Below, piece after piece: positions 1 to 64,000 of a stretch of 64,000 bases of DNA; the stretch's first letter is position 1; every line of letters begins with the position of its first letter. Both the position numbers and the translations under genes were made by a program. The notes under the pieces were generated by a model. It was not told the origin of the DNA. It searched no databases and saw only the letters and a program-made list of their open reading frames with translations. Origin of the DNA: Candidatus Desulfarcum epimagneticum (GTDB lineage: Bacteria > Desulfobacterota > Desulfobacteria > Desulfobacterales > CR-1); the NCBI GenBank assembly GCA_900659855.1, contig CAACVI010000012.1, positions 186,001-250,000 of the forward strand. Direction: 5' to 3'.

Positions 1-759
1 GGCCTTAAGCGCGGCCCGGTTTTTTCGGAATTTTTCCAAAAGCCGTCCATGGTCGTGGATGGATATGAGGATGTCCAGGCGCCGAAGCCGGTCCCGCTGT
101 TTTTGATAGCGCCGGGCCTTTCCCGCCTGGCGGTTCAACGCGTCCATGGCGCTTTTGATTTCCGCCAGAATATCGTTGACTCTCGAAATGTTGCGGCGGG
201 TTTCCCTCACCTTGGCCAAAGCCTCCCGGCGGCGCTGTTTGTACAGGCGGACCCCGGCGATCTCCTCGATGAACTCCCGCCGTCTTTCCGGCCCGGCCTC
301 GGTGATCTCCCCGATGTTCCCCTGCTGGATGACGGCGTATGACCGGGAGCTGAGACCGCTTCCCAAAAACACATTGTGGATGTCCTTTAAACGGCAGGGG
401 CGGCGGTTGATAAAATAAGCGCCCGCCCCGTCCCGGTAAAGGCGCCGGGTGATCATGATTTCGGGAAACTCGCTGAACGTGGACGGGCCGCTCCCGTTGT
501 CGTTTAAAAGGGTCAAAGACACCTCGGCCATGTTGAGGGGGGCCTTTTGTCTGGATCCGGAAAAAATCACATCGCTCATGGATTTTCCGCGCAGATTCTT
601 CGGTCTCTGCTCCCCCATCACCCAGACCAGGGCGTCGAGTATGTTGCTTTTGCCGCAGCCGTTGGGGCCCACCACCGCCGAAACGCCTTCGGGAAACCGA
701 ATGGCCGAGCGCTCGACAAAGGATTTAAAACCGGTGATCTCAAGCTTCTTTAATTTCAT
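1..759 (-). CDS. smc: Chromosome segregation ATPase SMC, N-terminal part (runs off the window)
   Basis: The 253 visible residues are the N-terminal head of an SMC protein. They open MKLKKLEITGFKSF, and the Walker A motif GPNGCGKSN lies at residues 31-39. The signature region that links the head to the first coiled coil follows. SMC condensin dimers compact and segregate the chromosome. The coiled coils, hinge and C-terminal head would lie before position 1. The start at 757-759 is the only Met that precedes the conserved first beta strand. The gene diverges from the thioesterase gene at 959. That SMC rather than RecF or RecN is meant rests on the KLEITGFKSF opening, which is typical of SMC. 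Confidence 0.93.
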   Translation of the reverse strand, partial: MKLKKLEITGFKSFVERSAIRFPEGVSAVVGPNGCGKSNILDALVWVMGEQRPKNLRGKSMSDVIFSGSRQKAPLNMAEVSLTLLNDNGSGPSTFSEFPEIMITRRLYRDGAGAYFINRRPCRLKDIHNVFLGSGLSSRSYAVIQQGNIGEITEAGPERRREFIEEIAGVRLYKQRRREALAKVRETRRNISRVNDILAEIKSAMDALNRQAGKARRYQKQRDRLRRLDILISIHDHGRLLEKFRKNRAALKA

Positions 760-958
760 GGCGTGTCTGACTCGTCGCGATGTGAAAATCCTGTCATTAT
801 TACCAGCACGAAATCGGATTGTAAAGAAAAAACAAAATCCCATCCATGCGTTGACTTTTGGCCGGACCCGGGCTATTTTTCCATTCAAAAGCCGCCATCC
901 AAAAGCGCCCGCGATCTCGTCGAGGCGGCGAACCCAAACCCATTAAGGAGTCTCCCAT

Positions 959-1768
959 ATGAGCGCGCCCGCTTCCCGATTTGACGAGGACATCTTTTTT
1001 GAGCCTGTCGGCGACGGCCTTTTCAGAGGCCGGGTGTCTGAAAACTGGTCCATCAACCAAACCCCGGACGGCGGCTATATCATGGCCATTCTGGCCAACG
1101 CCATCCTGGGCCTGAGCGAAAAAAAGACCCTTTCCATCCTCACCGCCAATTTCATTTCCCGCTGCGGTCCGGGAGAGGCCGAGGTGGCTGTTGAAAAAAT
1201 CGGCGCCACCCGAAGCTTTGAAAGATGGATGGCCTCCCTTTCCATGGGGGGAAAAAGGAAAGTCCAGGCGCTGGCCACCCTTTCGGATCTGGACTCGGGC
1301 GAGCGGCGATACGAGTCGTCTCCGCCGGACATGCCTCCCCCGGGGGAATGCGTGGCCATCCGGGAAATACCGGACTTCACGCTTTTTCAAAACGTGGACA
1401 TGAGGCTGGACCCGGACTGCGCCGGATGGATGTGGGGAAAGCTTTCGGACCAGTGCGAGCAAAGGGGCTGGATCCGCTTTATAGACAACCGGCCCTTAGA
1501 CCCCCTGTCGCTTCTGCTAATGGCGGACTCTTTTCCCCCTCCGGTCATGGCGAAATACGGCATGGTGGCCTGGGTCCCCACCCTGGAGCTGTCGGTGAAC
1601 ATTCGAAACATCCCGAAAACCCGTTGGCTCAAATGCGTGTTCCGCTCCCGTTTCAACGACAGCGGCCTGGTGGACGAAGACGGGGAGCTGTGGGACGAAG
1701 AGGGGCGTCTGGCGGCCATTTCCCGTCAAATTTCCCAGTTCAGGAAAAAACAGCGAGACTCTCGATGA
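959..1768 (+). CDS. TesB-like acyl-CoA thioesterase family protein (double hotdog)
   Basis: This 269-residue protein resembles the TesB-like thioesterase family, which hydrolyses acyl-CoA thioesters with two tandem hotdog folds. The N-terminal segment NQTPDGGYIMAI near residue 40 and the second-half segment WVPTLELSVNIR near residue 200 are typical of the two hotdog halves. No signal peptide or membrane segment is seen, so it should be cytoplasmic. A good ribosome binding site (AAGGAG) precedes the ATG. The gene stands alone between smc, which diverges from it, and a palindromic repeat at 1771. The natural acyl substrate cannot be read from the sequence. Confidence 0.8.
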   Translation: MSAPASRFDEDIFFEPVGDGLFRGRVSENWSINQTPDGGYIMAILANAILGLSEKKTLSILTANFISRCGPGEAEVAVEKIGATRSFERWMASLSMGGKRKVQALATLSDLDSGERRYESSPPDMPPPGECVAIREIPDFTLFQNVDMRLDPDCAGWMWGKLSDQCEQRGWIRFIDNRPLDPLSLLLMADSFPPPVMAKYGMVAWVPTLELSVNIRNIPKTRWLKCVFRSRFNDSGLVDEDGELWDEEGRLAAISRQISQFRKKQRDSR

Positions 1769-1770
1769 AG

Positions 1771-1916
1771 TGATAAACCCGTAATGGATCAGACGGCATC
1801 GTAAAAATTCGATATACAAGGCGTAGTGGTTTTTTGAGAGTGAGGCCATACATATAGTATGCCGAAGGAACAAAAAACCACTACAACGCAGTAGATCGGA
1901 TTTTTACGATGTCGTC
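1771..1916. repeat. Palindromic interspersed repeat, copy 1
   Basis: The core at 1792-1916 is a long imperfect inverted repeat. It starts GACGGCATCGTAAAAATTCG and ends with the near complement. The flanking piece TGATAAACCCGTAA at 1771-1784 also occurs, as TGATAAACTCG, beside the copies at 8393, 9454, 21845 and 43016. The centre, with GGTTTTTTG arms and a CATAC/GTATG core, matches the copy at 21845. No protein is encoded. The element ends 22 bases before the prmA start, so prmA transcription must begin inside or read through it. Confidence 0.85.
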
Positions 1917-1938
1917 ACCCAATGAAGCGGAGCGCCCC

Positions 1939-2847
1939 ATGAAGTGGAAAGAAATCGCCATTCAATTCGCCCCGGGCCCCAAAGGCGCCGATCCGGAAAC
2001 GGCCGCGGACCTCATCGCCCTGGCGCTGCGCGACTTCGGCTCAAGGGGGGTCATTGTTCAGGACCCCGGGGATGCCAAAGACCACCCGGACGCCGCCGTT
2101 ATCGGCCATGTCCCGTCCGGCCCCGAAGAACCGCCGGATTTAAAAACCCTGGAGTCCCGGCTCGCCGTTTTGAAAAAAGACCTGGGATTTCAGGCGCGGA
2201 TGTCCGTCCGGGACATTCAGGACCGGGACTGGGCCCATTCATGGAAGGCGCATTTTCAAACCCCGGTTTCCTGCGGCCCTTTCCGGGTCAAACCCGCCTG
2301 GGTGGAGCCCGGCCCCGCCGACCCCGCGCGGATCATCGAAATCGATCCGGGCATGGCCTTTGGAACCGGGACCCATCCCACCACCTGTCTGTGCATGGAG
2401 CTGATCGGCGCCCATGTCAAAAAAAACAGCCGTTTCCTGGATGTGGGGACCGGCTCCGGAATCCTCATGATCGCGGCGGCAAAAATGGGCGCGGCCCACG
2501 CCGCGGGGACGGACACAGACCCCGACGCGCTTGAAATCGCGCGAAAAAACCTTCTCTTAAACGGCGTGCCCCCCCATCGCTTTTCCCTGGTCCGGAGCCA
2601 TCTCGCCTCCGGGCTCAAGGGACGTTTTGATGTGGCGTCGGCCAATATTCTTTTCCGTCCGGTCCTGGAGCTGATCGGGGCCACCGGCCGTTTTCTCAAA
2701 AAACAAAAACCCGGAATTTTCGTCTGCTCAGGATTTGAGGAGGCGGACACGGACAAGGTTTTGGAAAAAATGACCCGCCAGGGCTTTGAGATCATCGAAA
2801 CCCGGACCCGGGAATCCTGGGCCGCCGTGTGCGGAAAACGGGCTTAA
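1939..2847 (+). CDS. prmA: Ribosomal protein L11 methyltransferase
   Basis: This is a 302-residue class I SAM-dependent methyltransferase of the PrmA family, which trimethylates ribosomal protein L11. SAM-binding motif I is DVGTGSGILMIAAAK. The upstream segment EIDPGMAFGTGTHPTT is a PrmA hallmark, and the catalytic-loop segment ASANILFRPV lies in the C-terminal half. The start at 1939 is preferred because GGAG sits 6 bases before it. The in-frame ATG at 1909 lies inside the palindromic repeat. htpG follows 200 bases downstream behind its own promoter-like sequence. Confidence 0.93.
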   Translation: MKWKEIAIQFAPGPKGADPETAADLIALALRDFGSRGVIVQDPGDAKDHPDAAVIGHVPSGPEEPPDLKTLESRLAVLKKDLGFQARMSVRDIQDRDWAHSWKAHFQTPVSCGPFRVKPAWVEPGPADPARIIEIDPGMAFGTGTHPTTCLCMELIGAHVKKNSRFLDVGTGSGILMIAAAKMGAAHAAGTDTDPDALEIARKNLLLNGVPPHRFSLVRSHLASGLKGRFDVASANILFRPVLELIGATGRFLKKQKPGIFVCSGFEEADTDKVLEKMTRQGFEIIETRTRESWAAVCGKRA

Positions 2848-2913
2848 ACGCCCCCCGCTTGTCTCCCGTCATGAAAATCATATGAGACTCCCCCCATTTC
2901 TCCGGCCCGGGGG

Positions 2914-2942
2914 CTTGACTTTTTCAAATTCGCTCCCATTTT
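2914..2942 (+). promoter_or_regulatory. Possible heat-shock (sigma32-type) promoter of htpG
   Basis: CTTGACT at 2914-2920 and CCCATTTTTT from 2935, 14 bases apart, resemble the sigma32 consensus (CTTGAAA, then CCCCATNT). This fits the heat-shock gene htpG that follows. The implied 5' leader of about 100 bases holds a small hairpin: GCCGTGT at 2961-2967 pairs with ACACGGC at 2983-2989. The match is by eye. A sigma70 reading of the same bases is also possible. Confidence 0.4.
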
Positions 2943-3047
2943 TTAAAATGGATCATTCATGCCGTGTTTTTAAAAAAACCAGACACGGCGCTTTCACTGA
3001 TCCGTTCGTTGACCATCTATCATATAAAACGCTTTAAGGAGGAGCGC

Positions 3048-4988
3048 ATGACCGCTAAAAAAGAAACCAGGGAATTTAAAACCGAGGTCAAGCAAATTCT
3101 GGATCTCATCATCAACTCCCTTTACTCCAACCCGGAAATTTTTTTAAGAGAGCTGATTTCAAACGCTTCCGACGCCATCGACAAGCTTCGCTTCAAATCC
3201 CAGATGGAGCCGGAGCTTTTAGGCGACGACGCGGAGTTTAAGATCACCCTCATCCCGGACAAGGCCGCCGGGACCCTTGAGGTGTCCGACAACGGAATCG
3301 GCATGACCTATGACGAGGTCGCCGAGAACATCGGCACCATCGCCAAGAGCGGGGGCGGCGACTTTCTTGAGGCCGTCAAACAGCTGGGCCGAAAAGACTT
3401 AATCTCCCCGGAGCTTATCGGCCAGTTCGGAGTGGGCTTTTACAGCGCCTTTATCGTGGCGGAAAAAGTCTCGGTCATCACCCGCGCGGCCGGGTCCGAA
3501 ACCGGCGTTAAGTGGGAATCGGCCGGCGACGGCGCCTACACCATCGAGGAGGTCCCCAAAGACTCCCGGGGAACCCGGGTGATCCTGAAGCTCAAAAAAC
3601 CGGAAAAGGACGAGCCGGATTTCACCGATGAATGGGCCATCAAAAATATCGTCAAGACCCATTCGGATTTTGTGTCCTACCCCATTGCCATGGATGTGGA
3701 AAAAACCGAGCCCATTCCCGACGAGGAGCAGATCAAAGACAAGGACGGAAAGCCCATGGGCGACACCTCCCGGAAGGTCATCCGGGAAGAGACCTTAAAC
3801 TCCATGAAGGCCATCTGGACCAAGGACAAAAAAGAGGTGACCGAAGAGGAGCACAAGGAGTTCTACACCCACTTAAGCCACGACTGGAACAAGCCTTTGA
3901 CATGGCTCCACATGAAATTCGAGGGAACCACCGAGTACACGGCCCTGGTCTATGTCCCGTCCAAGGCCCCCTTTGATCTTTTCAGCCGGGACGCCGCCCA
4001 CGGGATCAACCTGTACTGCAAGCGGGTTTTCGTGATGGAAAACTGCCAGGACCTTCTGCCCATGCATTTCCGTTTTGTCAAAGGCGTGGTGGACGCGCCG
4101 GATCTCAACTTAAACGTCAGCCGGGAAATTTTGCAGCAGGACAAAATCGTCAGAAACATCCGGATCAATCTTGAAAAAAAGCTCATGGAGCTTCTTGCCG
4201 GAATGGAGCCCGAGATGTACGACGCCTTCTACGACGAGTTCGGCCAGGTCCTGAAGGAAGGGGTGTGGCTGGATCCGTCCAACCGGGAAAAACACGCCGA
4301 TCTTTTGCGGTACACGACCACGAAATCCGACGGAAAACGAATTTCCCTCAAAGATTACGTCGCGAACATGAAAGACGACCAGAAGGACATCTATTACATC
4401 ACCGGGGAAAATCTCGCGACCCTGGAAAACAGCCCCCACTTAGAGGCGCTGAAGGAAAAGGATTTTGAAATTATTTTAATGGCCGATCCCGTGGACGAAT
4501 GGGTGGCCCAGTCGCTTACCGAATACGACGGAAAGCCGCTGAAAAGCGCCGAAAAGGGCAGCCTGGACATCAGCGGCGAAGAGCCGGCGGACAAAAAGGA
4601 AAGCGACCCGCATTCGGCCCTTTTCGGATTCATCAAATCCCACATCGAAGAGGACGTGAAAGAGGTCAAGGCCTCCACCCATTTGAAGGACTCGGTCTCC
4701 TGCCTGTCCGGAGACGACCATGAGATGAGCGCCTACATGGAAAAAATCCTCAAATCTTCGGGCCAGGCCGTTCCCGACCAGAAAAAAATCCTGGAGCTGA
4801 ACACCCGGCACCCGGTGGTGGGCAAAATCAAGGAAATCTTTGAAAACGACCGGGACAACCCGGTCCTGGAAGACTACAGCAAAATACTTCTGGATCTGGC
4901 CGTCATCGGCCAGGGCGGGAAAATCAAAAACCCGTCCCTGTTTTCCAAAAGAGTGGGAGAGCTGATGGCCGACGCCCTGAAGGAATAG
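3048..4988 (+). CDS. htpG: Molecular chaperone HtpG (Hsp90)
   Basis: A 646-residue bacterial Hsp90, a dimeric cytosolic ATP-driven chaperone. The GHKL ATPase domain shows [19 protein letters not shown] and [11 protein letters not shown] near residues 30-130. The middle domain contains [15 protein letters not shown], and a C-terminal dimerisation domain follows. Length matches the family. The ATG at 3048 follows AAGGAGG at the right spacing. The open frame extends upstream to 2964, but that part has no similarity to the family. No transcriptional partner is apparent; a TrmJ fragment follows on the other strand. Confidence 0.97.
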
Positions 4989-4993
4989 AAGGG

Positions 4994-5205
4994 CCGGCCG
5001 ATCCGGCGGATCTCGTGGCGCATGACCATGACGGCCCGGGCCGGGTCCAGGGAAAAAAATCCCGCCGTGGGAATCGTGGCCGGCCCGCGGCAGAATCGGA
5101 TGTCTTCGCTGGACAGGCCCCGGTCCTCCGGGCCGAACACCACGGCCGCCTGGTCGCGTTCTGAAATGAAGACCAGCCGGGCCGTGGTCCCGGCCACATT
5201 GACCG
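4994..5205 (-). pseudogene. Decayed internal fragment of a TrmJ-like RNA methyltransferase gene
   Basis: The minus-strand translation, with VFGPEDRGLSSEDIRFC and TIPTAGFFSLDPARAVMVM, matches residues about 80-170 of the intact gene at 9810-10586. Both ends of the gene are missing. The fragment lacks 17 codons that the intact copy has between two AGCCGGGCCG repeats (10270 and 10321). It keeps a single copy of that repeat at 5175-5184, as expected for a deletion by recombination between direct repeats. It has no start codon with a ribosome binding site. It is therefore a partial duplication or a remnant of a second paralogue. Confidence 0.85.
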
Positions 5206-5349
5206 ACCCCGCTGAACTCCACCCCCCATTTCATATGCCCGCGCGGCCGGACTTGCGTCCATTGAAATTTTTTGATATCTTGATACGCGCTCGCGCGCGG
5301 AATATTGAATTCTTTCTCACTCCGGACGTTTTATCCAAGGAGGGGCATC

Positions 5350-6693
5350 ATGATTGACAATCAAAATTATAAACAATTAGAGGCCATTCTTGATTCAATT
5401 GCGGATGGGGTTTTCACCACTGATCAGAACTGCAATATCGCCTATTTCAACAAGGCCGCGGAAAGAATTACAGGCGTGTCAAGGGAACAGGCGATTGGAC
5501 AGAAATGTTTCGATGTTTTCCGCGCGAGCATATGCGAGACCACCTGCGCCCTTAGAAAATCAATACAAAACGGTCAGGATATCATCAACTTTAAAGTCAA
5601 TATCCTTAACAGCGGCGGCAAAACCATTCCGGTCAGCGTCAGCACATCGGTCATCAGGGACAAGGGTGGAGACATCACAGGGGGCGTGGAAATTTTCAGG
5701 GACATGTCCACCATTGAGGAGTTGCGCAAAGAAATCTCCAACCGGTGTAATTTTGAGAATATCATCAGCAAGAACCGGGAAATACACAATATCCTGGATA
5801 TTCTTCCGGACATTGCCACAAGCGGCAGCGCGGTCCTTATCGAGGGGCCAAGCGGTTCCGGAAAAGAGCTTTTTGCCAGGGCGATTCATAACCTCAGCGG
5901 CAGAAAGGGCAAATATGTGGCCATTAACTGCGCGGCTTTGCCTGACACTCTCCTGGAGTCCGAGCTTTTTGGATATAAGAAAGGCGCTTTTTCCGATGCG
6001 AAAAAGGACAAACCGGGTCGTTTTGCCCTTGCTGAAGGAGGGTCTCTCTTCCTTGATGAAATAGGGGATATCTCACCGGCGCTTCAGCCAAAATTACTCA
6101 GAGCGCTTCAGGAAAAAGAATATGACCCCCTTGGCGCCACCGCCAGCGTCAAGACAGATGCCCGCATCATCACCGGAACAAACAAAACGCTTTCCGACCT
6201 TGTGGCCCAAAATGTTTTTCGCGAGGATCTTTTTTATCGCCTGAATGTGGTGAGGCTTTCTCTTCCACCGCTTTCCCGTCGCAGGGAAGACATCCCCCTT
6301 CTGATTGAGCATTTTATTAATAAATTTAACGCCGCCAAGGGAAAAAAAATTGAGTCTGTCTCCGAAAGGGCGATGGGCGTCCTGATGAGATACGATTACC
6401 CGGGAAATATTCGGGAGCTGGAAAATTTTATAGAATATGCCTTTGTGCTGTGCCATGGGCCTGTGATCAAGACCGGCCATCTGCCAAAGGATATGCAAAC
6501 AGCCGCCCCCGAAGCGCCAAAGCGGGCGGGCGCTCCGCTTTCCAGGGCTGAGGCGGACGCCATCCTGGACGCCCTGGACAAATACAATGGGAATCGGATG
6601 AAGACGGCGGCGCATCTTGGCATCAACAAAACCACCCTTTGGCGAAAAATGAAAAAATATGGAATCACTTTTCCGGTCACAGCCAAACGATAA
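5350..6693 (+). CDS. PAS domain, sigma54-dependent transcriptional activator
   Basis: The 447 residues divide into an N-terminal PAS sensor domain (about 5-110), an AAA+ ATPase domain (about 145-385) and a C-terminal Fis-type helix-turn-helix ending near KTTLWRKMKKYG. Walker A is GPSGSGKE and Walker B is GGSLFLDEIGD. The sigma54-contacting loop reads GAFSDA instead of the canonical GAFTGA. The PAS domain has paired cysteines (SICETTC), which could support redox or metal sensing. The start at 5350 follows AAGGAGG. The gene is followed by a palindrome (6724) and a -24/-12 promoter (6853), so it very likely activates the NifX-like/DUF5320 genes. Confidence 0.93.
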   Translation: MIDNQNYKQLEAILDSIADGVFTTDQNCNIAYFNKAAERITGVSREQAIGQKCFDVFRASICETTCALRKSIQNGQDIINFKVNILNSGGKTIPVSVSTSVIRDKGGDITGGVEIFRDMSTIEELRKEISNRCNFENIISKNREIHNILDILPDIATSGSAVLIEGPSGSGKELFARAIHNLSGRKGKYVAINCAALPDTLLESELFGYKKGAFSDAKKDKPGRFALAEGGSLFLDEIGDISPALQPKLLRALQEKEYDPLGATASVKTDARIITGTNKTLSDLVAQNVFREDLFYRLNVVRLSLPPLSRRREDIPLLIEHFINKFNAAKGKKIESVSERAMGVLMRYDYPGNIRELENFIEYAFVLCHGPVIKTGHLPKDMQTAAPEAPKRAGAPLSRAEADAILDALDKYNGNRMKTAAHLGINKTTLWRKMKKYGITFPVTAKR

Positions 6694-6723
6694 TCATCCC
6701 CAACCCCTTTTCAGCATTGCATA

Positions 6724-6743
6724 AACGCAATCTGTCTTGCGTT
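6724..6743. promoter_or_regulatory. Palindromic upstream activator site
   Basis: AACGCAA-N6-TTGCGTT is a perfect 7+7 palindrome about 110 bases before the -24/-12 promoter. That is the usual distance for an enhancer-binding protein, and the Fis-type domain of the adjacent activator would be a natural ligand. Binding by that protein is an inference. Confidence 0.6.
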
Positions 6744-6852
6744 CCACATTTCAGTTTCGCACCCTTCCCCCAAAGCGCGTCAAATATCTTTCAGTTCTGT
6801 AACTATCTAAAATCATAGTTTTTATAAAAAAATTTAAGGTCTGGAGCCTTTG

Positions 6853-6868
6853 TGGCGCCTTTATTGCA
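6853..6868 (+). promoter_or_regulatory. Sigma54 (-24/-12) promoter
   Basis: TGGCGC-N5-TTGCA fits the sigma54 consensus TGGCAC-N5-TTGCA, with GG and GC exactly 10 bases apart (6854-6855 and 6866-6867). It lies about 85 bases before the GTG start of the NifX-like gene and downstream of a sigma54 activator gene. The promoter should drive the genes at 6952, 7462 and possibly 7898. Confidence 0.8.
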
Positions 6869-6951
6869 ATATAAATAAAACAGTGGTTCCACGCAATCGT
6901 GATCAAACAAGTTCATTTGAAAAACAAAGGATCGGTAAAAAGGAGATTAAT

Positions 6952-7443
6952 GTGAACCCCGTGAAAATCGCTATCCCGATTTTTAACACGCGAATCTCTC
7001 CCCGCTTCGACTGCGCCAAAAGGTTTCTGGTGGTTTCATTGGGAGCGGGCTCGGTGGATCAGCAGGCGCTGACCGCTGAGTCATGGTCTCCGCTGGAAAG
7101 GGTGAGCAAGCTTAAAGAGTGGGGCGTCAATATTTTAATTTGCGGAGGCATAGACAGATCTTCGGAGCGGCTCTTAAATGGTTTTGAGGATTTGGTGGTT
7201 TACTCCTGGGTGACCGGGGAAGCGGAAGACGCGTTACAATGTTTTCTCAAAGGAAAACTGGAGTCCGGTCTTATGATCGGCGAAGGGGGAAACAGGTCCG
7301 GGCGCTGGGAATTTAAGTCAGGCCATCAAAGACGAAGAGGTCGGGGATATCGCTGGAAAAAAAATCAGGTCAACAGGGAGAAGGCCATAGACATGGCCGA
7401 TGAACCCCATTTATGCAACCATTATATTAACGGGAAGGACTAA
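6952..7443 (+). CDS. NifX/NifB-type dinitrogenase cofactor-binding domain protein
   Basis: A 163-residue protein with an N-terminal NifX-like domain: KIAIPIFNTRISPRFDCAKRF, then a segment resembling the usual ICGGIG motif (LICGGIDRSSERLLNGF). Family members bind or carry iron-molybdenum or other metal clusters. Many genomes, as here, have copies outside nif operons beside DUF5320 proteins. The C-terminal 45 residues are basic and unusual, including RSGRWEFKSGHQRRRGRGYR. The GTG at 6952 is chosen because GGAG precedes it and the domain begins there. Its role is unknown; no nitrogenase genes are visible. Confidence 0.82.
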   Translation: MNPVKIAIPIFNTRISPRFDCAKRFLVVSLGAGSVDQQALTAESWSPLERVSKLKEWGVNILICGGIDRSSERLLNGFEDLVVYSWVTGEAEDALQCFLKGKLESGLMIGEGGNRSGRWEFKSGHQRRRGRGYRWKKNQVNREKAIDMADEPHLCNHYINGKD

Positions 7444-7461
7444 AAGAAAGGAGGCAATATT

Positions 7462-7785
7462 ATGCCAAGAAATGACGGGAGCGGGCCAATGGGTTATGGC
7501 CCCAAAACAGGCGGAGGTTTTGGTTCTTGTGTGGATGGCCCGGATCCGGGCAATCTGAATATGTCCGGCCGGGGTTTCAGAAAAGGTTATGGGCGCCGGC
7601 GCGGTTTTGAAAGGGGAATGGGCATGGGCCGGGGCCGGGGCTGCTTTGGCCCCTTTAATCCCCCGGCAACGCGGGAAGAGGAGCGCGCTTTCCTCGAAAA
7701 ACACGCGGAAGCGCTTCAAAGCAGGCTTGACGCTGTCAAGCAGGAGCTTGATGACTTTGAAACGGAACAAACCAGGGAAAGCTGA
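7462..7785 (+). CDS. DUF5320-type glycine-rich protein
   Basis: This 107-residue protein starts MPRNDGSGPMGYGPKTGGG, the N-terminal pattern of DUF5320 proteins. A Gly/Arg/Met-rich middle follows (FRKGYGRRRGFERG, GMGRGRGC), then a C-terminal coiled-coil-like helix of about 35 residues beginning REEERAFLEKHAE. AAAGGAGG precedes the ATG. It lies 18 bases after the NifX-like gene, in the same predicted sigma54 transcript. DUF5320 proteins commonly sit beside NifX-like proteins in anaerobes; their molecular function is not known. Confidence 0.78.
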   Translation: MPRNDGSGPMGYGPKTGGGFGSCVDGPDPGNLNMSGRGFRKGYGRRRGFERGMGMGRGRGCFGPFNPPATREEERAFLEKHAEALQSRLDAVKQELDDFETEQTRES

Positions 7786-7812
7786 TTGGCGGACTCTGAT
7801 GTGACATCCGGG

Positions 7813-7850
7813 GTTGGGGAGAAAAACTGACACAAGTTTTTTTCCCCAAC
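7813..7850 (+). terminator. Long hairpin with a T-rich 3' arm
   Basis: GTTGGGGAGAAAAACT (7813-7828) and AGTTTTTTTCCCCAAC (7835-7850) form a 16-pair stem with a single G-T wobble and a 6-base loop. It lies between the DUF5320 gene and the RGG repeat gene. It could be an intrinsic terminator or a transcript stabiliser that lowers expression of the next gene. No T-tract follows the stem, so termination is uncertain. Confidence 0.55.
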
Positions 7851-7897
7851 GAATGGGTTCATCGTTTTGATTACCCCACATTTAAGGAGAATATACC

Positions 7898-8380
7898 ATG
7901 AAAAAAGAAATCATAAAAACGCTTGGCGGCATAGCCGGAGAAGTGGCAAAAGAAGGGATCGGGAAATCCATTGAAAAAAACCAGGGCGCTGATAAACCGT
8001 CGAGAAATATAGCGGGTTTCGTTATGGATCAGGTCGCCAATGCCCTGGGAGGCAGAGGCCAGGGCGGAGGAAGAGGCGGAGGCCAGGGCGGAGGAAGAGG
8101 CGGAGGCCAGGGCGGAGGAAGAGGCGGAGGTCAGGGCGGAGGCCAGGGCGGAGGAAGAGGCGGAGGCCAGGGCGGAGGAAGAGGCGGAGGCCAGGGCGGA
8201 GGCCAGGGCGGAGGCAGAGGCGGAGGTCAGGGCGGAGGCAGAGGCGGAGGCCAGGGCGGAGGCCAGGGCGGAGGCAGAGGCGGAGGTCAGGGCGGAGGCA
8301 GAGGCGGAGGCCAGGGCGGAGGAGGAAGAGGCCAGGGCCGGGGTCAAGGCTCCTGCCAAAGCGCCGTCTATTGGCGATAA
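7898..8380 (+). CDS. Gly/Arg/Gln-repeat (RGG-like) low-complexity protein
   Basis: The 160 residues consist of a 50-residue amphipathic N-terminus (opening [20 protein letters not shown]), about 100 residues of near-perfect GGGQGGGR repeats, and a short Cys-containing tail. AAGGAGA lies before the ATG. The coding repeat (8047-8343) is built from 12-base GGAGGNCAGGGC and GGAGGNAGAGGC units. It looks intrinsically disordered and positively charged, like RGG domains that bind nucleic acids or condense. No enzymatic domain is present and no family is recognised. Proximity to another Gly/Arg-rich protein (7462) suggests the same pathway. The ATG, ribosome binding site and conserved frame argue that it is real even though several other frames are open. 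Confidence 0.65.
8047..8343 (+). repeat. In-frame tandem repeat, 12-base units
   Basis: About 24 units alternate between GGAGGNCAGGGC and GGAGGNAGAGGC. They combine into 24- and 36-base higher-order repeats whose third-position changes (C/T, A/C) are shared by adjacent blocks. This is the mark of unequal crossing-over or slippage. The array encodes the GGGQGGGR repeats. Its copy number is likely to vary between strains. Confidence 0.9.
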
Positions 8381-8392
8381 TCCCCATATAAT

Positions 8393-8544
8393 GATGGCGT
8401 CGTAAAAAATCCGATCTACGGCGTTGCGGCTCTTATTTTTAATCAAGGCATACTACATGTATTGCCTTGATTAAAAATAAACGCCACGCCTTGTATATCG
8501 AATTTTTAACTTAGCCATCCCAAGCTTTTTTACGAGTTTATCAT
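8393..8544. repeat. Palindromic interspersed repeat, copy 2
   Basis: The copy starts at GATGGCGTCGTAAAAAATCC, 13 bases after the RGG gene, and ends at the shared TACGAGTTTATCA. The central palindrome has TTATTTTTAATCAAGGCA arms around TACATGTA. It is almost identical to copy 3 (9454-9604) but in the opposite orientation. Together they bracket two small genes. Confidence 0.9.
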
Positions 8545-8599
8545 ATAATGAATCCAGGCCAAACCACACACAATCAACTTTGAAAAAAGGAGGCGCCCC

Positions 8600-8797
8600 A
8601 TGTCAAGCTATAAAAAATATATTTCAATGGCTGTATCGGTGATATTGATGCCTTTGGCAAAAATGGCGATAGACAAAATAACAAAAAAACATGCCAAAAC
8701 GCCGCAGGATGACCCCTATGCCCGTGAGAGTGAGGCATATGCCCCTGAGAGTGAGGCATATGCCCCTGAAACCCGCCCGCTTAAGGGCAGAGCATAA
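8600..8797 (+). CDS. Small protein with N-terminal hydrophobic helix and a repeated tail
   Basis: A 65-residue protein. An N-terminal hydrophobic segment (ISMAVSVILMPLAKMAI) is followed by a Lys-rich stretch and an acidic tail with repeats of YAPESEA. The tail is encoded by 21-base tandem units at 8717-8737 and 8738-8758 plus a third partial unit. AAAGGAGG lies 8 bases before the ATG. It could be a membrane-anchored or phage-like small protein, but no family is recognised. Both flanking repeats and the in-frame tandem units suggest a rapidly changing locus. Confidence 0.5.
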   Translation: MSSYKKYISMAVSVILMPLAKMAIDKITKKHAKTPQDDPYARESEAYAPESEAYAPETRPLKGRA

Positions 8798-8863
8798 AAA
8801 CCGGTATTTGGTTTTAAATCGATTCGCAAAACATAAATGGATATGTCTTTGGAGGAATCAATC

Positions 8864-9286
8864 ATGGGAACCAAACCACCCGGACATGGCTGCGCCCGGG
8901 CCCCCTCCCCCATTGGGGACAGATCTTTGATGTCCACGATCAGAAAAAATCCAGGCATTCGTATCACGCCGGTTTTCCAGGGAAATCCCCGTTCAGGAAG
9001 CGGGGATTTCCCTGCGAAGAAAATGCATCCCCTGGCCGCCTATGAAAAAAAATTATTGGAAGTGATACGAATGGACCTCCAGCTGCACTTTTTCTGGAGT
9101 TTCGCATTGACCATTCTGGCCATCTTCTGGAAACCGTTCATCATTGCCGGCCTGGTTGTGACGGTAACAAAGGAATTTTTAGATCTCACCGCCCAAAAAG
9201 GCTGGAGCTGGGGCGACTTTAATTGGGGAATGGCGGGTTTTTTTGCCGGCGTTTTATTCATTCATCAAGCAGGCTTTTGGGAGTAA
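8864..9286 (+). CDS. Small membrane protein, function unknown
   Basis: The 140 residues have two hydrophobic segments in the C-terminal half (about 70-100 and 115-135). A region between them reads VTKEFLDLTAQKGWSWGDF, which resembles the loop of small VanZ/YfiM-like membrane proteins. The first 60 residues are low in hydrophobicity and have no recognised motif. The ATG at 8864 is chosen for GGAGG 9 bases before it. It lies between inverted copies of the palindromic repeat. Function is not assigned. Confidence 0.6.
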   Translation: MGTKPPGHGCARAPSPIGDRSLMSTIRKNPGIRITPVFQGNPRSGSGDFPAKKMHPLAAYEKKLLEVIRMDLQLHFFWSFALTILAIFWKPFIIAGLVVTVTKEFLDLTAQKGWSWGDFNWGMAGFFAGVLFIHQAGFWE

Positions 9287-9453
9287 TGGATTGAACAGGG
9301 ACAGAAAAATAACACTTGGGGTTCGCTCAGAAATGGGTTTACAATTGTGAAATTATTTTTGAGCGGGCCCTGAATTGTTATTTGGCAATCAAACAGATAT
9401 AAATAGAGAAAAACCAAACAGGGAGCCATCATCCCCCCGATAAAATCTAAGTT
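9287..9453. other. Intergenic stretch with nothing recognised
   Basis: This AT-rich sequence lies between the small membrane protein and repeat copy 3. Together with copy 3 it makes more than 300 bases without a gene. I see no tRNA, convincing promoter or terminator here. Confidence 0.5.
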
Positions 9454-9604
9454 TGATAAACTCGTAAAAAAGCTTGGGATGGCTAAGTCAAAAATTCGAT
9501 ATACAAGGCGTAGTGGTTATTTTTAATCAAGGCAATACATGTAGTATGCCTTGATTAAAAATAAGCGCTGCAACGCCGTAGATCGGATTTTTTACGACGC
9601 CATC
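9454..9604. repeat. Palindromic interspersed repeat, copy 3
   Basis: The copy begins TGATAAACTCGTAAAAAAGC and ends TTTTTTACGACGCCATC. It is nearly the exact reverse complement of copy 2. Its right end directly abuts a truncated transporter reading frame on the minus strand (9605-9715), which suggests that insertion or rearrangement at this element broke that gene. Confidence 0.9.
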
Positions 9605-9715
9605 AAGTTTGGCCACACCGGAAATGATCATATTTGGAAAATCACCGATCATAGTGGATGCTCCACCCAGGTTCGACGCGACAATCTGAGCTATTAAAAC
9701 GGGAATGGCTGTCAA
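9605..9715 (-). pseudogene. Fragment of an ArsB/NhaD/SLC13-type ion transporter
   Basis: The minus-strand translation contains ASNLGGASTMIGDFPNMII. This matches the signature SNxGGxxTxIGDPPNxxI of the ion transporter superfamily that includes ArsB, NhaD and citrate carriers. Only about 37 residues remain. A stop codon lies just upstream and the palindromic repeat cuts the frame downstream. The rest of the gene is not in the adjacent sequence, so this is a relic. Confidence 0.75.
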
Positions 9716-9809
9716 TCACGGCCTTTACCCCCTCATTTTCAAAGGGGACGCCGCCTGATTTGAGGCGGCGCGATCCGCGCCGACTGGCGAAACTGATTGC
9801 GCGCGGTTT

Positions 9810-10586
9810 TTATTTTTTTTCGGATTCGGCTCTTTCAAACCGGCCGTCCTCATAGCGTTTTTTCCCGTGCCAGTCGATCTGGCGGCAGACGCCCCGGATC
9901 ATCTTCGTCTCCTTTGATCTCAAGGGGAGCCGGTGGAAAAAGCGCCTCAGGTTTTCCATCCAGTGGTCGGGGTTTTCCGGGTTGATGAATCCGATTTGAA
10001 GAAGGGCGGTTTTGAGATGGCCGTACATGCCCTCCAGCTCATGGACCGAGGCCAGGGCCGGAGCATGGCCGGCGCGTTTTTTCGCGTCCGGGTCGGCCAT
10101 GCGGATCTCGTAGCACATGACCATGACGGCCTGGGCCAGGTTCAGGGAAGAAAATCCGGCCGTGGGAATCGTGACCAGCTCGTGACAGAGCCGGATGTCT
10201 TCGTTGGACAGGCCCCGGTCCTCCGGGCCGAACACCAAGGCCACCTGGTTGCGTTCTGAAATGGAGACCAGCCGGGCCGCCAGTTCCCTGGGGAAAACCA
10301 CTTCCTTTCGCCGGCCCCCGAGCCGGGCCGTGGTCCCGGCCACGTAGCCGAAGGGGGCCAGGGCCTCCTTCAGGCTGTCGTGCCACGAAATCCCCCGCAC
10401 GATATGCGCCGCCTTGTGGGTGGCCATTTTCAGAATTTTTTCCATATCCGGGTTTTCCGGGGACACCACCGAAAGATTTCCGACGCCCATATTCATCATG
10501 GCCCTGGCGGCGGCCCCGATGTTTTCAGGATAACGGGGCCGGCTCAGGACCACGGCCATATTTTTAAGATTCGGCTCGTTTTGCAT
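9810..10586 (-). CDS. trmJ: tRNA/rRNA methyltransferase, TrmJ (SpoU) family
   Basis: A 258-residue SPOUT methyltransferase with the TrmJ pattern. Motif 1 is VLSRPRYPENIGAAARAM, motif 2 is VALVFGPEDRGLSNEDI, and motif 3 contains SLNLAQAVMVMCYEI. TrmJ methylates the 2'-hydroxyl of tRNA position 32 in known members. The C-terminal 80 residues are a helical extension typical of TrmJ. The start codon overlaps the ndk stop (TGATG), which indicates coupling. A perfect 8-pair GC hairpin lies beyond the stop at 9749-9770. The exact RNA target is inferred from the family. Confidence 0.9.
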   Translation of the reverse strand: MQNEPNLKNMAVVLSRPRYPENIGAAARAMMNMGVGNLSVVSPENPDMEKILKMATHKAAHIVRGISWHDSLKEALAPFGYVAGTTARLGGRRKEVVFPRELAARLVSISERNQVALVFGPEDRGLSNEDIRLCHELVTIPTAGFSSLNLAQAVMVMCYEIRMADPDAKKRAGHAPALASVHELEGMYGHLKTALLQIGFINPENPDHWMENLRRFFHRLPLRSKETKMIRGVCRQIDWHGKKRYEDGRFERAESEKK

Positions 10587-11002
10587 CAGGCCATGATTTC
10601 AAAGGCGTTGAAAAAGTAGCCGATCTCGAAATCCGCCGATTCCGGGGAATCGGAGCCGTGGACGATGTTTTTTTCGATGTCCGTGGCGAAATCCTTTCGG
10701 ATGGTGCCCTCCCTGGCCTCCCTGAAATCCGTGGCGCCCATCAATTCCCGGTTCCGGGCGATGGCCCCGTCTCCTTTCAGGACCATGACGATGGAGGGTC
10801 CCGAGGACATGAAATCGGTCAGGCTGTCGAAAAAGGGCCTTTCCTTATGAACGGCGTAAAAACCCCGGGCCTGGGATTTCGTCATCCATATCATCTTCAT
10901 GGCCGCGACTTTAAGGCCGTTTTCCTCAAATCTTCTGATCACTTCCCCGGCCACTCCTTTGGCCACCCCGTCGGGTTTGATGATTGACAGTGTCTGTTCC
11001 AT
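10586..11002 (-). CDS. ndk: Nucleoside diphosphate kinase
   Basis: The 138-residue enzyme transfers phosphate from ATP to other NDPs through a phosphohistidine. It shows the opening [10 protein letters not shown], the active-site segment [13 protein letters not shown] with the catalytic His, and full family length. It sits fourth in a minus-strand run of genes (trm112-like, DUF4416, rubrerythrin, ndk, trmJ) and overlaps trmJ at the stop codon. Confidence 0.97.
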
Positions 11003-11038
11003 TTTCTTTTTTTGTTTTCCTTTCGCGATTGCGCTTTG

Positions 11039-11563
11039 TTATAAATCCGTTTTATTTGATGGATCCACGGTCTTGAATTTTTCTTTTTTGGCGCCGCAGA
11101 CCGGGCATTTGGCCGGTATCTTTTTATCGGTGACATACCCGCAGACCTGGCACACATGGTAGGCCTTGACCTTCTGCCTGATGACGCTGTAAATGGCCCG
11201 CTCGTAGAGTTTCATGTGGAAACTTTCCGCGTCCCGGGCCTGGCTGAAGGTCAAAGCCGCGCTTTTCTCGCCCTCCTCCTCGGCGGTTTTGATAAAGTCG
11301 GGATAGGCGTTTTCACTCACGGTTTTCTCCCGCTGAAACGAACTCATCAAATTGCTGTCGGTGTCCTTGACCAGCAGGTCTTTGAGCAGATTCAAATGAC
11401 GCGTGGCGTGGACCCGCTCCGCCTCGGCGATGGCCCGAAACAAAAGGGCGATCTGGGGCACATCCTCCTCATCGGCCTTTTCCGCGTAGGACAAAAGTCT
11501 GAAATACGCCTTGGCCTCGCCCACAAAGGCGTCGTAAATGTTTTTCCTGGTTTTTTCCTTCAT
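11039..11563 (-). CDS. Rubrerythrin
   Basis: This 174-residue protein has a ferritin-like di-iron domain with E-rich helices (GEAKAYFRL, EAERVHATRHL, DAESFHMKLYERAI). A C-terminal rubredoxin-type domain carries CQVCGYV and CPVCGA. Rubrerythrins reduce hydrogen peroxide in anaerobes. The start at 11563 follows GGAGG; the longer open frame before it is not conserved in character. It lies 5 bases after DUF4416 and upstream of ndk in the same transcript. Confidence 0.93.
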   Translation of the reverse strand: MKEKTRKNIYDAFVGEAKAYFRLLSYAEKADEEDVPQIALLFRAIAEAERVHATRHLNLLKDLLVKDTDSNLMSSFQREKTVSENAYPDFIKTAEEEGEKSAALTFSQARDAESFHMKLYERAIYSVIRQKVKAYHVCQVCGYVTDKKIPAKCPVCGAKKEKFKTVDPSNKTDL

Positions 11564-11567
11564 TTTT

Positions 11568-12149
11568 TTAAACCTCCGTCTCCGGTCTGAACATTGTCGT
11601 TTCCTGTTTTTTCGCGGCGTTTTCAAAGTCCGCCAGGTCCTTTTTGTATTTATCCCTTGCCTTTTTCAGGAAATCAAGCATATTGTCCTGGAAATAGTCC
11701 GGGTAGGTCCACGGCAGTTTGCAAAAAACGCCCTTTTGGTATAAAAGGGTCAAATCGGCGAAAATGCCCTGGCCGATATAAATCCTGTGGGCGTGATCTT
11801 TCCCGGTGGCCAGGACAAAACGCCCGGATGTCATGTGCCCCGGGTCGATGTTGACCCGGCGCTTTTTGTCCCGGGCATAGGCCTCTTCGATGGCGTTGGA
11901 GGCGAGTTTGGCCTCCGCCAGGGCGTCTCTGGGCGTCAGTCTCTTAAAGGCGAGCATGCGCCGGAACAAAGGCGCCCCGATTTCATCTTCGTAATAGTCG
12001 GTGAAATCAAAATTCATCCAGGGGCTGATGATGTCCGGCGGGCCGAACGCTCGCGCCAGGCGCCGCGCCACTGCGGGCAGGAGGGATCGGTCTTTCATCA
12101 AGACCCCCGTCACCAGTTTGGCCGGGGCCGGAATCCTTGGCTGGCTCAT
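11568..12149 (-). CDS. DUF4416 family protein
   Basis: This 193-residue protein matches the DUF4416 pattern: NFDFTDYYEDEIGAPLFRRM, the segment VNIDPGHMTSGRFVLATGKD, then HRIYIGQGIFADLTLLY and WTYPDYFQ. Members are widespread in deltaproteobacteria and other anaerobes, but their function is unknown and older GTP-binding labels are unsupported. No Walker motif is visible. It lies between the Trm112-like gene and rubrerythrin. The last residues (MFRPETEV) are variable. Confidence 0.85.
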   Translation of the reverse strand: MSQPRIPAPAKLVTGVLMKDRSLLPAVARRLARAFGPPDIISPWMNFDFTDYYEDEIGAPLFRRMLAFKRLTPRDALAEAKLASNAIEEAYARDKKRRVNIDPGHMTSGRFVLATGKDHAHRIYIGQGIFADLTLLYQKGVFCKLPWTYPDYFQDNMLDFLKKARDKYKKDLADFENAAKKQETTMFRPETEV

Positions 12150-12164
12150 AATCGTTTTTTTGTT

Positions 12165-12335
12165 TTAAGAAACCGGCCGGGCTTCGTCGATCAGCATAAT
12201 GGGAATGTCGTCTTTGATCTCATACACAAGGGCGCACGCGTCGCAGATCAGGCCGTCGGACGATTCATTTAAGCGCACGTCGCCCTTGCACTTGGGACAG
12301 GCCAGGATTTCCAGCAACTCCGGGCTTATGGGCAT
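12165..12335 (-). CDS. Trm112-like zinc-ribbon small protein
   Basis: This 56-residue protein starts MPISPELLEILACPKCKGDV, with a second pair of cysteines in LICDACALVYEI and the ending IKDDIPIMLIDEA. This is the standard Trm112/YcaR family pattern. Family members activate methyltransferases or act near lipid A biosynthesis in proteobacteria. It is the first gene of the minus-strand run. A GC palindrome lies between it and the divergent glycosyltransferase gene. Confidence 0.88.
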   Translation of the reverse strand: MPISPELLEILACPKCKGDVRLNESSDGLICDACALVYEIKDDIPIMLIDEARPVS

Positions 12336-12358
12336 GGTTTTTTCTCCGTTTTTCCGTG

Positions 12359-12382
12359 GGGGCGGCCCGCCTCGGCCGCCCC
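12359..12382. promoter_or_regulatory. Perfect GC palindrome between divergent genes
   Basis: GGGGCGGCC (12359-12367) and GGCCGCCCC (12374-12382) form a perfect 9-pair inverted repeat with a 6-base spacer. It lies between the divergent Trm112-like gene and glycosyltransferase gene. It could be an operator or a leader hairpin. Confidence 0.5.
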
Positions 12383-12424
12383 TGTTTGGTATATCTTATT
12401 GAATTAATAAAGTTTATTGGGTTT

Positions 12425-13411
12425 ATGAAAAAAAAAATTTTAATCATCCGATGGTCCGGAATGGGCGACATCGTCATGACCCTTCCGGCGCTCCAGTGGA
12501 TCCGGGACCGTTTCCCGGACGCCGCCATTTCCTATCTCACAGACACGTCCTTCGCCGCCATCCCGCGGATGTCCGGCCTGGCGGACGAGGTTTTCGCCGT
12601 GGACCGCCGGGGGTTTAAAACCCCGCGCCGGGTCATCCAGGCCGCCGGCGGGGTTTTGAAAACCGCGGGCCGCCTCGCGTTTTCGAGTTTCCACGCGGCC
12701 TTTGACCTCCAGGGATTCGGCGAGACCGCCATCCTGGCGCGCCTTTCCGGGGCCCCCCTTCGGGCGGGCAGGGTCAAGGGCTCGTGGCTTCGGCGCCGGA
12801 TGTACACCTTTTCCATCTCCGGGGACTGGGAAAAGGAGCACCGGACCGCGTTTTTTGTCCGGGCCGTGTCCGGGGCATTTGGGGAGCCTTTTCCCCAGGG
12901 GCCCCATTTCCCCTCCCTTCCCCGGCCGAAAGGCGCTTTCCCGGACACATCCCGGGTCGTCGGGCTCAACATCGGGGCGTCCACCGAATCCCGGCGCTGG
13001 AGCGAGGACCATTTTTTCAAGCTGGCCCGGCTCCTGTCCCGGCAGGGCTGGGGCGTTAAATTTTTTGTCGGTCCCGGGGAGATTCCCCTGATCCCGAAGG
13101 TTCACGACGCCTGCGCCAAAAACCGGTGGGGGTTTTCGTTCCATGACCGCCTGGGGCCCTTTATCCGCGACCTTTGCCGAAACCGCATGCTCATCTCCAA
13201 CGACACCGGCCCCGGCCACCTGGCCGCGGCCTTCGGAATGCCGGTGGTCACCCTGTTTTCCACCGGGACCCCCGGCAATGTGGCCCCCATGGCCCGGCGC
13301 TCGGCGTGGCTCAGGGAAAAGGACGACATCAACCGGATCCGGCCCGAAGATGTGGCCGGGGCGGCCCTGGAGCTTCTGGGCCCGGCCCCGGTCATTCCAG
13401 GCTCCCCCTGA
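12425..13411 (+). CDS. Glycosyltransferase family 9 (ADP-heptosyltransferase-like)
   Basis: A 328-residue GT9 enzyme, the family that adds heptose to the lipopolysaccharide core at the inner membrane. It starts ILIIRWSGMGDIVMTLPAL, the GT9 N-terminal motif. It has LNIGASTESRRWSEDHF in the centre and the nucleotide-sugar site SNDTGPGHLAAAFGMPVVTLF. The ATG at 12425 is used because the domain starts there. The gene converges with the acyltransferase gene and overlaps its end by 20 bases. Exact acceptor unknown. Confidence 0.88.
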   Translation: MKKKILIIRWSGMGDIVMTLPALQWIRDRFPDAAISYLTDTSFAAIPRMSGLADEVFAVDRRGFKTPRRVIQAAGGVLKTAGRLAFSSFHAAFDLQGFGETAILARLSGAPLRAGRVKGSWLRRRMYTFSISGDWEKEHRTAFFVRAVSGAFGEPFPQGPHFPSLPRPKGAFPDTSRVVGLNIGASTESRRWSEDHFFKLARLLSRQGWGVKFFVGPGEIPLIPKVHDACAKNRWGFSFHDRLGPFIRDLCRNRMLISNDTGPGHLAAAFGMPVVTLFSTGTPGNVAPMARRSAWLREKDDINRIRPEDVAGAALELLGPAPVIPGSP

Positions 13412-14321
13412 TCTTGTGCCGGGCCTCCTCCGGGATGTCCTTGATCCGCCAGCGCCGGTGGACCCACAGCCAGTTGTCCGGGGCCATGCGGACGTACTTT
13501 TCAATCACCTGGGTGAACAGCCGGGTGTTTTCGATGACGTCCTGCTCAAAATCCCCGGTTTTGTGAAGCGTCAGGGCCTTTTCAAAGATCACCCGGTACC
13601 GGCCGTCTTTCCCCCTGAAATTAAACAGCGGGACCACCGGGACATCGCACAGCAAAGCCAGCATGGCCATGCCTTTGTTGGCGCAGGCCACGCGGTCGAA
13701 AAACCGGACATACACCCCCTCGTACCAGGAGGCGTTCTGATCCAGAAGAATGGCGATGATATTATTTTTGGCCAGCAGGTCCGTCACGATTCCGGCGCTT
13801 TTGTCCTTGTCGATGAGCTTGTTCCCGACGCGGGTCCGAAGCTCCGAGATCACCCGGTCCATGGGGGCGTGGTCCAAAGGCCGCACCAGCTCATAGACAT
13901 CGATGCCCAGCTTCAGGGGCGTCGCCAGACTCATCATCTCCCAGTTTCCCAGATGCGCGGTGAGCGCCAGGACCCCTTTGCCTTTGGCGATCGCGTCCGT
14001 GAGATGGCGCTCGTTTTCAATCGTCACGTAGGAATCCACATTCCGGGCGCTCATCCGAAAAAGAGAGGGAATCTCCAGCGCGGACCGGGCCAGCTGAATG
14101 AAGTTGGCCCGCCGCATTTTTCGTATCTCGGGGTCGTGGATGTCCCGGCCGTAAGCCTTTGCCAGATTGTCCCCGGCGATGTCCCGGTGACGTTTGTCCA
14201 CCAGCAGCCAGAAGAGGCCCAATGGCGTCCCCAGCATGCCCATCAATTTCCGGGGAAAAATAGACAAAAAACCCAAAAACCCTTTGATCAGCCAGTATTG
14301 CAGATTTTCGAAGGCAGTCAT
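13392..14321 (-). CDS. Lipid A biosynthesis lauroyl/myristoyl acyltransferase family
   Basis: A 309-residue protein of the LpxL/HtrB family, which transfers acyl chains to lipid A precursors on the inner face of the inner membrane. The catalytic HX4E motif is HLGNWE in GVLALTAHLGNWEMM. A second conserved region reads LLDQNASWYEGVYVRFFDR. An N-terminal hydrophobic helix anchors the family. It overlaps the upstream glycosyltransferase (14318) by ATGA, which indicates a two-gene operon for envelope synthesis. Confidence 0.9.
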   Translation of the reverse strand: MTAFENLQYWLIKGFLGFLSIFPRKLMGMLGTPLGLFWLLVDKRHRDIAGDNLAKAYGRDIHDPEIRKMRRANFIQLARSALEIPSLFRMSARNVDSYVTIENERHLTDAIAKGKGVLALTAHLGNWEMMSLATPLKLGIDVYELVRPLDHAPMDRVISELRTRVGNKLIDKDKSAGIVTDLLAKNNIIAILLDQNASWYEGVYVRFFDRVACANKGMAMLALLCDVPVVPLFNFRGKDGRYRVIFEKALTLHKTGDFEQDVIENTRLFTQVIEKYVRMAPDNWLWVHRRWRIKDIPEEARHKIRGSLE

Positions 14322-15382
14322 TCTCTCACCCTTTCCATGGCCCTGTCCACGATGTTCGAAAGCGTTTTTTCAAGTCTTTTTTCCGAAAAAAAATCCCGAA
14401 AAAGCCGGGCGGTCGCCTCGCCCCGGGATTTCAGCCCGTCCGGGTCGCTCAGCCATTTTTTGACCCGCGCGGCCAGGGAGCCGGGGTCCCCGGCCTCGGT
14501 CCAGCCGATGAGGTCCGATTCCTGAATGGCCCCCGTGTAGGCGTCCGAGCGCCGGGTGATGACCGGCCGGCCCGAGGCCATGGCCTGAAACACCTTGTTG
14601 GGGATCACAAAACCGGCCTTGGGGGTGGTTCCGAATATGCCCAGGAGAATATGGGCCTTCGCGATTCGCCCGGGTAGCGCATGGTAATCAATCCAGGGCT
14701 CGAAACGGACATGGTCCAGGCCGGCGGCCTTTTTTTCGGTTTCTTCCTTCAGATCGCCGTCTCCCAAAAGAACCCACCGGGCTTCCAGGCCCATGTCCCG
14801 GCTCTTTCGGGCCGCCTCCACAATCACGTCCGCCCCCTGGAGATGGATAAAGCTTCCGTAAAAAAGAATCTCAAAGGGCGGTCCCGGGGGCGGAGGCGGC
14901 ATGGGTCTGAACATGTCCTGCTCGGCTCCCACGTGAAAAACAGCGGTCCGGTCCGGGTCCAGCTCAAAATTTTCGCAAAAAAAATCCGCGTGGGCCGGGG
15001 TGTCGGCCACCGTGAGATCGGCGGCGGAAAAAAGCCCCTTTTCCCACTCCAGAAGGCGCCGGGCGCCGGGCGAGCCCGGGGCGTGTTTCTTTTTTTCAAA
15101 AACCTCCTTTTCAAAGGCCGAAATCAGGGGGTCGATCACCAGGGGAACGCCCCACTTTCCTGCCCGGGACGCGGCCGACGGGATGTCTCTCTGGCGAAAG
15201 CACGGGACCCAGACGAGGTCCGGGCGTCCGGGGCCGCGAAACAGGGCCTCGGCCCGGCCGGTCCGGCTGGAAAAGGGCCGGAACGCCTCCACGCGCCAGC
15301 CCAATTTCTCAAACAGTTTCCGGACCATCCGGTTCCGGGAGTACCCGGGGTCAAAACGCCCCCACATGAGAGCCGTCGGCAT
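14318..15382 (-). CDS. Glycosyltransferase, GT4-like
   Basis: The 354 residues fit a GT-B fold glycosyltransferase. The C-terminal domain shows FEILFYGSFIHLQGADVIVEA, WVLLGDGDL and a donor-site segment IPNKVFQAMASGRPVITRRS that resembles the E-x7-E region. The N-terminal domain has a diverged acceptor half. The start at 15382 has GAGG upstream; the in-frame ATG further upstream lacks one. It is coupled to the acyltransferase gene. The sugar and acceptor are unknown, but surface glycan is likely. Confidence 0.82.
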   Translation of the reverse strand: MPTALMWGRFDPGYSRNRMVRKLFEKLGWRVEAFRPFSSRTGRAEALFRGPGRPDLVWVPCFRQRDIPSAASRAGKWGVPLVIDPLISAFEKEVFEKKKHAPGSPGARRLLEWEKGLFSAADLTVADTPAHADFFCENFELDPDRTAVFHVGAEQDMFRPMPPPPPGPPFEILFYGSFIHLQGADVIVEAARKSRDMGLEARWVLLGDGDLKEETEKKAAGLDHVRFEPWIDYHALPGRIAKAHILLGIFGTTPKAGFVIPNKVFQAMASGRPVITRRSDAYTGAIQESDLIGWTEAGDPGSLAARVKKWLSDPDGLKSRGEATARLFRDFFSEKRLEKTLSNIVDRAMERVRE

Positions 15383-15401
15383 GGCTTTTCCCTCGCGGCG
15401 A

Positions 15402-15881
15402 TCAGGCGCTGTCGTCCACATTCAGGATGTCGTCCTCGACTTTCAGCGAGGTCTTGATGTCCTTGATCTTCTCCTCGGTCTCGAAATCTTTGTCCAGGCC
15501 CTCGTCCAGCATGTCGTCCAGCTCCACATCTTCGTCGGAGATTTCATCCTCAACGTCCGGCTCTTCGGGAATCCGGGTCAAAAGATCGGAGTCGTCAAAC
15601 AAAAGGGTTTTGGCCCTCTTTCCGTCCTCCCCCGCCGGGGAGGCGACCAGCTCCACGATGGCGTCGGCCATTTTATCGGCGTATACGCCGATGGGGTACA
15701 GGTTCTTGGTCCGGATGGCGTCCACCAGGGCGCTTTCGTCCTTTGCGATGGCCGCCTCTATTTCTTCCATGTCATACTTTTCTTCGCACAGAAGCGACAT
15801 GATGTCTTTGTCCAGCTCCGCGAACTCCTGGATGGTCATTTTGTTTTTTTTATTGATTTCAATCACATATTTTTGTCTCAT
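15402..15881 (-). CDS. Conserved acidic protein of unknown function
   Basis: This 159-residue protein has a mixed helical N-terminal half (RQKYVIEINKKNKMTIQEF, then LCEEKYDMEEIEAAI). The C-terminal half is very acidic, with EEPDVEDEISDEDVELDDML. No signal peptide, cysteine pair or membrane helix is present. AAGGAGA precedes the ATG. I do not recognise the family. It could be a partner of a basic protein, but nothing visible links it to the glycosyltransferase 20 bases downstream. Confidence 0.7.
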   Translation of the reverse strand: MRQKYVIEINKKNKMTIQEFAELDKDIMSLLCEEKYDMEEIEAAIAKDESALVDAIRTKNLYPIGVYADKMADAIVELVASPAGEDGKRAKTLLFDDSDLLTRIPEEPDVEDEISDEDVELDDMLDEGLDKDFETEEKIKDIKTSLKVEDDILNVDDSA

Positions 15882-15979
15882 GGCGTCTCCTTGGCTTCGG
15901 CCCCGGAAGGATTCGATGGGGGCCGGTTTATCCATGTTGTACCCAAGATTGAGGCGAATGTCAAAAAAATAAAGAAGAC

Positions 15980-16020
15980 GGCGGCGTAAAAATCCGATCC
16001 GCCGCGTCACGGCGTTTTTT
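15980..16020. repeat. Degenerate half copy of the palindromic repeat
   Basis: CGTAAAAATCCGATC (15985-15999) followed by a GCGTCACGGCGTTTTTT stretch matches one end of the interspersed repeat. The other half is missing. Confidence 0.55.
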
Positions 16021-16103
16021 TATCCCTTTTTCATGAATTTATCAATAAAATGATTGACCGGCAAAAGACAAAATGTTAGAAAAACGGTTCCGCGTCTGAA
16101 TCC

Positions 16104-16190
16104 GGAGGGATGGCCGAGTGGTTGAAGGCGGCGGTCTTGAAAACCGTTGAGCCAATGGCTCCGTGGGTTCGAATCCTACTCCCTCCGCCA
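16104..16190 (+). tRNA. tRNA-Ser (anticodon TGA)
   Basis: An 87-base class II tRNA. Its acceptor stem pairs GGAGGGA with TCCCTCC, the anticodon loop is CTTGAAA, the T-arm is GTGGGTTCGAATCCTAC, and CCA is encoded. It has the long variable arm of tRNA-Ser. It reads UCA and related codons. Confidence 0.95.
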
Positions 16191-16247
16191 TCCGGATTCA
16201 CGAAACCGGGGCCCAAAAGCGCCGGATATGGATGACCGCGAACAAAC

Positions 16248-16340
16248 GGAGAGATGGCCGAGTCGGCTGAAGGCGCTCGCCTGCTAAGCGAGTGCATGGC
16301 GAAAGCTGTGCCGAGGGTTCGAATCCCTCTCTCTCCGCCA
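16248..16340 (+). tRNA. tRNA-Ser (anticodon GCT)
   Basis: A 93-base class II tRNA. Its acceptor stem pairs GGAGAGA with TCTCTCC, the anticodon loop is CTGCTAA, it has a long variable arm and an encoded CCA. It reads AGC and AGU. The gene lies 57 bases after the first tRNA-Ser. Confidence 0.95.
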
Positions 16341-16377
16341 CTTTTTTTTCTTATCTTATTTTCCTGGAATGGAGCCC

Positions 16378-16785
16378 ATGTCAAACAAACAGGCCCATCT
16401 GGACATGATCCAGGCCGTGGTCAACCGCCTGGCCCACTGCTCGTTTCTGCTCAAGGGATGGAGCGTCATCCTGGCCTCGGCCCTGTTCGCCCTGGGCGCC
16501 CGGGGGCACAACCCGGTCTTCGCGGCCCTGGCCGGTTTCCCGGCCCTGGCCTTCTGGGGCCTGGACGGGTATTTCCTCCGCCAGGAAAGGCTTTTCCGCA
16601 AACTCTACGACCATGTGAGGCTTCTGAACGAGGCCGACGTGGACTTTTCAATGGACGTGTCCGGTCTTCAGAGCCAGGTGGACCCCTGGCTCCGGGTCGC
16701 GTTCTCCAAAACCCTTTCGGCCTTCCACGGCGTGGTGGCGGCCTCCATCCTTATCGTCTGGATTTTTATTTTCACCCGGGGGTGA
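16378..16785 (+). CDS. Two-helix membrane protein of unknown function
   Basis: A 135-residue protein with paired hydrophobic helices near residues 28-58 (WSVILASALFALGA and FAALAGFPALAFWGL) and another at the C-terminus (VVAASILIVWIFIF). A conserved-looking cytoplasmic middle includes QERLFRKLYDHVR and DVDFSMDV. The family is not known to me by function. The ATG at 16378 has GGAG 3 bases upstream; an in-frame ATG at 16369 is the alternative. It lies directly after the tRNA-Ser pair, a common site for acquired genes. Confidence 0.65.
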   Translation: MSNKQAHLDMIQAVVNRLAHCSFLLKGWSVILASALFALGARGHNPVFAALAGFPALAFWGLDGYFLRQERLFRKLYDHVRLLNEADVDFSMDVSGLQSQVDPWLRVAFSKTLSAFHGVVAASILIVWIFIFTRG

Positions 16786-16813
16786 AAGGAACGAGGCGTA
16801 AGAGGCTAAAAAA

Positions 16814-17095
16814 ATGAAAGCTTTCGAAAAATGCCCTGTGTGCGGCGGCGATTTGGGAAAAAAACAGGTGGAAAAGTTGTTGAGAGGCGGAGGTGACACC
16901 GTTTCCATGAAGGTTTTTGCCGAGGTGTGCCTGCGCTGTGGAGAAAGACTGTATGCCGAGGATGTCGTGAGATCGTTTGAAGAAATTCGCGGCAAGCTGA
17001 AAAGGAAGAAGTTCCGGAACTTTAAGGCCCTGGGCCGGTCTTTCACGGTTGAAAACTGGCCAAACAAAGCCATACGGCCCACCCCATCCCCATAA
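16814..17095 (+). CDS. YgiT-type zinc finger protein
   Basis: This 93-residue protein has CPVCGGDL near residue 8 and CLRCGERLY near residue 38, the paired CxxC pattern of YgiT/MqsA-type zinc fingers. A basic C-terminus follows. Such proteins are usually antitoxins encoded beside a small toxin (MqsR or DUF4258). No toxin gene is visible next to it, so this one appears orphaned or acts alone. Confidence 0.75.
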   Translation: MKAFEKCPVCGGDLGKKQVEKLLRGGGDTVSMKVFAEVCLRCGERLYAEDVVRSFEEIRGKLKRKKFRNFKALGRSFTVENWPNKAIRPTPSP

Positions 17096-17125
17096 TCCGG
17101 CGGCGCGCCGCAACGGCTCTTTTCT

Positions 17126-18097
17126 TCACACCGCCCGGTTTTCCAGCGCCCCCACGCCTTCGATTTCCAGACGAATGGAATCCCCGCGTTTGAGAAGACG
17201 TCCGTTTTCAATGCCCGAGCATCCGGGCACGGTTCCCGAGCCGAAGAATTCCCCGGGGCGCAGGCGCTCTTCCAAAGACGCGTAGGCGATGGCCTCGGGC
17301 AGGGAATGGCGCATGCCGGACATGTCCGTTTCAACGATTTTTTCCCCATTGATGGACACGCGAACTTTGAGGCGGGGGATCATGGGCAATATATCCTTCG
17401 CGCCTGTCACGACATTTGAAACGGCGTTGGCGAAATTTTTGGCCTTCACCGGCCCGAAGCCGCTTCTCATTTCATCCAGCTGGACGTCCCGGGCTGAAAA
17501 ATCGTTCAGGACCACAAACCCGCCGATGGCTTTTTCCGCCTCTTCGGGGGAGGCGTTTTCCAAAGGGGCGCAGATGATCGCGCCCAGCTCCAGCTCGTAA
17601 TCCAGCTCTTTGGAATAGGAGGGAATCCGGATGGGGTCCTTGTGGGTGAAAAAGGACAGGTGGTTTCCCATGTAGTAGATGGGGAATTTTTCCCACCGCT
17701 TTCCGGGCTTGAATTTCGGAAACGTCCGGCCGGAGATTTTTTCGTAAAGGCCCGTGAAGGGCGCCAGGCCGGGGAGATATTTTTTCACAAACCCCCGGGC
17801 GGCGTCGGTGAAGTGTTTTTCATACAGCATGAAATCCCGGTAAGACAGGGGCTCAAAAGGAATCAGGCGCTCAAGCCGGGACATGTCCAGGGCTTCGGGC
17901 GGGTTTTCGCCCTCGGACAGGCGACCGGCCAAAGTCCCGGGATGGGCCCTTTCAAAGGCCAGGATATCCACCGTGTGGTCCAAAGAGACCCCTTCGGGGG
18001 CCAGGTCGCCCGCCCGGCGCCATGAGCGGCCATCCATGGAGAGCGCGGGAAAAGGTTTGGAATGGGGAAGGGCGTCTTTCACCAGGGAAATTTTCAT
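17126..18097 (-). CDS. Fumarylacetoacetate hydrolase family protein
   Basis: A 323-residue member of the FAH superfamily, metal-dependent hydrolases and decarboxylases of beta-dicarbonyl acids. The metal-binding region is DYELELGAIIC, followed by VLNDFSARDVQLDEM and GSGTVPGCSGIENGRLL. AAAGGAGA precedes the ATG. It is the last gene of the rho-rpmE-prfA-prmC run. The substrate cannot be deduced. Confidence 0.88.
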   Translation of the reverse strand: MKISLVKDALPHSKPFPALSMDGRSWRRAGDLAPEGVSLDHTVDILAFERAHPGTLAGRLSEGENPPEALDMSRLERLIPFEPLSYRDFMLYEKHFTDAARGFVKKYLPGLAPFTGLYEKISGRTFPKFKPGKRWEKFPIYYMGNHLSFFTHKDPIRIPSYSKELDYELELGAIICAPLENASPEEAEKAIGGFVVLNDFSARDVQLDEMRSGFGPVKAKNFANAVSNVVTGAKDILPMIPRLKVRVSINGEKIVETDMSGMRHSLPEAIAYASLEERLRPGEFFGSGTVPGCSGIENGRLLKRGDSIRLEIEGVGALENRAV

Positions 18098-18130
18098 GGC
18101 GCGTCTCCTTTTTGATTGGTTTTTCTCTCC

Positions 18131-19042
18131 TCACTTCCGGGCCATGCAGGCCACCCGGTGGAGTCCCGAGTAGTCGTTTGAGCAGACCATGTTTTCATAG
18201 GCGCCGCAGGACCGGGCCAGGTCCAGAACATCGTTTTTCTGATCAAACCCGGTCTCCAGGGCCAGCATGCCGCCGGGTTTTAAAAATTCGGCGGCGGTCT
18301 CAACGATGGCCCGCAAACACAAAAGGCCGTCGGCGCTTCCGTCCAGGGAAAGCCGGGGCTCATGGAGGCGAATTTCAGAGGCCAGGCCGGCGATTTCCCC
18401 GGCGCGGATGTAGGGCGGGTTGGAGACGATGAGGTCAAAGGGGGGGGCGTTTTTTTTCACAGCGCCCAGCCAGTTCGAGGCGAAAAAGCGGATGGCGTGT
18501 TCCAGGCCGTTTTTTTTCGCGTTGGCGGAGGCGATTTGAAGCGCGCCCGGCGAGATGTCCGAGGCGAAATACAGATGCTCCCCGGCTTCGGAGGCCAGCG
18601 CGCAGATGACGGCGCCGGAGCCCGCGCCCAGCTCCAGGACCCGTTTGGGGCGGCCTTCGGGGGAATCCTGTTTTAAGAAAGCCAGCGCGGCCTCCACCAG
18701 GCATTCGGTTTCAGGCCGGGGAATGAGCACATCGCAGGTGACGGCGAAGGGAAGAGACCAGAACTCTTTTTCCCCGGTGATGTAGGCGGCGGGCTCGAAC
18801 CGGGCGCGGCGTTTCACCAGGTTTCGAAAAGCGGCCAGCTCGTCTTTGTTCAGGGGGCGGTCGTACTGGACGTACAGCTGGATCCTCTCGATTCCCAGCG
18901 CGTGGGCCAGAAGAATCTCGGCCGAGGGCCGGGGGGCCTCCACATTTCGGGATTTAAAATACGAGGCGGTCCAGGACAGAATTTTGAGGATGGTCCACCG
19001 GGTCTCGGCGCCGGCGTCAGCGGCCCGGGGATTTTTCGTCAT
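18131..19042 (-). CDS. prmC: Release factor glutamine methyltransferase
   Basis: A 303-residue SAM-dependent enzyme that N5-methylates the Gln of the GGQ motif in release factors. It has an N-terminal helical domain, SAM motif [16 protein letters not shown] and the catalytic NPPY in [12 protein letters not shown]. Its start overlaps prfA by 26 bases, so enzyme and substrate are translated from one message. Confidence 0.95.
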
Positions 19043-20096
19043 TTTGAAGGGCCTGGGCCTGGTAAAAGGTGGTCAGCTCATCAATAATTTCATCTATGGC
19101 GCCTTCCAGAATGGCCTCCAGCTTATAGAGGGTGAGCCCCACCCGGTGGTCGGTCACCCGGCCCTGGGGGAAATTGTAGGTCCGGATTCTTCCGCTCCGG
19201 TCCCCGGTTCCCACCTGGCTTTTGCGCTCTTTGGACCTCTCTTCGTCCCGCTCCCGGGTCATGATCTCAAAGAGCCGGGCCCGCAGCACCTTCATGGCCT
19301 TGGCGCGGTTTTTGATCTGGGATTTTTCGTCCTGGCAGGTCACCACCAGCCCTGACGGCAGGTGGGTGAGGCGCACCGCCGAGTCGGTGGTGTTCACGGA
19401 CTGGCCCCCGGGGCCTGTGGAGCGGTACACATCCACCTTCACGTCGCCGGGATCAATCTGAACCTCCACATCCTCGGCCTCCGGAAGCACGGCCACCGTG
19501 ACGGCGGAGGTGTGGATGCGTCCCTGGGCCTCGGTGGCCGGGACCCGCTGGACCCGGTGGACCCCGCTTTCATATTTGAACCGGGAAAACGCGCCTTTTC
19601 CCCGGATCATGGAGATCACTTCCTTAAATCCCCCCACTCCGGTGGGATGGTGGTTGAGGATCTCCACTTTCCAGGACCGGTTTTCGGCGTATTTGGCGTA
19701 CATTCGAAACAGGTCCCCGGCGAAAAGGCCCGCCTCTTCCCCGCCGGTTCCGGCGCGGATCTCCATGATGATGTTTTTGTCATCATTGGGGTCTTTGGGG
19801 ATCAGCAGTTTTTTGAGCCGCTCCTCCAGCCGGTCCTTTTCAGCGCCCAGGGTTTCCAGCTCGTCTTTGGCCAGGCCCTTGATCTCGGGGTCGGGGTCTT
19901 TGAGCAGCTCCTCGCTTTCGTCCATTTCTTCCAAGATATCTTTGTAGCGCCTGAAAACCGAGACGATTTTGCTGATCTCAGCGTGCTCTTTGATGTATGT
20001 CCGGTACCGGGACTGGTCCCGGACCACCTCGGGATCGCTTAAAAGGGTCTCCAGCTTGAGGAACCGGTCTTCCACACCGGTAAGTTTGTCAAACAT
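19017..20096 (-). CDS. prfA: Peptide chain release factor 1
   Basis: A 359-residue class I release factor for UAA and UAG. The codon-recognition tripeptide is PAT ([14 protein letters not shown]) and the peptidyl hydrolysis motif is GGQ ([14 protein letters not shown]). Length and order match the family. It lies between rpmE and prmC. Confidence 0.97.
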
Positions 20097-20105
20097 GACA
20101 GCCTT

Positions 20106-20327
20106 TTATTTCCCCTCGGCGGCCTGCTGGAATTTGGCGTATTTGCGCCTGAAACGCTCGATCCGGCCGGCCGTGTCGATGAGTTTATGTTTGCCGGTGA
20201 AAAAAGGGTGGCATTTGGAGCATATCTCCACCCGGATGTCCGGCTTTGTGGAGCCGACCTCGATGGACTCGCCGCAGGCGCACGTGGCGGTGGTGTCAAA
20301 ATATTCGGGATGCCCTTCAGATTTCAT
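20106..20327 (-). CDS. rpmE: Ribosomal protein L31 (zinc-binding type)
   Basis: A 73-residue protein with the zinc cysteines of C+ L31: TATCACGE and [11 protein letters not shown], then the basic tail [20 protein letters not shown] precedes the start. It lies directly upstream of prfA, a common arrangement. Confidence 0.96.
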
Positions 20328-20358
20328 AACGTGTGTCCTCCTTCAAAAAAACAGTTTA

Positions 20359-21606
20359 TCATGAGTTCATGGAATCCATGAAACTTTGATTATCGGGTGT
20401 TCCGGTCATTTTTGCAAGTAAAAATTCAAGGCTGTCCGAAGGATTGAGCGGGGAAAGCACTTTTCGAAGCAGCCATACCCGGGCCAGCACATTTTCAGGA
20501 AGCAGCAGCTCCTCTTTCCGGGTGCCGGACTTCTTGATGTCGATGGCCGGGAACATGCGTTTGTCGGCGAGGCGCCGGTCCAGCTGAAGCTCCATGTTGC
20601 CCGTGCCCTTGAATTCCTCAAAAATCACCTCGTCCATGCGGCTGCCGGTGTCCACCAGGGCCGTGGCGATGATGGTGAGGCTTCCCCCCTCCTCGATGTT
20701 CCGGGCCGCGCCGAAAAAGCGTTTGGGCTTTTGAAGGGCGTTGGAGTCCACCCCGCCGGACAGAATTTTTCCGCTGGCCGGGGTGATGGAGTTGTAGGCC
20801 CGGGCCAGCCGGGTGATGCTGTCCAGAAGAATCACCACGTCCTTTTTATGCTCCACCAGGCGCTTGGCTTTTTCAATGACCATTTTGGCCACCTGGACAT
20901 GGCGCTCGGCGGGCTCGTCGAAGGTGGAGCTGATGACCTCTCCTTTCACCGACCGCTGCATGTCCGTCACCTCTTCGGGCCGCTCGTCGATGAGCAGAAC
21001 GAAAAGGCAGATGTCTTTGTGATTTTTGCTGATGCTGTTGGCGATGAACTGCAAAAGCATGGTTTTTCCGGACCGGGGAGGCGAGACAATCAGGCCCCTC
21101 TGGCCGAAGCCGATGGGGGCGAGCAGATCCATGATGCGGGTGGAGTAGTTCTCGGGGTCGTGCTCCAGGGTGATTTTCTCCTCAGGGTAAAGCGGAGTCA
21201 GGTTGTCAAAAAGGATTTTGTCCCGGGCGATCTCAGGGTCTTCAAAATTGATGGCGTTGATTTTAAGCAGGGCGAAATATTTTTCCGACTCCTTGGGCTG
21301 CCGGACCTGTCCGGAGACGATGTCCCCCTTTTTCAGGTTGAATCGGCGGATCTGGGAGGGGGAGACGTAGATGTCGTCGGGGCCGGGCAGGTAGTTGTAG
21401 GAAGGGGAGCGCAGAAAGCCGAACCCGTCGGGCAGGATCTCCAGGGTGCCCTCCCCGAAGATCAGGCCGTTTTTTTCGATCTGGGCCTGGAGCAGGGCGA
21501 AAATGAGGTCCTGCTTCTTCATTCCCGAAGAGCCCTCGATGTTGAGCTGATTGGCGAGCTGGGTCAATTCCTTAATTTTTTTGTTCTTTAACTCTGTGAT
21601 GTTCAT
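20359..21606 (-). CDS. rho: Transcription termination factor Rho
   Basis: A 415-residue hexameric RNA helicase. It has an N-terminal Rho domain ([18 protein letters not shown]), the RNA-binding motif DGFGFLRS, the P-loop [14 protein letters not shown], and a Q-loop region typical of the family. The start at 21606 matches the family N-terminus; the frame upstream is non-homologous. It begins a five-gene minus-strand run. The long leader (21607-22353) is typical of self-regulated rho genes. Confidence 0.97.
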
Positions 21607-21844
21607 GATAAAATAAAGACTCCGTTGATTGATTGCCTCAAAGGCGCCGGACGACGGGCGCAAATGTTTTTCCAACATTTTCCCGCCGGTGAAACCGGCG
21701 CTCACATCCTTTGTATTTGAAAAAATCGCGGCGCTGACTTGCATCGCCTGTGGAAAATCCAGGGGCGAGGGGTCCGGGTATGCGTTTTCTTTTAACAGGG
21801 GATCGGCCCAAAGGGGCCTTTTTTAAGATGTGAAAATATGTTTT
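21607..21844. other. Rho leader region without a gene
   Basis: This is the first part of a gene-free stretch of 747 bases between rho and the CCA/polyA polymerase gene. A short GGCCC-AAAG-GGGCC hairpin followed by T6 lies at 21805-21824, reading away from rho. The open frame on the minus strand here has no family character. A rho leader with autoregulation is possible. Confidence 0.4.
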
Positions 21845-21995
21845 GACGACATCGTAAAAAATCCGATCTACTGCGTTGCGGCGGTTTTTTGTTCCTTCGG
21901 CATACTATATGTATGGCCTCAGTCTCAAAAAACCACCACGCCTTGTATATCGAATTTTTACAATGCCGTCTTGTCCATTTTTTACGAGTTTATCA
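21845..21995. repeat. Palindromic interspersed repeat, copy 4
   Basis: The copy starts GACGACATCGTAAAAAATCC and ends TTTTACGAGTTTATCA. Its centre (GGTTTTTTGTTCCTTCGGCA) matches copy 1 rather than copies 2, 3 and 5. It lies in the intergenic region between rho and the CCA/polyA polymerase gene. Confidence 0.9.
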
Positions 21996-22353
21996 TGTTT
22001 TGTGTCGTGATTTAATTCCGTCCTGAAAAAGGGTTCCCGCGCGATTGAGTGAAAATTCGCCCAGGCGATGCCGCCTGAAATAAAAAATCCTGTTTTTTGT
22101 TGCGGCCGACGCTTATTCGTGTTTTATTTCTGTCGGCAAACCATAAAAACACATCAAGGTTTCGGAAGAAAAATGTGAGTGTTTTGATTTTTAAAGAGGA
22201 CTTTCGCTGGATATTTCGATGGACGCTGTCTCCCGGCGGGCCGCGTTGCTTGTCTGCTTTTCGTAAAGCCGCACTATAGGCGCTCCGTTTGGCCCTGTCA
22301 AGCTTTTTTTGCCGCGGGCCCGCTGTTTCGGCCCCTGGAGCTGATAACACCTT
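21996..22353. other. Gene-free stretch before the CCA/polyA polymerase gene
   Basis: This sequence of 358 bases probably holds the divergent promoters of rho and the polymerase gene. I see no RNA gene. A 112-codon open frame on the minus strand (22012-22350) has no ribosome binding site and no protein-like composition, and I do not call it. Confidence 0.4.
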
Positions 22354-23787
22354 ATGACCGACCCCTTATTTGAATTCGACATCCGCCGTTTTCCCCCGAT
22401 CCGCGGGGCCTGTGTCGTAGGCGGCTCGGTCCGCGACGTCCTGGCGGGCCGCCCCTGCCGGGACTGGGATCTCGTCGTGTTAAACGACGCCGAAGGGTTT
22501 TCCCGAAAGCTGGCCCGGACCTTTCCCGGCCAAACCGGAAAAATCGCCCGAATCTCAAAGCCGGGCTTTGAGGTTTTCCGGGTGTGGTCCAAGGGCGTGT
22601 CATACGACGTGTCCGAGGCAAAGGGCGGCTCCATCGCGCATGACCTGGCGCAAAGGGATTTCACCGTCAACGCCATGGCCTGGCTCCCGGATGAAAAAAA
22701 ACTCATCGATCCCCTGGGGGGACGGGACGATTTAAAGGCCCGGGTCCTTCGAATGGCCTCGGACCGGGCGTTTAAAGACGATCCCGTCCGGCTGGCCCGG
22801 GCTTTCAGAATATCCGGGGAGCTGGGCCTTTCCATCGAGCCGGAGACCCGGCGCTCCATTTCCCGTCACGCCGCCTTGATTCGCGCCTCGGCGCCGGAGC
22901 GGGTCCGGGAGGAGCTTTTGATGACGCTTTCCGTGCCCGACGCCGCGCCCCTGATCGAGCGGATGGCCGACGCCGGCCTTTTGTTTGAGATATTCCCGGA
23001 GCTTTCGCCCCTCCGGGGATGTCTCCAGAACCGCCACCACCGCTTTGACGTCTGGGGGCACACCCTCGCGGCCTTCGGGGCGCTGGACGCCATTTTAAAA
23101 AACCCCGGGGATTTTTTCCCGGGCCGGGAAGCCGACATTCAGGAATATTTTAAAAAAGGCCGGCCGGCCCTTCTCAAATGCGCCATGCTGCTGCATGACA
23201 CGGGCAAGCCCGCCTCCCGGTCCGTGGATGAAAAGGGCGGCGCGCATTTTTACGGCCACGAAAAAAAGGGGGCCCGCATGGCCCGGGCGGCCCTGGTCCG
23301 CCTGAGATTTTCCAACCGCCGGATCGACTGGGCCGCCGGCCTGATCCGGGACCATTTAAAGCCCCTTTTCCTGTTTATTCATTCCCTCCGGTCCCGCCGC
23401 CCGGGCGGGCTTTCAGCGAAAAGCAAAAACCGCTTTTTCTTAAAAGCCGGCGCCTCCTCCCCGGCCCTTTTGATCCACGCCTCGGCCGACATACTGGGAA
23501 AGGGGCCCGGACGGGACGAAAAAAACCGCGCGTTTGTGGCATTCGCCGGGGAGATGATGGCGGAATACTTTGACGGGTTTGTCCCCAAATCCGCGCGCCC
23601 TCCCCTTTTGACCGGACACGACCTCATCCGGGAATTCAACCTGGCGCCCTCGCCGGTCCTGGGCGAAATTCTTTCCATGATCCATGAGAAGCGGCTTTCG
23701 GCCCCCCTGTCCCGGGACCAGGCGCTGGAGATGGCGGCGCGTTTTTTAAAGGACCGGGAAAAGGGCCCGGGCAAAAAGGGCCCATGA
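22354..23787 (+). CDS. CCA tRNA nucleotidyltransferase / poly(A) polymerase family protein with HD domain
   Basis: This 477-residue protein has the class II nucleotidyltransferase head (GACVVGGSVRDVLAGR, then RDWDLVV with catalytic acidic residues) and the RNA-binding region DFTVNAMAW. A C-terminal HD hydrolase part has LLHDTGKPASR and GHEKKGARMA. Proteins of this build add or repair tRNA 3' CCA, or polyadenylate RNA. The HD fusion suggests a tRNA repair role. The 3' end overlaps hemW by 4 bases. Confidence 0.88.
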   Translation: MTDPLFEFDIRRFPPIRGACVVGGSVRDVLAGRPCRDWDLVVLNDAEGFSRKLARTFPGQTGKIARISKPGFEVFRVWSKGVSYDVSEAKGGSIAHDLAQRDFTVNAMAWLPDEKKLIDPLGGRDDLKARVLRMASDRAFKDDPVRLARAFRISGELGLSIEPETRRSISRHAALIRASAPERVREELLMTLSVPDAAPLIERMADAGLLFEIFPELSPLRGCLQNRHHRFDVWGHTLAAFGALDAILKNPGDFFPGREADIQEYFKKGRPALLKCAMLLHDTGKPASRSVDEKGGAHFYGHEKKGARMARAALVRLRFSNRRIDWAAGLIRDHLKPLFLFIHSLRSRRPGGLSAKSKNRFFLKAGASSPALLIHASADILGKGPGRDEKNRAFVAFAGEMMAEYFDGFVPKSARPPLLTGHDLIREFNLAPSPVLGEILSMIHEKRLSAPLSRDQALEMAARFLKDREKGPGKKGP

Positions 23788-24935
23788 GGGAAAAAGCCGA
23801 CGCCGGGCTCTACATCCATGTCCCGTTCTGCGTCAAAAAATGCCCCTACTGCGATTTCTTCTCCTCAACAGACCTGTCCGGGATGGGGGAGTTTTCACGG
23901 GCGCTGATCCGGGAAATGGAGACGCGCCGGAACCCGGCCCGGTTCGACACCCTTTACATCGGCGGGGGAACCCCGTCGCTTCTGAAACCGGCATTTCTGG
24001 AGGCCGTCCGGGACTCGGTTTTCAAAATCTTTCGCATGGACCCCGACGCCGAGATCACCATGGAGATCAACCCCGGGACTGTGGATTTTGAAAGACTGAC
24101 ATTTTTCAAAAGCCTGGGCGTCAACCGCTTAAGCGTGGGGGTCCAGTCTTTTTCCGACGATATTTTAAAATTCCTGGGCCGGATTCACACAGCCGCCGAC
24201 GCCGAAAAAACCATTGAATGGGCCAGGGCCGCGGGGTTTGAAAACATCTCCCTGGATTTGATATACGGAATTCCGGGCCAGACCCCCGCGGGCTGGCTCC
24301 AGACCCTTGAGCATGCGGCGAAACGCGAGCCGTCCCATCTGTCGTGCTACACGCTCACATACGAGGCCGGAACGAAAATGGAGGCGCGCCGCCAAAAAGG
24401 CGTCTTTCGGCCCCTTTCGGAAAAAATCGTGACACGCATGTGTAAAACCGGGGTCCGCCGTCTTGAGCGCCTGGGCTTTTCCCGGTATGAGATCTCCAGT
24501 TTTTCCCGGCCGGGCCGCATGTCCCGCCACAATATCAAATACTGGTCCGGGGCGCCCTATGTCGGGCTGGGGCCCTCGGCCCATTCCTATGCCGGCGGGG
24601 AACGGTCCTGGAACCCCAAAAGCCTGGGGCGCTATCTTCGGGATTTGAGACAGGGCCGGGCGCCCGCGGCCGGAAAGGAGCGGCTCACCCAGGCCCAGAA
24701 AATGACGGAGTTTTTTTACCTGGCCTTAAGACAAAGCCGGGGAATCGACGTCCATGCGTTCAAACGGCGCTTCAGGCTTGACTTTTACCCGTCCTTCAAA
24801 CGCCCCGTCTCCCTTCTGATTGAAAACGGCCTGGCGCGAAAGGGAAAGGACCGCTTCGCCCTGACCCTGGACGGGGCGCTGCTTCTGGACAGCGCGGCGG
24901 GACTGTTTGTGGAGGAGGCCGAAAAATTCGATTGA
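23784..24935 (+). CDS. hemW: Radical SAM HemW-type protein (coproporphyrinogen III oxidase-like)
   Basis: This 383-residue protein has the radical SAM cluster motif CVKKCPYCDFF. Family motifs LYIGGGTPSLL, VNRLSVGVQSFSDDILKFLGR and ISLDLIYGIPGQ follow. The C-terminal HemW domain includes YWSGAPYVGLGPSAHSY. HemW is a heme chaperone rather than a true oxidase. The annotation as HemW rather than HemN rests on the short N-terminus and spacing. It overlaps the preceding gene by ATGA. Confidence 0.9.
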   Translation: MREKADAGLYIHVPFCVKKCPYCDFFSSTDLSGMGEFSRALIREMETRRNPARFDTLYIGGGTPSLLKPAFLEAVRDSVFKIFRMDPDAEITMEINPGTVDFERLTFFKSLGVNRLSVGVQSFSDDILKFLGRIHTAADAEKTIEWARAAGFENISLDLIYGIPGQTPAGWLQTLEHAAKREPSHLSCYTLTYEAGTKMEARRQKGVFRPLSEKIVTRMCKTGVRRLERLGFSRYEISSFSRPGRMSRHNIKYWSGAPYVGLGPSAHSYAGGERSWNPKSLGRYLRDLRQGRAPAAGKERLTQAQKMTEFFYLALRQSRGIDVHAFKRRFRLDFYPSFKRPVSLLIENGLARKGKDRFALTLDGALLLDSAAGLFVEEAEKFD

Positions 24936-24960
24936 CACGGCCGGGCCTTTGGTGTAGGAA
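24932..24960 (+). promoter_or_regulatory. Sigma70 promoter for the nik leader
   Basis: TTGACA (24932-24937), a 17-base spacer and TAGGAA (24955-24960) form a good -35 and a fair -10. The -35 overlaps the last codons of hemW. Transcription would start near 24967 and give a leader of about 160 bases before nikK. Confidence 0.6.
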
Positions 24961-25128
24961 AATGAAAAAAACGGTGGCAGGAAGCCTCCTTTTTCATTTA
25001 TTTGTGACTTGCGCCGGGCTCGTTCGCCCAGGCGCGAAAAAATCAAAAACAAAGCCGCGAAGGCCATGCGTGTCAGGAAGACGGGCGTGATCTCGCGGCT
25101 TTTTTTTGGCGTAAAAAGGAGGCTTTTT
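24961..25128 (+). promoter_or_regulatory. Structured leader with anti-Shine-Dalgarno and terminator; candidate riboswitch
   Basis: Four structures are visible. (1) AATGAAAAA (24961-24969) pairs with TTTTTCATT (24990-24998). (2) AAGCCTCCTTTTT (24982-24994) is a perfect 13-nt complement of the ribosome binding site region AAAAAGGAGGCTT (25113-25125); this pairing competes with the first hairpin. (3) GCGCC/GGCGC with an inner GGGC/GCCC stem lies at 25011-25036. (4) GCCGCGA (25054-25060) pairs with TCGCGGC (25093-25099), followed by a T run, so it is terminator-like and only about 22 bases from the start codon. I do not recognise a known riboswitch class. Metal sensing is inferred from the genes controlled. 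Confidence 0.6.
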
Positions 25129-25129
25129 T

Positions 25130-25912
25130 ATGAAAAAATTTTTTTTGATCGCCGTGTGTCTGGCAGCGGGCGTTTTTCCGGCGCCGTTTTCGGCGCGGGC
25201 CCATTTCGGCATGGTCATCCCGTCCGATTCCATGGTGGGTCCCAAAGACCCCCGGGTTCTCAAACTGGAGGCGTCGTTTTCCCATCCCTTTGAGGGCGCG
25301 GGCATGGACATGGAAAAACCCAAAGTATTCGGCGCCCTCGCCCAGGGAAAAAAAACGGACCTGACCGGGTCTTTGAAACAAACCCGGATCATGGGCGGCG
25401 CGGCCTGGCGGGCGGATTTCGCCGTCAAACGCCCGGGCGCCCATATCTTTTACATGGAGCCCCGGCCCTATTTTGAGCCGGCCGAGGACTGTTTCATCAT
25501 CCATCACACCAAGACCGTGGCGGCGGTCTTCGGGGACGACGAGGGCTGGGACGCCGAGGTCGGGCTCAAAACCGAGATCGTCCCCGTGACCCGGCCATTC
25601 GGGCTGTACGCCGGCAACCTGTTCCAGGGAATCGTGAAAAAAGACGGCCGGCCCGTCCCCCACGCCCGGGTGGAGGTGGAGTTTTACAACCGGGAGAAAA
25701 AACTCCGGGCGCCCGCCGACGATATGATCACCCAGACCGTCAAGGCCGACGCGAACGGCCTTTTCAGCTACGCGGCGCCCATTCCCGGCTGGTGGGGATT
25801 TTCGGCGCTGACCCGGGCGGATCACACGCTCAAACACAAGGGCGAAGACAAGGATGTGGAGCTGGGCGCCGTGATATGGGTCCGGTTTCACCCGTTTCTT
25901 TCCAGCGACTGA
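25130..25912 (+). CDS. nikK: DUF4198 periplasmic protein of a nickel/cobalt ECF importer (NikK-like)
   Basis: This 260-residue protein has an N-terminal signal peptide (LIAVCLAAGVFPAPFSARA) and a mature start HFGMVIPSD, the DUF4198 opening with a putative metal-binding His. Later segments GLYAGNLFQGIVKKDGRPVP and TVKADANGLFSYAAP are typical. NikK proteins assist nickel uptake in NikKLMQO systems. AAGGAGG precedes the ATG and is sequestered in the predicted leader structure. It is the first of five adjacent importer genes. Confidence 0.85.
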   Translation: MKKFFLIAVCLAAGVFPAPFSARAHFGMVIPSDSMVGPKDPRVLKLEASFSHPFEGAGMDMEKPKVFGALAQGKKTDLTGSLKQTRIMGGAAWRADFAVKRPGAHIFYMEPRPYFEPAEDCFIIHHTKTVAAVFGDDEGWDAEVGLKTEIVPVTRPFGLYAGNLFQGIVKKDGRPVPHARVEVEFYNREKKLRAPADDMITQTVKADANGLFSYAAPIPGWWGFSALTRADHTLKHKGEDKDVELGAVIWVRFHPFLSSD

Positions 25913-25928
25913 TGATGGAGTGAAAACC

Positions 25929-26537
25929 ATGCACATCTCCGAAGGGGTTCTGACCCCGGAAATTCTGGCGGCCGGGGCCGTCCTGGCCGTGGCCGGGGCC
26001 GCCATCGGCCTTAAAAAAACCCGGAGCCGGGACATTCCGGCCATGGGAATTTTATCCGCCGCGTTTTTCGTGGCCTCTCTCATTCACATTCCCGTGGGGC
26101 CGGTTTCGGCCCACCTGGTTTTGAACGGCCTTCTGGGCCTGGTCCTGGGATGGCGGGCCTTTCCCGCCATTCTCACCGGCGTGATGCTCCAGGCCCTTCT
26201 TTTCCAGTTCGGAGGGATCACCGCCATCGGCGTGAACGCGGTGAACATGGCCCTGCCGGCGATAGTGTGTTTTCTTGTTTTCAAAAAAGGCGCCCGGCCG
26301 GAATCCAGCCCGCGCCTCTTTATGGCGACGGCGTTCGCCTGCGGATTTTTTTCCGTTCTTTTATCCGCCGCGCTCATCGCCCTGAGCCTTTCTCTGGCCG
26401 GGGACGCCTTTGTTCCGGCGGCCAAAGTCGCCGCCGTGGCCCATTTTCCCCTGATGGTCATCGAGGGCGTCATCACATCGGCCTGCGCCATGTTTTTGAG
26501 AAAAACAAAACCCGAGCTTCTGGGGGGCGGAGCATGA
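25929..26537 (+). CDS. nikM: ECF transporter S component, CbiM/NikM type
   Basis: A 202-residue integral membrane substrate-binding component with about six helices. The start at 25929 gives the N-terminus MHISEGVLTPEIL; His2 in this family is a direct metal ligand, so processing at this Met matters. GGAG lies 8 bases upstream; a GTG at 25920 would hide the His. The motif HIPVGPVSAHLVLNGLLGL is diagnostic. It could transport Ni or Co; the NikK and NikL neighbours favour nickel. Confidence 0.92.
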   Translation: MHISEGVLTPEILAAGAVLAVAGAAIGLKKTRSRDIPAMGILSAAFFVASLIHIPVGPVSAHLVLNGLLGLVLGWRAFPAILTGVMLQALLFQFGGITAIGVNAVNMALPAIVCFLVFKKGARPESSPRLFMATAFACGFFSVLLSAALIALSLSLAGDAFVPAAKVAAVAHFPLMVIEGVITSACAMFLRKTKPELLGGGA

Positions 26538-26998
26538 CCGGGATTCGGATCGTCTCAAAAGCGGCGGTGTGCGCCCTTGTTTTCGCGTGGCTCGCCTCCC
26601 CGGCCATGGCTCACCGGGTCCAGGTGTTCGCCTGGGCGGAAAACGGCCGGGTGTTCTGCGAGGGAAAATTCAGCGGCGGACGGCCGGCCAAAGGGGCCGA
26701 AATCGTGGTTTTTGATCCTGACGGACACATTCTTTTAAAGGGAAAGACAAACGAAAAAGGCGAATTTTCCTTTCCTGCCCCCTCCACAGGCGTCCGGGTG
26801 GTTTTAAACGCCTCCATGGGGCACCGGGGGGAATGGTCCGTTTCCCGCGAAGAGATGGGACCGGGCGCCGCGCCGGAAAAAACCCCGGGACCCTCCGCCT
26901 GGCGGGTCGTCCCGGGTCTGGCCGCTGTCCTGGCCCTTTCTGCGGCCGGGTTTTTCGCGATGAGGCGCCGGGAGACAAAGGGAAGAAGGAATTTATGA
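26534..26998 (+). CDS. nikL: NikL-type auxiliary membrane protein of the nickel importer
   Basis: The 154 residues comprise a signal-like N-terminus (AVCALVFAWLASPAMA), an extracytoplasmic beta-sandwich-like domain starting HRVQVFAWAENGRVF with the carbohydrate-like segment KGAEIVVFDPDG, and a C-terminal helix (VVPGLAAVLALSAAGFFAM) followed by a basic tail. This matches NikL, which replaces CbiN in nickel systems. The start overlaps the nikM stop (ATGA). The first residue of the mature protein is a His. Confidence 0.8.
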   Translation: MTGIRIVSKAAVCALVFAWLASPAMAHRVQVFAWAENGRVFCEGKFSGGRPAKGAEIVVFDPDGHILLKGKTNEKGEFSFPAPSTGVRVVLNASMGHRGEWSVSREEMGPGAAPEKTPGPSAWRVVPGLAAVLALSAAGFFAMRRRETKGRRNL

Positions 26999-27750
26999 AC
27001 GAAACCGTGATCCAGGACTCATTCGCCGCCCGTCTGGACCCCCGGGCCAAGCTCGTGTCGATTCTGGCGTTTTCCATTTTCGCCTCGGTGGCAAACCGCT
27101 TTTCGGTTCTTTTGATCCTTTTTCTCATGGGCGTTTGCATGCTCGTTTTATCCCGGGCGCCTTTGCCGGAGATTTTCAAACGCCTGGCGCCGGTGAACCT
27201 GATGGTCCTGTTTTTATGGTGTTTTCTTCCCTTCACCTTCCCCGGGGACACGGTTTTCTCCATGGGGTCTTTGTCCGCCTCCCGCGAGGGGATTTTGCGC
27301 GCGGCCCAAATTTCCGTCAAGTGTAACGCCATCATGCCGGCGCTGATTGCGCTGACGATGTCCTCCTCCATTTCAGACATCGGCCGGGCCATGCGCCGCC
27401 TGGGGCTCAATGAAAAAATGACCCATCTTTTTCTCTTCGCCTGGCGCTACGCGCACGTGATTCACACGGAATACGGGCGTTTGCTCTGGGCCGCCAAAAT
27501 CCGGGGATTTTCCCCGAAAAACAACCTGCACACCTACCGGACCGCGGCCTGGCTCGCGGGCATGACCCTGGTCAAAAGCGCGGACCGGGCGATTCGGGTT
27601 TACAACGCCATGCTGTGCCGGGGGTTTGACGGCAAATTTTACGGAATCAACGAGTTTTCAATGACCAAAACCGATATCACGGTCATGGCGGCCATGGGCG
27701 CCGCCGTGGCGGGACTGGGGGTGGTGGAATGGGCGCATCCGATATTCTGA
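26995..27750 (+). CDS. nikQ: ECF transporter transmembrane T component, CbiQ/NikQ
   Basis: A 251-residue membrane coupling protein. It begins with a cytoplasmic segment DSFAARLDPRAKLVSIL and has several hydrophobic helices. The coupling-helix motif of T components appears as AAKIRGFSPKN and near AIRVYNAMLCRGFDGK. It overlaps nikL by 4 bases and nikO by 22 bases. It joins the S component to the ATPase. Confidence 0.9.
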   Translation: MNETVIQDSFAARLDPRAKLVSILAFSIFASVANRFSVLLILFLMGVCMLVLSRAPLPEIFKRLAPVNLMVLFLWCFLPFTFPGDTVFSMGSLSASREGILRAAQISVKCNAIMPALIALTMSSSISDIGRAMRRLGLNEKMTHLFLFAWRYAHVIHTEYGRLLWAAKIRGFSPKNNLHTYRTAAWLAGMTLVKSADRAIRVYNAMLCRGFDGKFYGINEFSMTKTDITVMAAMGAAVAGLGVVEWAHPIF

Positions 27751-28463
27751 TCCATTTAAAAGACGTGACGTTTTCTCATCCCGGCGGGCCGCCGATCCTG
27801 GACCGGCTGAATTTCAGCCTGTCACGGGGGGAGCGCGTCGGTCTTCTGGGCCCCAACGGGAGCGGGAAAAGCACGCTTTTCCACATCATCATGGGCCTGT
27901 TGAAGCCTTCGGCCGGGCGTGTGGAGATTTTCGGAACACACATGAAAAAAGAAAAGGATTTTGTCCCGGTCCGCAAGCGCATGGGCCTGGTGTTCCAGGA
28001 CCCGGACGATCAGCTTTTTTGCCCCACGGTTCTGGAGGACGTGGCCTTCGGACCCCTGAACCAGGGCAAAAGCCCGAAGGAGGCGGCCGGCATCGCCCGC
28101 GATACCCTGGCCTTTCTGGGCCTTGACGGCTTTGAGGACAAAAGCGCCCACAAGCTTTCCGGGGGCGAGAAACGCCTGGTGTCTCTGGCCACGGCCCTTT
28201 CCATGCGGCCCGAGGCGCTGCTTCTGGACGAGCCGTCCAACGGCCTGGATGAAAAAACCCGCCAGAGGCTTCTGGACGTCCTGTCCGGCCTGGACATCTC
28301 CCTGGTCCTGATCTCCCACAACATGGATTTCACGAACGCGCTCACCGACTCCATTTGCATGGTGAAGGAGGGAAAAATCATCACGGACGGCGTTCCCATG
28401 GCCCACCGGCATGTGCATGTTCATGCCTTCGGCGGGCAGGAGCATTCCCACGGGCATCATTGA
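27729..28463 (+). CDS. nikO: ECF transporter ATPase, CbiO/NikO
   Basis: A 244-residue ABC ATPase. Walker A is GPNGSGKST, the Q-loop is MGLVFQDPDDQLF, the signature is LSGGEKR, and Walker B is ALLLDEPSNGLD. The C-terminus is histidine-rich (HRHVHVHAFGG, then HSHGHH), which suggests a metal-binding tail, unusual in a general ABC ATPase but consistent with nickel. It closes the importer operon, and a strong hairpin follows. Confidence 0.93.
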   Translation: MGASDILIHLKDVTFSHPGGPPILDRLNFSLSRGERVGLLGPNGSGKSTLFHIIMGLLKPSAGRVEIFGTHMKKEKDFVPVRKRMGLVFQDPDDQLFCPTVLEDVAFGPLNQGKSPKEAAGIARDTLAFLGLDGFEDKSAHKLSGGEKRLVSLATALSMRPEALLLDEPSNGLDEKTRQRLLDVLSGLDISLVLISHNMDFTNALTDSICMVKEGKIITDGVPMAHRHVHVHAFGGQEHSHGHH

Positions 28464-28494
28464 CGGCCGACGCTCCTTGCAGTGAAAAATTGGG

Positions 28495-28553
28495 GATATT
28501 TTCCTTGGCGGAAGGAAAATATCAGCGCTTATTTTCCTTCTCACAAGGAAAAT
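28495..28553. terminator. Two tandem hairpins from repeated ATTTTCCTT/AAGGAAAAT arms
   Basis: Hairpin one has perfect 12-pair arms, GATATTTTCCTT (28495-28506) and AAGGAAAATATC (28512-28523). Hairpin two is ATTTTCCTT (28531-28539) with AAGGAAAAT (28545-28553). All four arms share the same 9-mer, so they can pair in alternative ways. They sit between the convergent nikO and methyltransferase genes and cover the methyltransferase stop codon and last codons. They may act as a two-way terminator, although no long T run follows. Confidence 0.6.
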
Positions 28554-29505
28554 CCGGGACAAATCCCGCCTCGCGGCCCAAAGCCCGCATCACGTTTCGG
28601 ATCACCGCCTGGGCCGCCGGGACAGGCAGGCTGTTCCCCGCCTGCTTTCGTGTCTGGGTGTAGCTGGACATAATTTTAAAATCTTCAGGAAAACCCTGCA
28701 GCCGGAGCATCTCCCTTGGCGTGAGCCTCCTTTCTCCATTCACCAGGAGATAATTGTGGGAGGCGCCGGCCCTTAAAGCGCATGAAAACGGATAGGCGCT
28801 GATGTGGCCGGCCTTGTTTTCGTGCCACACCGTGATTTCTTTTGTGGGCTTTTGTTTTGCAAGCCGTTTTTGACGGATATGCTCAGACGCGTAAAATTTT
28901 TCAGGCACATTTTTTTCCAGAATGTCGGCCAAAGGCCGCATGGGAATTTTTTCTTCCGGCCACTCATAGCGGCATGGCTTTTTAAAACCCGCGATGAACA
29001 CCCGCTCTCTTTTTTGCGGCAGGCCGAAATCAAGGGCGTTCAGCGCCCTCCAATGGCAATCATACCCCAGCTCCGCGAGCGTTTCCAATATCCTTTTAAA
29101 TGTTTTTCCCTGGTTGTGGCCCACCAGCAATTTCACATTTTCCAGGACAAAGGCGGCGGGTTTTTTCGCCTGGATGATCCGGGCGATATCAAAAAACAAA
29201 GTCCCCCGGGTGTCTTCAAACCCTTTCCTGTTTCCGATGATGCTGAAAGGCTGGCACGGGAACCCCGCCAGAAGAATATCATGATCGGGAATGGACTCCG
29301 CCGGGATTTCGGTGATGTCTCCATGGGGCGTGTCTCCAAAATTTTCCCTGTAAACTTTTTGACACTCTTTGTCTATCTCGCTGGAAAACACGCACTCCAC
29401 ACGCGAATGAGCCTCCTTGCCGGCGTTCTGGATGGCATGGCGAAAACCGCCTATGCCGGCGAAAAGATCGATGAATGGGGTCGCGGCTTTGTTTTGGTTT
29501 TTCAT
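28522..29505 (-). CDS. DNA (cytosine-5) methyltransferase
   Basis: A 327-residue C5 methyltransferase with motifs in canonical order: I FIDLFAGIGGFRHA, IV GFPCQPFSI with the catalytic Cys, VI AFVLENVK, VIII LPQKRERVFIAG, IX RRLTPREMLRLQGFPEDF and X QAGNSLPVPAA. The target recognition region between VIII and IX is short. No restriction endonuclease or Vsr gene is adjacent. It diverges from the HD/NACHT operon 127 bases away. Sequence specificity is unknown. Confidence 0.93.
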   Translation of the reverse strand: MKNQNKAATPFIDLFAGIGGFRHAIQNAGKEAHSRVECVFSSEIDKECQKVYRENFGDTPHGDITEIPAESIPDHDILLAGFPCQPFSIIGNRKGFEDTRGTLFFDIARIIQAKKPAAFVLENVKLLVGHNQGKTFKRILETLAELGYDCHWRALNALDFGLPQKRERVFIAGFKKPCRYEWPEEKIPMRPLADILEKNVPEKFYASEHIRQKRLAKQKPTKEITVWHENKAGHISAYPFSCALRAGASHNYLLVNGERRLTPREMLRLQGFPEDFKIMSSYTQTRKQAGNSLPVPAAQAVIRNVMRALGREAGFVPDFPCEKENKR

Positions 29506-29564
29506 GGGGAGAGTATAGCGCTTCGGAGAGGCCGGCTCAATGAAAAATGATTGGATTATTTTAT

Positions 29565-29580
29565 GATTTTATGATTTAAG
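29565..29580 (+). repeat. Direct repeat at the left edge of the HD/NACHT island
   Basis: GATTTTATGATTTAAG here is identical to 35087-35102, just past the last gene of the operon. An inverted, less exact copy lies at 36383-36416. The sequence is AT-rich and of low complexity, so chance similarity must be considered, but the position at both edges of the three-gene operon is notable. A 14-base piece of the interspersed repeat end (TGATAAACCCGTAA) follows at 29593-29606. Confidence 0.45.
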
Positions 29581-29631
29581 AATTTTAAAACCTGATAAAC
29601 CCGTAAACAGTTTATTCCCGTGAATGGATTT

Positions 29632-30984
29632 ATGGATAAGACAAAAAATATGGTCGCGATATGCCGGGAAAACGCGCTGCGTCACACAAAAATCATCCGC
29701 GAGCCGAAAAACGAAAGCCCTTTTCCCGAATACTTTGACTGGGCGGATCATATCGCCACACGAGAACTATCCACACAAAAAACCGAAAATTACGTGTATC
29801 ATCTGAATAAAGCCGCCGCTGATCTTGACATCCTTCTGAATATTTTCAGGCCTTATATGCCGGCCGGATATTTTGATTCCTGGAAAAAAGAATGGCGCGG
29901 GCCGTCTTTGTCGGCCGCCTGGATTCATGATATAGGCATGGTGACGGAACGGCGCGATCATGGCGTTAGAAGCGCTGAAGCGCTCTTTGAAAATGATCTT
30001 GGATTCGATTTTCAAGGGATATCTGTTGAAGACCGAATTAAAATAGGATTGCTTTGCATTAGACACCACAATGGCTGGCCCGGGACTTTTGGCCAAATGA
30101 AGAGGATTCTTGAAGAAAAAAGGCCGGCCCATGCAGATATTTTAGGCCGGCTTTTTCAGTCCCCGGACGAGCCCCGATGGGACCTTGATTTTTCAGGAAA
30201 ATTGATTTCCACAGCGGACTTTTTGCGTTACAGGGGAAAGCGTCTGAAAAATGATCTGAAACAGCCGTTTTTCATATGGTCGGAGTGCGAAGGCTGTGAA
30301 ACGGTTTATGGAAGGCAAAGGGATTTTTGCTCCACCTCCAACTGTGATTCAAACCCCGCGCCGACGGTTGTGGTCCGCCATGATTTCAAAAACCAGGGTC
30401 CTGATCCTGAAATCCCGGTTTATGACCACCCGGGTTCGGGAAAAATAAAAAAAACAAACGGCAACATCGCCGGCGGCGGCGCCTATGTTCCGGTTCGGGA
30501 AAACTATCAAATATTTACACGGGGCGATATGTCGCTTTTTGATGTGGCGATCATCGATCTTAAAGCGTGGATGGATGATTTGACCCAAAAAAGAATTGAT
30601 TACACGGCGATTATTCCCTATATTTACGATGAAGACGATAAGGTGACGGATCAATATAAAACCGTGGCCCGGGTCAATCTGGATGTTTTGAATATGGACG
30701 CGGCTGTCTTTGCTTTCCAAAAATATATCGCGGATTTTTTGCGGGAAAACATCACAACGGAAAACGACGACATGAATCCGGCTTTTCAAAACAATTCCGT
30801 GCTTCATATCATTCTTTCGGATCAGTCTCTTTTTTCGGCAAAGATCCCCAACGAAACAGGCTTGACCCCTGAAGTGAAAAACGCCGTGAAAAAGATTAAA
30901 ACAAAATTTCGCCGGTGGCGGGAGCATGACATTGTGCTCCCGGTGGAAATCGAGAAAAAAAAGCTTAAGGTGATTTCTTTATGA
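29632..30984 (+). CDS. HD-domain phosphohydrolase of a conflict-type operon
   Basis: A 450-residue protein with an HD-type metal-dependent phosphohydrolase domain. A conserved upstream helix (NYVYHLNKAAADLDILL) precedes the HD pair H99-D100 in AAWIHDIGM. RHHNGW near residue 145 supplies further metal ligands. Residues 240-260 carry four cysteines (CEGCETVYGRQRDFC, then SNC), possibly a zinc site. The C-terminal half is unfamiliar. HD domains cleave nucleotides or cyclic nucleotides in many defence systems. The start could be ATG 29632 or GTG 29620; neither has a strong ribosome binding site. The stop overlaps the next gene (ATGA). Confidence 0.75.
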   Translation: MDKTKNMVAICRENALRHTKIIREPKNESPFPEYFDWADHIATRELSTQKTENYVYHLNKAAADLDILLNIFRPYMPAGYFDSWKKEWRGPSLSAAWIHDIGMVTERRDHGVRSAEALFENDLGFDFQGISVEDRIKIGLLCIRHHNGWPGTFGQMKRILEEKRPAHADILGRLFQSPDEPRWDLDFSGKLISTADFLRYRGKRLKNDLKQPFFIWSECEGCETVYGRQRDFCSTSNCDSNPAPTVVVRHDFKNQGPDPEIPVYDHPGSGKIKKTNGNIAGGGAYVPVRENYQIFTRGDMSLFDVAIIDLKAWMDDLTQKRIDYTAIIPYIYDEDDKVTDQYKTVARVNLDVLNMDAAVFAFQKYIADFLRENITTENDDMNPAFQNNSVLHIILSDQSLFSAKIPNETGLTPEVKNAVKKIKTKFRRWREHDIVLPVEIEKKKLKVISL

Positions 30985-31811
30985 CATTCAGACTTCATAA
31001 AACATCCATTTATTTCAAAAGGTTCTTTCCCTTCACCTCTTTTGAAAAAGATTCCTTTTCGAAAATATGCGACGAAATCAAAAGATTTCCCCTGGAAGAA
31101 GATTTTCCCGCCATCCGGGGGCTTTGTCTTGAGGGCGAGGGGTTTTTTAAAAAAATATTGGTTGATGAAGCCGAAGAAGTCGATATCAATGACATCGAGC
31201 GGATCAAATCCATCACTCCTATCGTGGATGATGGTCTTTTTTTGCCTTTTATCTTTGAGCGCAGCCAATTCGAAGTCATTCTGCCCACAGAAGGCAAAAG
31301 CATTGAACAATTAATGGCGTCCATCACAACGATAGATGACTATTTGAACGCGCTTGTTGAAGATATAATCGGGGAAAAAATTGAAATCCACTTGAGACCG
31401 AGGGCGCCGGAAAAACAGACACTTGACCGATTTTTCAAATACACAGCGCCAAATCTTTCCAGGGGAACCTATGCCTATCATATATCGGCCGGTGGAAAGA
31501 GCGAAACCGGGGAAACCGACCTCCCGGCTCCATTTGAGGACCTGCCCGCCAATATAAAACAGTTTGCGGAAATGATACAGGGGTTTAAGGAAATGATGCG
31601 GGGACCGTATTCAATGGCGCTTATGAAAAATAAAAACAAACTGGTTTTAAAAAAACTCAAACAGTATGAAATCGGACTCTCACTTTACAGCGATCAAAGC
31701 CGATGGTTTAAAGAAGCCTTAATGAAATGCGACGACGCCGGACTTTTTGGAGGCCGGTTGATACCGCCGTATCTCAAAAATATGCCCGTTTTAGGGTCAA
31801 AGGCCGCATGA
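30981..31811 (+). CDS. Unknown protein, second gene of the HD/NACHT operon
   Basis: This 276-residue soluble protein is not recognised. It is acidic in the N-terminal half (EEVDINDIERIKSITP) and has mixed helical and strand character. A basic C-terminal part includes KNKNKLVLKKLKQYEIGL and ends in a hydrophobic tail RLIPPYLKNMPVLGS. No membrane helix or catalytic motif is seen. Its ATGA overlap with the HD gene and the 10-base gap to the NACHT gene imply co-translation and a role in the same complex. It could be an adaptor or effector. Confidence 0.72.
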   Translation: MTFRLHKTSIYFKRFFPFTSFEKDSFSKICDEIKRFPLEEDFPAIRGLCLEGEGFFKKILVDEAEEVDINDIERIKSITPIVDDGLFLPFIFERSQFEVILPTEGKSIEQLMASITTIDDYLNALVEDIIGEKIEIHLRPRAPEKQTLDRFFKYTAPNLSRGTYAYHISAGGKSETGETDLPAPFEDLPANIKQFAEMIQGFKEMMRGPYSMALMKNKNKLVLKKLKQYEIGLSLYSDQSRWFKEALMKCDDAGLFGGRLIPPYLKNMPVLGSKAA

Positions 31812-31821
31812 GGATTTAAGC

Positions 31822-34800
31822 ATGACCCGGACAACATTTATCACTTTTTATTCGTATAAGGGGGGGGTCGGCAGAACCCTTGCGCTTGGCAATGTGGCGT
31901 GGGAGGCCGCGCTGAATGGAAAAAAAGTCGTCATCATTGATTTTGACCTCGAAGCCCCCGGCATTCCCTCGCTGATTCCTTTTCGAGATTCCGTTCAAAG
32001 GCATTTGAATGATGAGAGAAAGAAGGGCGGCATTTTTGAATTCGTGAAATATTTTAAAGAACATCAAACCGTTCCTCCCCTTTCCGAATATTATTCCACC
32101 GAGCCCATCCTATCCGATGATTTCAAAAAGAACGGGAACATTATTATTATTCCGGCGGGATACGAGAATTCTGATTACAAAGAAACCCTTCAGTCATTTG
32201 ACTGGAAAAAGTTCTATGAGAAAGAAGACGGAAAAGAACTGTTCGCCGAATTAAGACAACAAATCGAATTCGAGTTCAAAAATCCCGATTTTATCCTGAT
32301 TGACTCAAGAACCGGGCTCACCGATATTGGGGCCATATCCACGTTTCTTCTCCCGGATCAGGTTGTGATTCTAACCGGTTTGAACGACCAGAACATCTAT
32401 GGATGCAAGTCCGTCATTGAAAGCATTGACAGGGAATCCAGGCGCCGGGCAGAGGAAAACTGGCTCCGGCCCATTGATACCATCCTGGCGGCGACTCCCG
32501 TAAATGACAGTGAAGAGCTTCGCCTGCGGAAAAAAAGACTGGGAAAAGCGGCCAAAGAGCTTGGCAGGAAAATTGATGTCATTCTTCCCTATGTCCCGAT
32601 TCTGTCCCTTGAAGAGAGAATTCTCACCCGGGAAGAAAGCGGCGAGAGAGACAGTCCCATTCCCATTGTCAGGGAATACAGGAAACTTTATGCGTTGATC
32701 AGCAATAAAACACTTCACATTTATTTCAACTGGATACAGGACCGATATTCCCATATGGACGCGGAGAAACTGCACGGCAAGGGTCAGGCCGTGCCCCTGA
32801 AGCTTCCGGAAATTTTCGTGCCGCTGTACGCGTATGATCCGGCGAGACCGGCCACGAAAAAAACCGTCAAAGACCCCGGCGCCGGGGAGAGGCAAGAGCC
32901 TGTGGACGTGGAAAAGCTCATGGCCCAAAACGATTTTCTGCTCATTGAAGGAATCGCCGGCTCCGGGAAAACCACGGTTTTAAAGCACGCGGCCTATTGC
33001 CTGGCCGCGGAAAGCGCAAACGGCTGCGGCGCCACGAAAAGCATGAATGGTTTTGCGCCCATATTGATTTTGCTTAAAGATGTGAACGATTATTTCAAAG
33101 ACCTTGGCCCAAGAGGCCGGCCCGGCGACGCCGAAAGCGTCATGGCATGGTATTTCCGGAAAAAAACCGGCTCAGCCGTCAGCATTCGAACCGCCAATGA
33201 TTTTATCAAGGCGGGAAAGGCGCTGATCCTGCTGGACGGTCTGGATGAGCTGAATCCGAGGTTCCGAAATCATGTCGTGGACGCATTCGCCGATTTAAGG
33301 GTAAAACACAAAGGCGTCAAGCTGGTTTTGACCGGCAGGCCCCATTCAATGGAAGGGGCGGCCATCAACCGGCTCGGGGAAAGACACGCCCGGATACTGG
33401 CCTTTGATAGGGGCCAGATCAAAACCTACATCCGCCGATGGTTCGAGTATCTGTATGGCGGAAGCCCGGGCATTGGAGAGATGAACGCCGACGCCATGAT
33501 CAACGAAGTCGCGGGGCGTGAGGCCATCTCCAAATTAAGCGAAAACCCCCTGATGCTCACCGCCATCTGCATCCTTTACCATGACGGCAAGGAACTCCCG
33601 GAGCAGCGGGCCGAATTGTACAAAAAATTCATTGACAATCTTTTGTTCAGGCGATTTGGCGATCCGGAAAAGGTTCATAACTTTTTAAAGGCATTCGCCC
33701 ACGGCATGCAGATGAAAAGAAGGCGGGGCGCCGGACGGGCCTTTGCCATTAAAACCCTGAAAGAGGTTTATCGAAAAAGACCGGACGAAACGGCGCGGGA
33801 TTATGACAGGAGGATAGATGAAACATTTGACGACTTAGAGCCCAAATGCGGCCTTCTGAAACTGGAAAACGGGGAGTATGCTTTCCAGAATCTGACTTTC
33901 CAGAAATTTTTGACGGCCCATTATCTGGTGAACCGAAACAAGGGCGATTTTTCGGGCGTGATCCAAAACCTTTGGGGCGACGAGTGGCACAGGGAGGTCA
34001 TTGAGCTTTATATCGGCTTTTTAAACATTGACAACAAAGAGACAGCCAACCTGATTGTGGAAAAGGCCTTAGATAAAAAAGACACGTCCCCGTATAAACG
34101 CTGGCGGACCGCCTCAAGGTCCTTCCATGATATTCACAGGGACAGGCGGGACGCCCCTGTCCTGGAAAAGACCCGGGGGCGGCTCATTGAAATCATGGGC
34201 GCCGAGCCCGATCCCAAAATTCGAGCCGAAGCAGGGGATATCCTGGGGTGGCTGGGGGACCCAAGGGATTTAAAGGAATTTATCAGGATCAAAGGCGGTC
34301 TTTATGATCTGAAGGATTTGGGGGAACATCAGATCAGGAATTTTGAGATCGGGCGATACCCGGTGGTGAACGCATGGTTCGGGGAGTTTATAAATGCCGG
34401 GGGTTATGAGAACAGGGATTTCTGGACCCCGGAGGGATGGAAATGGCGGGAGTATGAAAATGTCACAAAGCCTTTGTTCTGGGACGACCGGAAATGGAGA
34501 TGCCCCAACGCGCCTGTGGTGGGGGTGTCATGGTATGAAGCCGCCGCCTTTGTTCAATGGCTGAATCAAACGGGCGATGATGACTATACGCACAATCTTT
34601 TGACGGAAAAACAATGGCAGGCCGCCGCCGGAGGCTTTGGGAAAAGAACATATCCCTGGGGTGATGAATGGGACAAAAATAAATGCAATAATAAGGAGAT
34701 CAAGATTCAAAAGACCACGTCGGTGGGGATATTTAAAACCGGCGGCGCCCCGGAAGGGGTTTTTGATTTGAGCGGCAATGTGTGGGAGTGGACGACATCG

Positions 34801-35070
34801 AATTACCATTCTAAAAATGAGTTGGCCGATTTTGTTTTTGACAAAAAAATGCAAAAACTATTGGATGAAGCGGAGCGTTCGCGGGATAAAAAATTAATTG
34901 ATGATTTTTATAAAAAACTGGGTGAGAAGAAACGGCGACTGTCCGTTTTGCGCGGCGGCTCGTGGATCTTCGAATCGTTCGATTGCCGCTGCGCGGCCCG
35001 CTTCCTTCCTCCGCCTGACTTTCGGTTCATCGACTCAGGGTTTCGCTGCGCCAGGACGAGGAGTATGTGA
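31822..35070 (+). CDS. ParA-like + NACHT NTPase + FGE (C-type lectin fold) fusion protein
   Basis: The 1082 residues have three parts. (1) Residues 1-250 are ParA/MinD-like, with a deviant Walker A KGGVGRT at 13-19 (Arg replaces the usual Lys) and VVIIDFDLEAPGI. (2) Residues about 370-700 are NACHT-type STAND, with Walker A EGIAGSGKTT near 374 and Walker B ALILLDGLDELN near 466. A helical region follows. (3) From about 834 to the end is a formylglycine-generating-enzyme/sulfatase-modifying domain, with VVGVSWYEAAAFVQWL, LLTEKQWQAAA, GVFDLSGNVWEW and LRGGSWI. A roughly 45-residue helical insert precedes the final strand. The C-terminus resembles diversified receptor domains. The protein is probably a sensor-switch for phage or stress. 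GAGG precedes the ATG. Confidence 0.88.
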   Translation: MTRTTFITFYSYKGGVGRTLALGNVAWEAALNGKKVVIIDFDLEAPGIPSLIPFRDSVQRHLNDERKKGGIFEFVKYFKEHQTVPPLSEYYSTEPILSDDFKKNGNIIIIPAGYENSDYKETLQSFDWKKFYEKEDGKELFAELRQQIEFEFKNPDFILIDSRTGLTDIGAISTFLLPDQVVILTGLNDQNIYGCKSVIESIDRESRRRAEENWLRPIDTILAATPVNDSEELRLRKKRLGKAAKELGRKIDVILPYVPILSLEERILTREESGERDSPIPIVREYRKLYALISNKTLHIYFNWIQDRYSHMDAEKLHGKGQAVPLKLPEIFVPLYAYDPARPATKKTVKDPGAGERQEPVDVEKLMAQNDFLLIEGIAGSGKTTVLKHAAYCLAAESANGCGATKSMNGFAPILILLKDVNDYFKDLGPRGRPGDAESVMAWYFRKKTGSAVSIRTANDFIKAGKALILLDGLDELNPRFRNHVVDAFADLRVKHKGVKLVLTGRPHSMEGAAINRLGERHARILAFDRGQIKTYIRRWFEYLYGGSPGIGEMNADAMINEVAGREAISKLSENPLMLTAICILYHDGKELPEQRAELYKKFIDNLLFRRFGDPEKVHNFLKAFAHGMQMKRRRGAGRAFAIKTLKEVYRKRPDETARDYDRRIDETFDDLEPKCGLLKLENGEYAFQNLTFQKFLTAHYLVNRNKGDFSGVIQNLWGDEWHREVIELYIGFLNIDNKETANLIVEKALDKKDTSPYKRWRTASRSFHDIHRDRRDAPVLEKTRGRLIEIMGAEPDPKIRAEAGDILGWLGDPRDLKEFIRIKGGLYDLKDLGEHQIRNFEIGRYPVVNAWFGEFINAGGYENRDFWTPEGWKWREYENVTKPLFWDDRKWRCPNAPVVGVSWYEAAAFVQWLNQTGDDDYTHNLLTEKQWQAAAGGFGKRTYPWGDEWDKNKCNNKEIKIQKTTSVGIFKTGGAPEGVFDLSGNVWEWTTSNYHSKNELADFVFDKKMQKLLDEAERSRDKKLIDDFYKKLGEKKRRLSVLRGGSWIFESFDCRCAARFLPPPDFRFIDSGFRCARTRSM
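34951..35058 (+). other. Candidate diversity-generating variable region at the 3' end of the NACHT-FGE gene
   Basis: After RGGSW (1044-1048) the protein reads IFESFDCRCAARFLPPPDF and then RFIDSGFRCAR. The framework residues W, CRCA, R, PD, R and GFR match the usual FGE/C-lectin ending, while the remaining sites are those normally Asn-rich in retroelement templates. Seven variable codons have the form NNC (ATC, TTC, TTC, TTC, TTC, ATC, GAC), as expected when AAC codons in a template are mutated at A. No template repeat or reverse transcriptase is visible in this window. Confidence 0.5.
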
Positions 35071-35086
35071 TGATCTGATGATTTCA

Positions 35087-35102
35087 GATTTTATGATTTA
35101 AG
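35087..35102 (+). repeat. Direct repeat at the right edge of the HD/NACHT island
   Basis: This is identical in 16 of 16 bases to 29565-29580. The three-gene operon lies between the two copies. The following 118 bases (35103-35220) show only a weak GACAGCG/CGCTGTC inverted repeat (35129-35180). Confidence 0.45.
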
Positions 35103-35220
35103 CCCGTTTGATTATTTGAAGGGAACGCGACAGCGCATGCGAACGAAAGAGGTTTTTCGGCCCAATCCTTTGACGCTGTCTCAAAAAGCATTCTTTGCCG
35201 GCTCTATCCAAGGGACTCCC

Positions 35221-35586
35221 TTATTTTAAGGGCAACAATCTCACTCTATTCTTTCTCGGGTCAATGGTCACTAACGCGCCCTGTTCAATTTCGCTTTTCG
35301 CCTTTGACAGGGCGATCAAAACAAGTTTCCCCACACTTTCCGGTCGGATATCTTCTATTCTTAGTTGAACCACACTGGGCGCAACCGCTTTTGTGGTGTA
35401 TAACAGGGTTCCAAAATCCAAATCATGCGTAAATACGACAAAGCCGTTGTTTCGGGCCCACTTCATAATTTCAATGTCGGACGCGGAAACAGCGCCGATT
35501 TCACTCCAATGTCTGGCTTCATATCCTCCAGCTTCCAGATACGGCGCCCATATTGGCGAAAGGTTCATATCCAAAACAATTTTCAT
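35221..35586 (-). CDS. DUF5615 family PIN-like toxin
   Basis: A 121-residue PIN-like protein with the DUF5615/Mut7-C pattern: an opening MKIVLDMNLSPIWAPYL with an acidic residue, WSEIG with ASDIEIMKWA, FVVFTHDLDFGTLL, then QLRIEDIRP. Such proteins are predicted RNases. Its start overlaps the stop of the DUF433 gene by ATGA, so it is the toxin half of a pair. Confidence 0.88.
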   Translation of the reverse strand: MKIVLDMNLSPIWAPYLEAGGYEARHWSEIGAVSASDIEIMKWARNNGFVVFTHDLDFGTLLYTTKAVAPSVVQLRIEDIRPESVGKLVLIALSKAKSEIEQGALVTIDPRKNRVRLLPLK

Positions 35587-35819
35587 GCCACATCCAATGA
35601 CAAATCAAATTCTTCGGTTCTCCATGTCGCATAAGCCAAAGCGGCTTTAATGTCTTCTTTGTCTATGTACGGATACAATTCTAAAATTTCATGAAAAGAA
35701 GCGCCTGACGCGACAAGACCTGTGATCGCCCCCGCAGTGACTCTCATTCCTCTAATGCAGGGCTTGCCTCCCATGACATTTGGATCAATCGTAATTCTGT
35801 CTATATCCGGAAATTTCAT
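35583..35819 (-). CDS. DUF433 family antitoxin
   Basis: A 78-residue protein with the DUF433 motif: DRITIDPNVMGGKPCIRGMRV, the helix-turn-helix-like AITGLVASGASFHEIL, then YPYIDKEDIKAALAYA. AGAGGTGG precedes the ATG at 35819. It is the antitoxin and probable autorepressor of the DUF5615 toxin. Confidence 0.88.
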   Translation of the reverse strand: MKFPDIDRITIDPNVMGGKPCIRGMRVTAGAITGLVASGASFHEILELYPYIDKEDIKAALAYATWRTEEFDLSLDVA

Positions 35820-36033
35820 ATCCCACCTCTTTAAATTTAAAAGCCACTGCCCGGCGCGACGCCCGCGCAAAGTCCCCCGGCGGGCGAGAGCCACCTTATT
35901 CCTTCTTAATTTAAAAAACTTAAAAAGGCAAATGTTTTCAAATTTTATGGTCCGCCGCCGTTTTGGGAAAAAAAGAGAGTCACAGGGATTCAGACAGGCG
36001 TTTCAATGAATAAGATTCCGTCAAGCCCTTGAA

Positions 36034-36279
36034 TTAATTATTATCTGCCCGCCTCCTGATGTTATCTTCCAGGATCGCGGATGACAGATCGCTTCCTCTC
36101 ATTTCCAGGCGAAGGCCCGGTTGTTTCCAGGCCGGCGTTTTTCGAGGTTTTGCGGAAAATGGAATGACTTCGGCGACGGGCTTTCCGCGTCGCGATAAAA
36201 TGAGGGTTTCACCGTGTTCCACTTCAGTGATGAAGCTGGACGCGTTTTTCCTGAAATCCATGAACGTGATCCCCATCAT
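36034..36279 (-). CDS. Phd/YefM-type antitoxin without a partner
   Basis: This 81-residue protein has the Phd fold pattern ITFMDFRKNASSFITEVEHGETLILSRRGKPVAEVIP. The two adjacent Mets at 36279 and 36276 are the likely start; the open frame before is hydrophobic and not conserved. No toxin gene follows in the 200 bases downstream (35820-36033), so the pair seems to have lost its toxin. Confidence 0.75.
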   Translation of the reverse strand: MMGITFMDFRKNASSFITEVEHGETLILSRRGKPVAEVIPFSAKPRKTPAWKQPGLRLEMRGSDLSSAILEDNIRRRADNN

Positions 36280-36415
36280 TCCTTTTATTTCGGCCCATGT
36301 CAAAAAACTTGAGGGGAAAAACAGGAAAAAACAGACCAAAATGGAAAAAAAGGAGGGAAGGCTCGCCACAGGCCCTTCAATCATAAAATCATCAGATCAT
36401 GAAATCATAAAATGA

Positions 36416-38700
36416 TTATTTTTTTTTCAACCCGCTCTTAATAAACGCGTCAGCCAGAGACCCGGTGAATTTGGGTTTGGCCCGGTCGCGCCCCCCGGCC
36501 TTTTTCGGCGCGGGTTTTCGCTGTGGGGGGTTTTTTCCTTTTTTTAAGGGGGCTTTGGAGGAATCGGGTTTCCCGGATTTCATGGAAAGAGAAATTCGGT
36601 TTCTTTCAAGGTCCACGTCCAGGACCGTGACGGTCACTTTCTGGGCGGTTTTGACAATTTCGGCCGGGTCTTTGACGAACCGGTCCGCCATCTGGCTGAT
36701 GTGAACCAGGCCGTCTTCGTGGACCCCGATGTCCACAAAGGCGCCGAAGGCGGTGACGTTGCTCACCACGCCCGGAAGCCTCATGCCGGGTCGCAGGTCC
36801 GAAGGTTTTTCAATGCCTTCGGCAAAGGCGAACTCCTCGAATTTTTCCCGGGGGTCCCGGCCGGGTTTTTCCAGCTCAGCCATGATGTCGGTCAGGGTGG
36901 GAAGGCCGATTTGATCGGTGACGTATCGGGCGATATCCACCTGGCGGCGCAGATCGGGGTCCCGCATGATATCGGCGGGCGCCGCGTCCATGTCCCGGGC
37001 CATTTTTTCCACAATGGGGTAGCTTTCGGGATGCACGGCGCTGGCGTCCAGCGGATTTTCGCCGCCGGTGATTCTTAAAAAACCGGCCGACTGCTCAAAG
37101 GCCTTGGGGCCCAGCCGGGGAACGTCCAGCAGATTTTTTCGGGAGGGAAACGGGCCGTTTTCTTCCCGGAAGGCCACGATGTTTTGGACGATGGACCGGC
37201 TAAGCCCGGACACATAGGACAAAAGCTGAGCGCTGGCCCGGTTCACGTCCACCCCCACGCTGTTGACGCAGCTTTCCACCACATCGTCCAGGGATTTTTT
37301 CAAGGCGTTTTGATCCACATCGTGCTGGTACTGGCCCACGCCGATGGATTTGGGGTCGATTTTCACCAGCTCGGCCAGGGGGTCCATGAGACGGCGGCCG
37401 ATGGCCGCGGCCCCCCGGACCGTGAGATCCAGGTCCGGGAACTCTTCCCGGGCCACTTTGGAGGCGGAATACACCGACGCCCCGCTTTCGTTGACCATGA
37501 CCGTGTGGACCGGGGTTTTGAACTCGATTTTTCGGATAAAATCCTGGGTTTCCCGGCCGGCGGTCCCGTTTCCGACGGCGATGGCCTCGGTTTGAAAGGT
37601 TTCAGCCAGGCGCTTGATTTTTTTTGCCTCGGCCCCGGCTTTTTTTTCCGACCCGTGGAGAAACACCACGTCGTGATGGAGCAGTTTTCCCTGCCGGTCA
37701 AGACACACGAGTTTGCAACCGGTCCTGAACCCGGGATCAATTCCCATGACCCGTTTGGGGCCCAGGGGCGGGGCCAGAAGCAGGTGACGGAGATTTTCAG
37801 CGAATATGCGGATGGCCTCCCGGTCGGCCTTTTCCTTTGAATGGGCCCGGGCCTCGGTCTCCATGGACCGGGACAAAAGGCGCCGGTGGGCGTCTTTCAC
37901 GGCCAGGGCCACCTGCCCGGAATCCGGTCCGTCGCCTTTGACGAACAGGCCGTTTAATATCCCAAGGGCCGCCTCGTCGTCCGGGGCGATTTTCACCAGA
38001 AGGGCCTTTTCGTTCTCCCCCCTTCGAATGGCCAGCGCCCGGTGGGAGGGAATGCGGGCCAGGGGCTCCTCAAAGTCGAAATAATCCCGAAACTTGGAGA
38101 CGTTCTCTTCCACTCCCCTGGCCGCGCGGCATTGAACCGAGGCCTTTTTTAAAAAAAGATCCCGAATCCGGGCCCGGGCCGTCTCATCCTCGTTGATGAT
38201 TTCCGCGATGATGTCCCGGCTTCCGTCCAGGGCCTCCTGGACGGTGGCCGCTTTTTTCCCGGGGCCTGAAAACGCCTCGGCCTCTTTGAGGGGATCCATC
38301 CCTTTCTGCTCCAGAATCGCAAGAGCCAGGGGCTCCAGGCCCTTTTCCTTTGCCAGCAGCGCCCGGGTCCGGCGTTTGGGCCGGTACGGGAGGTAGATGT
38401 CCGACAGGGCCGCGGCGGTTTCGGCCCCCAGGACTTTTTGTTTGAGATCCTCGGTGAGATGGCCGTTTTTCTCAAGGGATTTCACGACCATTTCCCTCAT
38501 GTCCTCCAGCTCCTTGAGCTGTCCGGCCCGGTCCCGGATGGCGGCCACGGCCACCTCATCCAGGCTTCCCGACGCCTCTTTCCGGTAACGGGCGATAAAC
38601 GGCACAGTGGCGCCCTCGGCGATCAGGGACAGGACCGCCGACACCTGGCTCTCCCCGATATCCAGATCCCGGGCTACCCGGGGGGTGAAATTTGGTTTTG

Positions 38701-38704
<4 letters not shown>
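36416..38704 (-). CDS. tex: Tex family RNA-binding transcription accessory protein
   Basis: A 762-residue Tex protein with all parts: the N-terminal helical domain, a YqgF-like domain with MGIDPGFRTGCKLV, the helix-hairpin-helix region with IGVGQYQHDVDQNAL, and a C-terminal S1 domain (VVSNVTAFGAFVDIGVHEDG). The tail is Lys/Arg/Pro-rich. The ATG at 38704 overlaps the YkgJ stop (ATGA); a start at 38716 is possible but lies inside the preceding gene. Confidence 0.94.
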
Positions 38705-42946
<4,242 letters not shown>

Positions 42947-43015
42947 TTAAAAACTCCTTAAAGGTTGAATAATTCAGCCGGTTTCCCGACCACGATTGCC
43001 TTTCTCCGCTTGCAG

Positions 43016-43167
43016 GATAAACTCGTAAAAAATCACGGGGACAGCGTCGTAAAAAATTCGATATACAAGGCGTGGCGCTTATTTTTAATTGAGGCAATAC
43101 ATGTTAGTATGCCTCAATTAAAAATAAACGCCGCAACACAGTAGATCGGATTTTTTACGATGCTGTC
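43016..43167. repeat. Palindromic interspersed repeat, copy 5
   Basis: The copy starts GATAAACTCGTAAAAAATCA and ends TTTTTTACGATGCTGTC. The centre is of the TTATTTTTAAT type (with TTGAGGCA and TGCCTCAA arms), like copies 2 and 3. It lies between nifJ and the fumarase gene. Its last two bases belong to the fumarase stop codon. Confidence 0.9.
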
Positions 43168-44776
43168 AAGCAAGCAGACTTTCAAAAAAATCGTTGCCCT
43201 TGTCATCCACAATGACAAAGGCCGGGAAATCTTTCACCGTGATTTTAAACACAGCCTCCATTCCCAGCTCCGGGTACTCCACAGTCTCGATTTTTTCCAC
43301 ACATTCCTTGCCCAAAAGGGCCCCGGCGCCCCCGATGGAGCCCAAGTAAAACCCGCCGTGTTTTTCGCACGACTCCGTGACGCCTTTGGAGCGGTTCCCC
43401 TTTGCCAGCGTCACCAGGGAGGCGCCATGCGCCTGGAAGCGCGGAATGTAGGGGTCCATGCGCCCGGCGGTGGTGGGGCCCAGGGAGCCGCAGGCAAACC
43501 CCCCGGGGGTCTTGGCCGGCCCGGCGTAATAGATGATGTGGTCCTTTAAATAATCGGGCAGGCCCAGGCCCTGGTCCAGGCGATCTTTGAATTTGGCGTG
43601 GGCGATGTCCCGGGCCACGATGATGGGTCCGGACAGGCTCACCCGGGCCGCCACAGGAAGGGCGCTGAGTTTTTCCCGGATCTCATTCATGGGCCGGTTG
43701 AGGTCAATGGCGGTCTCTTCGTTTTTTCCGGCCGTCGTCCCCGGCAGATAAGCGGCCGGATCGGTTTCCAGTCGCTCTAAAAAAACGCCGTCCCGGGTTA
43801 TTTTTCCCTTGATGTTCCGGTCGGCGGAGCAGCTCACCCCAATGCCGACGGGACACGAGGCCCCGTGCCGGGGCAGGCGGACGACCCGGACGTCGTGGCA
43901 GAAGTATTTGCCCCCGAACTGGGCCCCGATTCCCAGGTCCCGGGAGATGGAAAGAATTTTCCCCTCCAGTTCCCGGTCCCGAAAGCCCGCGCCGGCCTCG
44001 CCGCCTTTGTCCGGCAGGCCGTCCAGGTATCCGGCCGAGGCCAGCTTGACCGTTTTGAGGTTGAACTCCGCCGATGTCCCTCCCACGACCACGGCCAGGT
44101 GATAGGGCGGGCAGGCGGAGGTCCCGAGTTTTTTGAGTTTGCTCTTAAAAAACGTCTCAAGGCCGCCGGGGGACAAAATGGACTTGGTTTCCTGAAACAG
44201 AAAGGTTTTGTTGGCCGATCCCCCGCCTTTGGCGATAAAAAGGAAGCGGCACTCGTTTCCCTCCACCGCCGCGATGTCGATCTGGGCCGGGAGGTTGGAG
44301 CCGGTGTTTGTTTCCCGGAACATGTCTAAGGGGGAATTCTGGGAATAGCGCAGGGGATTTTGAACGTAGGCGTTGAAAACGCCCCGGGAAAGGGCCTCTT
44401 CGTCCGAAAAACCCGTCCACACCCCCTGGCCTTTTTTGCCCATGACAATGGCCGTTCCGGTGTCCTGGCACATGGGAAAAACCCCCTGGGCCGAGATGAC
44501 GGCGTTTTTTAAAAACGCCAGCGCCACCATCCGGTCGTTTTCCGAGCTTTCAGGGTCCTCCATGATTTTTTTGAGCCCGGCCAGATGGGAGGGCCGCAAA
44601 AGATAAGACACGTCCCGAAACGCCTCTTCGGCCAGAAGGGTCAGGGCCTCCGGCTCGATTTTAAGCATGTCGTTCCCCTCGAAAGATCCCACAGACACAT
44701 GGTCGGGGGTCAAAAGACGGTAATCGGTCGTGTCCTGCCCCGGCGCCAGGATCGGGGTGTATGTGAATTCGGTCAT
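43166..44776 (-). CDS. Fumarate hydratase class I (iron-sulfur, single chain)
   Basis: A 536-residue class I fumarase, a 4Fe-4S enzyme of the citric acid or reductive pathway that interconverts fumarate and malate. The N-terminal alpha part has [18 protein letters not shown] and [14 protein letters not shown]. The C-terminal beta part has [14 protein letters not shown] and [12 protein letters not shown] with [10 protein letters not shown]. Conserved cluster cysteines are present (MCQDTG and the YFCHDV and [12 protein letters not shown] regions). The stop codon touches the palindromic repeat. Confidence 0.93.
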
Positions 44777-44931
44777 GGTATCGCCAGCCTTTCATTTATA
44801 ATTTTCGCCCGGGTTTTTCGCCGGGCCCCGGATTTTTTTCGTAAACTTCCTTTTTAAAAAAAAATCCCCCTTGATGTCAAGAATTTTCGGACCGGCCGCC
44901 CCGGCGGCGCCGCGACGTTTGACTTTCAGGT

Positions 44932-44960
44932 TTGACTTTCACCGCAATCGATATTATGTT
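44932..44960 (+). promoter_or_regulatory. Possible promoter of ptsH giving a leaderless message
   Basis: TTGACT (44932-44937), 17 bases, then TATGTT (44955-44960) would start transcription near 44967-44969, which is the ATG of the HPr gene. The gene has no ribosome binding site. A tandem GTTTGACTTTCA (44917-44928 and 44930-44941) overlaps the -35. Confidence 0.35.
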
Positions 44961-44968
44961 TTGACATT

Positions 44969-45262
44969 ATGAATTCTAACCGCGGGGAAAACGACGGCGC
45001 GCGGTCCGGCCGGGCGGTGGTGCCCAACGCGCTGGGCCTTCACGCCAGGGCCGCGGCCAAAATCGCGGCCATTTCCGGCCGCGCCCGGGGAAACGTGTGG
45101 CTGTGGCGGGAAGAGGAGCGGGCGGACGCCAAAAGCATAGTGGACATGCTGATCCTGGCCTGCGCCCGGGGGACCGAAGTGGCCGTCTCCATTGAAAACG
45201 AAAAGGACGCCGGCGTTTTGTCTGAGATTATCAAAACCATTGAGGCGGGATTCGGAGAATAA
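44969..45262 (+). CDS. ptsH: HPr phosphocarrier protein
   Basis: This 97-residue HPr has the phosphorylated His25 in NALGLHARAAAKI and a regulatory-type Ser56 in ADAKSIVDMLILA. The N-terminal 13 residues are an extra polar tail. It lies 6 bases before ptsI. No sugar-specific EII gene is in the window, so a regulatory phosphorelay is likely. The N-terminal start is uncertain because no ribosome binding site is seen. Confidence 0.9.
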   Translation: MNSNRGENDGARSGRAVVPNALGLHARAAAKIAAISGRARGNVWLWREEERADAKSIVDMLILACARGTEVAVSIENEKDAGVLSEIIKTIEAGFGE

Positions 45263-45268
45263 GGGCGG

Positions 45269-47035
45269 ATGAGCGAAAAAAACGACCGGGAAATCATCCT
45301 CAAAGGCATTGGGGCCTCCCCCGGCATATGCATTGGACAGGCCTACCTCATTGACAGGGAAGGCGTTGATTTAATTCCGAAATATTCCATCGGCGACGCC
45401 CATGTTCACCGGGAGGAAAACCGCTTCAAGGCCGCGGTGAAAAAAGCGGCCGGCGAGCTGCGCGCCATCATTGAGGACATGCCCGAGGAGTTCCGGCGTC
45501 ATTCCGGAATCCTGGAGGCGCACATGGAGCTGTTGAGGGACAAGACCCTTTACGGCAAAACCCTTGAGACTATAAAATCGGAGCGTCTCAACGCCGAATG
45601 GGCGCTGAAAAAGGTCGCCACCGGGATCAAGGACATTTTCCAGGACATGTCCGACGCCTATTTCAAGCAGAGGGGAGAGGACATCAGCCATGTGTCGGAC
45701 CGGATCATGAGGAATCTGACCGGGGCCCGGCGCGTGGAGATCAACAAAATCAACAAGCGGGTCATCCTGGTGGCCGGCGAGCTTTCCCCGGCCGAGACCA
45801 GCCAGATTCAGCTGGAAAAGATCAAGGGAGTCATCACCGACGCCGGGGGCCTGACCTCCCACGCCAGCATCATGACCCGGAGCCTGGAGATCCCCTTTGT
45901 GCCGGGGCTTGAAAACGCCACCCGGCTGATCAAAAACGACGACATCATCATTGTGGACGGAAACGCCGGGGTGGCGATCGTTCATCCGGAGGAAAAAACC
46001 CTCATCGAATATGAGGAGCGGGGAAGCCGGTACGAAAAGCTCAAGACGGACATCACCCGGAAAAGCGCCCTTCCCGCCGACTCCGTCGACGGGGTCCGGA
46101 TCAAGATCATGGGAAACATTGAGCTTCCCGAGGAGGTGTTTTCCGTCAAAAGCTACGGCGGGGACGGAATCGGCCTGTACCGCACCGAGTTCCAGTATAT
46201 GAACCGGGCCGATTTCCCGAATGAGGATGAGCTGTTTGACAAGTACCAGGATGTGGTCTCGGTCATGGCGCCCCACCCGGTCGTCATCCGCACCCTGGAC
46301 GTCAACGGGGACAAAACCGTGGCCGCCGCGCCGGAAAGGGCCGAGAAAAACCCGGCCCTGGGGCTTCGGGCCATCCGGTACTGCCTCAAAAACGCCGACA
46401 TATTCAAAACCCAGTTAAGGGCCATTTTGCGGGCGTCGGCGTTCGGCCGGGTCCGGGTCCTTTTTCCCATGATCTCCACCCTGGAGGAAGTCGTCAGGGC
46501 CAAAAACCTGCTGAGCGAGGCCGCCCGGAGCCTGGAAAAAGACGGCCTGAAATTTGACCGCGACATCGAGACAGGCGTCATGATCGAGGTGCCCTCCGCC
46601 GTGGTCATGGCCGATCTTCTGGCCGGGGAGGTGGATTTTTTCAGCGTCGGCACCAACGATCTGATCCAGTACACCTTCGCCATCGACCGGGACAACAAGG
46701 ACGTGGCCTATCTGTACAACCCCCTTCATCCGGCCATCATCAGAATGCTTAAAGATCTCTCGGACGCGGCCCGGGCCGGCGGGATTGATATTTTCATGTG
46801 CGGGGAAATGGCCGCCGATCCCTTTAATTTCCCCATACTCCTGGGACTGGGGCTGGACGAGCTGAGCATGAACCCCCAGTCCATCCCGGCCGCCAAGGAG
46901 ACCGCCCGGGGAATCGACACCCGGCGGGCCCGTGAATTTGTGAAAAAAGCCCTTGAAAAAAAGAGCGCCGCCGAAATTCACGAACTGATTCAAAACGAAT
47001 ACGGGCCCATGATGGAGCAGCGATTAAACCGATAA
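45269..47035 (+). CDS. ptsI: PTS enzyme I (PEP-protein phosphotransferase)
   Basis: A 588-residue enzyme that phosphorylates HPr from PEP. The N-terminal domain starts LKGIGASPGICIGQAY. The active-site His lies in TDAGGLTSHASIMTRSLEIP near residue 195. The C-terminal PEP-binding domain has FRTEFQ-like GLYRTEFQYM, FPMISTLEEV, EVPSAV and SVGTNDLIQYTFAIDRDN. Length is normal. It follows ptsH with only 6 bases between, behind a GGGCGG-type ribosome binding site. Confidence 0.95.
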   Translation: MSEKNDREIILKGIGASPGICIGQAYLIDREGVDLIPKYSIGDAHVHREENRFKAAVKKAAGELRAIIEDMPEEFRRHSGILEAHMELLRDKTLYGKTLETIKSERLNAEWALKKVATGIKDIFQDMSDAYFKQRGEDISHVSDRIMRNLTGARRVEINKINKRVILVAGELSPAETSQIQLEKIKGVITDAGGLTSHASIMTRSLEIPFVPGLENATRLIKNDDIIIVDGNAGVAIVHPEEKTLIEYEERGSRYEKLKTDITRKSALPADSVDGVRIKIMGNIELPEEVFSVKSYGGDGIGLYRTEFQYMNRADFPNEDELFDKYQDVVSVMAPHPVVIRTLDVNGDKTVAAAPERAEKNPALGLRAIRYCLKNADIFKTQLRAILRASAFGRVRVLFPMISTLEEVVRAKNLLSEAARSLEKDGLKFDRDIETGVMIEVPSAVVMADLLAGEVDFFSVGTNDLIQYTFAIDRDNKDVAYLYNPLHPAIIRMLKDLSDAARAGGIDIFMCGEMAADPFNFPILLGLGLDELSMNPQSIPAAKETARGIDTRRAREFVKKALEKKSAAEIHELIQNEYGPMMEQRLNR

Positions 47036-47061
47036 CCCCTGTCCGCCCGGGAGAAAGACGC

Positions 47062-47529
47062 ATGAGCAGAAACGAGCATATCAAAATAGTGTCTGAAAAC
47101 AGGAAGGCCCGGCACAATTATGTGATCGGGGACAAGTTTGAGGCGGGCCTGGCTCTTTTGGGAACAGAGGTCAAATCCATACGAATGGGCCGGGCCAACC
47201 TGAAGGATTCCCACGTCAAAATAAGAAACGGCGAGGCGTTTGTCCACCAGATGCATATCGGCCCGTGCCCCTTCGCTTTTTACGATAACCATGACCCCTT
47301 CAGGACCCGGAAACTGCTTTTGAACCGAAGCGAGATCCGGCGCCTCGGGATCAAGATAAAGGAAAGGGGGTTTTCCCTGATTCCCCTGACCCTTTACTTT
47401 AAAAACGGAAAAGCCAAGCTTTCCATCGCCCTGGCCCGGGGAAAACGCAAATACGACAAGCGGGAGTCCATCAAAAGGCGGGACGCCAAACGGGAGATGG
47501 ATCGCCAGAGAAAGGAAGACGGGCGCTGA
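47062..47529 (+). CDS. smpB: SsrA-binding protein SmpB
   Basis: A 155-residue tmRNA-binding protein for trans-translation. It has NRKARHNYVIGDKFEAGLAL, GTEVKSIRMGRANLKDS and the basic C-terminal tail KRKYDKRESIKRRDAKREM. The tmRNA gene itself is not found next to it. Good family length. Confidence 0.95.
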   Translation: MSRNEHIKIVSENRKARHNYVIGDKFEAGLALLGTEVKSIRMGRANLKDSHVKIRNGEAFVHQMHIGPCPFAFYDNHDPFRTRKLLLNRSEIRRLGIKIKERGFSLIPLTLYFKNGKAKLSIALARGKRKYDKRESIKRRDAKREMDRQRKEDGR

Positions 47530-47700
47530 GCCCTTCAAAGCGCCTTTGGGCGGCCCGGACGAATATCTTTAAAGTTTTTCTTGAATATTCCCCCCCTGCT
47601 GTGATATTTTTTTTCACTGTCCGTTTGCCCGCGCGTCCTTTGGGGCGCCCTCACATACCCTCATGCCCCCGGATTTGTCCGGGTTTGGGAGAAAACACAC

Positions 47701-47952
47701 ATGGCCCCGAAAAAAACAGAAGTCAGAGCCCCCATGTCGGGAATTTTTTACCGAAAACCATCCCCGGATCAGCCCTCCTATGTGAAGGTGGGCGACGAGG
47801 TGAAAAAAAAACAGGTGATCGCCCTTCTGGAAACCATGAAGGTGTTTCAAAAAGTCAAGGCCCCGACCAGCGGGGTGATCTCGGAAATTATCCCTGAAAA
47901 CGAAACCCCTTTGAAAGACAACGAGTTGATGTTTGTCATTGAAGCGAACTAA
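47701..47952 (+). CDS. Biotinyl-domain (BCCP-like) small protein
   Basis: An 83-residue protein that consists of one biotin/lipoyl attachment domain: EVRAPMSGIFYR, VKVGDEVKKKQVIALLETMKV, then KAPTSGVISEIIPENETPLKDNE. Lys47 in ETMKV is the expected biotinylation site (the usual motif is EAMKM). It lacks a linker or catalytic domain. No carboxylase gene is nearby, so its partner must be elsewhere. The stop overlaps the next start (TAATG). Confidence 0.85.
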   Translation: MAPKKTEVRAPMSGIFYRKPSPDQPSYVKVGDEVKKKQVIALLETMKVFQKVKAPTSGVISEIIPENETPLKDNELMFVIEAN

Positions 47953-50900
47953 TGTGTATCCGAAACCATCTGATGAAAAAAACCGCCCGGGCCGCCCTGC
48001 TTGTTTTTTTGCTTTTTTTCCCGGCCTCCATGTCCCTGGCCGATGAGAGCCCCGCTCCCCCGGACGGGGAGACCGGCTGTTTTCCCCTTCTGGAAAACCT
48101 GAGTTCCAAAGCCGCCGACGCGTATCGCCGGGGGGATTACGCCAAAGGCGCCGCCTTTGCCGAAAAGGCCCATGACCACGCCGTCGGCTGTCTGGGCAAA
48201 ACCCATCCGGCCACCCTGGAATCCATGAACAACCTGGCGGCCCTGTATGATGTCCAGGGCCGCTATGAAAAGGCCGAGCCCCTTTACCGGGAGGCCTTGG
48301 CGCTTTACGAAAAAATGTTCGGGACCGATGATCCCGCCACCCTGACGTTTGTCAACAACCTGGCCTCCCTGTACGATTCCCGGGGGCTTTACGACAAAGC
48401 CGGGCCCCTGTATCAAAAGGCGCTGGAAAACCGCGAGCGGATACTGGGCCCGGGCCATCCCGACACCCTGGCCTCCATGAACGGCCTGGCCGGCCTGCGT
48501 CATTCCCGGGGAGAGTATGAAAAAGCCCGGTCTTTGTACGAAAGGGCGCTGGCGCTCAGGGAGAAATTCCTGGGACCGGAGCATCCCGACACCCTGGCCT
48601 CCATGAATGTCCTGGCCGGCGCGAATTACGCCCTGGGACGATATGAGCATGCCGAGGCGCTGTACAAAAAGGCCATTGAGACCCGGAAAAAAATCATGGG
48701 CAAAGAAAACCCCGACTCGGCGACATTCATGAACCGGGCGGCGGCGTCCCAGGGTTTTGAGACCCGGTACGCCGACGCCCATCCCCTGCCCGGGGAGCCC
48801 TGGGAGACCCGGGGAAAAATACTCAAAAAAGAGGACATCCACACCATTTCCTCCATGCACAACCTGGCTTTTCTTCACCAGGGCCGGGGGGATTATGAAA
48901 AAGCCGAGCCGTTGTACCAGGAGGCGCTGCGCTTAAGGGAAAAAAACCTGGGCCCGGACCATCCCGACACCCTGGCCTCCATGGACAGCCTGGCGGGCCT
49001 GCTCTTTTCAAGGGACCGCCACCGGGAAGCCGAGCCCCTCTACAAGCGGGCGATGGATATCCGGAAAGAAAAATTCGGGGACGCCCATCCCGCCACCCTG
49101 GCCTCCATGAACAACCTCGCCTTTCTCTACCAGACCCTGGGGCTTTATCACAAAGCCGAGCCCCTGTACCAGGAGGAGCTTCGGATTCGGGAAAAAATTT
49201 TCGAAAAAGACCACCCCGACACCCTGGCCTCCATGAATGTGCTGGCGTTTCTGCATCAAATCCAGGGCCGCCTTGAGGAGGCCGAAATCCTTTACGCGGA
49301 CGCGTTGTCGAGTTACCGCAGGGCGCTTGGGGAAAAACATCCCGACACCCTGGCGGCCATCAACAACCTGGCCGCCATATACTATTCCCAGGGCCGCTAT
49401 GACGAGGCCGAGCCCCTTTACAAGGAGGCCCTGGAGTTAAGAGAGGAAATTTACGAAAAAGACAATCCCGAGACCCTGCTTTTTCGATTGAACTATATCC
49501 TTTTGACGCTTAACATGAACAAAACCCGGGCCGCCTTTGAGCTGCTCAAACAGACCGAGGCCCGACTGATTTCCGCCTCGGCGGACCGGCTGGGAAAACT
49601 GTCCGGGAACCGGGACACAAAGCTGTTTTTGTACGCCCTGTCCAATTTCCAGGATGTGGCCCTGTCCCTGGCCGTCAAATTTCCCCAGCGTGAATACAAG
49701 GATTACGCGGCCGGTGTGATATTCAGATGGAAACAGGCCTACGCCCGGGAACAGGCCGCCGCCGGCCGTCTGTTTTACCTGGAGAACCAGGACTCTTACC
49801 AGGAAAAGACCCGGCTCGCCAGGGAATTCGCCGACGCCTTCCATGACCCCGAATCCGGACCGGCCGGGACAAAGCGGGCCGGGGACCGGCTCGCGGAGGC
49901 CATCGGCCGGCTTAAAGCGAAAACCCGGGACTTTGTCTCCCCCCCCGCTTCCCTGGAGGGGGATCTCCGTCAGGCGCTGGCCCGGCTTCCGGGAAAAAGC
50001 GCCATTCTGGAATTCAGGCAGGCCCGTCATATCGATTTCGAAACCGGAAAGCCCGGCAAGCTGTATTTCGCCGCGTGCCTGCTGTCCGCCTCCCCGACCT
50101 CCCGGGGCGCGGATTTCGCCTACATCGGGGAAAGCGAAGACATCATTCAGACGCTCATGGAATCCGGCGGCCGGACGGAAAACCTGTGGGGGACCCTTAT
50201 GGGGCCGTTTGAAAACCGCCTGAAAGACATTGACACCCTGTTCGTGGCGCCGGACGGATTTTTGACCCTGATCCCCTTTTCGAGCCTGCGGACCCCGGAC
50301 GGGGAATATCTGGCGCGCCGCTTTCGCCTCAGCCGTCTTTTGTCCGGCCGGGATATCATGGAAAGCCGAAGGCCCTGGGGCTCCTCCGACGCCCTGTCGA
50401 TCTTCGGCGCGCCGGACTACGGCCCTTTTGAGCCCGACCCCGCTTCCGCTTCCGGTCCGGCGCCGCTCAACAGCCGAATCGCCGGCGAGTTCAGGCAGGG
50501 CCTGGAGCCTTTGGCGCTGGGAAAAAGAGAGGCGGGCAAAATCGCCATGTTTTACGCGGACATCGCCGGCGGCGGATATGGCCGGACCCTTCTGAAAATA
50601 GGCCGCCAGGCGTCTGAAAGCGATTTAAAAAACATGGAGACGCCCCCCAGGGCCATCCATTTCTCCACCCGGTGTTTTTATTTGCCTGGAATCTCCGAAA
50701 ACGATCTTAAAAACGCGTCTTATGACGAGGCCTCCCTTTCATCGGCGGGCCTGGCGCTTTCCGGGGCCAACCGGGGCATTCAGGGCGTTTTGGACGCGTC
50801 CGGGGAGGACGGCCTGCTTTACGACATGGAAATTTCCAGGCTCAATCTCGTGGGAACGGAGCTGGCCTCGGTCTCCTCCTGCCTTCCCGGCGAAAACGCC

Positions 50901-51194
50901 ATGGACTATTCCCAGGGGGTGTATGAGCTGGCCCGGGCTTTTAAAACAGCCGGCGCGGCCTCGGTTCTGATTCCCATTCGGCCGGTGGGGGATGAGATGT
51001 CCAAAGAGTTCATGACGAAATTTTATGAGATATGGATCACATCGCCCGAGGACATCCCGCCGGCCGAGGCGCTTTCCAGAACCCGCCGTTATTTCATGAA
51101 CCATTCCGATGAAAAATACCGGGCCCCCGGCATGTGGTCCCCTTATGTGGTGATTGACGGCCATATTCCCTCCAGGGGGGCGATGGGGCGTTAG
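47952..51194 (+). CDS. Secreted TPR-CHAT protein with altered CHAT active site
   Basis: The 1080 residues start with a signal peptide (ALLVFLLFFPASMSLA). About ten 42-residue kinesin-light-chain-type TPRs follow (GRYEKAEPLYREALALYEK and similar, near residues 70-530, the fifth degenerate). A CHAT peptidase-like domain ends the protein (about 680-1075). CHAT hallmarks FVAPDGFLTLIPFSSLR, GTELASVSSCLPGE with the Cys and the ending WSPYVVIDG are present. The catalytic HG site reads IHFSTRCF, so His is replaced by Arg. The start is 47952 (overlapping the upstream stop) or 47973. The repeats DTLASMN recur. It could be a periplasmic scaffold. Confidence 0.85.
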   Translation: MCIRNHLMKKTARAALLVFLLFFPASMSLADESPAPPDGETGCFPLLENLSSKAADAYRRGDYAKGAAFAEKAHDHAVGCLGKTHPATLESMNNLAALYDVQGRYEKAEPLYREALALYEKMFGTDDPATLTFVNNLASLYDSRGLYDKAGPLYQKALENRERILGPGHPDTLASMNGLAGLRHSRGEYEKARSLYERALALREKFLGPEHPDTLASMNVLAGANYALGRYEHAEALYKKAIETRKKIMGKENPDSATFMNRAAASQGFETRYADAHPLPGEPWETRGKILKKEDIHTISSMHNLAFLHQGRGDYEKAEPLYQEALRLREKNLGPDHPDTLASMDSLAGLLFSRDRHREAEPLYKRAMDIRKEKFGDAHPATLASMNNLAFLYQTLGLYHKAEPLYQEELRIREKIFEKDHPDTLASMNVLAFLHQIQGRLEEAEILYADALSSYRRALGEKHPDTLAAINNLAAIYYSQGRYDEAEPLYKEALELREEIYEKDNPETLLFRLNYILLTLNMNKTRAAFELLKQTEARLISASADRLGKLSGNRDTKLFLYALSNFQDVALSLAVKFPQREYKDYAAGVIFRWKQAYAREQAAAGRLFYLENQDSYQEKTRLAREFADAFHDPESGPAGTKRAGDRLAEAIGRLKAKTRDFVSPPASLEGDLRQALARLPGKSAILEFRQARHIDFETGKPGKLYFAACLLSASPTSRGADFAYIGESEDIIQTLMESGGRTENLWGTLMGPFENRLKDIDTLFVAPDGFLTLIPFSSLRTPDGEYLARRFRLSRLLSGRDIMESRRPWGSSDALSIFGAPDYGPFEPDPASASGPAPLNSRIAGEFRQGLEPLALGKREAGKIAMFYADIAGGGYGRTLLKIGRQASESDLKNMETPPRAIHFSTRCFYLPGISENDLKNASYDEASLSSAGLALSGANRGIQGVLDASGEDGLLYDMEISRLNLVGTELASVSSCLPGENAMDYSQGVYELARAFKTAGAASVLIPIRPVGDEMSKEFMTKFYEIWITSPEDIPPAEALSRTRRYFMNHSDEKYRAPGMWSPYVVIDGHIPSRGAMGR

Positions 51195-51253
51195 CCGGGG
51201 AAATGGCGGCAGGGGTTGCGGACGCGGAAAAACTGTGTTAAGCGTGAATCATT

Positions 51254-51586
51254 ATGAGACAATATGTCATTGACGAGATGAGGCTTGATGATTTCGACCG
51301 GGTGAAGGCCCATCTGGATAAGCGCTTTGAGGCGTCGGAGGTGGAGGGGGTTTACTGGATTGAGCTGGACGAGGACGTTTTAAGCGATGAGCAGAAACGC
51401 CACAGGGAATGCCGGCCCCACTGTTTCGCCGTTGAGCTGACCCCCGGGGCGCTGTCGGTGGAGCTTCTGGTCCGGTCCAAGACCTTTTTGAAATGCGCCT
51501 GCATGGCCTACGCCGATCCGCGCCAGCGCCGATGGCTGATGGATCGGGTGGACGCCATATTTGAAAAACTGGAGATCTCGGTTTGA
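51254..51586 (+). CDS. Conserved protein of unknown function
   Basis: A 110-residue protein that starts MRQYVIDEMRLDDFDRVKAHL. It contains YWIELDEDVLSDEQKRH and three cysteines in the C-terminal half (HCFAVEL and KCACMAY). It is acidic, with no signal peptide. I do not recognise a functional family, but its conserved look and its position between the TPR-CHAT gene and plsC support it. The ribosome binding site is weak. Confidence 0.65.
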   Translation: MRQYVIDEMRLDDFDRVKAHLDKRFEASEVEGVYWIELDEDVLSDEQKRHRECRPHCFAVELTPGALSVELLVRSKTFLKCACMAYADPRQRRWLMDRVDAIFEKLEISV

Positions 51587-51683
51587 CGCTTTCCCGGCGA
51601 GCTTTCCGGGCCGTCGGCGGCCGGCGTTTTTCACTTTGCGCTTTGAAGGACGGCCCCTTGATTTTGTTTCGGGCCGGACGCAT

Positions 51684-52403
51684 ATGATTCGCACATTTTT
51701 CATCGCCGCGTTCACCTGCGTGTGCACGTTTGTTCTGGGCATCGCCACGATCATCTCCTCTTTTTTCACCCGGACGGGAAACTTTCCCCACCTGATCGCC
51801 CGGGCATGGGCGAACGCCATCCTCTTTGTCAGCGGGGTGAGGGTCACGGTGACCGGCGTCTCCCATATCGATCCGGATAAATCGTACATTTACATGCCCA
51901 ACCACCAGGGCAATTTCGACATCCCGGTTCTTTTGGGCCGACTTCCGGTCCAGTTCAGATGGCTGGCCAAGGAGGAAGTTTTTAGAATACCCATCATGGG
52001 AAGGGGCATGAGGGCCTGCGGATACATCAGCATCGACCGGTCCGACCGGCAGTCCGCCTTTAAAAGTCTGGAAAGGGCCGTCGAAACCATCCGGGATGGA
52101 ACCTCCGTGGTGATATTCCCCGAGGGAACCCGAAGCGTGGACGGAAAACTGAAATCCTTTAAAAAAGGCGGCTTTGTCATCGCCGCGGACGCCGGGGTTC
52201 CCATTGTGCCCGTGGCCATCCACGACACATGGGAGATCATGCCCAAAAAAAGATTTTTGATCAAACCCCGGGACGTCCTTCTGGAAATCAGGGCGCCTGT
52301 GGACACCACCGGTTACTCCAGGGAAACAAAAAATGAGCTTATGGAAAAAATCAGGCGGATCATCAAAGAGCGTCTTGACAGGGGCCGGGAGAAAACGTCC
52401 TGA
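51684..52403 (+). CDS. plsC: 1-acyl-sn-glycerol-3-phosphate acyltransferase
   Basis: A 239-residue membrane acyltransferase that makes phosphatidic acid. It has an N-terminal hydrophobic segment, the catalytic NHQGNFD (HX4D) near residue 75, FRIPIMGRGM, IDRSDR and VVIFPEGTRS. The C-terminus ends in a basic helix. The ATG at 51684 is chosen because the family N-terminus starts there. It overlaps rnj at the stop codon. Confidence 0.93.
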   Translation: MIRTFFIAAFTCVCTFVLGIATIISSFFTRTGNFPHLIARAWANAILFVSGVRVTVTGVSHIDPDKSYIYMPNHQGNFDIPVLLGRLPVQFRWLAKEEVFRIPIMGRGMRACGYISIDRSDRQSAFKSLERAVETIRDGTSVVIFPEGTRSVDGKLKSFKKGGFVIAADAGVPIVPVAIHDTWEIMPKKRFLIKPRDVLLEIRAPVDTTGYSRETKNELMEKIRRIIKERLDRGREKTS

Positions 52404-54052
52404 TGTTTAGAATCGTTCCCCTTGGCGGACTCGGCGAGATCGGACTCAACATGATGGCCTTTGAGGACAAAGAATCCATGTTCATTGTGGACGCGGGTCT
52501 GATGTTCCCCGAGGACCATATGCTGGGGGTGGATATCGTCATACCGGATATGTCCTACCTGAAAAAAAGAAAGGAAAAGATATCCGGGATCATTCTCACC
52601 CATGCCCATGAGGATCACATCGGCGCCGCGCCGTACCTCATCCGGGAAATCGGCGCGCCCATTTTCGGCTCCTCCTTCACCCTGGCCATGCTCAGGCACA
52701 AGCTCATGGAGCATGACCTCATGGATTCGGCCCTCCTGTATGAAATTGACCCGGACCAGACCCTGAAGCTGGGGAATTTTCAGGCGGAGTTTATCCGGGT
52801 GAGCCACAGCGTGCTGGACGGGCTGGCCATCGCCGTCAGAACCCCCCTTGGCCTTGTGATTCACACCGGGGACTTTAAATTGAGCGGGGGCGGGGGTCCC
52901 GACGATTCCACGGACGTGGAGAAATTCATTCGCCTGGGTGATGAGGGGGTCCTGGCCCTTTTGTCCGACTCCACCAATGTGGAAAAAGGCGGGCACACGT
53001 TCTCGGACCGAAAGGTGGCCGACACCCTGTCCGAAATCGCGGACGAGGCCGGCGGGCGCCTCATCGTGGCCCTTTTCGCCTCCAACATCCGGCGGGTTCA
53101 GCAGATCATCGACATGGCCCGAAGCCGGGACAAAAGAGTGGCCATCAACGGCAAAAGCATCGAGACCAGCGTCAGGATCGCCTCGGGTCTGGGATACATT
53201 GACCTGGGAGACGATGTGGAGATCGATATCGACAGGATCAGCTCCCTGCCGGACGACCGGATCGTCATCATCACCACCGGCAGCCAGGGGGAGCCCATGT
53301 CGGCCCTGGCCCGGGTGGCCAACGGCATGCACAAGCACATCGCCCTGAAAAAAGAGGACACGGTGATTTTGTCCTCCAAATTCATCCCCGGCAATGAAAA
53401 AGCCATCGCCAACATGATCAACAACATGTACCGAAAAGGCGTGAATGTCATTTATGAAAAAATATCCGACATCCATGTCTCCGGACACGGATTCCGGGAA
53501 GAGCTGAAGCGGATGATCGAATATACCCGCCCCCGGCATTTCATCCCCATACACGGCGAGTTCCGCCACCTGACCCTGCACGCCCGGCTGGCCGGGCGCA
53601 TGGGAATTCCTCCCGAAAGAATATTCAGGGTGGAAAACGGCCAGGTCATCGAATTCAGCAAAAACGGGGGGCGAATCGCCGAAAAGGTTCAGACCGGGCG
53701 GGTTTTGATCGACGGAAAAGGCATCGGGGATGTGGGCCGGAGTGTTTTGAGGGACAGAAGGACGCTTTCCGAAGAGGGCTTTGTGGTGGTCAACATGGCC
53801 TTTGACGAGGAGACCGGGGTGATCATTTACGGACCTGACGTGGTGTCCCGGGGCTTTGTTTTCGAGATGGAGAAGGGCCATCTTCTGGAAGACGCCAAAT
53901 GCGTCATCCTGGAGATTGTGGATGAGATAGACCCGGAATCGGAAAACAGGCTGGAAAAAATCAAGTCCAAAATATCCGCCTCCCTCAAAAGCTATTTTTC
54001 CTTCGCCATCAAGCGCCGCCCGGTGATCCTTCCCTTCATCATTGAGCTATAG
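52403..54052 (+). CDS. rnj: Ribonuclease J
   Basis: A 549-residue metallo-beta-lactamase/beta-CASP RNase that degrades and matures RNA. The zinc motif is THAHEDHIGAAPYL. The segments RVSHSVLDGLAIAV, LLSDSTNVEKGGHTFSD and HVSGHGFREELKRM are family features, and a C-terminal domain follows. It starts inside the plsC stop (TGATG). RNase J with smpB and ftsK nearby suggests a housekeeping cluster. Confidence 0.94.
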   Translation: MFRIVPLGGLGEIGLNMMAFEDKESMFIVDAGLMFPEDHMLGVDIVIPDMSYLKKRKEKISGIILTHAHEDHIGAAPYLIREIGAPIFGSSFTLAMLRHKLMEHDLMDSALLYEIDPDQTLKLGNFQAEFIRVSHSVLDGLAIAVRTPLGLVIHTGDFKLSGGGGPDDSTDVEKFIRLGDEGVLALLSDSTNVEKGGHTFSDRKVADTLSEIADEAGGRLIVALFASNIRRVQQIIDMARSRDKRVAINGKSIETSVRIASGLGYIDLGDDVEIDIDRISSLPDDRIVIITTGSQGEPMSALARVANGMHKHIALKKEDTVILSSKFIPGNEKAIANMINNMYRKGVNVIYEKISDIHVSGHGFREELKRMIEYTRPRHFIPIHGEFRHLTLHARLAGRMGIPPERIFRVENGQVIEFSKNGGRIAEKVQTGRVLIDGKGIGDVGRSVLRDRRTLSEEGFVVVNMAFDEETGVIIYGPDVVSRGFVFEMEKGHLLEDAKCVILEIVDEIDPESENRLEKIKSKISASLKSYFSFAIKRRPVILPFIIEL

Positions 54053-54064
54053 GTGTTGAGACAC

Positions 54065-56227
54065 ATGCGCAAAGAGCTTTTCGGAATACTCTTTTTTTTC
54101 CTGGTGGTTTTCGCCTTAATCAGCCTTTTGTCTTACAGCCCGGCCGACCCTTCTTTTCACAACGCAAAGGCCCCGGGGGGCGACGTTCACAATCTGTTCG
54201 GGCTCATGGGGGCCCGGGCCGCCGGCTTTCTCATCGGTTTTTTCGGCGCGGGCGCTTTCTGGACCCCTGTGATTCTCTTTTTTTTGGGGATCGGATTTTT
54301 CAAAAAAAAACCCGGACCGGCCGCGCTTTCCGTCCTGATCGGGGGGATGATTCTGGCGCTGGCCACCGGCGGCCTTCTGAGCCTGACCGGGGATATGGCG
54401 ACCATCGGGGAAAAAACATTCACCTCCGGGGGAATCGCGGGGATTTCCATCCGCGCCTTTCTGGTGAAATACGTCAATCCCACCGGGGCCGCCATTGTCC
54501 TTTCGGCTTTTTTCATCGTCGGGTTTATCCTGGCCACCCATTTCTCCGTGGTCCGGTTCGCCCGCGCCTGTTTAAAGGGAATCGAAAATTCTTTAAAGGC
54601 CGCGAAGGTTTTTTTCATCATTCGCCGGGAGCGAAAGAAAAGATTCCGGGCCAAAAAGGCTCTGAAAAAAAAAGCCCCCGGCAAAGCCGGAAAAAAACAG
54701 ATCGCCATCAAGGCCCCCCGGCCCGCGCCCCCTCATGTTCCGGCCCCCAAGCAGACCTTTTTCGAATTCATGAGCGACCCGGACTCCTTTTCCCTTCCCT
54801 CGCCGGAACTCCTGGATGATCCCGGGCCTGACTCCTCGTCGGCCAACGAGGATTTTTTAAGGGCCCAGTCCCAACTCCTTGAGAAGAAGCTCAGCGATTT
54901 CGGCGTGAAAGGAGAGGTGTCGGCGGTCTCCCCGGGGCCTGTGATCACCACCTTTGAGTACCAGCCCGCGCCCGGCGTCAAAATCAACCGGATCGTGAGT
55001 CTTGCGGACGACCTCTCCATGGCGCTTCGGGCCGAAAGCATCCGGATCGTGGCCCCCATCCCCGGCAAGGCCGCCATCGGCATCGAGCTGCCCAACGCCG
55101 AGCGGCAGGTGGTGCGGCTCAAGCGGATTGTGCTTTCAGACGCCTTTGCCCGGCTGAAATCCGGCCTGGCCATATGCCTGGGCATGGACATCGTCGGGGG
55201 GCCGGTGGCGGCCTCCCTTGAAAAAATGCCCCATCTTCTCATCGCCGGGGCCACCGGCGCCGGCAAGAGCGTGGGGCTCAACGCCATGATATGCAGCTTT
55301 TTGTTCAAGGCGTCCCCGGACCAGGTGAAGATGATCATGATCGACCCCAAGCGCATCGAGCTGTCCGTCTATGACGGCATCCCCCACCTCATCACGCCGG
55401 TGGTCACCGACAGCAAAAAGGCCACCCACGCCCTTTTCTGGGCCGTGCGGGAGATGGAGCGGCGCTACAAAGTCCTGGCTGAAAAAAAAGCCCGGAACAT
55501 CGCCCAGTATAACGCCCGGGTGGAAAAGGAAAAGGCCGCCGACCCGGAAAGCGAATCTGAAAAGCTGCCTTTGATCGTCATCATCATCGACGAGCTGGCC
55601 GACATGATGATGGTCACGGCCCGGGAGGTGGAGGCCGCCCTGACCCGTCTGGCCCAGATGGCCCGGGCCGCCGGCATTCACCTGATCCTGGCCACCCAGC
55701 GCCCCTCGGTGGATGTGCTGACCGGCGTCATCAAGGCCAACTTTCCCACCCGTCTCACCTTCCAGGTCTCTTCCCGGACCGACTCCAGGACCATCATCGA
55801 CTCCAACGGCGCCGAGGCGCTCCTGGGAAACGGGGACATGCTGTTTCTTCCCCCGGGCGCGGCCAAGCTCCAGCGCATTCACGGGGCCTATGTCTCTTAT
55901 GAGGAGATCGAGCGGGTGACCTCGTTTTTGAAACAGCAAGGGCGGCCCGATTATGACCACCGCGTGTGCGAGGCGCCGGAAAAGGGCGAGGGTGAAACGG
56001 GGGAAGACCCGGACGAAAAGGACCGGGACGAAAAATACGACGAGGCCGTGGCGCTGGTGACCCAAAACGGCCAGGCCTCCATCTCCATGATCCAGCGCCA
56101 CATGCGGGTGGGGTACAACCGGGCCGCGCGCATCATCGAAACCATGGAAAAGGAGGGGGTCATCGGCCCGCCGGACGGCGTCAAACCCCGGAAGATACTG
56201 GTGAAAGGATACGATGAAATTCCATAA
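54065..56227 (+). CDS. ftsK: DNA translocase FtsK
   Basis: A roughly 720-residue septal DNA pump for chromosome dimer resolution. The N-terminus has four hydrophobic helices (such as LFGILFFFLVVFALISLL). A basic linker follows, then the motor with Walker A AGATGAGKSVGLNAM and Walker B LIVIIIDELADMM. The C-terminal gamma winged helix is DEAVALVTQNGQASISMIQ. Shorter than E. coli FtsK, which is usual. A GTG at 54053 directly after the rnj stop is the alternative start. It overlaps the next gene by 14 bases. Confidence 0.93.
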   Translation: MRKELFGILFFFLVVFALISLLSYSPADPSFHNAKAPGGDVHNLFGLMGARAAGFLIGFFGAGAFWTPVILFFLGIGFFKKKPGPAALSVLIGGMILALATGGLLSLTGDMATIGEKTFTSGGIAGISIRAFLVKYVNPTGAAIVLSAFFIVGFILATHFSVVRFARACLKGIENSLKAAKVFFIIRRERKKRFRAKKALKKKAPGKAGKKQIAIKAPRPAPPHVPAPKQTFFEFMSDPDSFSLPSPELLDDPGPDSSSANEDFLRAQSQLLEKKLSDFGVKGEVSAVSPGPVITTFEYQPAPGVKINRIVSLADDLSMALRAESIRIVAPIPGKAAIGIELPNAERQVVRLKRIVLSDAFARLKSGLAICLGMDIVGGPVAASLEKMPHLLIAGATGAGKSVGLNAMICSFLFKASPDQVKMIMIDPKRIELSVYDGIPHLITPVVTDSKKATHALFWAVREMERRYKVLAEKKARNIAQYNARVEKEKAADPESESEKLPLIVIIIDELADMMMVTAREVEAALTRLAQMARAAGIHLILATQRPSVDVLTGVIKANFPTRLTFQVSSRTDSRTIIDSNGAEALLGNGDMLFLPPGAAKLQRIHGAYVSYEEIERVTSFLKQQGRPDYDHRVCEAPEKGEGETGEDPDEKDRDEKYDEAVALVTQNGQASISMIQRHMRVGYNRAARIIETMEKEGVIGPPDGVKPRKILVKGYDEIP

Positions 56228-56834
56228 ATCCGATCTGGATGAGATCCCGGGGTTCCTGGACCCTGAAGAGGCCCGGCGGCTTTACGACACCGCCCTTGAG
56301 GCGGCGGGAATGGGCGCGCCGTGCCTGGAGGTCGGCGGCTACTGCGGAAAATCGGCGATGTGCCTGGGGCTGGCCTGCAAAGAAAAGGGGGGCGTTCTTT
56401 TTTCCATCGATCATCACAGGGGCTCGGAGGAGCAGCAGCCCGGGGAGGAGTATTTCGACCCGGCCCTGTTTGATCCCGTCTCGTTTTGTGTCAACACCCT
56501 GCCATGCTTTCTTGACACGCTTAAGCGCTTCGGCCTTCAGGACACGGTGATTCCTATTGTGGCCGAATCCGCCGCCGTCGGACGAATGTGGGGAACCGGG
56601 CTCAGCCTGGTTTTCATTGACGGCGGGCATTCCAGGGAAGCCGCGCTCAAGGATTACGCCGCGTGGTCCGGCCATGTCATCCCAGGGGGCTATCTTTTGA
56701 TCCACGACCTCTTTCCCGACCCCGAAAAAGGCGGGCAGGCGCCCATGGAAATCTACCGCATGGCCCTGTCATCGGGCCTTTTCGAAGCGCTTCCCATGAC
56801 CCGAACCCTTGGGGTTTTGAAACGGAAAGGGTAG
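56214..56834 (+). CDS. Class I SAM methyltransferase family protein
   Basis: This 206-residue protein fits the Methyltransf_24-like pattern. APCLEVGGYCGKSAMCLGLA resembles SAM motif I (normally E-x-G-x-x-x-G). LVFIDGGHSREAALKDYAAW and VIPGGYLLIHDLFPDP match later motifs. Substrate unknown. It overlaps ftsK. Its DHHRGSEEQQ segment is a good family mark. Confidence 0.8.
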   Translation: MKFHKSDLDEIPGFLDPEEARRLYDTALEAAGMGAPCLEVGGYCGKSAMCLGLACKEKGGVLFSIDHHRGSEEQQPGEEYFDPALFDPVSFCVNTLPCFLDTLKRFGLQDTVIPIVAESAAVGRMWGTGLSLVFIDGGHSREAALKDYAAWSGHVIPGGYLLIHDLFPDPEKGGQAPMEIYRMALSSGLFEALPMTRTLGVLKRKG

Positions 56835-56911
56835 CGCTTCCGGTTTTCCCGGACCGGGCAGATGCCCCAAGGCCACACAGGCTCATACTTTTTTACCAGG
56901 GATGGCTGGGT

Positions 56912-58069
56912 TTATTTTGTCTCCTTTTCTTCAGATGATATCGCTGGATGAAAAGAGGGAAAATTAATCGCATAGCGGGCGCTTTTCAGTTTCCCGGTTT
57001 TTATGAAAATTCCTTTGTCAAGCAAATCTCTTAAATCCCTTGTCGCCGTCGCCGACGAAGTTTTAACAATCGACATATAATTCCCGGCGCTGAAACCTCC
57101 GGTGAAACCCTTGGGGCCTTCTCTGAAAATCCGCGACACCGCCTTTTTTTGTCTTGAATTCAGAAGCGTTTCATACGCGTTATAAAATTTCGCTTTGGCG
57201 ATTACGAAATCAACGAGCCTTATGGCCTGCTTTTGCGCCTCAATGATCATTTTGCCGAAATAAGAAAGCCAGGGCGTGATCCGATTGTTTTTGTTTTGCG
57301 CCTCTAAAATTTGATAATAATTTTTTTTGTGATCACTGATTGTTGAGGATAAAGCGGTCAGTGTCGGTCTTCCCAGGCTCTGCGACAGGGCCTTTTCACT
57401 TAAGGCCCTGCCGATACGGCCATTTCCATCTTCAAAAGGGTGAATGGAGACAAAATATAAATGCGCGATTCCGGCCCGGGTTAATGGCGGCGGCGACCCT
57501 TCTCCTCCCGGGGCTGTTCGATTGAACCAACTTAGAAACACATCCATTTCTCCCGGGATTTGAGAGGCGGGCGGAGCAATGAAATGAATTTTGGGTTTGT
57601 CAATCCGTCCGGACACCACCCGCATATCATCTTCGCCTGCGCGGTATTTTCCCCTTTCCAAATCCGTTCTTCCGTTCAATAACTTGTCATTCCAGGAAAA
57701 AAGGGTTTCATGGGTTAAAGGCGCGTTAAAATCCGTGTGCAAATCTTTCATCATCATCGCGATACCGGCTTCTTCCGGTCTTATATTCCCATGCAGATAT
57801 TTTTCCCCCACACCAAACTCTTTACAGATAGATGATTGAAGGCTGTCCCTGTCTAAAAACTCACCTTCTATTTCAGACGTTTTCAATGCTTCGTCGCAGA
57901 CAATTTCAATTCTGAATTCATCCATATCTTTTTTGGAAAGATGGCGCATAACGCCGATAGAAATGCCGGATTCTTTGATATATTCATCTTCCAGTGGATC
58001 TAATTTTTTCTTGTCATAAGAAAAATGGGGCCAATCGTCCTGCTGCCAATTCCAGGTTTTTAATGTCAT
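56912..58069 (-). CDS. Fic family protein (predicted AMP transferase), class II
   Basis: A 385-residue protein with an N-terminal DUF4172-like part. It carries an inhibitory helix motif TSEIEG near residue 45, which matches (S/T)xxxE(G/N). The Fic motif HPFEDGNGRIGRA includes the catalytic His and the phosphate-binding loop. A C-terminal winged helix follows (SSATATRDLRDLLDKG). Fic enzymes transfer AMP or other groups to protein hydroxyls. A long palindrome lies just upstream, and the winged helix may bind it. AAGG precedes the ATG. The AT-rich composition suggests transfer. Confidence 0.92.
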   Translation of the reverse strand: MTLKTWNWQQDDWPHFSYDKKKLDPLEDEYIKESGISIGVMRHLSKKDMDEFRIEIVCDEALKTSEIEGEFLDRDSLQSSICKEFGVGEKYLHGNIRPEEAGIAMMMKDLHTDFNAPLTHETLFSWNDKLLNGRTDLERGKYRAGEDDMRVVSGRIDKPKIHFIAPPASQIPGEMDVFLSWFNRTAPGGEGSPPPLTRAGIAHLYFVSIHPFEDGNGRIGRALSEKALSQSLGRPTLTALSSTISDHKKNYYQILEAQNKNNRITPWLSYFGKMIIEAQKQAIRLVDFVIAKAKFYNAYETLLNSRQKKAVSRIFREGPKGFTGGFSAGNYMSIVKTSSATATRDLRDLLDKGIFIKTGKLKSARYAINFPSFHPAISSEEKETK

Positions 58070-58084
58070 GATCGATAAACCTTG

Positions 58085-58125
58085 ATCTTATAGATCAAAA
58101 TATAGATATATTTGATCTATAAGAT
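58085..58125 (-). promoter_or_regulatory. Long perfect palindrome, probable operator of fic
   Basis: ATCTTATAGATCAAA (58085-58099) and TTTGATCTATAAGAT (58111-58125) are perfect 15+15 inverted arms with an 11-base spacer. It lies 16-56 bases upstream of the fic start and overlaps its probable promoter region. A dimeric regulator, possibly Fic itself through its winged helix, would fit. Confidence 0.7.
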
Positions 58126-58601
58126 AGTATTTTTTGCATCAGCCTTTTATTTCAGGTATCGCCTCGCTTATCTGAAAACGATCACGCCTTGCAGCTTAAA
58201 TTTTAGCCTGTGGTTTTTTTACGGCGCCGTCTGATCTGTCGAGTCGTTTAGAATGGGCTTTCAACTCAAATTCTGATTCAATTGTTGCGACTATTTGACT
58301 CAAAGTCAAGGGAAAAAGCGGGGGTGGCAGTCGGCGGCGGGGTTTTCGGCCATACGATGAAAAAGCATGTCAGTAACGGCCTGAAAATGTCCGAAAAATA
58401 ATGGTTTCAAAATTTCAGCTTAGACCGTTTTTTTATCCGCTTTCCATGAAAATTCGCGTGAAAGCGCACATCAAACAGCGTCTTTTTAAAATGTCGTCTT
58501 TTCTCTGAAAAGGCGCCAAGCTTGAAATCTCAATCTGTTTCATTGTTAGAGAATTTATGCTGGCGAGTTGGGCGAGGGCAAAGGCTATGCGGGTGGTGCG
58601 G
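58126..58601. other. Gene-free stretch with relic sequences
   Basis: About 475 bases lie between the fic operator and the next gene. Bases 58170-58225 show a faint match to the interspersed repeat (CACGCCTTG, then ATTTT and TTTTTTTACGGC). On the minus strand 58450-58600 could encode about 50 residues (TRIAFALAQLASINSL) without a start or ribosome binding site, perhaps a decayed gene end. I see no intact gene. Confidence 0.4.
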
Positions 58602-59162
58602 TCATTGCTTGTGCTGGATGCAATACTGTAAAAAAACCATTACTAAATTTAACGTCAATCTCGCTTCTTCTTCAGTTCCATATTCTTTTTTTGGGTGACC
58701 ATCTCCATATATTCCTCTTTTGTTTCCGAATATAGAGCCTATGTTTTTCGTAAATTTATTATCAGGAATAAAATCGTCTTTTCTGGCTTTGTTTATAAGA
58801 ATTTGAAATGCCCCGCCCTTGCGTGCTTCCCCATACATTAATATCTGTAAAAATGCCTCGGCAGAAGCAATGACATGTGTGATCGCTGTACTATACCCTT
58901 GTGGCGTGTTTTCTTGATATTTTTTAAAAGCATCTCCCAATTCCCGATTAACTTCTTCCCATTTTTTATCACCCAAAAATTCCAGAACAGGTCTATAAAT
59001 TTCTTCTGTTATCTTTTTTCCCTGCCGTGGGATAAATTGATTTTTAACTATAACAATATTTAAAGAAAATCGCTCAAAAAAATGATTGACATCGTTAATC
59101 GTTTTTTCAAAAAGTTTGACCTGAATTTTTTCTGATAAAAATTTTAAATAGAAAGACAGCAA
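58602..59162 (-). CDS. Possible HEPN/Abi-type C-terminal domain protein
   Basis: This 186-residue frame ends in NKRGIYGDGHPKKEYGTEEEARLTLNLVMVFLQYC, which resembles the conserved R-x-x-x-GDGH region of HEPN-like abortive infection C-terminal domains. Upstream helices include AITHVIASAEAFLQIL. The frame starts with a TTG at 59162 without a ribosome binding site. The same frame continues upstream across one TAA stop into 59166-59372. It may be a defence RNase. Confidence in the family is modest. Confidence 0.55.
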   Translation of the reverse strand: MLSFYLKFLSEKIQVKLFEKTINDVNHFFERFSLNIVIVKNQFIPRQGKKITEEIYRPVLEFLGDKKWEEVNRELGDAFKKYQENTPQGYSTAITHVIASAEAFLQILMYGEARKGGAFQILINKARKDDFIPDNKFTKNIGSIFGNKRGIYGDGHPKKEYGTEEEARLTLNLVMVFLQYCIQHKQ

Positions 59163-59165
59163 TTT

Positions 59166-59372
59166 TTAAGCATTATTAAGCATTTCAAACTGTTTGACTC
59201 CAGCCAAATTGGAGAAGAAGCCATTTTTTTCAATATACAGCATGCCGGATTTCACAATTTCAACCGTTTCGGGAAAATCTTCCCTTTTCAAGTCAACAGA
59301 TTGTCTGGACCACGGCTTGGACTCCGGATTTTCCGCTTTTAGCAGTCCCTTTTCCATTTTCAAGCTGGGCAA
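59166..59372 (-). pseudogene. Upstream half of the HEPN-like frame, separated by one stop codon
   Basis: The 68 codons include KREDFPETVEIVKSGMLYI and KNGFFSNLAGVKQFEML, then stop at TAA 59166-59168. The HEPN-like frame begins one codon later in the same phase. It overlaps the end of the YefM-like gene. It may be the true N-terminus of the HEPN-like protein broken by a nonsense mutation, or an unrelated short frame. Confidence 0.4.
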
Positions 59373-59574
59373 TGGATTCTATCAAACGTCTTGCGTTTTT
59401 CGGGGAGCGCAAGAGATAGGCTGTTTCCTCAAGGGCTTGAAAGTCCTCACGAGACATGATGATCACAGAATTCGATGATTTTCGTTTGACAATCATGGGG
59501 ACTCGGTCCCTGCAAATTTTTTCCATTGTTTTGGCAAGATTTTGCCTTGCGGCTGTATAGGCGCTCGTTTCCAT
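59293..59574 (-). CDS. YefM/Phd-type antitoxin
   Basis: A 93-residue protein with the YefM pattern TSAYTAARQNLAKTMEKIC, then MIVKRKSSNSVIIMSREDF and LEETAYLLRSPKNARRLIESI. GGAGG lies 6 bases before the ATG. The C-terminal 25 residues (QLENGKGTAKSGKSG) differ from the usual YefM tail. No YoeB toxin frame follows; a possible HEPN protein does. Confidence 0.8.
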   Translation of the reverse strand: METSAYTAARQNLAKTMEKICRDRVPMIVKRKSSNSVIIMSREDFQALEETAYLLRSPKNARRLIESIAQLENGKGTAKSGKSGVQAVVQTIC

Positions 59575-59679
59575 ATTGAAACCTCCTGACAATTTATTGC
59601 GCGCAAAAAGGTGGGTTGTCAGACGAATTTTTAGAAGAATTTGGGTCGAGCCGCCGGCACATAAAGCCCAACACACTCT

Positions 59680-60021
59680 TCAATCAACAATCTGCTCAAC
59701 TGAGATGTCCATGGCGGCGGCGATTTTCTTTAAAGTGGCGACCCGCGGCTTGGCGTCGATTTTTTCGAGCCTGGCCAATGCGGGTTGGGTCATCCCCGCC
59801 CGTTTCGATAGCTCCTCCTGAGTCATGCCAAGATGTTCCCGCCAGGCGCGAATCATTGAAACCCCTTTAATGACATTGGCCTTGACGACTTCATGCGGAA
59901 TCCATACATCTGTTTCACGCGGGTTTTGGGCGGCAAGCTTTTGGTATTCCTCCCAAGGGATTACGGCAAACGCCGGCTTGCCCTCCCGCATGATAATTTG
60001 TGGTTCAATATGCGCGTCCAT
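59680..60021 (-). CDS. XRE-family antitoxin-like regulator
   Basis: The 113 residues form an N-terminal Phd-like segment (PQIIMREGKPAFAVIPWEEY) joined to a C-terminal XRE helix-turn-helix (MTQEELSKRAGMTQPALARLE). Such proteins are HigA-like antitoxins. GGAGG lies before the ATG. No toxin is visible on either side: the upstream 140 bases hold no clear gene. Confidence 0.8.
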   Translation of the reverse strand: MDAHIEPQIIMREGKPAFAVIPWEEYQKLAAQNPRETDVWIPHEVVKANVIKGVSMIRAWREHLGMTQEELSKRAGMTQPALARLEKIDAKPRVATLKKIAAAMDISVEQIVD

Positions 60022-60163
60022 CTCTTTTTTTTACCTCCTGGATCAGGTAAATTTTCAGCAGTTCTACCGCAAATTTGGAGCGACTTGTTGAGCGCGCCGG
60101 TATCACATGGAGCTTGCAGGGGAGCCTCAGCGAGTCCGGCCAAAAGGCTGTTTATACGAGCCG

Positions 60164-60427
60164 CTATCCATAATGTGTCCAGAGCCTGATGACTTTGACT
60201 GTTCTTTCTTTGTCATAGACCTGGTAAACCAACCTGTGCTGGATATTGATTCTTCTCGAATACGCGCCGGCTAAATCGCCCACGAGTTTTTCATATGGAG
60301 GTGGGTTCTGATAAGGGTCTTCTTTTAATATTTCAAGAAGTTTCTGAGCTTTTGGTTTTAAACCGGACGCAATGAGCTTTTTGGCGTCCTTTTGAGCCTG
60401 TCTGGCGTAAACGATTTTCCAGCTCAC
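60164..60427 (-). CDS. yoeB: Txe/YoeB family mRNA endonuclease toxin
   Basis: An 87-residue protein with the YoeB pattern WKIVYARQAQKDAKKLI, KPKAQKLLEILKEDPYQNPPP, then SRRINIQHRLVYQV and the ending RLWTHYG. YoeB cleaves ribosome-bound mRNA. It overlaps the yefM stop by 4 bases. Confidence 0.93.
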   Translation of the reverse strand: MSWKIVYARQAQKDAKKLIASGLKPKAQKLLEILKEDPYQNPPPYEKLVGDLAGAYSRRINIQHRLVYQVYDKERTVKVIRLWTHYG

Positions 60428-60666
60428 CAGTCCAGATCCTTTGAACAGTTTGAAATATCTTCGTCCAGGCCCTCTTTAATGGATTTTCTCATTCCCGGAA
60501 TTGAGAGCAGATAAAGGGTTTCAGAGATAACGTTCCAATCTTCTTCCGAAACCAAGACCGCGTTTCCTCTTTTTCCTGTGATCACAATGGGCTGATGCGT
60601 TTGAGCCGTTTCATCAATCAGCCTGTACAGCTTTGATCTGGCTTCTGTGGCGTTTAATATATTCAT
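60424..60666 (-). CDS. yefM: YefM-type antitoxin
   Basis: An 80-residue protein with MNILNATEARSKLYRLIDE, then PIVITGKRGNAVLVSEEDW and ISETLYLLSIPGMRKSI. GGAGG precedes the ATG. It forms a complete pair with the YoeB gene directly after it and should repress its own operon. Confidence 0.93.
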   Translation of the reverse strand: MNILNATEARSKLYRLIDETAQTHQPIVITGKRGNAVLVSEEDWNVISETLYLLSIPGMRKSIKEGLDEDISNCSKDLDW

Positions 60667-60733
60667 AATGGCTCCTCCTGAACAAAACGTACGCGCTTGC
60701 GTTCGAAAAGTCAAGCCAAAAACAGGCAAGCGT

Positions 60734-61159
60734 TCACCGGGTCACCATCAGAACAACCCCCGCGACGACCATGAGCGCGCCCAGGAGATAAAGCGCGGAA
60801 AAGCTTTCTTTCAAAAACATGATCCCGGCCGCGCCGGCCATAATCACCCCGGCCAGGCGGATGAGCGGCGCGGCCACAGACACCTTGGCGCCCTTGGCGA
60901 AGGCGATGTAGGTGAAAGCGGTGACGCCGCTGAACGCCAGCCCCACCACCAGGGCGTATAAAAATCCTTTGGCGGTGACAAAAAACGCCTCTTTTTTCAA
61001 AAAATCGGCCCCGGTCCACGCCAGGGAGACCAGAAAAGTCGTGGCGCCGTAAACCAGAACCGCCAGGCTGGGGCTGATCCGGTTTGAGGCCAGCTTCATG
61101 CAGAAATCGGCCAGGGCCAGGGAAATGGCGGAAAGAAACGCGAAAAATAACCAGTTCAT
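60734..61159 (-). CDS. Small DMT/EamA-type membrane transporter
   Basis: A 141-residue protein with four to five hydrophobic helices and the EamA opening WLFFAFLSAISLALADFCMKLAS. It ends in a helix LLGALMVVAGVVLMV. This is one half of a normal EamA protein, so it should dimerise. The start at 61159 overlaps the stop of the molybdopterin protein gene (ATGA). Substrate unknown. Confidence 0.8.
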   Translation of the reverse strand: MNWLFFAFLSAISLALADFCMKLASNRISPSLAVLVYGATTFLVSLAWTGADFLKKEAFFVTAKGFLYALVVGLAFSGVTAFTYIAFAKGAKVSVAAPLIRLAGVIMAGAAGIMFLKESFSALYLLGALMVVAGVVLMVTR

Positions 61160-63378
61160 GACGGTTTTAAAATCCTTTCTGATGTGGCCGGGAGGCGAAA
61201 AACCCTTTTTCCGGCGGCGTTTGAAACGGCGTTGCAGATGGCGGGGGCCGTGGGAACGATGGACGCCTCCCCCACCCCCTTGGCCCCGAACGGCCCGGTG
61301 GGCTCCGGGGACTCGACAATGACGGGAAGGATCCCGGGCGCGTCGGCGCAGGTGGGGACGTGAAGGTCTTTCATGGAGCGGGTTTGGCCCGGGACAAACT
61401 CTTCCATGAGCGCGAACCCCATTCCCATGAGCGCCCCTCCGCAGATCTGGCCGATGACCTTTTTGGGGAGGATGGCTTTTCCCACGTCGTGGGCCGCGAC
61501 GATTCGCTCCACGGTAATTTTGCCGGTAAGGGTGTCCACGGCGACCACGGCCATCTGGCAGGCGTAGGCGTAGGCCGCGTAGGGAGACCCCTGGCCGGTT
61601 TCGGGGCAAAGGGAGGTGGCGCCGGGCTCGAAATATCCGGAAAATCGGGTGGGCATGCCTTGCTCCCGGGCCTTTTCCGCCGCTTCGGAGAAAAATATTT
61701 TTTTCCGGGGGTCGGCGGGGTCGCAGATGAAACCGGAACAAAGAGCCAGGCGTTTTTCCGGCGCGCTCAACAAAACGGCGGCCCGGCTTTTAAGGGCGAC
61801 CGCCAGTTTTTCCGCCGCTTTTTTCACGGCGTTTCCCGAAATATAGGTCTGCCGGCTGGCGGATGTGGCCCCGGCGTCGGGCGTGGTTTGGGTGTCGGCC
61901 ACCTCCATTTGGATGGAATCCGGCTGGATTCCCAAAACCCGGGCCGCCACGCGGGCCAGCGCCCCGGTGGAGCCCTGGCCGATATCCGCGCATCCGGTTG
62001 ACAAGGCCACGCGCCCGTTGGCGTCGATTCGGATTTCGGCGCGGGAGGGATTTTTCACCCCTGTGTTTCCGATTCCGTACAGCATGGCGCCCAGGCCCAC
62101 CCCTTTTTGAATCGCCCCCGCGTTTTTTTCCCGGGACAGCTTTTTTTGCGCGGCCCGGTAATGGGGCTCGATGGCGTCCAGGCATTCATGGATGCCCACG
62201 CTGTTTTTAAGGACCTGGCCTGTGGCGGTTCCGGAGCCCGGCTTCAGGGCGTTCAAGCGTCGAATGTCAAGGGGATCCATGGAAAGTTTTTCGGCGATAA
62301 TGTCCATCTGGGACTCATGGGCGAATGCGGCCTGGGGGACCCCGAACCCCCGCATGGCCCCTGAGAACGGACGGTTGGTATACACGCAAAGGGCCTTTGC
62401 GTCCACATTTTCGATCTCGTAGGGCCCGGCGGCGTGAATGGCGGCCCTGAGCGCCGTAGCCATGCCGTAGGAGCAGTAGGCCCCGGTGTCGCAGATGATT
62501 TTGGCCCTCATTGCCAGGATTTTCCCCCTTTCATCGGCCCCGGTCTCCATGTGAATGACAAAGGGGTGGCGTTTGCTGGTGGCGTCAAAGACCTCTTTCC
62601 GGTCATACACCAGGCGGACGGGTCTTTTCAAATGCCACAGGGCCAGGGCGATGTGTCCCTGGACCGTGAGATCCAGTCTGGAGCCGAAGCCTCCCCCGGT
62701 CTCGGCCTGGATGACGCGAATTTTTTCCTCGCCGATCCCCAGGATCGCGGCGACCTCCATCCGGTCGTAGTGGGGGTTCTGGGTGGAGACGAGAAGAGTC
62801 ATGACGCCGTCTTCGTCCATATAGCCGACCCCGGCGTCGGGCTCCAGACATCCGTGCGCCACAGCCGGGGTCCGATAGGTTCTTTTGACCACGGTTTTGC
62901 ATTTTAAAAGGGCCTTTTGCGCGTCTCCCCTGGCGATGTGATGGCTGGAGAGCAGATTGCCCCCTTCGTGAATGCGGGGCGCGTCCTTTTTTAAGGCCTT
63001 TTCAGGATCAAAGACCACCGGAAGCGGCTCGTATGCGATCTCAATGGCCTGGACCGCTTTTCGGGCCGCGGCCTCGTCTTCGGCCGCCACCAGCGCCACC
63101 GGCTCCCCGACCTGGCGAACCTTGCCGGCGGCCAGAAGGGGCTGGTCTTTTTTAAGGATTCCGAATGAGTTCCGCCCCGGGACCGAATCGGCGGTGAAAA
63201 CGCCCGCCACGCCGCTGATTTGAAGGGCGCGCGAGACATCAATGCCCGTGATTTTCGCGTGGGGCTTCGAGCTTCGGGCGATTTTGAGAACAAGGGGGCT
63301 ATCCAGACCGATGTCGGCGGCGAACCGGGCGCGCCCGGCGGCCTTGTCCCGCTCTTTTTGAATGAAAGCCCCGGTCAT
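61156..63378 (-). CDS. Xanthine dehydrogenase family molybdopterin-binding subunit
   Basis: A 740-residue molybdenum hydroxylase large subunit. It begins with the aldehyde oxidase a/b hammerhead domain (KAAGRARFAADI). It has AETGGGFGSRLDLTVQG, TNRPFSGAMRGFGVPQAAFA with the catalytic region, and the C-terminal KGVGEASIVPTAPAICNAV that includes the conserved Glu. It lacks the FeS and FAD domains, and no such subunit genes are adjacent. It could act on aldehydes or purines. It is translationally coupled to the ORF before it. Confidence 0.9.
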   Translation of the reverse strand: MTGAFIQKERDKAAGRARFAADIGLDSPLVLKIARSSKPHAKITGIDVSRALQISGVAGVFTADSVPGRNSFGILKKDQPLLAAGKVRQVGEPVALVAAEDEAAARKAVQAIEIAYEPLPVVFDPEKALKKDAPRIHEGGNLLSSHHIARGDAQKALLKCKTVVKRTYRTPAVAHGCLEPDAGVGYMDEDGVMTLLVSTQNPHYDRMEVAAILGIGEEKIRVIQAETGGGFGSRLDLTVQGHIALALWHLKRPVRLVYDRKEVFDATSKRHPFVIHMETGADERGKILAMRAKIICDTGAYCSYGMATALRAAIHAAGPYEIENVDAKALCVYTNRPFSGAMRGFGVPQAAFAHESQMDIIAEKLSMDPLDIRRLNALKPGSGTATGQVLKNSVGIHECLDAIEPHYRAAQKKLSREKNAGAIQKGVGLGAMLYGIGNTGVKNPSRAEIRIDANGRVALSTGCADIGQGSTGALARVAARVLGIQPDSIQMEVADTQTTPDAGATSASRQTYISGNAVKKAAEKLAVALKSRAAVLLSAPEKRLALCSGFICDPADPRKKIFFSEAAEKAREQGMPTRFSGYFEPGATSLCPETGQGSPYAAYAYACQMAVVAVDTLTGKITVERIVAAHDVGKAILPKKVIGQICGGALMGMGFALMEEFVPGQTRSMKDLHVPTCADAPGILPVIVESPEPTGPFGAKGVGEASIVPTAPAICNAVSNAAGKRVFRLPATSERILKPS

Positions 63379-63509
63379 GGGAGCGCGCGCCCGGACGGTA
63401 TGATTTGAACGGCGGCCTCTTTCATGCGTTTCAGGGTTTTTTCCATATTTCCCGGCGGGAAATCCACCCCCTTTTTTTGCATGTCGATGACAATCAACGC
63501 TTCTTTCAT
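63375..63509 (-). CDS. 44-residue small ORF coupled to the molybdenum hydroxylase gene
   Basis: AAGGAG precedes the ATG at 63509. The product starts MKEALIVIDMQKKGVDFPPG, which resembles the first strand of cysteine hydrolases (isochorismatase family), and stops after 44 residues. The stop overlaps the hydroxylase ATG (ATGA). It may be a truncated hydrolase retained as a leader that couples translation, or a real small protein. Confidence 0.6.
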   Translation of the reverse strand: MKEALIVIDMQKKGVDFPPGNMEKTLKRMKEAAVQIIPSGRALP

Positions 63510-63645
63510 GGCCCGCTCCTTGTGGCGTGAAAGGCCCGGCGCGCGGGCCGTTAAAATATAACCGTTTAAAATTATTATATTTATAAAATATCCAAAAACC
63601 CGGCGCCTGTCAACGTCAAAATCGGGAAAAGGAAAAAAATAGACC

Positions 63646-63674
63646 TTGCATCCCCTTTTTTTTTGCACTATTAT
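63646..63674 (+). promoter_or_regulatory. Sigma70-like promoter of the flavodoxin-like gene
   Basis: TTGCAT (63646-63651), a 17-base spacer and TATTAT (63669-63674) lie 30 bases before the ATG at 63704. The T-rich spacer also fits a strong promoter. Confidence 0.5.
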
Positions 63675-63703
63675 TTGTCTTTTTTAAAAGCAAGGGGGGG
63701 CAG

Positions 63704-64000
63704 ATGCGAATCACCGTTTATTACTCCAGCGCGCACAAAAAAAGGGGCAACACCCATGTGATCATCGAGGCGTTCGCCCAGGGCGCCGAGGACGCCGGGG
63801 CCCATGTGGAGACTGTGTTCCTGGCCGGCCGGGACATTGAAAACTGCCGGGCGTGCGTGTCCTGCTGGACCCGAACCCCTGGGAAATGCGCCGTGAAGGA
63901 CGACATGGCGCCGCTGCTTGAGGACTTTGTCCGCTCGGACATCGCGGTTCTGGCCACCCCGGTTTACGTCCACCATGTCAACGGGGTCATGAAAACCTTT
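63704..64000 (+). CDS. Flavodoxin-like NADPH-dependent FMN reductase family protein, 5' part
   Basis: The 99 visible residues start MRITVYYSSAHKKRGNTHVI, a flavodoxin-type phosphate-binding loop, then have CRACVSCWTRTPGKCAVKDDM, a cysteine cluster of iron-sulfur flavoproteins, and VLATPVYVHHVNGVMKTF. Members use FMN and often an Fe-S cluster for electron transfer in anaerobes. The gene continues beyond the window. Confidence 0.85.
   Translation, partial: MRITVYYSSAHKKRGNTHVIIEAFAQGAEDAGAHVETVFLAGRDIENCRACVSCWTRTPGKCAVKDDMAPLLEDFVRSDIAVLATPVYVHHVNGVMKTF

Follow-up and report, generated by a model that had tools for sequence, protein, structure and literature searches.

The leader of nikK in the 64,000-nt stretch of DNA analysed here (the window) belongs to a conserved family of RNAs and precedes the operon nikK (DUF4198)-cbiM-nikL-cbiQ-cbiO; comparison with related leaders suggests that this cis-acting RNA very probably governs nickel/cobalt uptake operons by ending their transcription conditionally, at an intrinsic terminator. 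Sequence comparison establishes its structure, its covariation, the spacing of a promoter-like box, the terminator and the gene contexts. The RNA follows a common plan: hairpin A at the 5' end, its loop (A)NGAA, is joined by a linker to the intrinsic terminator B, which encloses a hairpin C with the loop ANGAA; the 5' arm of terminator B can also form a mini-hairpin B' (loop mostly ACGAA), which excludes B (Table 1). The leader has the GC stem followed by a U-run typical of intrinsic terminators, and the run T25100-T25107 stops 22 nt 5' of the ATG at 25130. An earlier note on this DNA had described a 7-pair GC stem with a T run about 22 bases before the ATG, through which transcription must read to reach nikK; the T run, its spacing and the terminator upstream of the ATG were confirmed, but the stem comprises 10 pairs and an inner hairpin. 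Both the 185-nt leader (z -4.9) and the segment 24967-25110 (z -5.3) fold more stably than their shuffles, none of 200 being as stable in either case. A repeat search found no further copies of the leader in its own genome, and its origin as a mobile element or repeat was therefore rejected.

Table 1. Features of the nikK leader and the downstream operon (positions in the window)
Feature	Position	Strand	Basis or remarks
-35 box TTGACA, predicted	24932..24937	+	sequence; overlaps hemW stop codon
-10 TAGGAA, weak	24955-24960	+	17-nt spacer from -35; 3/6 consensus match
Transcript start, predicted	~24967	+	inferred from TTGACA at 24932
Hairpin A	24973..24989	+	GG-U-GGC / GCC-U-CC, loop AGGAA 24979-24983; conserved, loop (A)NGAA
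13-nt complement of nikK Shine-Dalgarno region	24982..24994	+	3' half of hairpin A plus UUUUU; this genome only among those compared
Linker GC hairpin	25009..25037	+	extra; absent from aligned relatives (linkers mostly AU-rich)
Terminator B	25051..25107	+	10 pairs, 25051-25060 with 25093-25102; U-run 25100-25107; inner hairpin
B' mini-hairpin	25054..25064	+	GCC-GCGAA-GGC; mutually exclusive with terminator B
Hairpin C within terminator	25065..25089	+	loop AGGAA 25075-25079; family consensus ANGAA
Shine-Dalgarno GGAGG of nikK	25118..25122	+	sequence
nikK, DUF4198 (PF10670)	25130..25912	+	profile match; ATG at 25130
cbiM/nikM	25920..26537	+	profile match
nikL	26534..26998	+	NF058648
cbiQ/nikQ	26995..27750	+	profile match
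cbiO/nikO-type ATPase	27729..28463	+	ABC_tran; under curated cut-offs of cbiO models

The leaders of nikK homologues covary, which was the check that the earlier note had asked for. Thirty nikK loci (29 relatives and the window's own) were found by nikK homology, and five of them were left out by eye; in the remaining 25 leaders, 92% of the cells of B and C are paired, 11 of 15 pairs show two-sided changes, and 0 of 500 shuffles match this, a count that, like the other shuffle counts, overstates independence because the sequences are related. In the loci omitted from alignments A1-A3 (L005, L009, L019, L026 and L030) the motif was absent or partial by eye: none was seen before nikK at L005, L019 and L026, and the model R2 later matched the leader of L030 (G051:C13). 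With hairpin A included, 92.4% of cells are paired in 77 leaders and 18 of 22 pairs show two-sided changes (0/500 shuffles match). These leaders came from a pool limited to lengths of 70-165 and, the window's own leader excepted, to hairpin A scores of 4 or more; its 88 leaders were thinned to 81, of which 77 were aligned (L003, L083, L132 and L133 were left out), and the hairpin A rows of alignment A5 were picked by presence of the hairpin; the pairing of hairpin A in the 77-leader test is thus partly a product of selection. For this reason a count over 125 leaders is the fairer test, and here 91 reach a score of at least 5 (shuffle mean 4.2, maximum 9 over 100 rounds). The window's own hairpin A scores 3.3, under the threshold of 5, because of its U-U mismatch. 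The distance from hairpin A to the terminator varies among leaders, with linkers mostly of 20-60 nt.

B' as an antiterminator-like alternative to terminator B is supported, not proven, by the alignments. Its CC..GG is present in 138 of 150 copies, among which position 5-15 pairs in 128 (shuffle mean 104.4) and position 4-16 in 55 (shuffle mean 44.7, p 0.0002); on the first 25 leaders, B' did not stand out clearly from shuffles, which matched the cells paired in 53 of 500 cases and the covariation score in 19 of 500. With just 3-4 pairs, B' is short; two of these pairs never covary, and its variable pair can be paired in B as well. Of 128 copies, the fourth base suits B alone in 73, both structures in 41, B' alone in 8 and neither in 6. 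There is also a subclass without B' (e.g., L003, L008 and L013).

Of 90 leaders, 78 have a TTGAC box 45-52 nt 5' of the hairpin A GAA (at 49 nt in the window), and 80 have one anywhere in -75..-12 (base shuffles: mean 4.7, maximum 12). Because this spacing is near-fixed in the 78 leaders, hairpin A should sit at the 5' end of the transcript, and in the window the -35 box would place the start before hairpin A and not, as the earlier note had allowed for, downstream of the segment complementary to the Shine-Dalgarno region. A promoter consensus scan of 24000-26000 reported none, and the -10 box fits at only three of six positions. An ATG at 24962 precedes the predicted start. A leader peptide was rejected, since 0 of 25 leaders contain a short ORF (8+ codons) with a ribosome binding site. 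A half-site-like sequence at 24932-24958, TTGACAC-N13-GTGTAGG, is similar to the Desulfotalea signal of PMC545781 (available part) in reverse; it was rejected as a NikR site, being the -35 region in a genome with no NikR match.

The full RNA model matched in 46 of 58 relatives (one per family), and the RNA was found in 72 of 297 genomes of the phylum, to which the model searches were confined except for two alphaproteobacterial loci that were scanned; searches of more than 40 genomes used stricter filters, at the cost of weak matches. Desulfonema magnum (L161) is a cultured carrier of the RNA. The genes behind the RNA are mostly nikK, cbiM and others for uptake or for the outer membrane, including TonB; contexts that do not fit metal uptake are fumarase and those at L129 and L145.

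How the RNA switches, in which direction, on what signal and through which factor we infer as follows. The transcript would begin a little 5' of hairpin A. Left to itself, the RNA would fold into terminator B, which is stable (about -31 kcal/mol in the window), and transcription would stop; when read-through is permitted, B' (3-4 bp) would hold the 5' arm of B and the polymerase would pass, B' and hairpin A presenting two C-(A)NGAA-G-type loops (three with C) to a stabilising agent. An outside factor is probably needed because B' alone is weak, and sufficiency of nickel (or cobalt) would be expected to favour termination because the downstream genes are import genes. The chances are roughly even that this factor is a protein, with the small conserved protein DUF3842 as the first candidate, and direct binding of a metal or small ligand by the RNA is a serious possibility, short of probable.

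DUF3842 is present in 43 of 46 genomes with the RNA versus 2 of 12 without it (one per family; p 3e-7, like the other co-occurrence p-values not corrected for descent), in 36 of 37 versus 1 of 9 among genomes with a completeness of 90% or more and a contamination of 5% or less, and in 67 of 72 versus 37 of 225 in the phylum, a comparison that assumes the same 297 genomes in both searches. Co-occurrence with the RNA is weaker for NikK (p 0.26), CbiM (p 0.04) and ANTAR (p 0.52). All 10 motif genomes without a NikK match have DUF3842, and 6 of 7 NikK genomes without the motif lack it. In 6 of 55 matches in relatives, and at 6 places in the phylum sample, DUF3842 follows a same-strand R2 copy at a distance of at most 350 nt, and it likewise stands behind an RNA copy at L125 and L144; this position directly behind the RNA suggests autoregulation at those loci. 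A PDB sequence search with DUF3842 gave no credible relative (best E 0.94), and no paper in the literature searched mentions it.

That metal-free DUF3842 binds hairpins A and B' (and C) at their loops, so that the polymerase passes, is a plausible reading to which we give somewhat less than an even chance. The co-occurrence in all three genome sets and the adjacency in a minority of genomes argue for it; against it, 25 of 104 DUF3842 genomes lack an R1/R2 match (in 14 of them, 16 regions around DUF3842 yielded a single weak match), R2 matches without a DUF3842 match occur in G036, G037 and G039 and in five phylum genomes, and no R2 copy directly precedes DUF3842 in 49 of the 55 matches, including the window genome's own. 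We know of no RNA-binding fold in DUF3842, its DGxGGGIG motif looks Rossmann-like to us, and it may be a mere regulon member. A direct riboswitch for Ni2+/Co2+ (or a small ligand), with its aptamer in the terminator and a ligand on the ANGAA loops and AGGU that stabilises B, is likewise conceivable without being probable: the loop letters are conserved in A, B' and C, the RNA is conserved in cis before several kinds of nickel/cobalt uptake genes, an off switch suits an importer, and the known nickel regulator NikR is scarce in these relatives. However, the 3' arm of B', which competes with the terminator, accounts better for the conserved GG of AAGGU, hairpin A stands at a variable distance, and DUF3842 tracks the RNA better than do NikK and CbiM, the two transporter genes tested. 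A two-hairpin antiterminator of the ANTAR type has the same plan, the second hairpin overlapping the terminator (PMC3369931, available part), and B', itself supported but not proven, gives the leader such an overlap; yet this reading is very improbable and largely refuted by the absence of ANTAR from motif genomes. The window genome has no ANTAR protein, 20 of 46 motif genomes lack one, and its occurrence (31 of 58 genomes) is uncorrelated with the RNA; moreover, linkers of mostly 20-60 nt compare with 5-12 nt in eut leaders, and the loops are mostly (A)NGAA tetra- or pentaloops, not the hexanucleotide loops with A1 and G4 described for ANTAR targets in the same source. By eye, the loops of a few class-2 copies (L235, L238) could be taken for hexaloops.

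Two further readings concern the window's leader itself. The earlier note had proposed a 13-nt anti-Shine-Dalgarno, AAGCCTCCTTTTT (24982-24994), which is the exact reverse complement of 25113-25125, containing GGAGG; 0 of 5000 dinucleotide shuffles of the leader reach 13 (maximum 12). In the 24 other leaders compared the match is only 4-10 nt long, and the 13-nt match is therefore peculiar to this genome. Its role as a switch device finds no backing in the other leaders, since AAGCCTCC is the 3' half of hairpin A and has a long Shine-Dalgarno match in 1 of 25 leaders; the conserved parts, as judged from the alignments, are hairpin A and the terminator with the overlapping B'. The alternative pairing proposed with it is real as a complementarity (24961-24969 with 24990-24998), but would probably not form in the RNA because 24961-24969 lies mostly upstream of the predicted start. 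Translational control by sequestration in this genome, alone or atop attenuation, is unlikely as a match seen in one genome only, even if the match is perfect, the full leader past the terminator favours the anti-Shine-Dalgarno fold, and formation of hairpin A would free the site, so that both layers could act jointly. That the leader is merely the ordinary terminator of hemW, matching the Shine-Dalgarno by chance, is scarcely credible and already refuted by the comparative data: a good intrinsic terminator does stand downstream of hemW, but in many genomes the same RNA precedes nikK, cbiM, TonB or further genes, and a -35 box stands at near-constant distance 5' of hairpin A.

For the conditional terminator, a tentative and rather doubtful extension is that the RNA family replaces NikR as nickel regulator in Desulfobacterales and other Desulfobacterota, with DUF3842 as a metal-responsive antitermination factor. 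A search for NikR_C found none in the window genome, where a NikR-regulated promoter was rejected on this account, and matches in 2 of the 58 relatives, each from a different family; of 14 control genomes, 5 were positive, E. coli among them. With NikR in so few families, the RNA could answer how these sulfate reducers control nickel. If true, a new RNA-protein pair would govern a nickel/cobalt uptake regulon spanning both membranes, with TonB receptors and porins in the outer one and NikKMLQO and SBP_bac_5- and FecCD-type ABC systems in the inner one. The findings also offer DUF3842 a first role open to testing, and they single out unannotated uptake genes (those for porins, TonB receptors, FmdE and methyltransferases) as candidates for a single metal regulon.

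Rfam 15 gave no family over the leader at gathering score (best 21.3 against a cutoff of 55, Phe_leader), and in the window plus 40 related loci it gave only two tRNAs, one cobalamin element and one Acido-Lenti-1, all outside the leader; the covariance model of the NiCo riboswitch, which we take to be RF02683, matched in neither. The earlier note had recognised neither a cobalamin nor a NiCo pattern and suspected a new riboswitch or attenuator, which agrees with a conserved attenuator-like RNA that no Rfam 15 family matches. A 2017 survey reportedly described 224 RNAs. As far as searched, the class, whose theme is nickel/cobalt uptake, seems undescribed: no description of the leader RNA was found among the papers listed in the literature searches, including the available parts of PMC3369931, PMC11109978, PMC545781, PMC2667541, PMC2864571 and PMC6429828, and an earlier naming is possible. 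Desulfotalea-1 RNA, named without an Rfam number in the available part of PMC2864571, falls outside the Rfam 15 comparison made here.

Among known systems, ANTAR systems (EutV, NasR, AmiR) share two small hairpins with conserved loop letters before and overlapping an intrinsic terminator, whereas the leader has (A)NGAA loops, a longer linker and a third hairpin in the terminator. The NiCo riboswitch is alike in the metal transport genes downstream, but has a four-way junction and precedes export genes, an architecture other than that of the leader. Guanidine-II (mini-ykkC) also consists of two hairpins, with conserved ACGR loops; the leader differs in lacking an Rfam match, in its genes and in the terminator overlap. 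Targets of CsrA/RsmA carry GGA in hairpin loops (ANGGA), and such a target was rejected, the C loop being AGGAA in 14 of 124 copies and most loops NGAA without GGA. The cobalamin riboswitch, unmatched in the leader and with its single match elsewhere in the L017 locus, is a known cis-RNA before some NikK-type operons of other proteobacteria (PMC2667541, available part). NikR regulates nikMQO/nikKMLQO in Desulfovibrio, Geobacter, Desulfuromonas and Desulfotalea according to the available part of PMC545781; these systems place the same type of transporter under nickel control, but through a DNA-binding repressor.

All sequence elements that an earlier note had placed ahead of nikK were located in the window at the coordinates given there. 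The leader (24967-25110) has a folding energy of -64.9 kcal/mol, with a z of -5.3 relative to 200 shuffles, and lies between a radical-SAM/HemN_C gene, read as hemW, on its 5' side and an operon encoding DUF4198 (nikK), cbiM, nikL, cbiQ and an ATPase on its 3' side. NikK is present in 43 of 58 relatives (one genome per family of the same order, which going by named relatives is probably the Desulfobacterales), and the same elements stand immediately 5' of nikK in 25 of the 30 loci examined. These 25 leaders share one order of elements: a hairpin with the loop (A)NGAA (hairpin A), a mostly AU-rich linker, and an intrinsic terminator (B) enclosing a further hairpin (C), with the consensus ACCACGAAGGU...GUAUC-AUGAA-GAUAC...UCGUGG-UUUUUUUU.

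Conserved elements of the RNA as found in the window copy
Element	Position in window
Hairpin A	24973-24989
Terminator (B including C)	25051-25107

In the 25 leaders, 92% of cells of B and C are paired (slid controls: 35-50%), 11 of 15 pairs changed on both sides, and double-change cells number 46 vs 15.7 in shuffles. For A, B and C together in 77 leaders the values are 92.4% paired, 18 of 22 pairs changed on both sides and 225 vs 64 double-change cells (0/500 shuffles on all five measures). Here and for the mini-hairpin B' below, p values overstate independence since the sequences are related. Because the 77 rows were selected partly by hairpin A, a scan of 125 upstream segments is the fairer test of A: a good (N)NGAA hairpin occurs in 91, whereas dinucleotide shuffling, repeated 100 times, gave 4.2 on average and never more than 9. 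Owing to a U-U mismatch, the hairpin of the window falls under the threshold. The pentaloop of C was found by our scan in 97 of 124 copies, with the consensus A-N-G-A-A and position 2 free. By eye, L003, L008, L013, L075, L077 and L128 form a variant subclass, in which the terminator reads CCGCA...UGCGG and the mini-hairpin B' is missing.

Of 90 leaders in which hairpin A is clear (the window's included), 80 contain TTGAC within the region that begins 75 nt and ends 12 nt ahead of the GAA of the loop (base shuffles: mean 4.7, maximum 12). The distance to the GAA is 45-52 nt in 78 of the leaders and 49 nt in the window. With this near-fixed spacing, hairpin A is expected at the extreme 5' end of the transcript, which in the window is predicted from sequence to begin at about 24967. 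None of 25 leaders contains a short open reading frame together with a ribosome binding site.

The 13-nt anti-Shine-Dalgarno segment of the earlier note (24982-24994) is beyond chance in the window, as 0/5000 shuffles of the leader reach 13, but it does not extend to the 24 other leaders compared, with only 4-10 nt; given the tabulated positions of the conserved elements, it is made up of hairpin A's 3' half and a run of U. In the window alone, hairpin A and the Shine-Dalgarno sequence would contest the same strand, so that a stabilised A would also release the latter, possibly an extra layer of control limited to this leader.

Two RNA models, R1 for the terminator part and R2 for the whole motif, both with rough E-values (short calibration), gave the distribution. 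Within the order, R1 at E<=0.1 matches 296 of 389 genomes, the weak matches perhaps being plain terminators, and at E<=0.01 it matches 75 of 297 phylum genomes; R2 matches 46 of the 58 relatives, 72 of the 297 phylum genomes and 62 of 80 named nikK loci, many of whose species were also used in building R2 (the matches at L175 and L195 are far from nikK). The window's genome has a single R2 place (E 1.2e-7; next best E 9.8), and the relatives have up to 10 (G035). R2 found no match in the two alphaproteobacterial nikK loci, L220 and L225 (records named Roseitranquillus and Bauldia), whose NikK, 58-61% identical to the query, may derive from either transfer or contamination.

Sixty further R1 matches of the order were taken by rank (E 7.7e-10 to 3.1e-6), places already collected being excluded, and 57 remained after removal of three without usable downstream sequence. 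At 47 of these, nikK, cbiM or nikL lies within about 2 kb; the first gene is nikK in 36, cbiM in 6 (including L136), a porin-like gene followed by nikK in 4 (OprB at L146, the other three by reading) and FmdE followed by nikL in one. Eight places precede genes for porin-like or Phenol_MetA_deg proteins, SBP_bac_5, Peripla_BP_2, a TonB receptor or DUF3842 (the L099 and L111 proteins match no Pfam family), and L129 and L145 have no clear downstream assignment. Twenty places fetched earlier, second copies or odd matches of our choosing whose scores partly overlap those of the 60, added nikK, cbiM, cbiO, nikL, TonB receptors, outer-membrane proteins and, in three genomes, fumarase. The last, motif-like copies 5' of a class I fumarase/tartrate dehydratase gene (L081, L085, L086; Pfam on L081 only), do not fit metal uptake; L085 and L086 show an apparent further terminator immediately upstream.

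A second class of copies, mostly with a perfect GCC-ACGAA-GGC, was found in the wider phylum, preceding TonB, ExbB, FecCD, SBP_bac_5, FmdE, tetrapyrrole methylase, methyltransferase, TrmO, CbiM and DUF3842 genes. A genome may hold as many as five copies, some of them arranged as tandem pairs. At L237, L238, L250, L254, L257 and L304 the RNA is repeatedly followed by FmdE, TrmO-like, methyltransferase and FecCD genes, possibly a metal-acquisition cluster. By eye, hairpin A of the second-class copies L235, L238, L250 and L252 is hexaloop-like, has a different closing pair or is duplicated, L250 having two in succession. Tandem terminators with starts 60-67 nt apart (G524:C46:91850-91967, ahead of a TonB Plug protein at L249; G432:C6:4443-4558; G637:C114:3055-3173; G467:C44:43923-44041) might act as two-step attenuation.

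The 5' arm of the terminator can instead form a mini-hairpin exclusive with B (B', GCC/ACC-ACGAA-GGC/GGU). Alone, B' did not clearly beat shuffles in the first 25 leaders; in 77 leaders its pairing and covariation score do (0/500), whereas its number of pairs does not. Its CC..GG is retained in 138 of 150 copies, the next pair is formed in 128 of these 138 (104 expected) and the fourth in 55 (44.7 expected). Among copies that allowed a judgement on both structures, the fourth base suits B alone in 73, B' alone in 8, both structures in 41 and neither of them in 6. Since B is strong (-30.9 kcal/mol), B' is weak (-4.3 kcal/mol over 17 nt in the window) and the conserved GG lacks a conserved partner in B (early alignment A2), termination by default with factor-dependent read-through fits best; in the window, this GG pairs weakly within the terminator fold. 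Since the genes encode an importer, read-through would be expected under metal shortage, which would point to a protein that releases the RNA when metal-loaded. Alternatively, metal may bind the RNA directly and stabilise the terminator.

NikR, ANTAR and DUF3842, a small protein first noticed as the gene 3' of several RNA copies, were searched for as candidate regulators. NikR_C is found in 2 of the 58 relatives and not in the window's genome, the control search matching 5 of 14 genomes including E. coli; of the two, G041 matches neither R2 nor DUF3842, and G039 carries an RNA of the variant class (L008) and lacks a DUF3842 match. NikR sites are described for nickel operons of Desulfovibrio, Geobacter, Desulfuromonas and Desulfotalea (PMC545781). 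None of these four genera is known to belong to the order of the window genome. ANTAR occurs in 31 of the 58 relatives and is absent from the window's genome. DUF3842 is present in 45 of the 58 relatives and 104 of the 297 phylum genomes, and follows the RNA closely: 43/46 relatives with RNA vs 2/12 without (p 3e-7), 36/37 vs 1/9 in good relatives only, and 67/72 vs 37/225 across the phylum (R2), compared with p 0.26 for NikK, p 0.52 for ANTAR and 40/46 vs 7/12 (p 0.04) for CbiM, statistics that ignore descent, though the relatives are one per family. A same-strand R2 copy stands no more than 350 nt ahead of DUF3842 at 6 of 55 matches in the relatives and at 6 places in the phylum sample. Against a strict pairing stand 25 DUF3842 genomes without R1 or R2 match, 16 DUF3842 regions in 14 such genomes, which yielded a single weak match, and the window genome's own DUF3842 gene, which has no RNA copy ahead of it. 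Its conserved motifs in 17 sequences (DGxGGGIG, GTN, ANxGAxGE, PLPH) suggest a Rossmann-like ligand binder; it has no credible relative in the PDB and no paper in the literature searched. An Acido-Lenti-1 RNA (RF01687) lies within one DUF3842 locus (L125:1688-1733).

No Rfam 15 family matches the RNA, nor was a description found in the literature searched. It is read as belonging to a kind already known, that of antiterminators overlapping a terminator, and its closest plan is that of the ANTAR targets, which it resembles in overall layout but from which it departs in the features of the ANTAR loop and the ANTAR protein.
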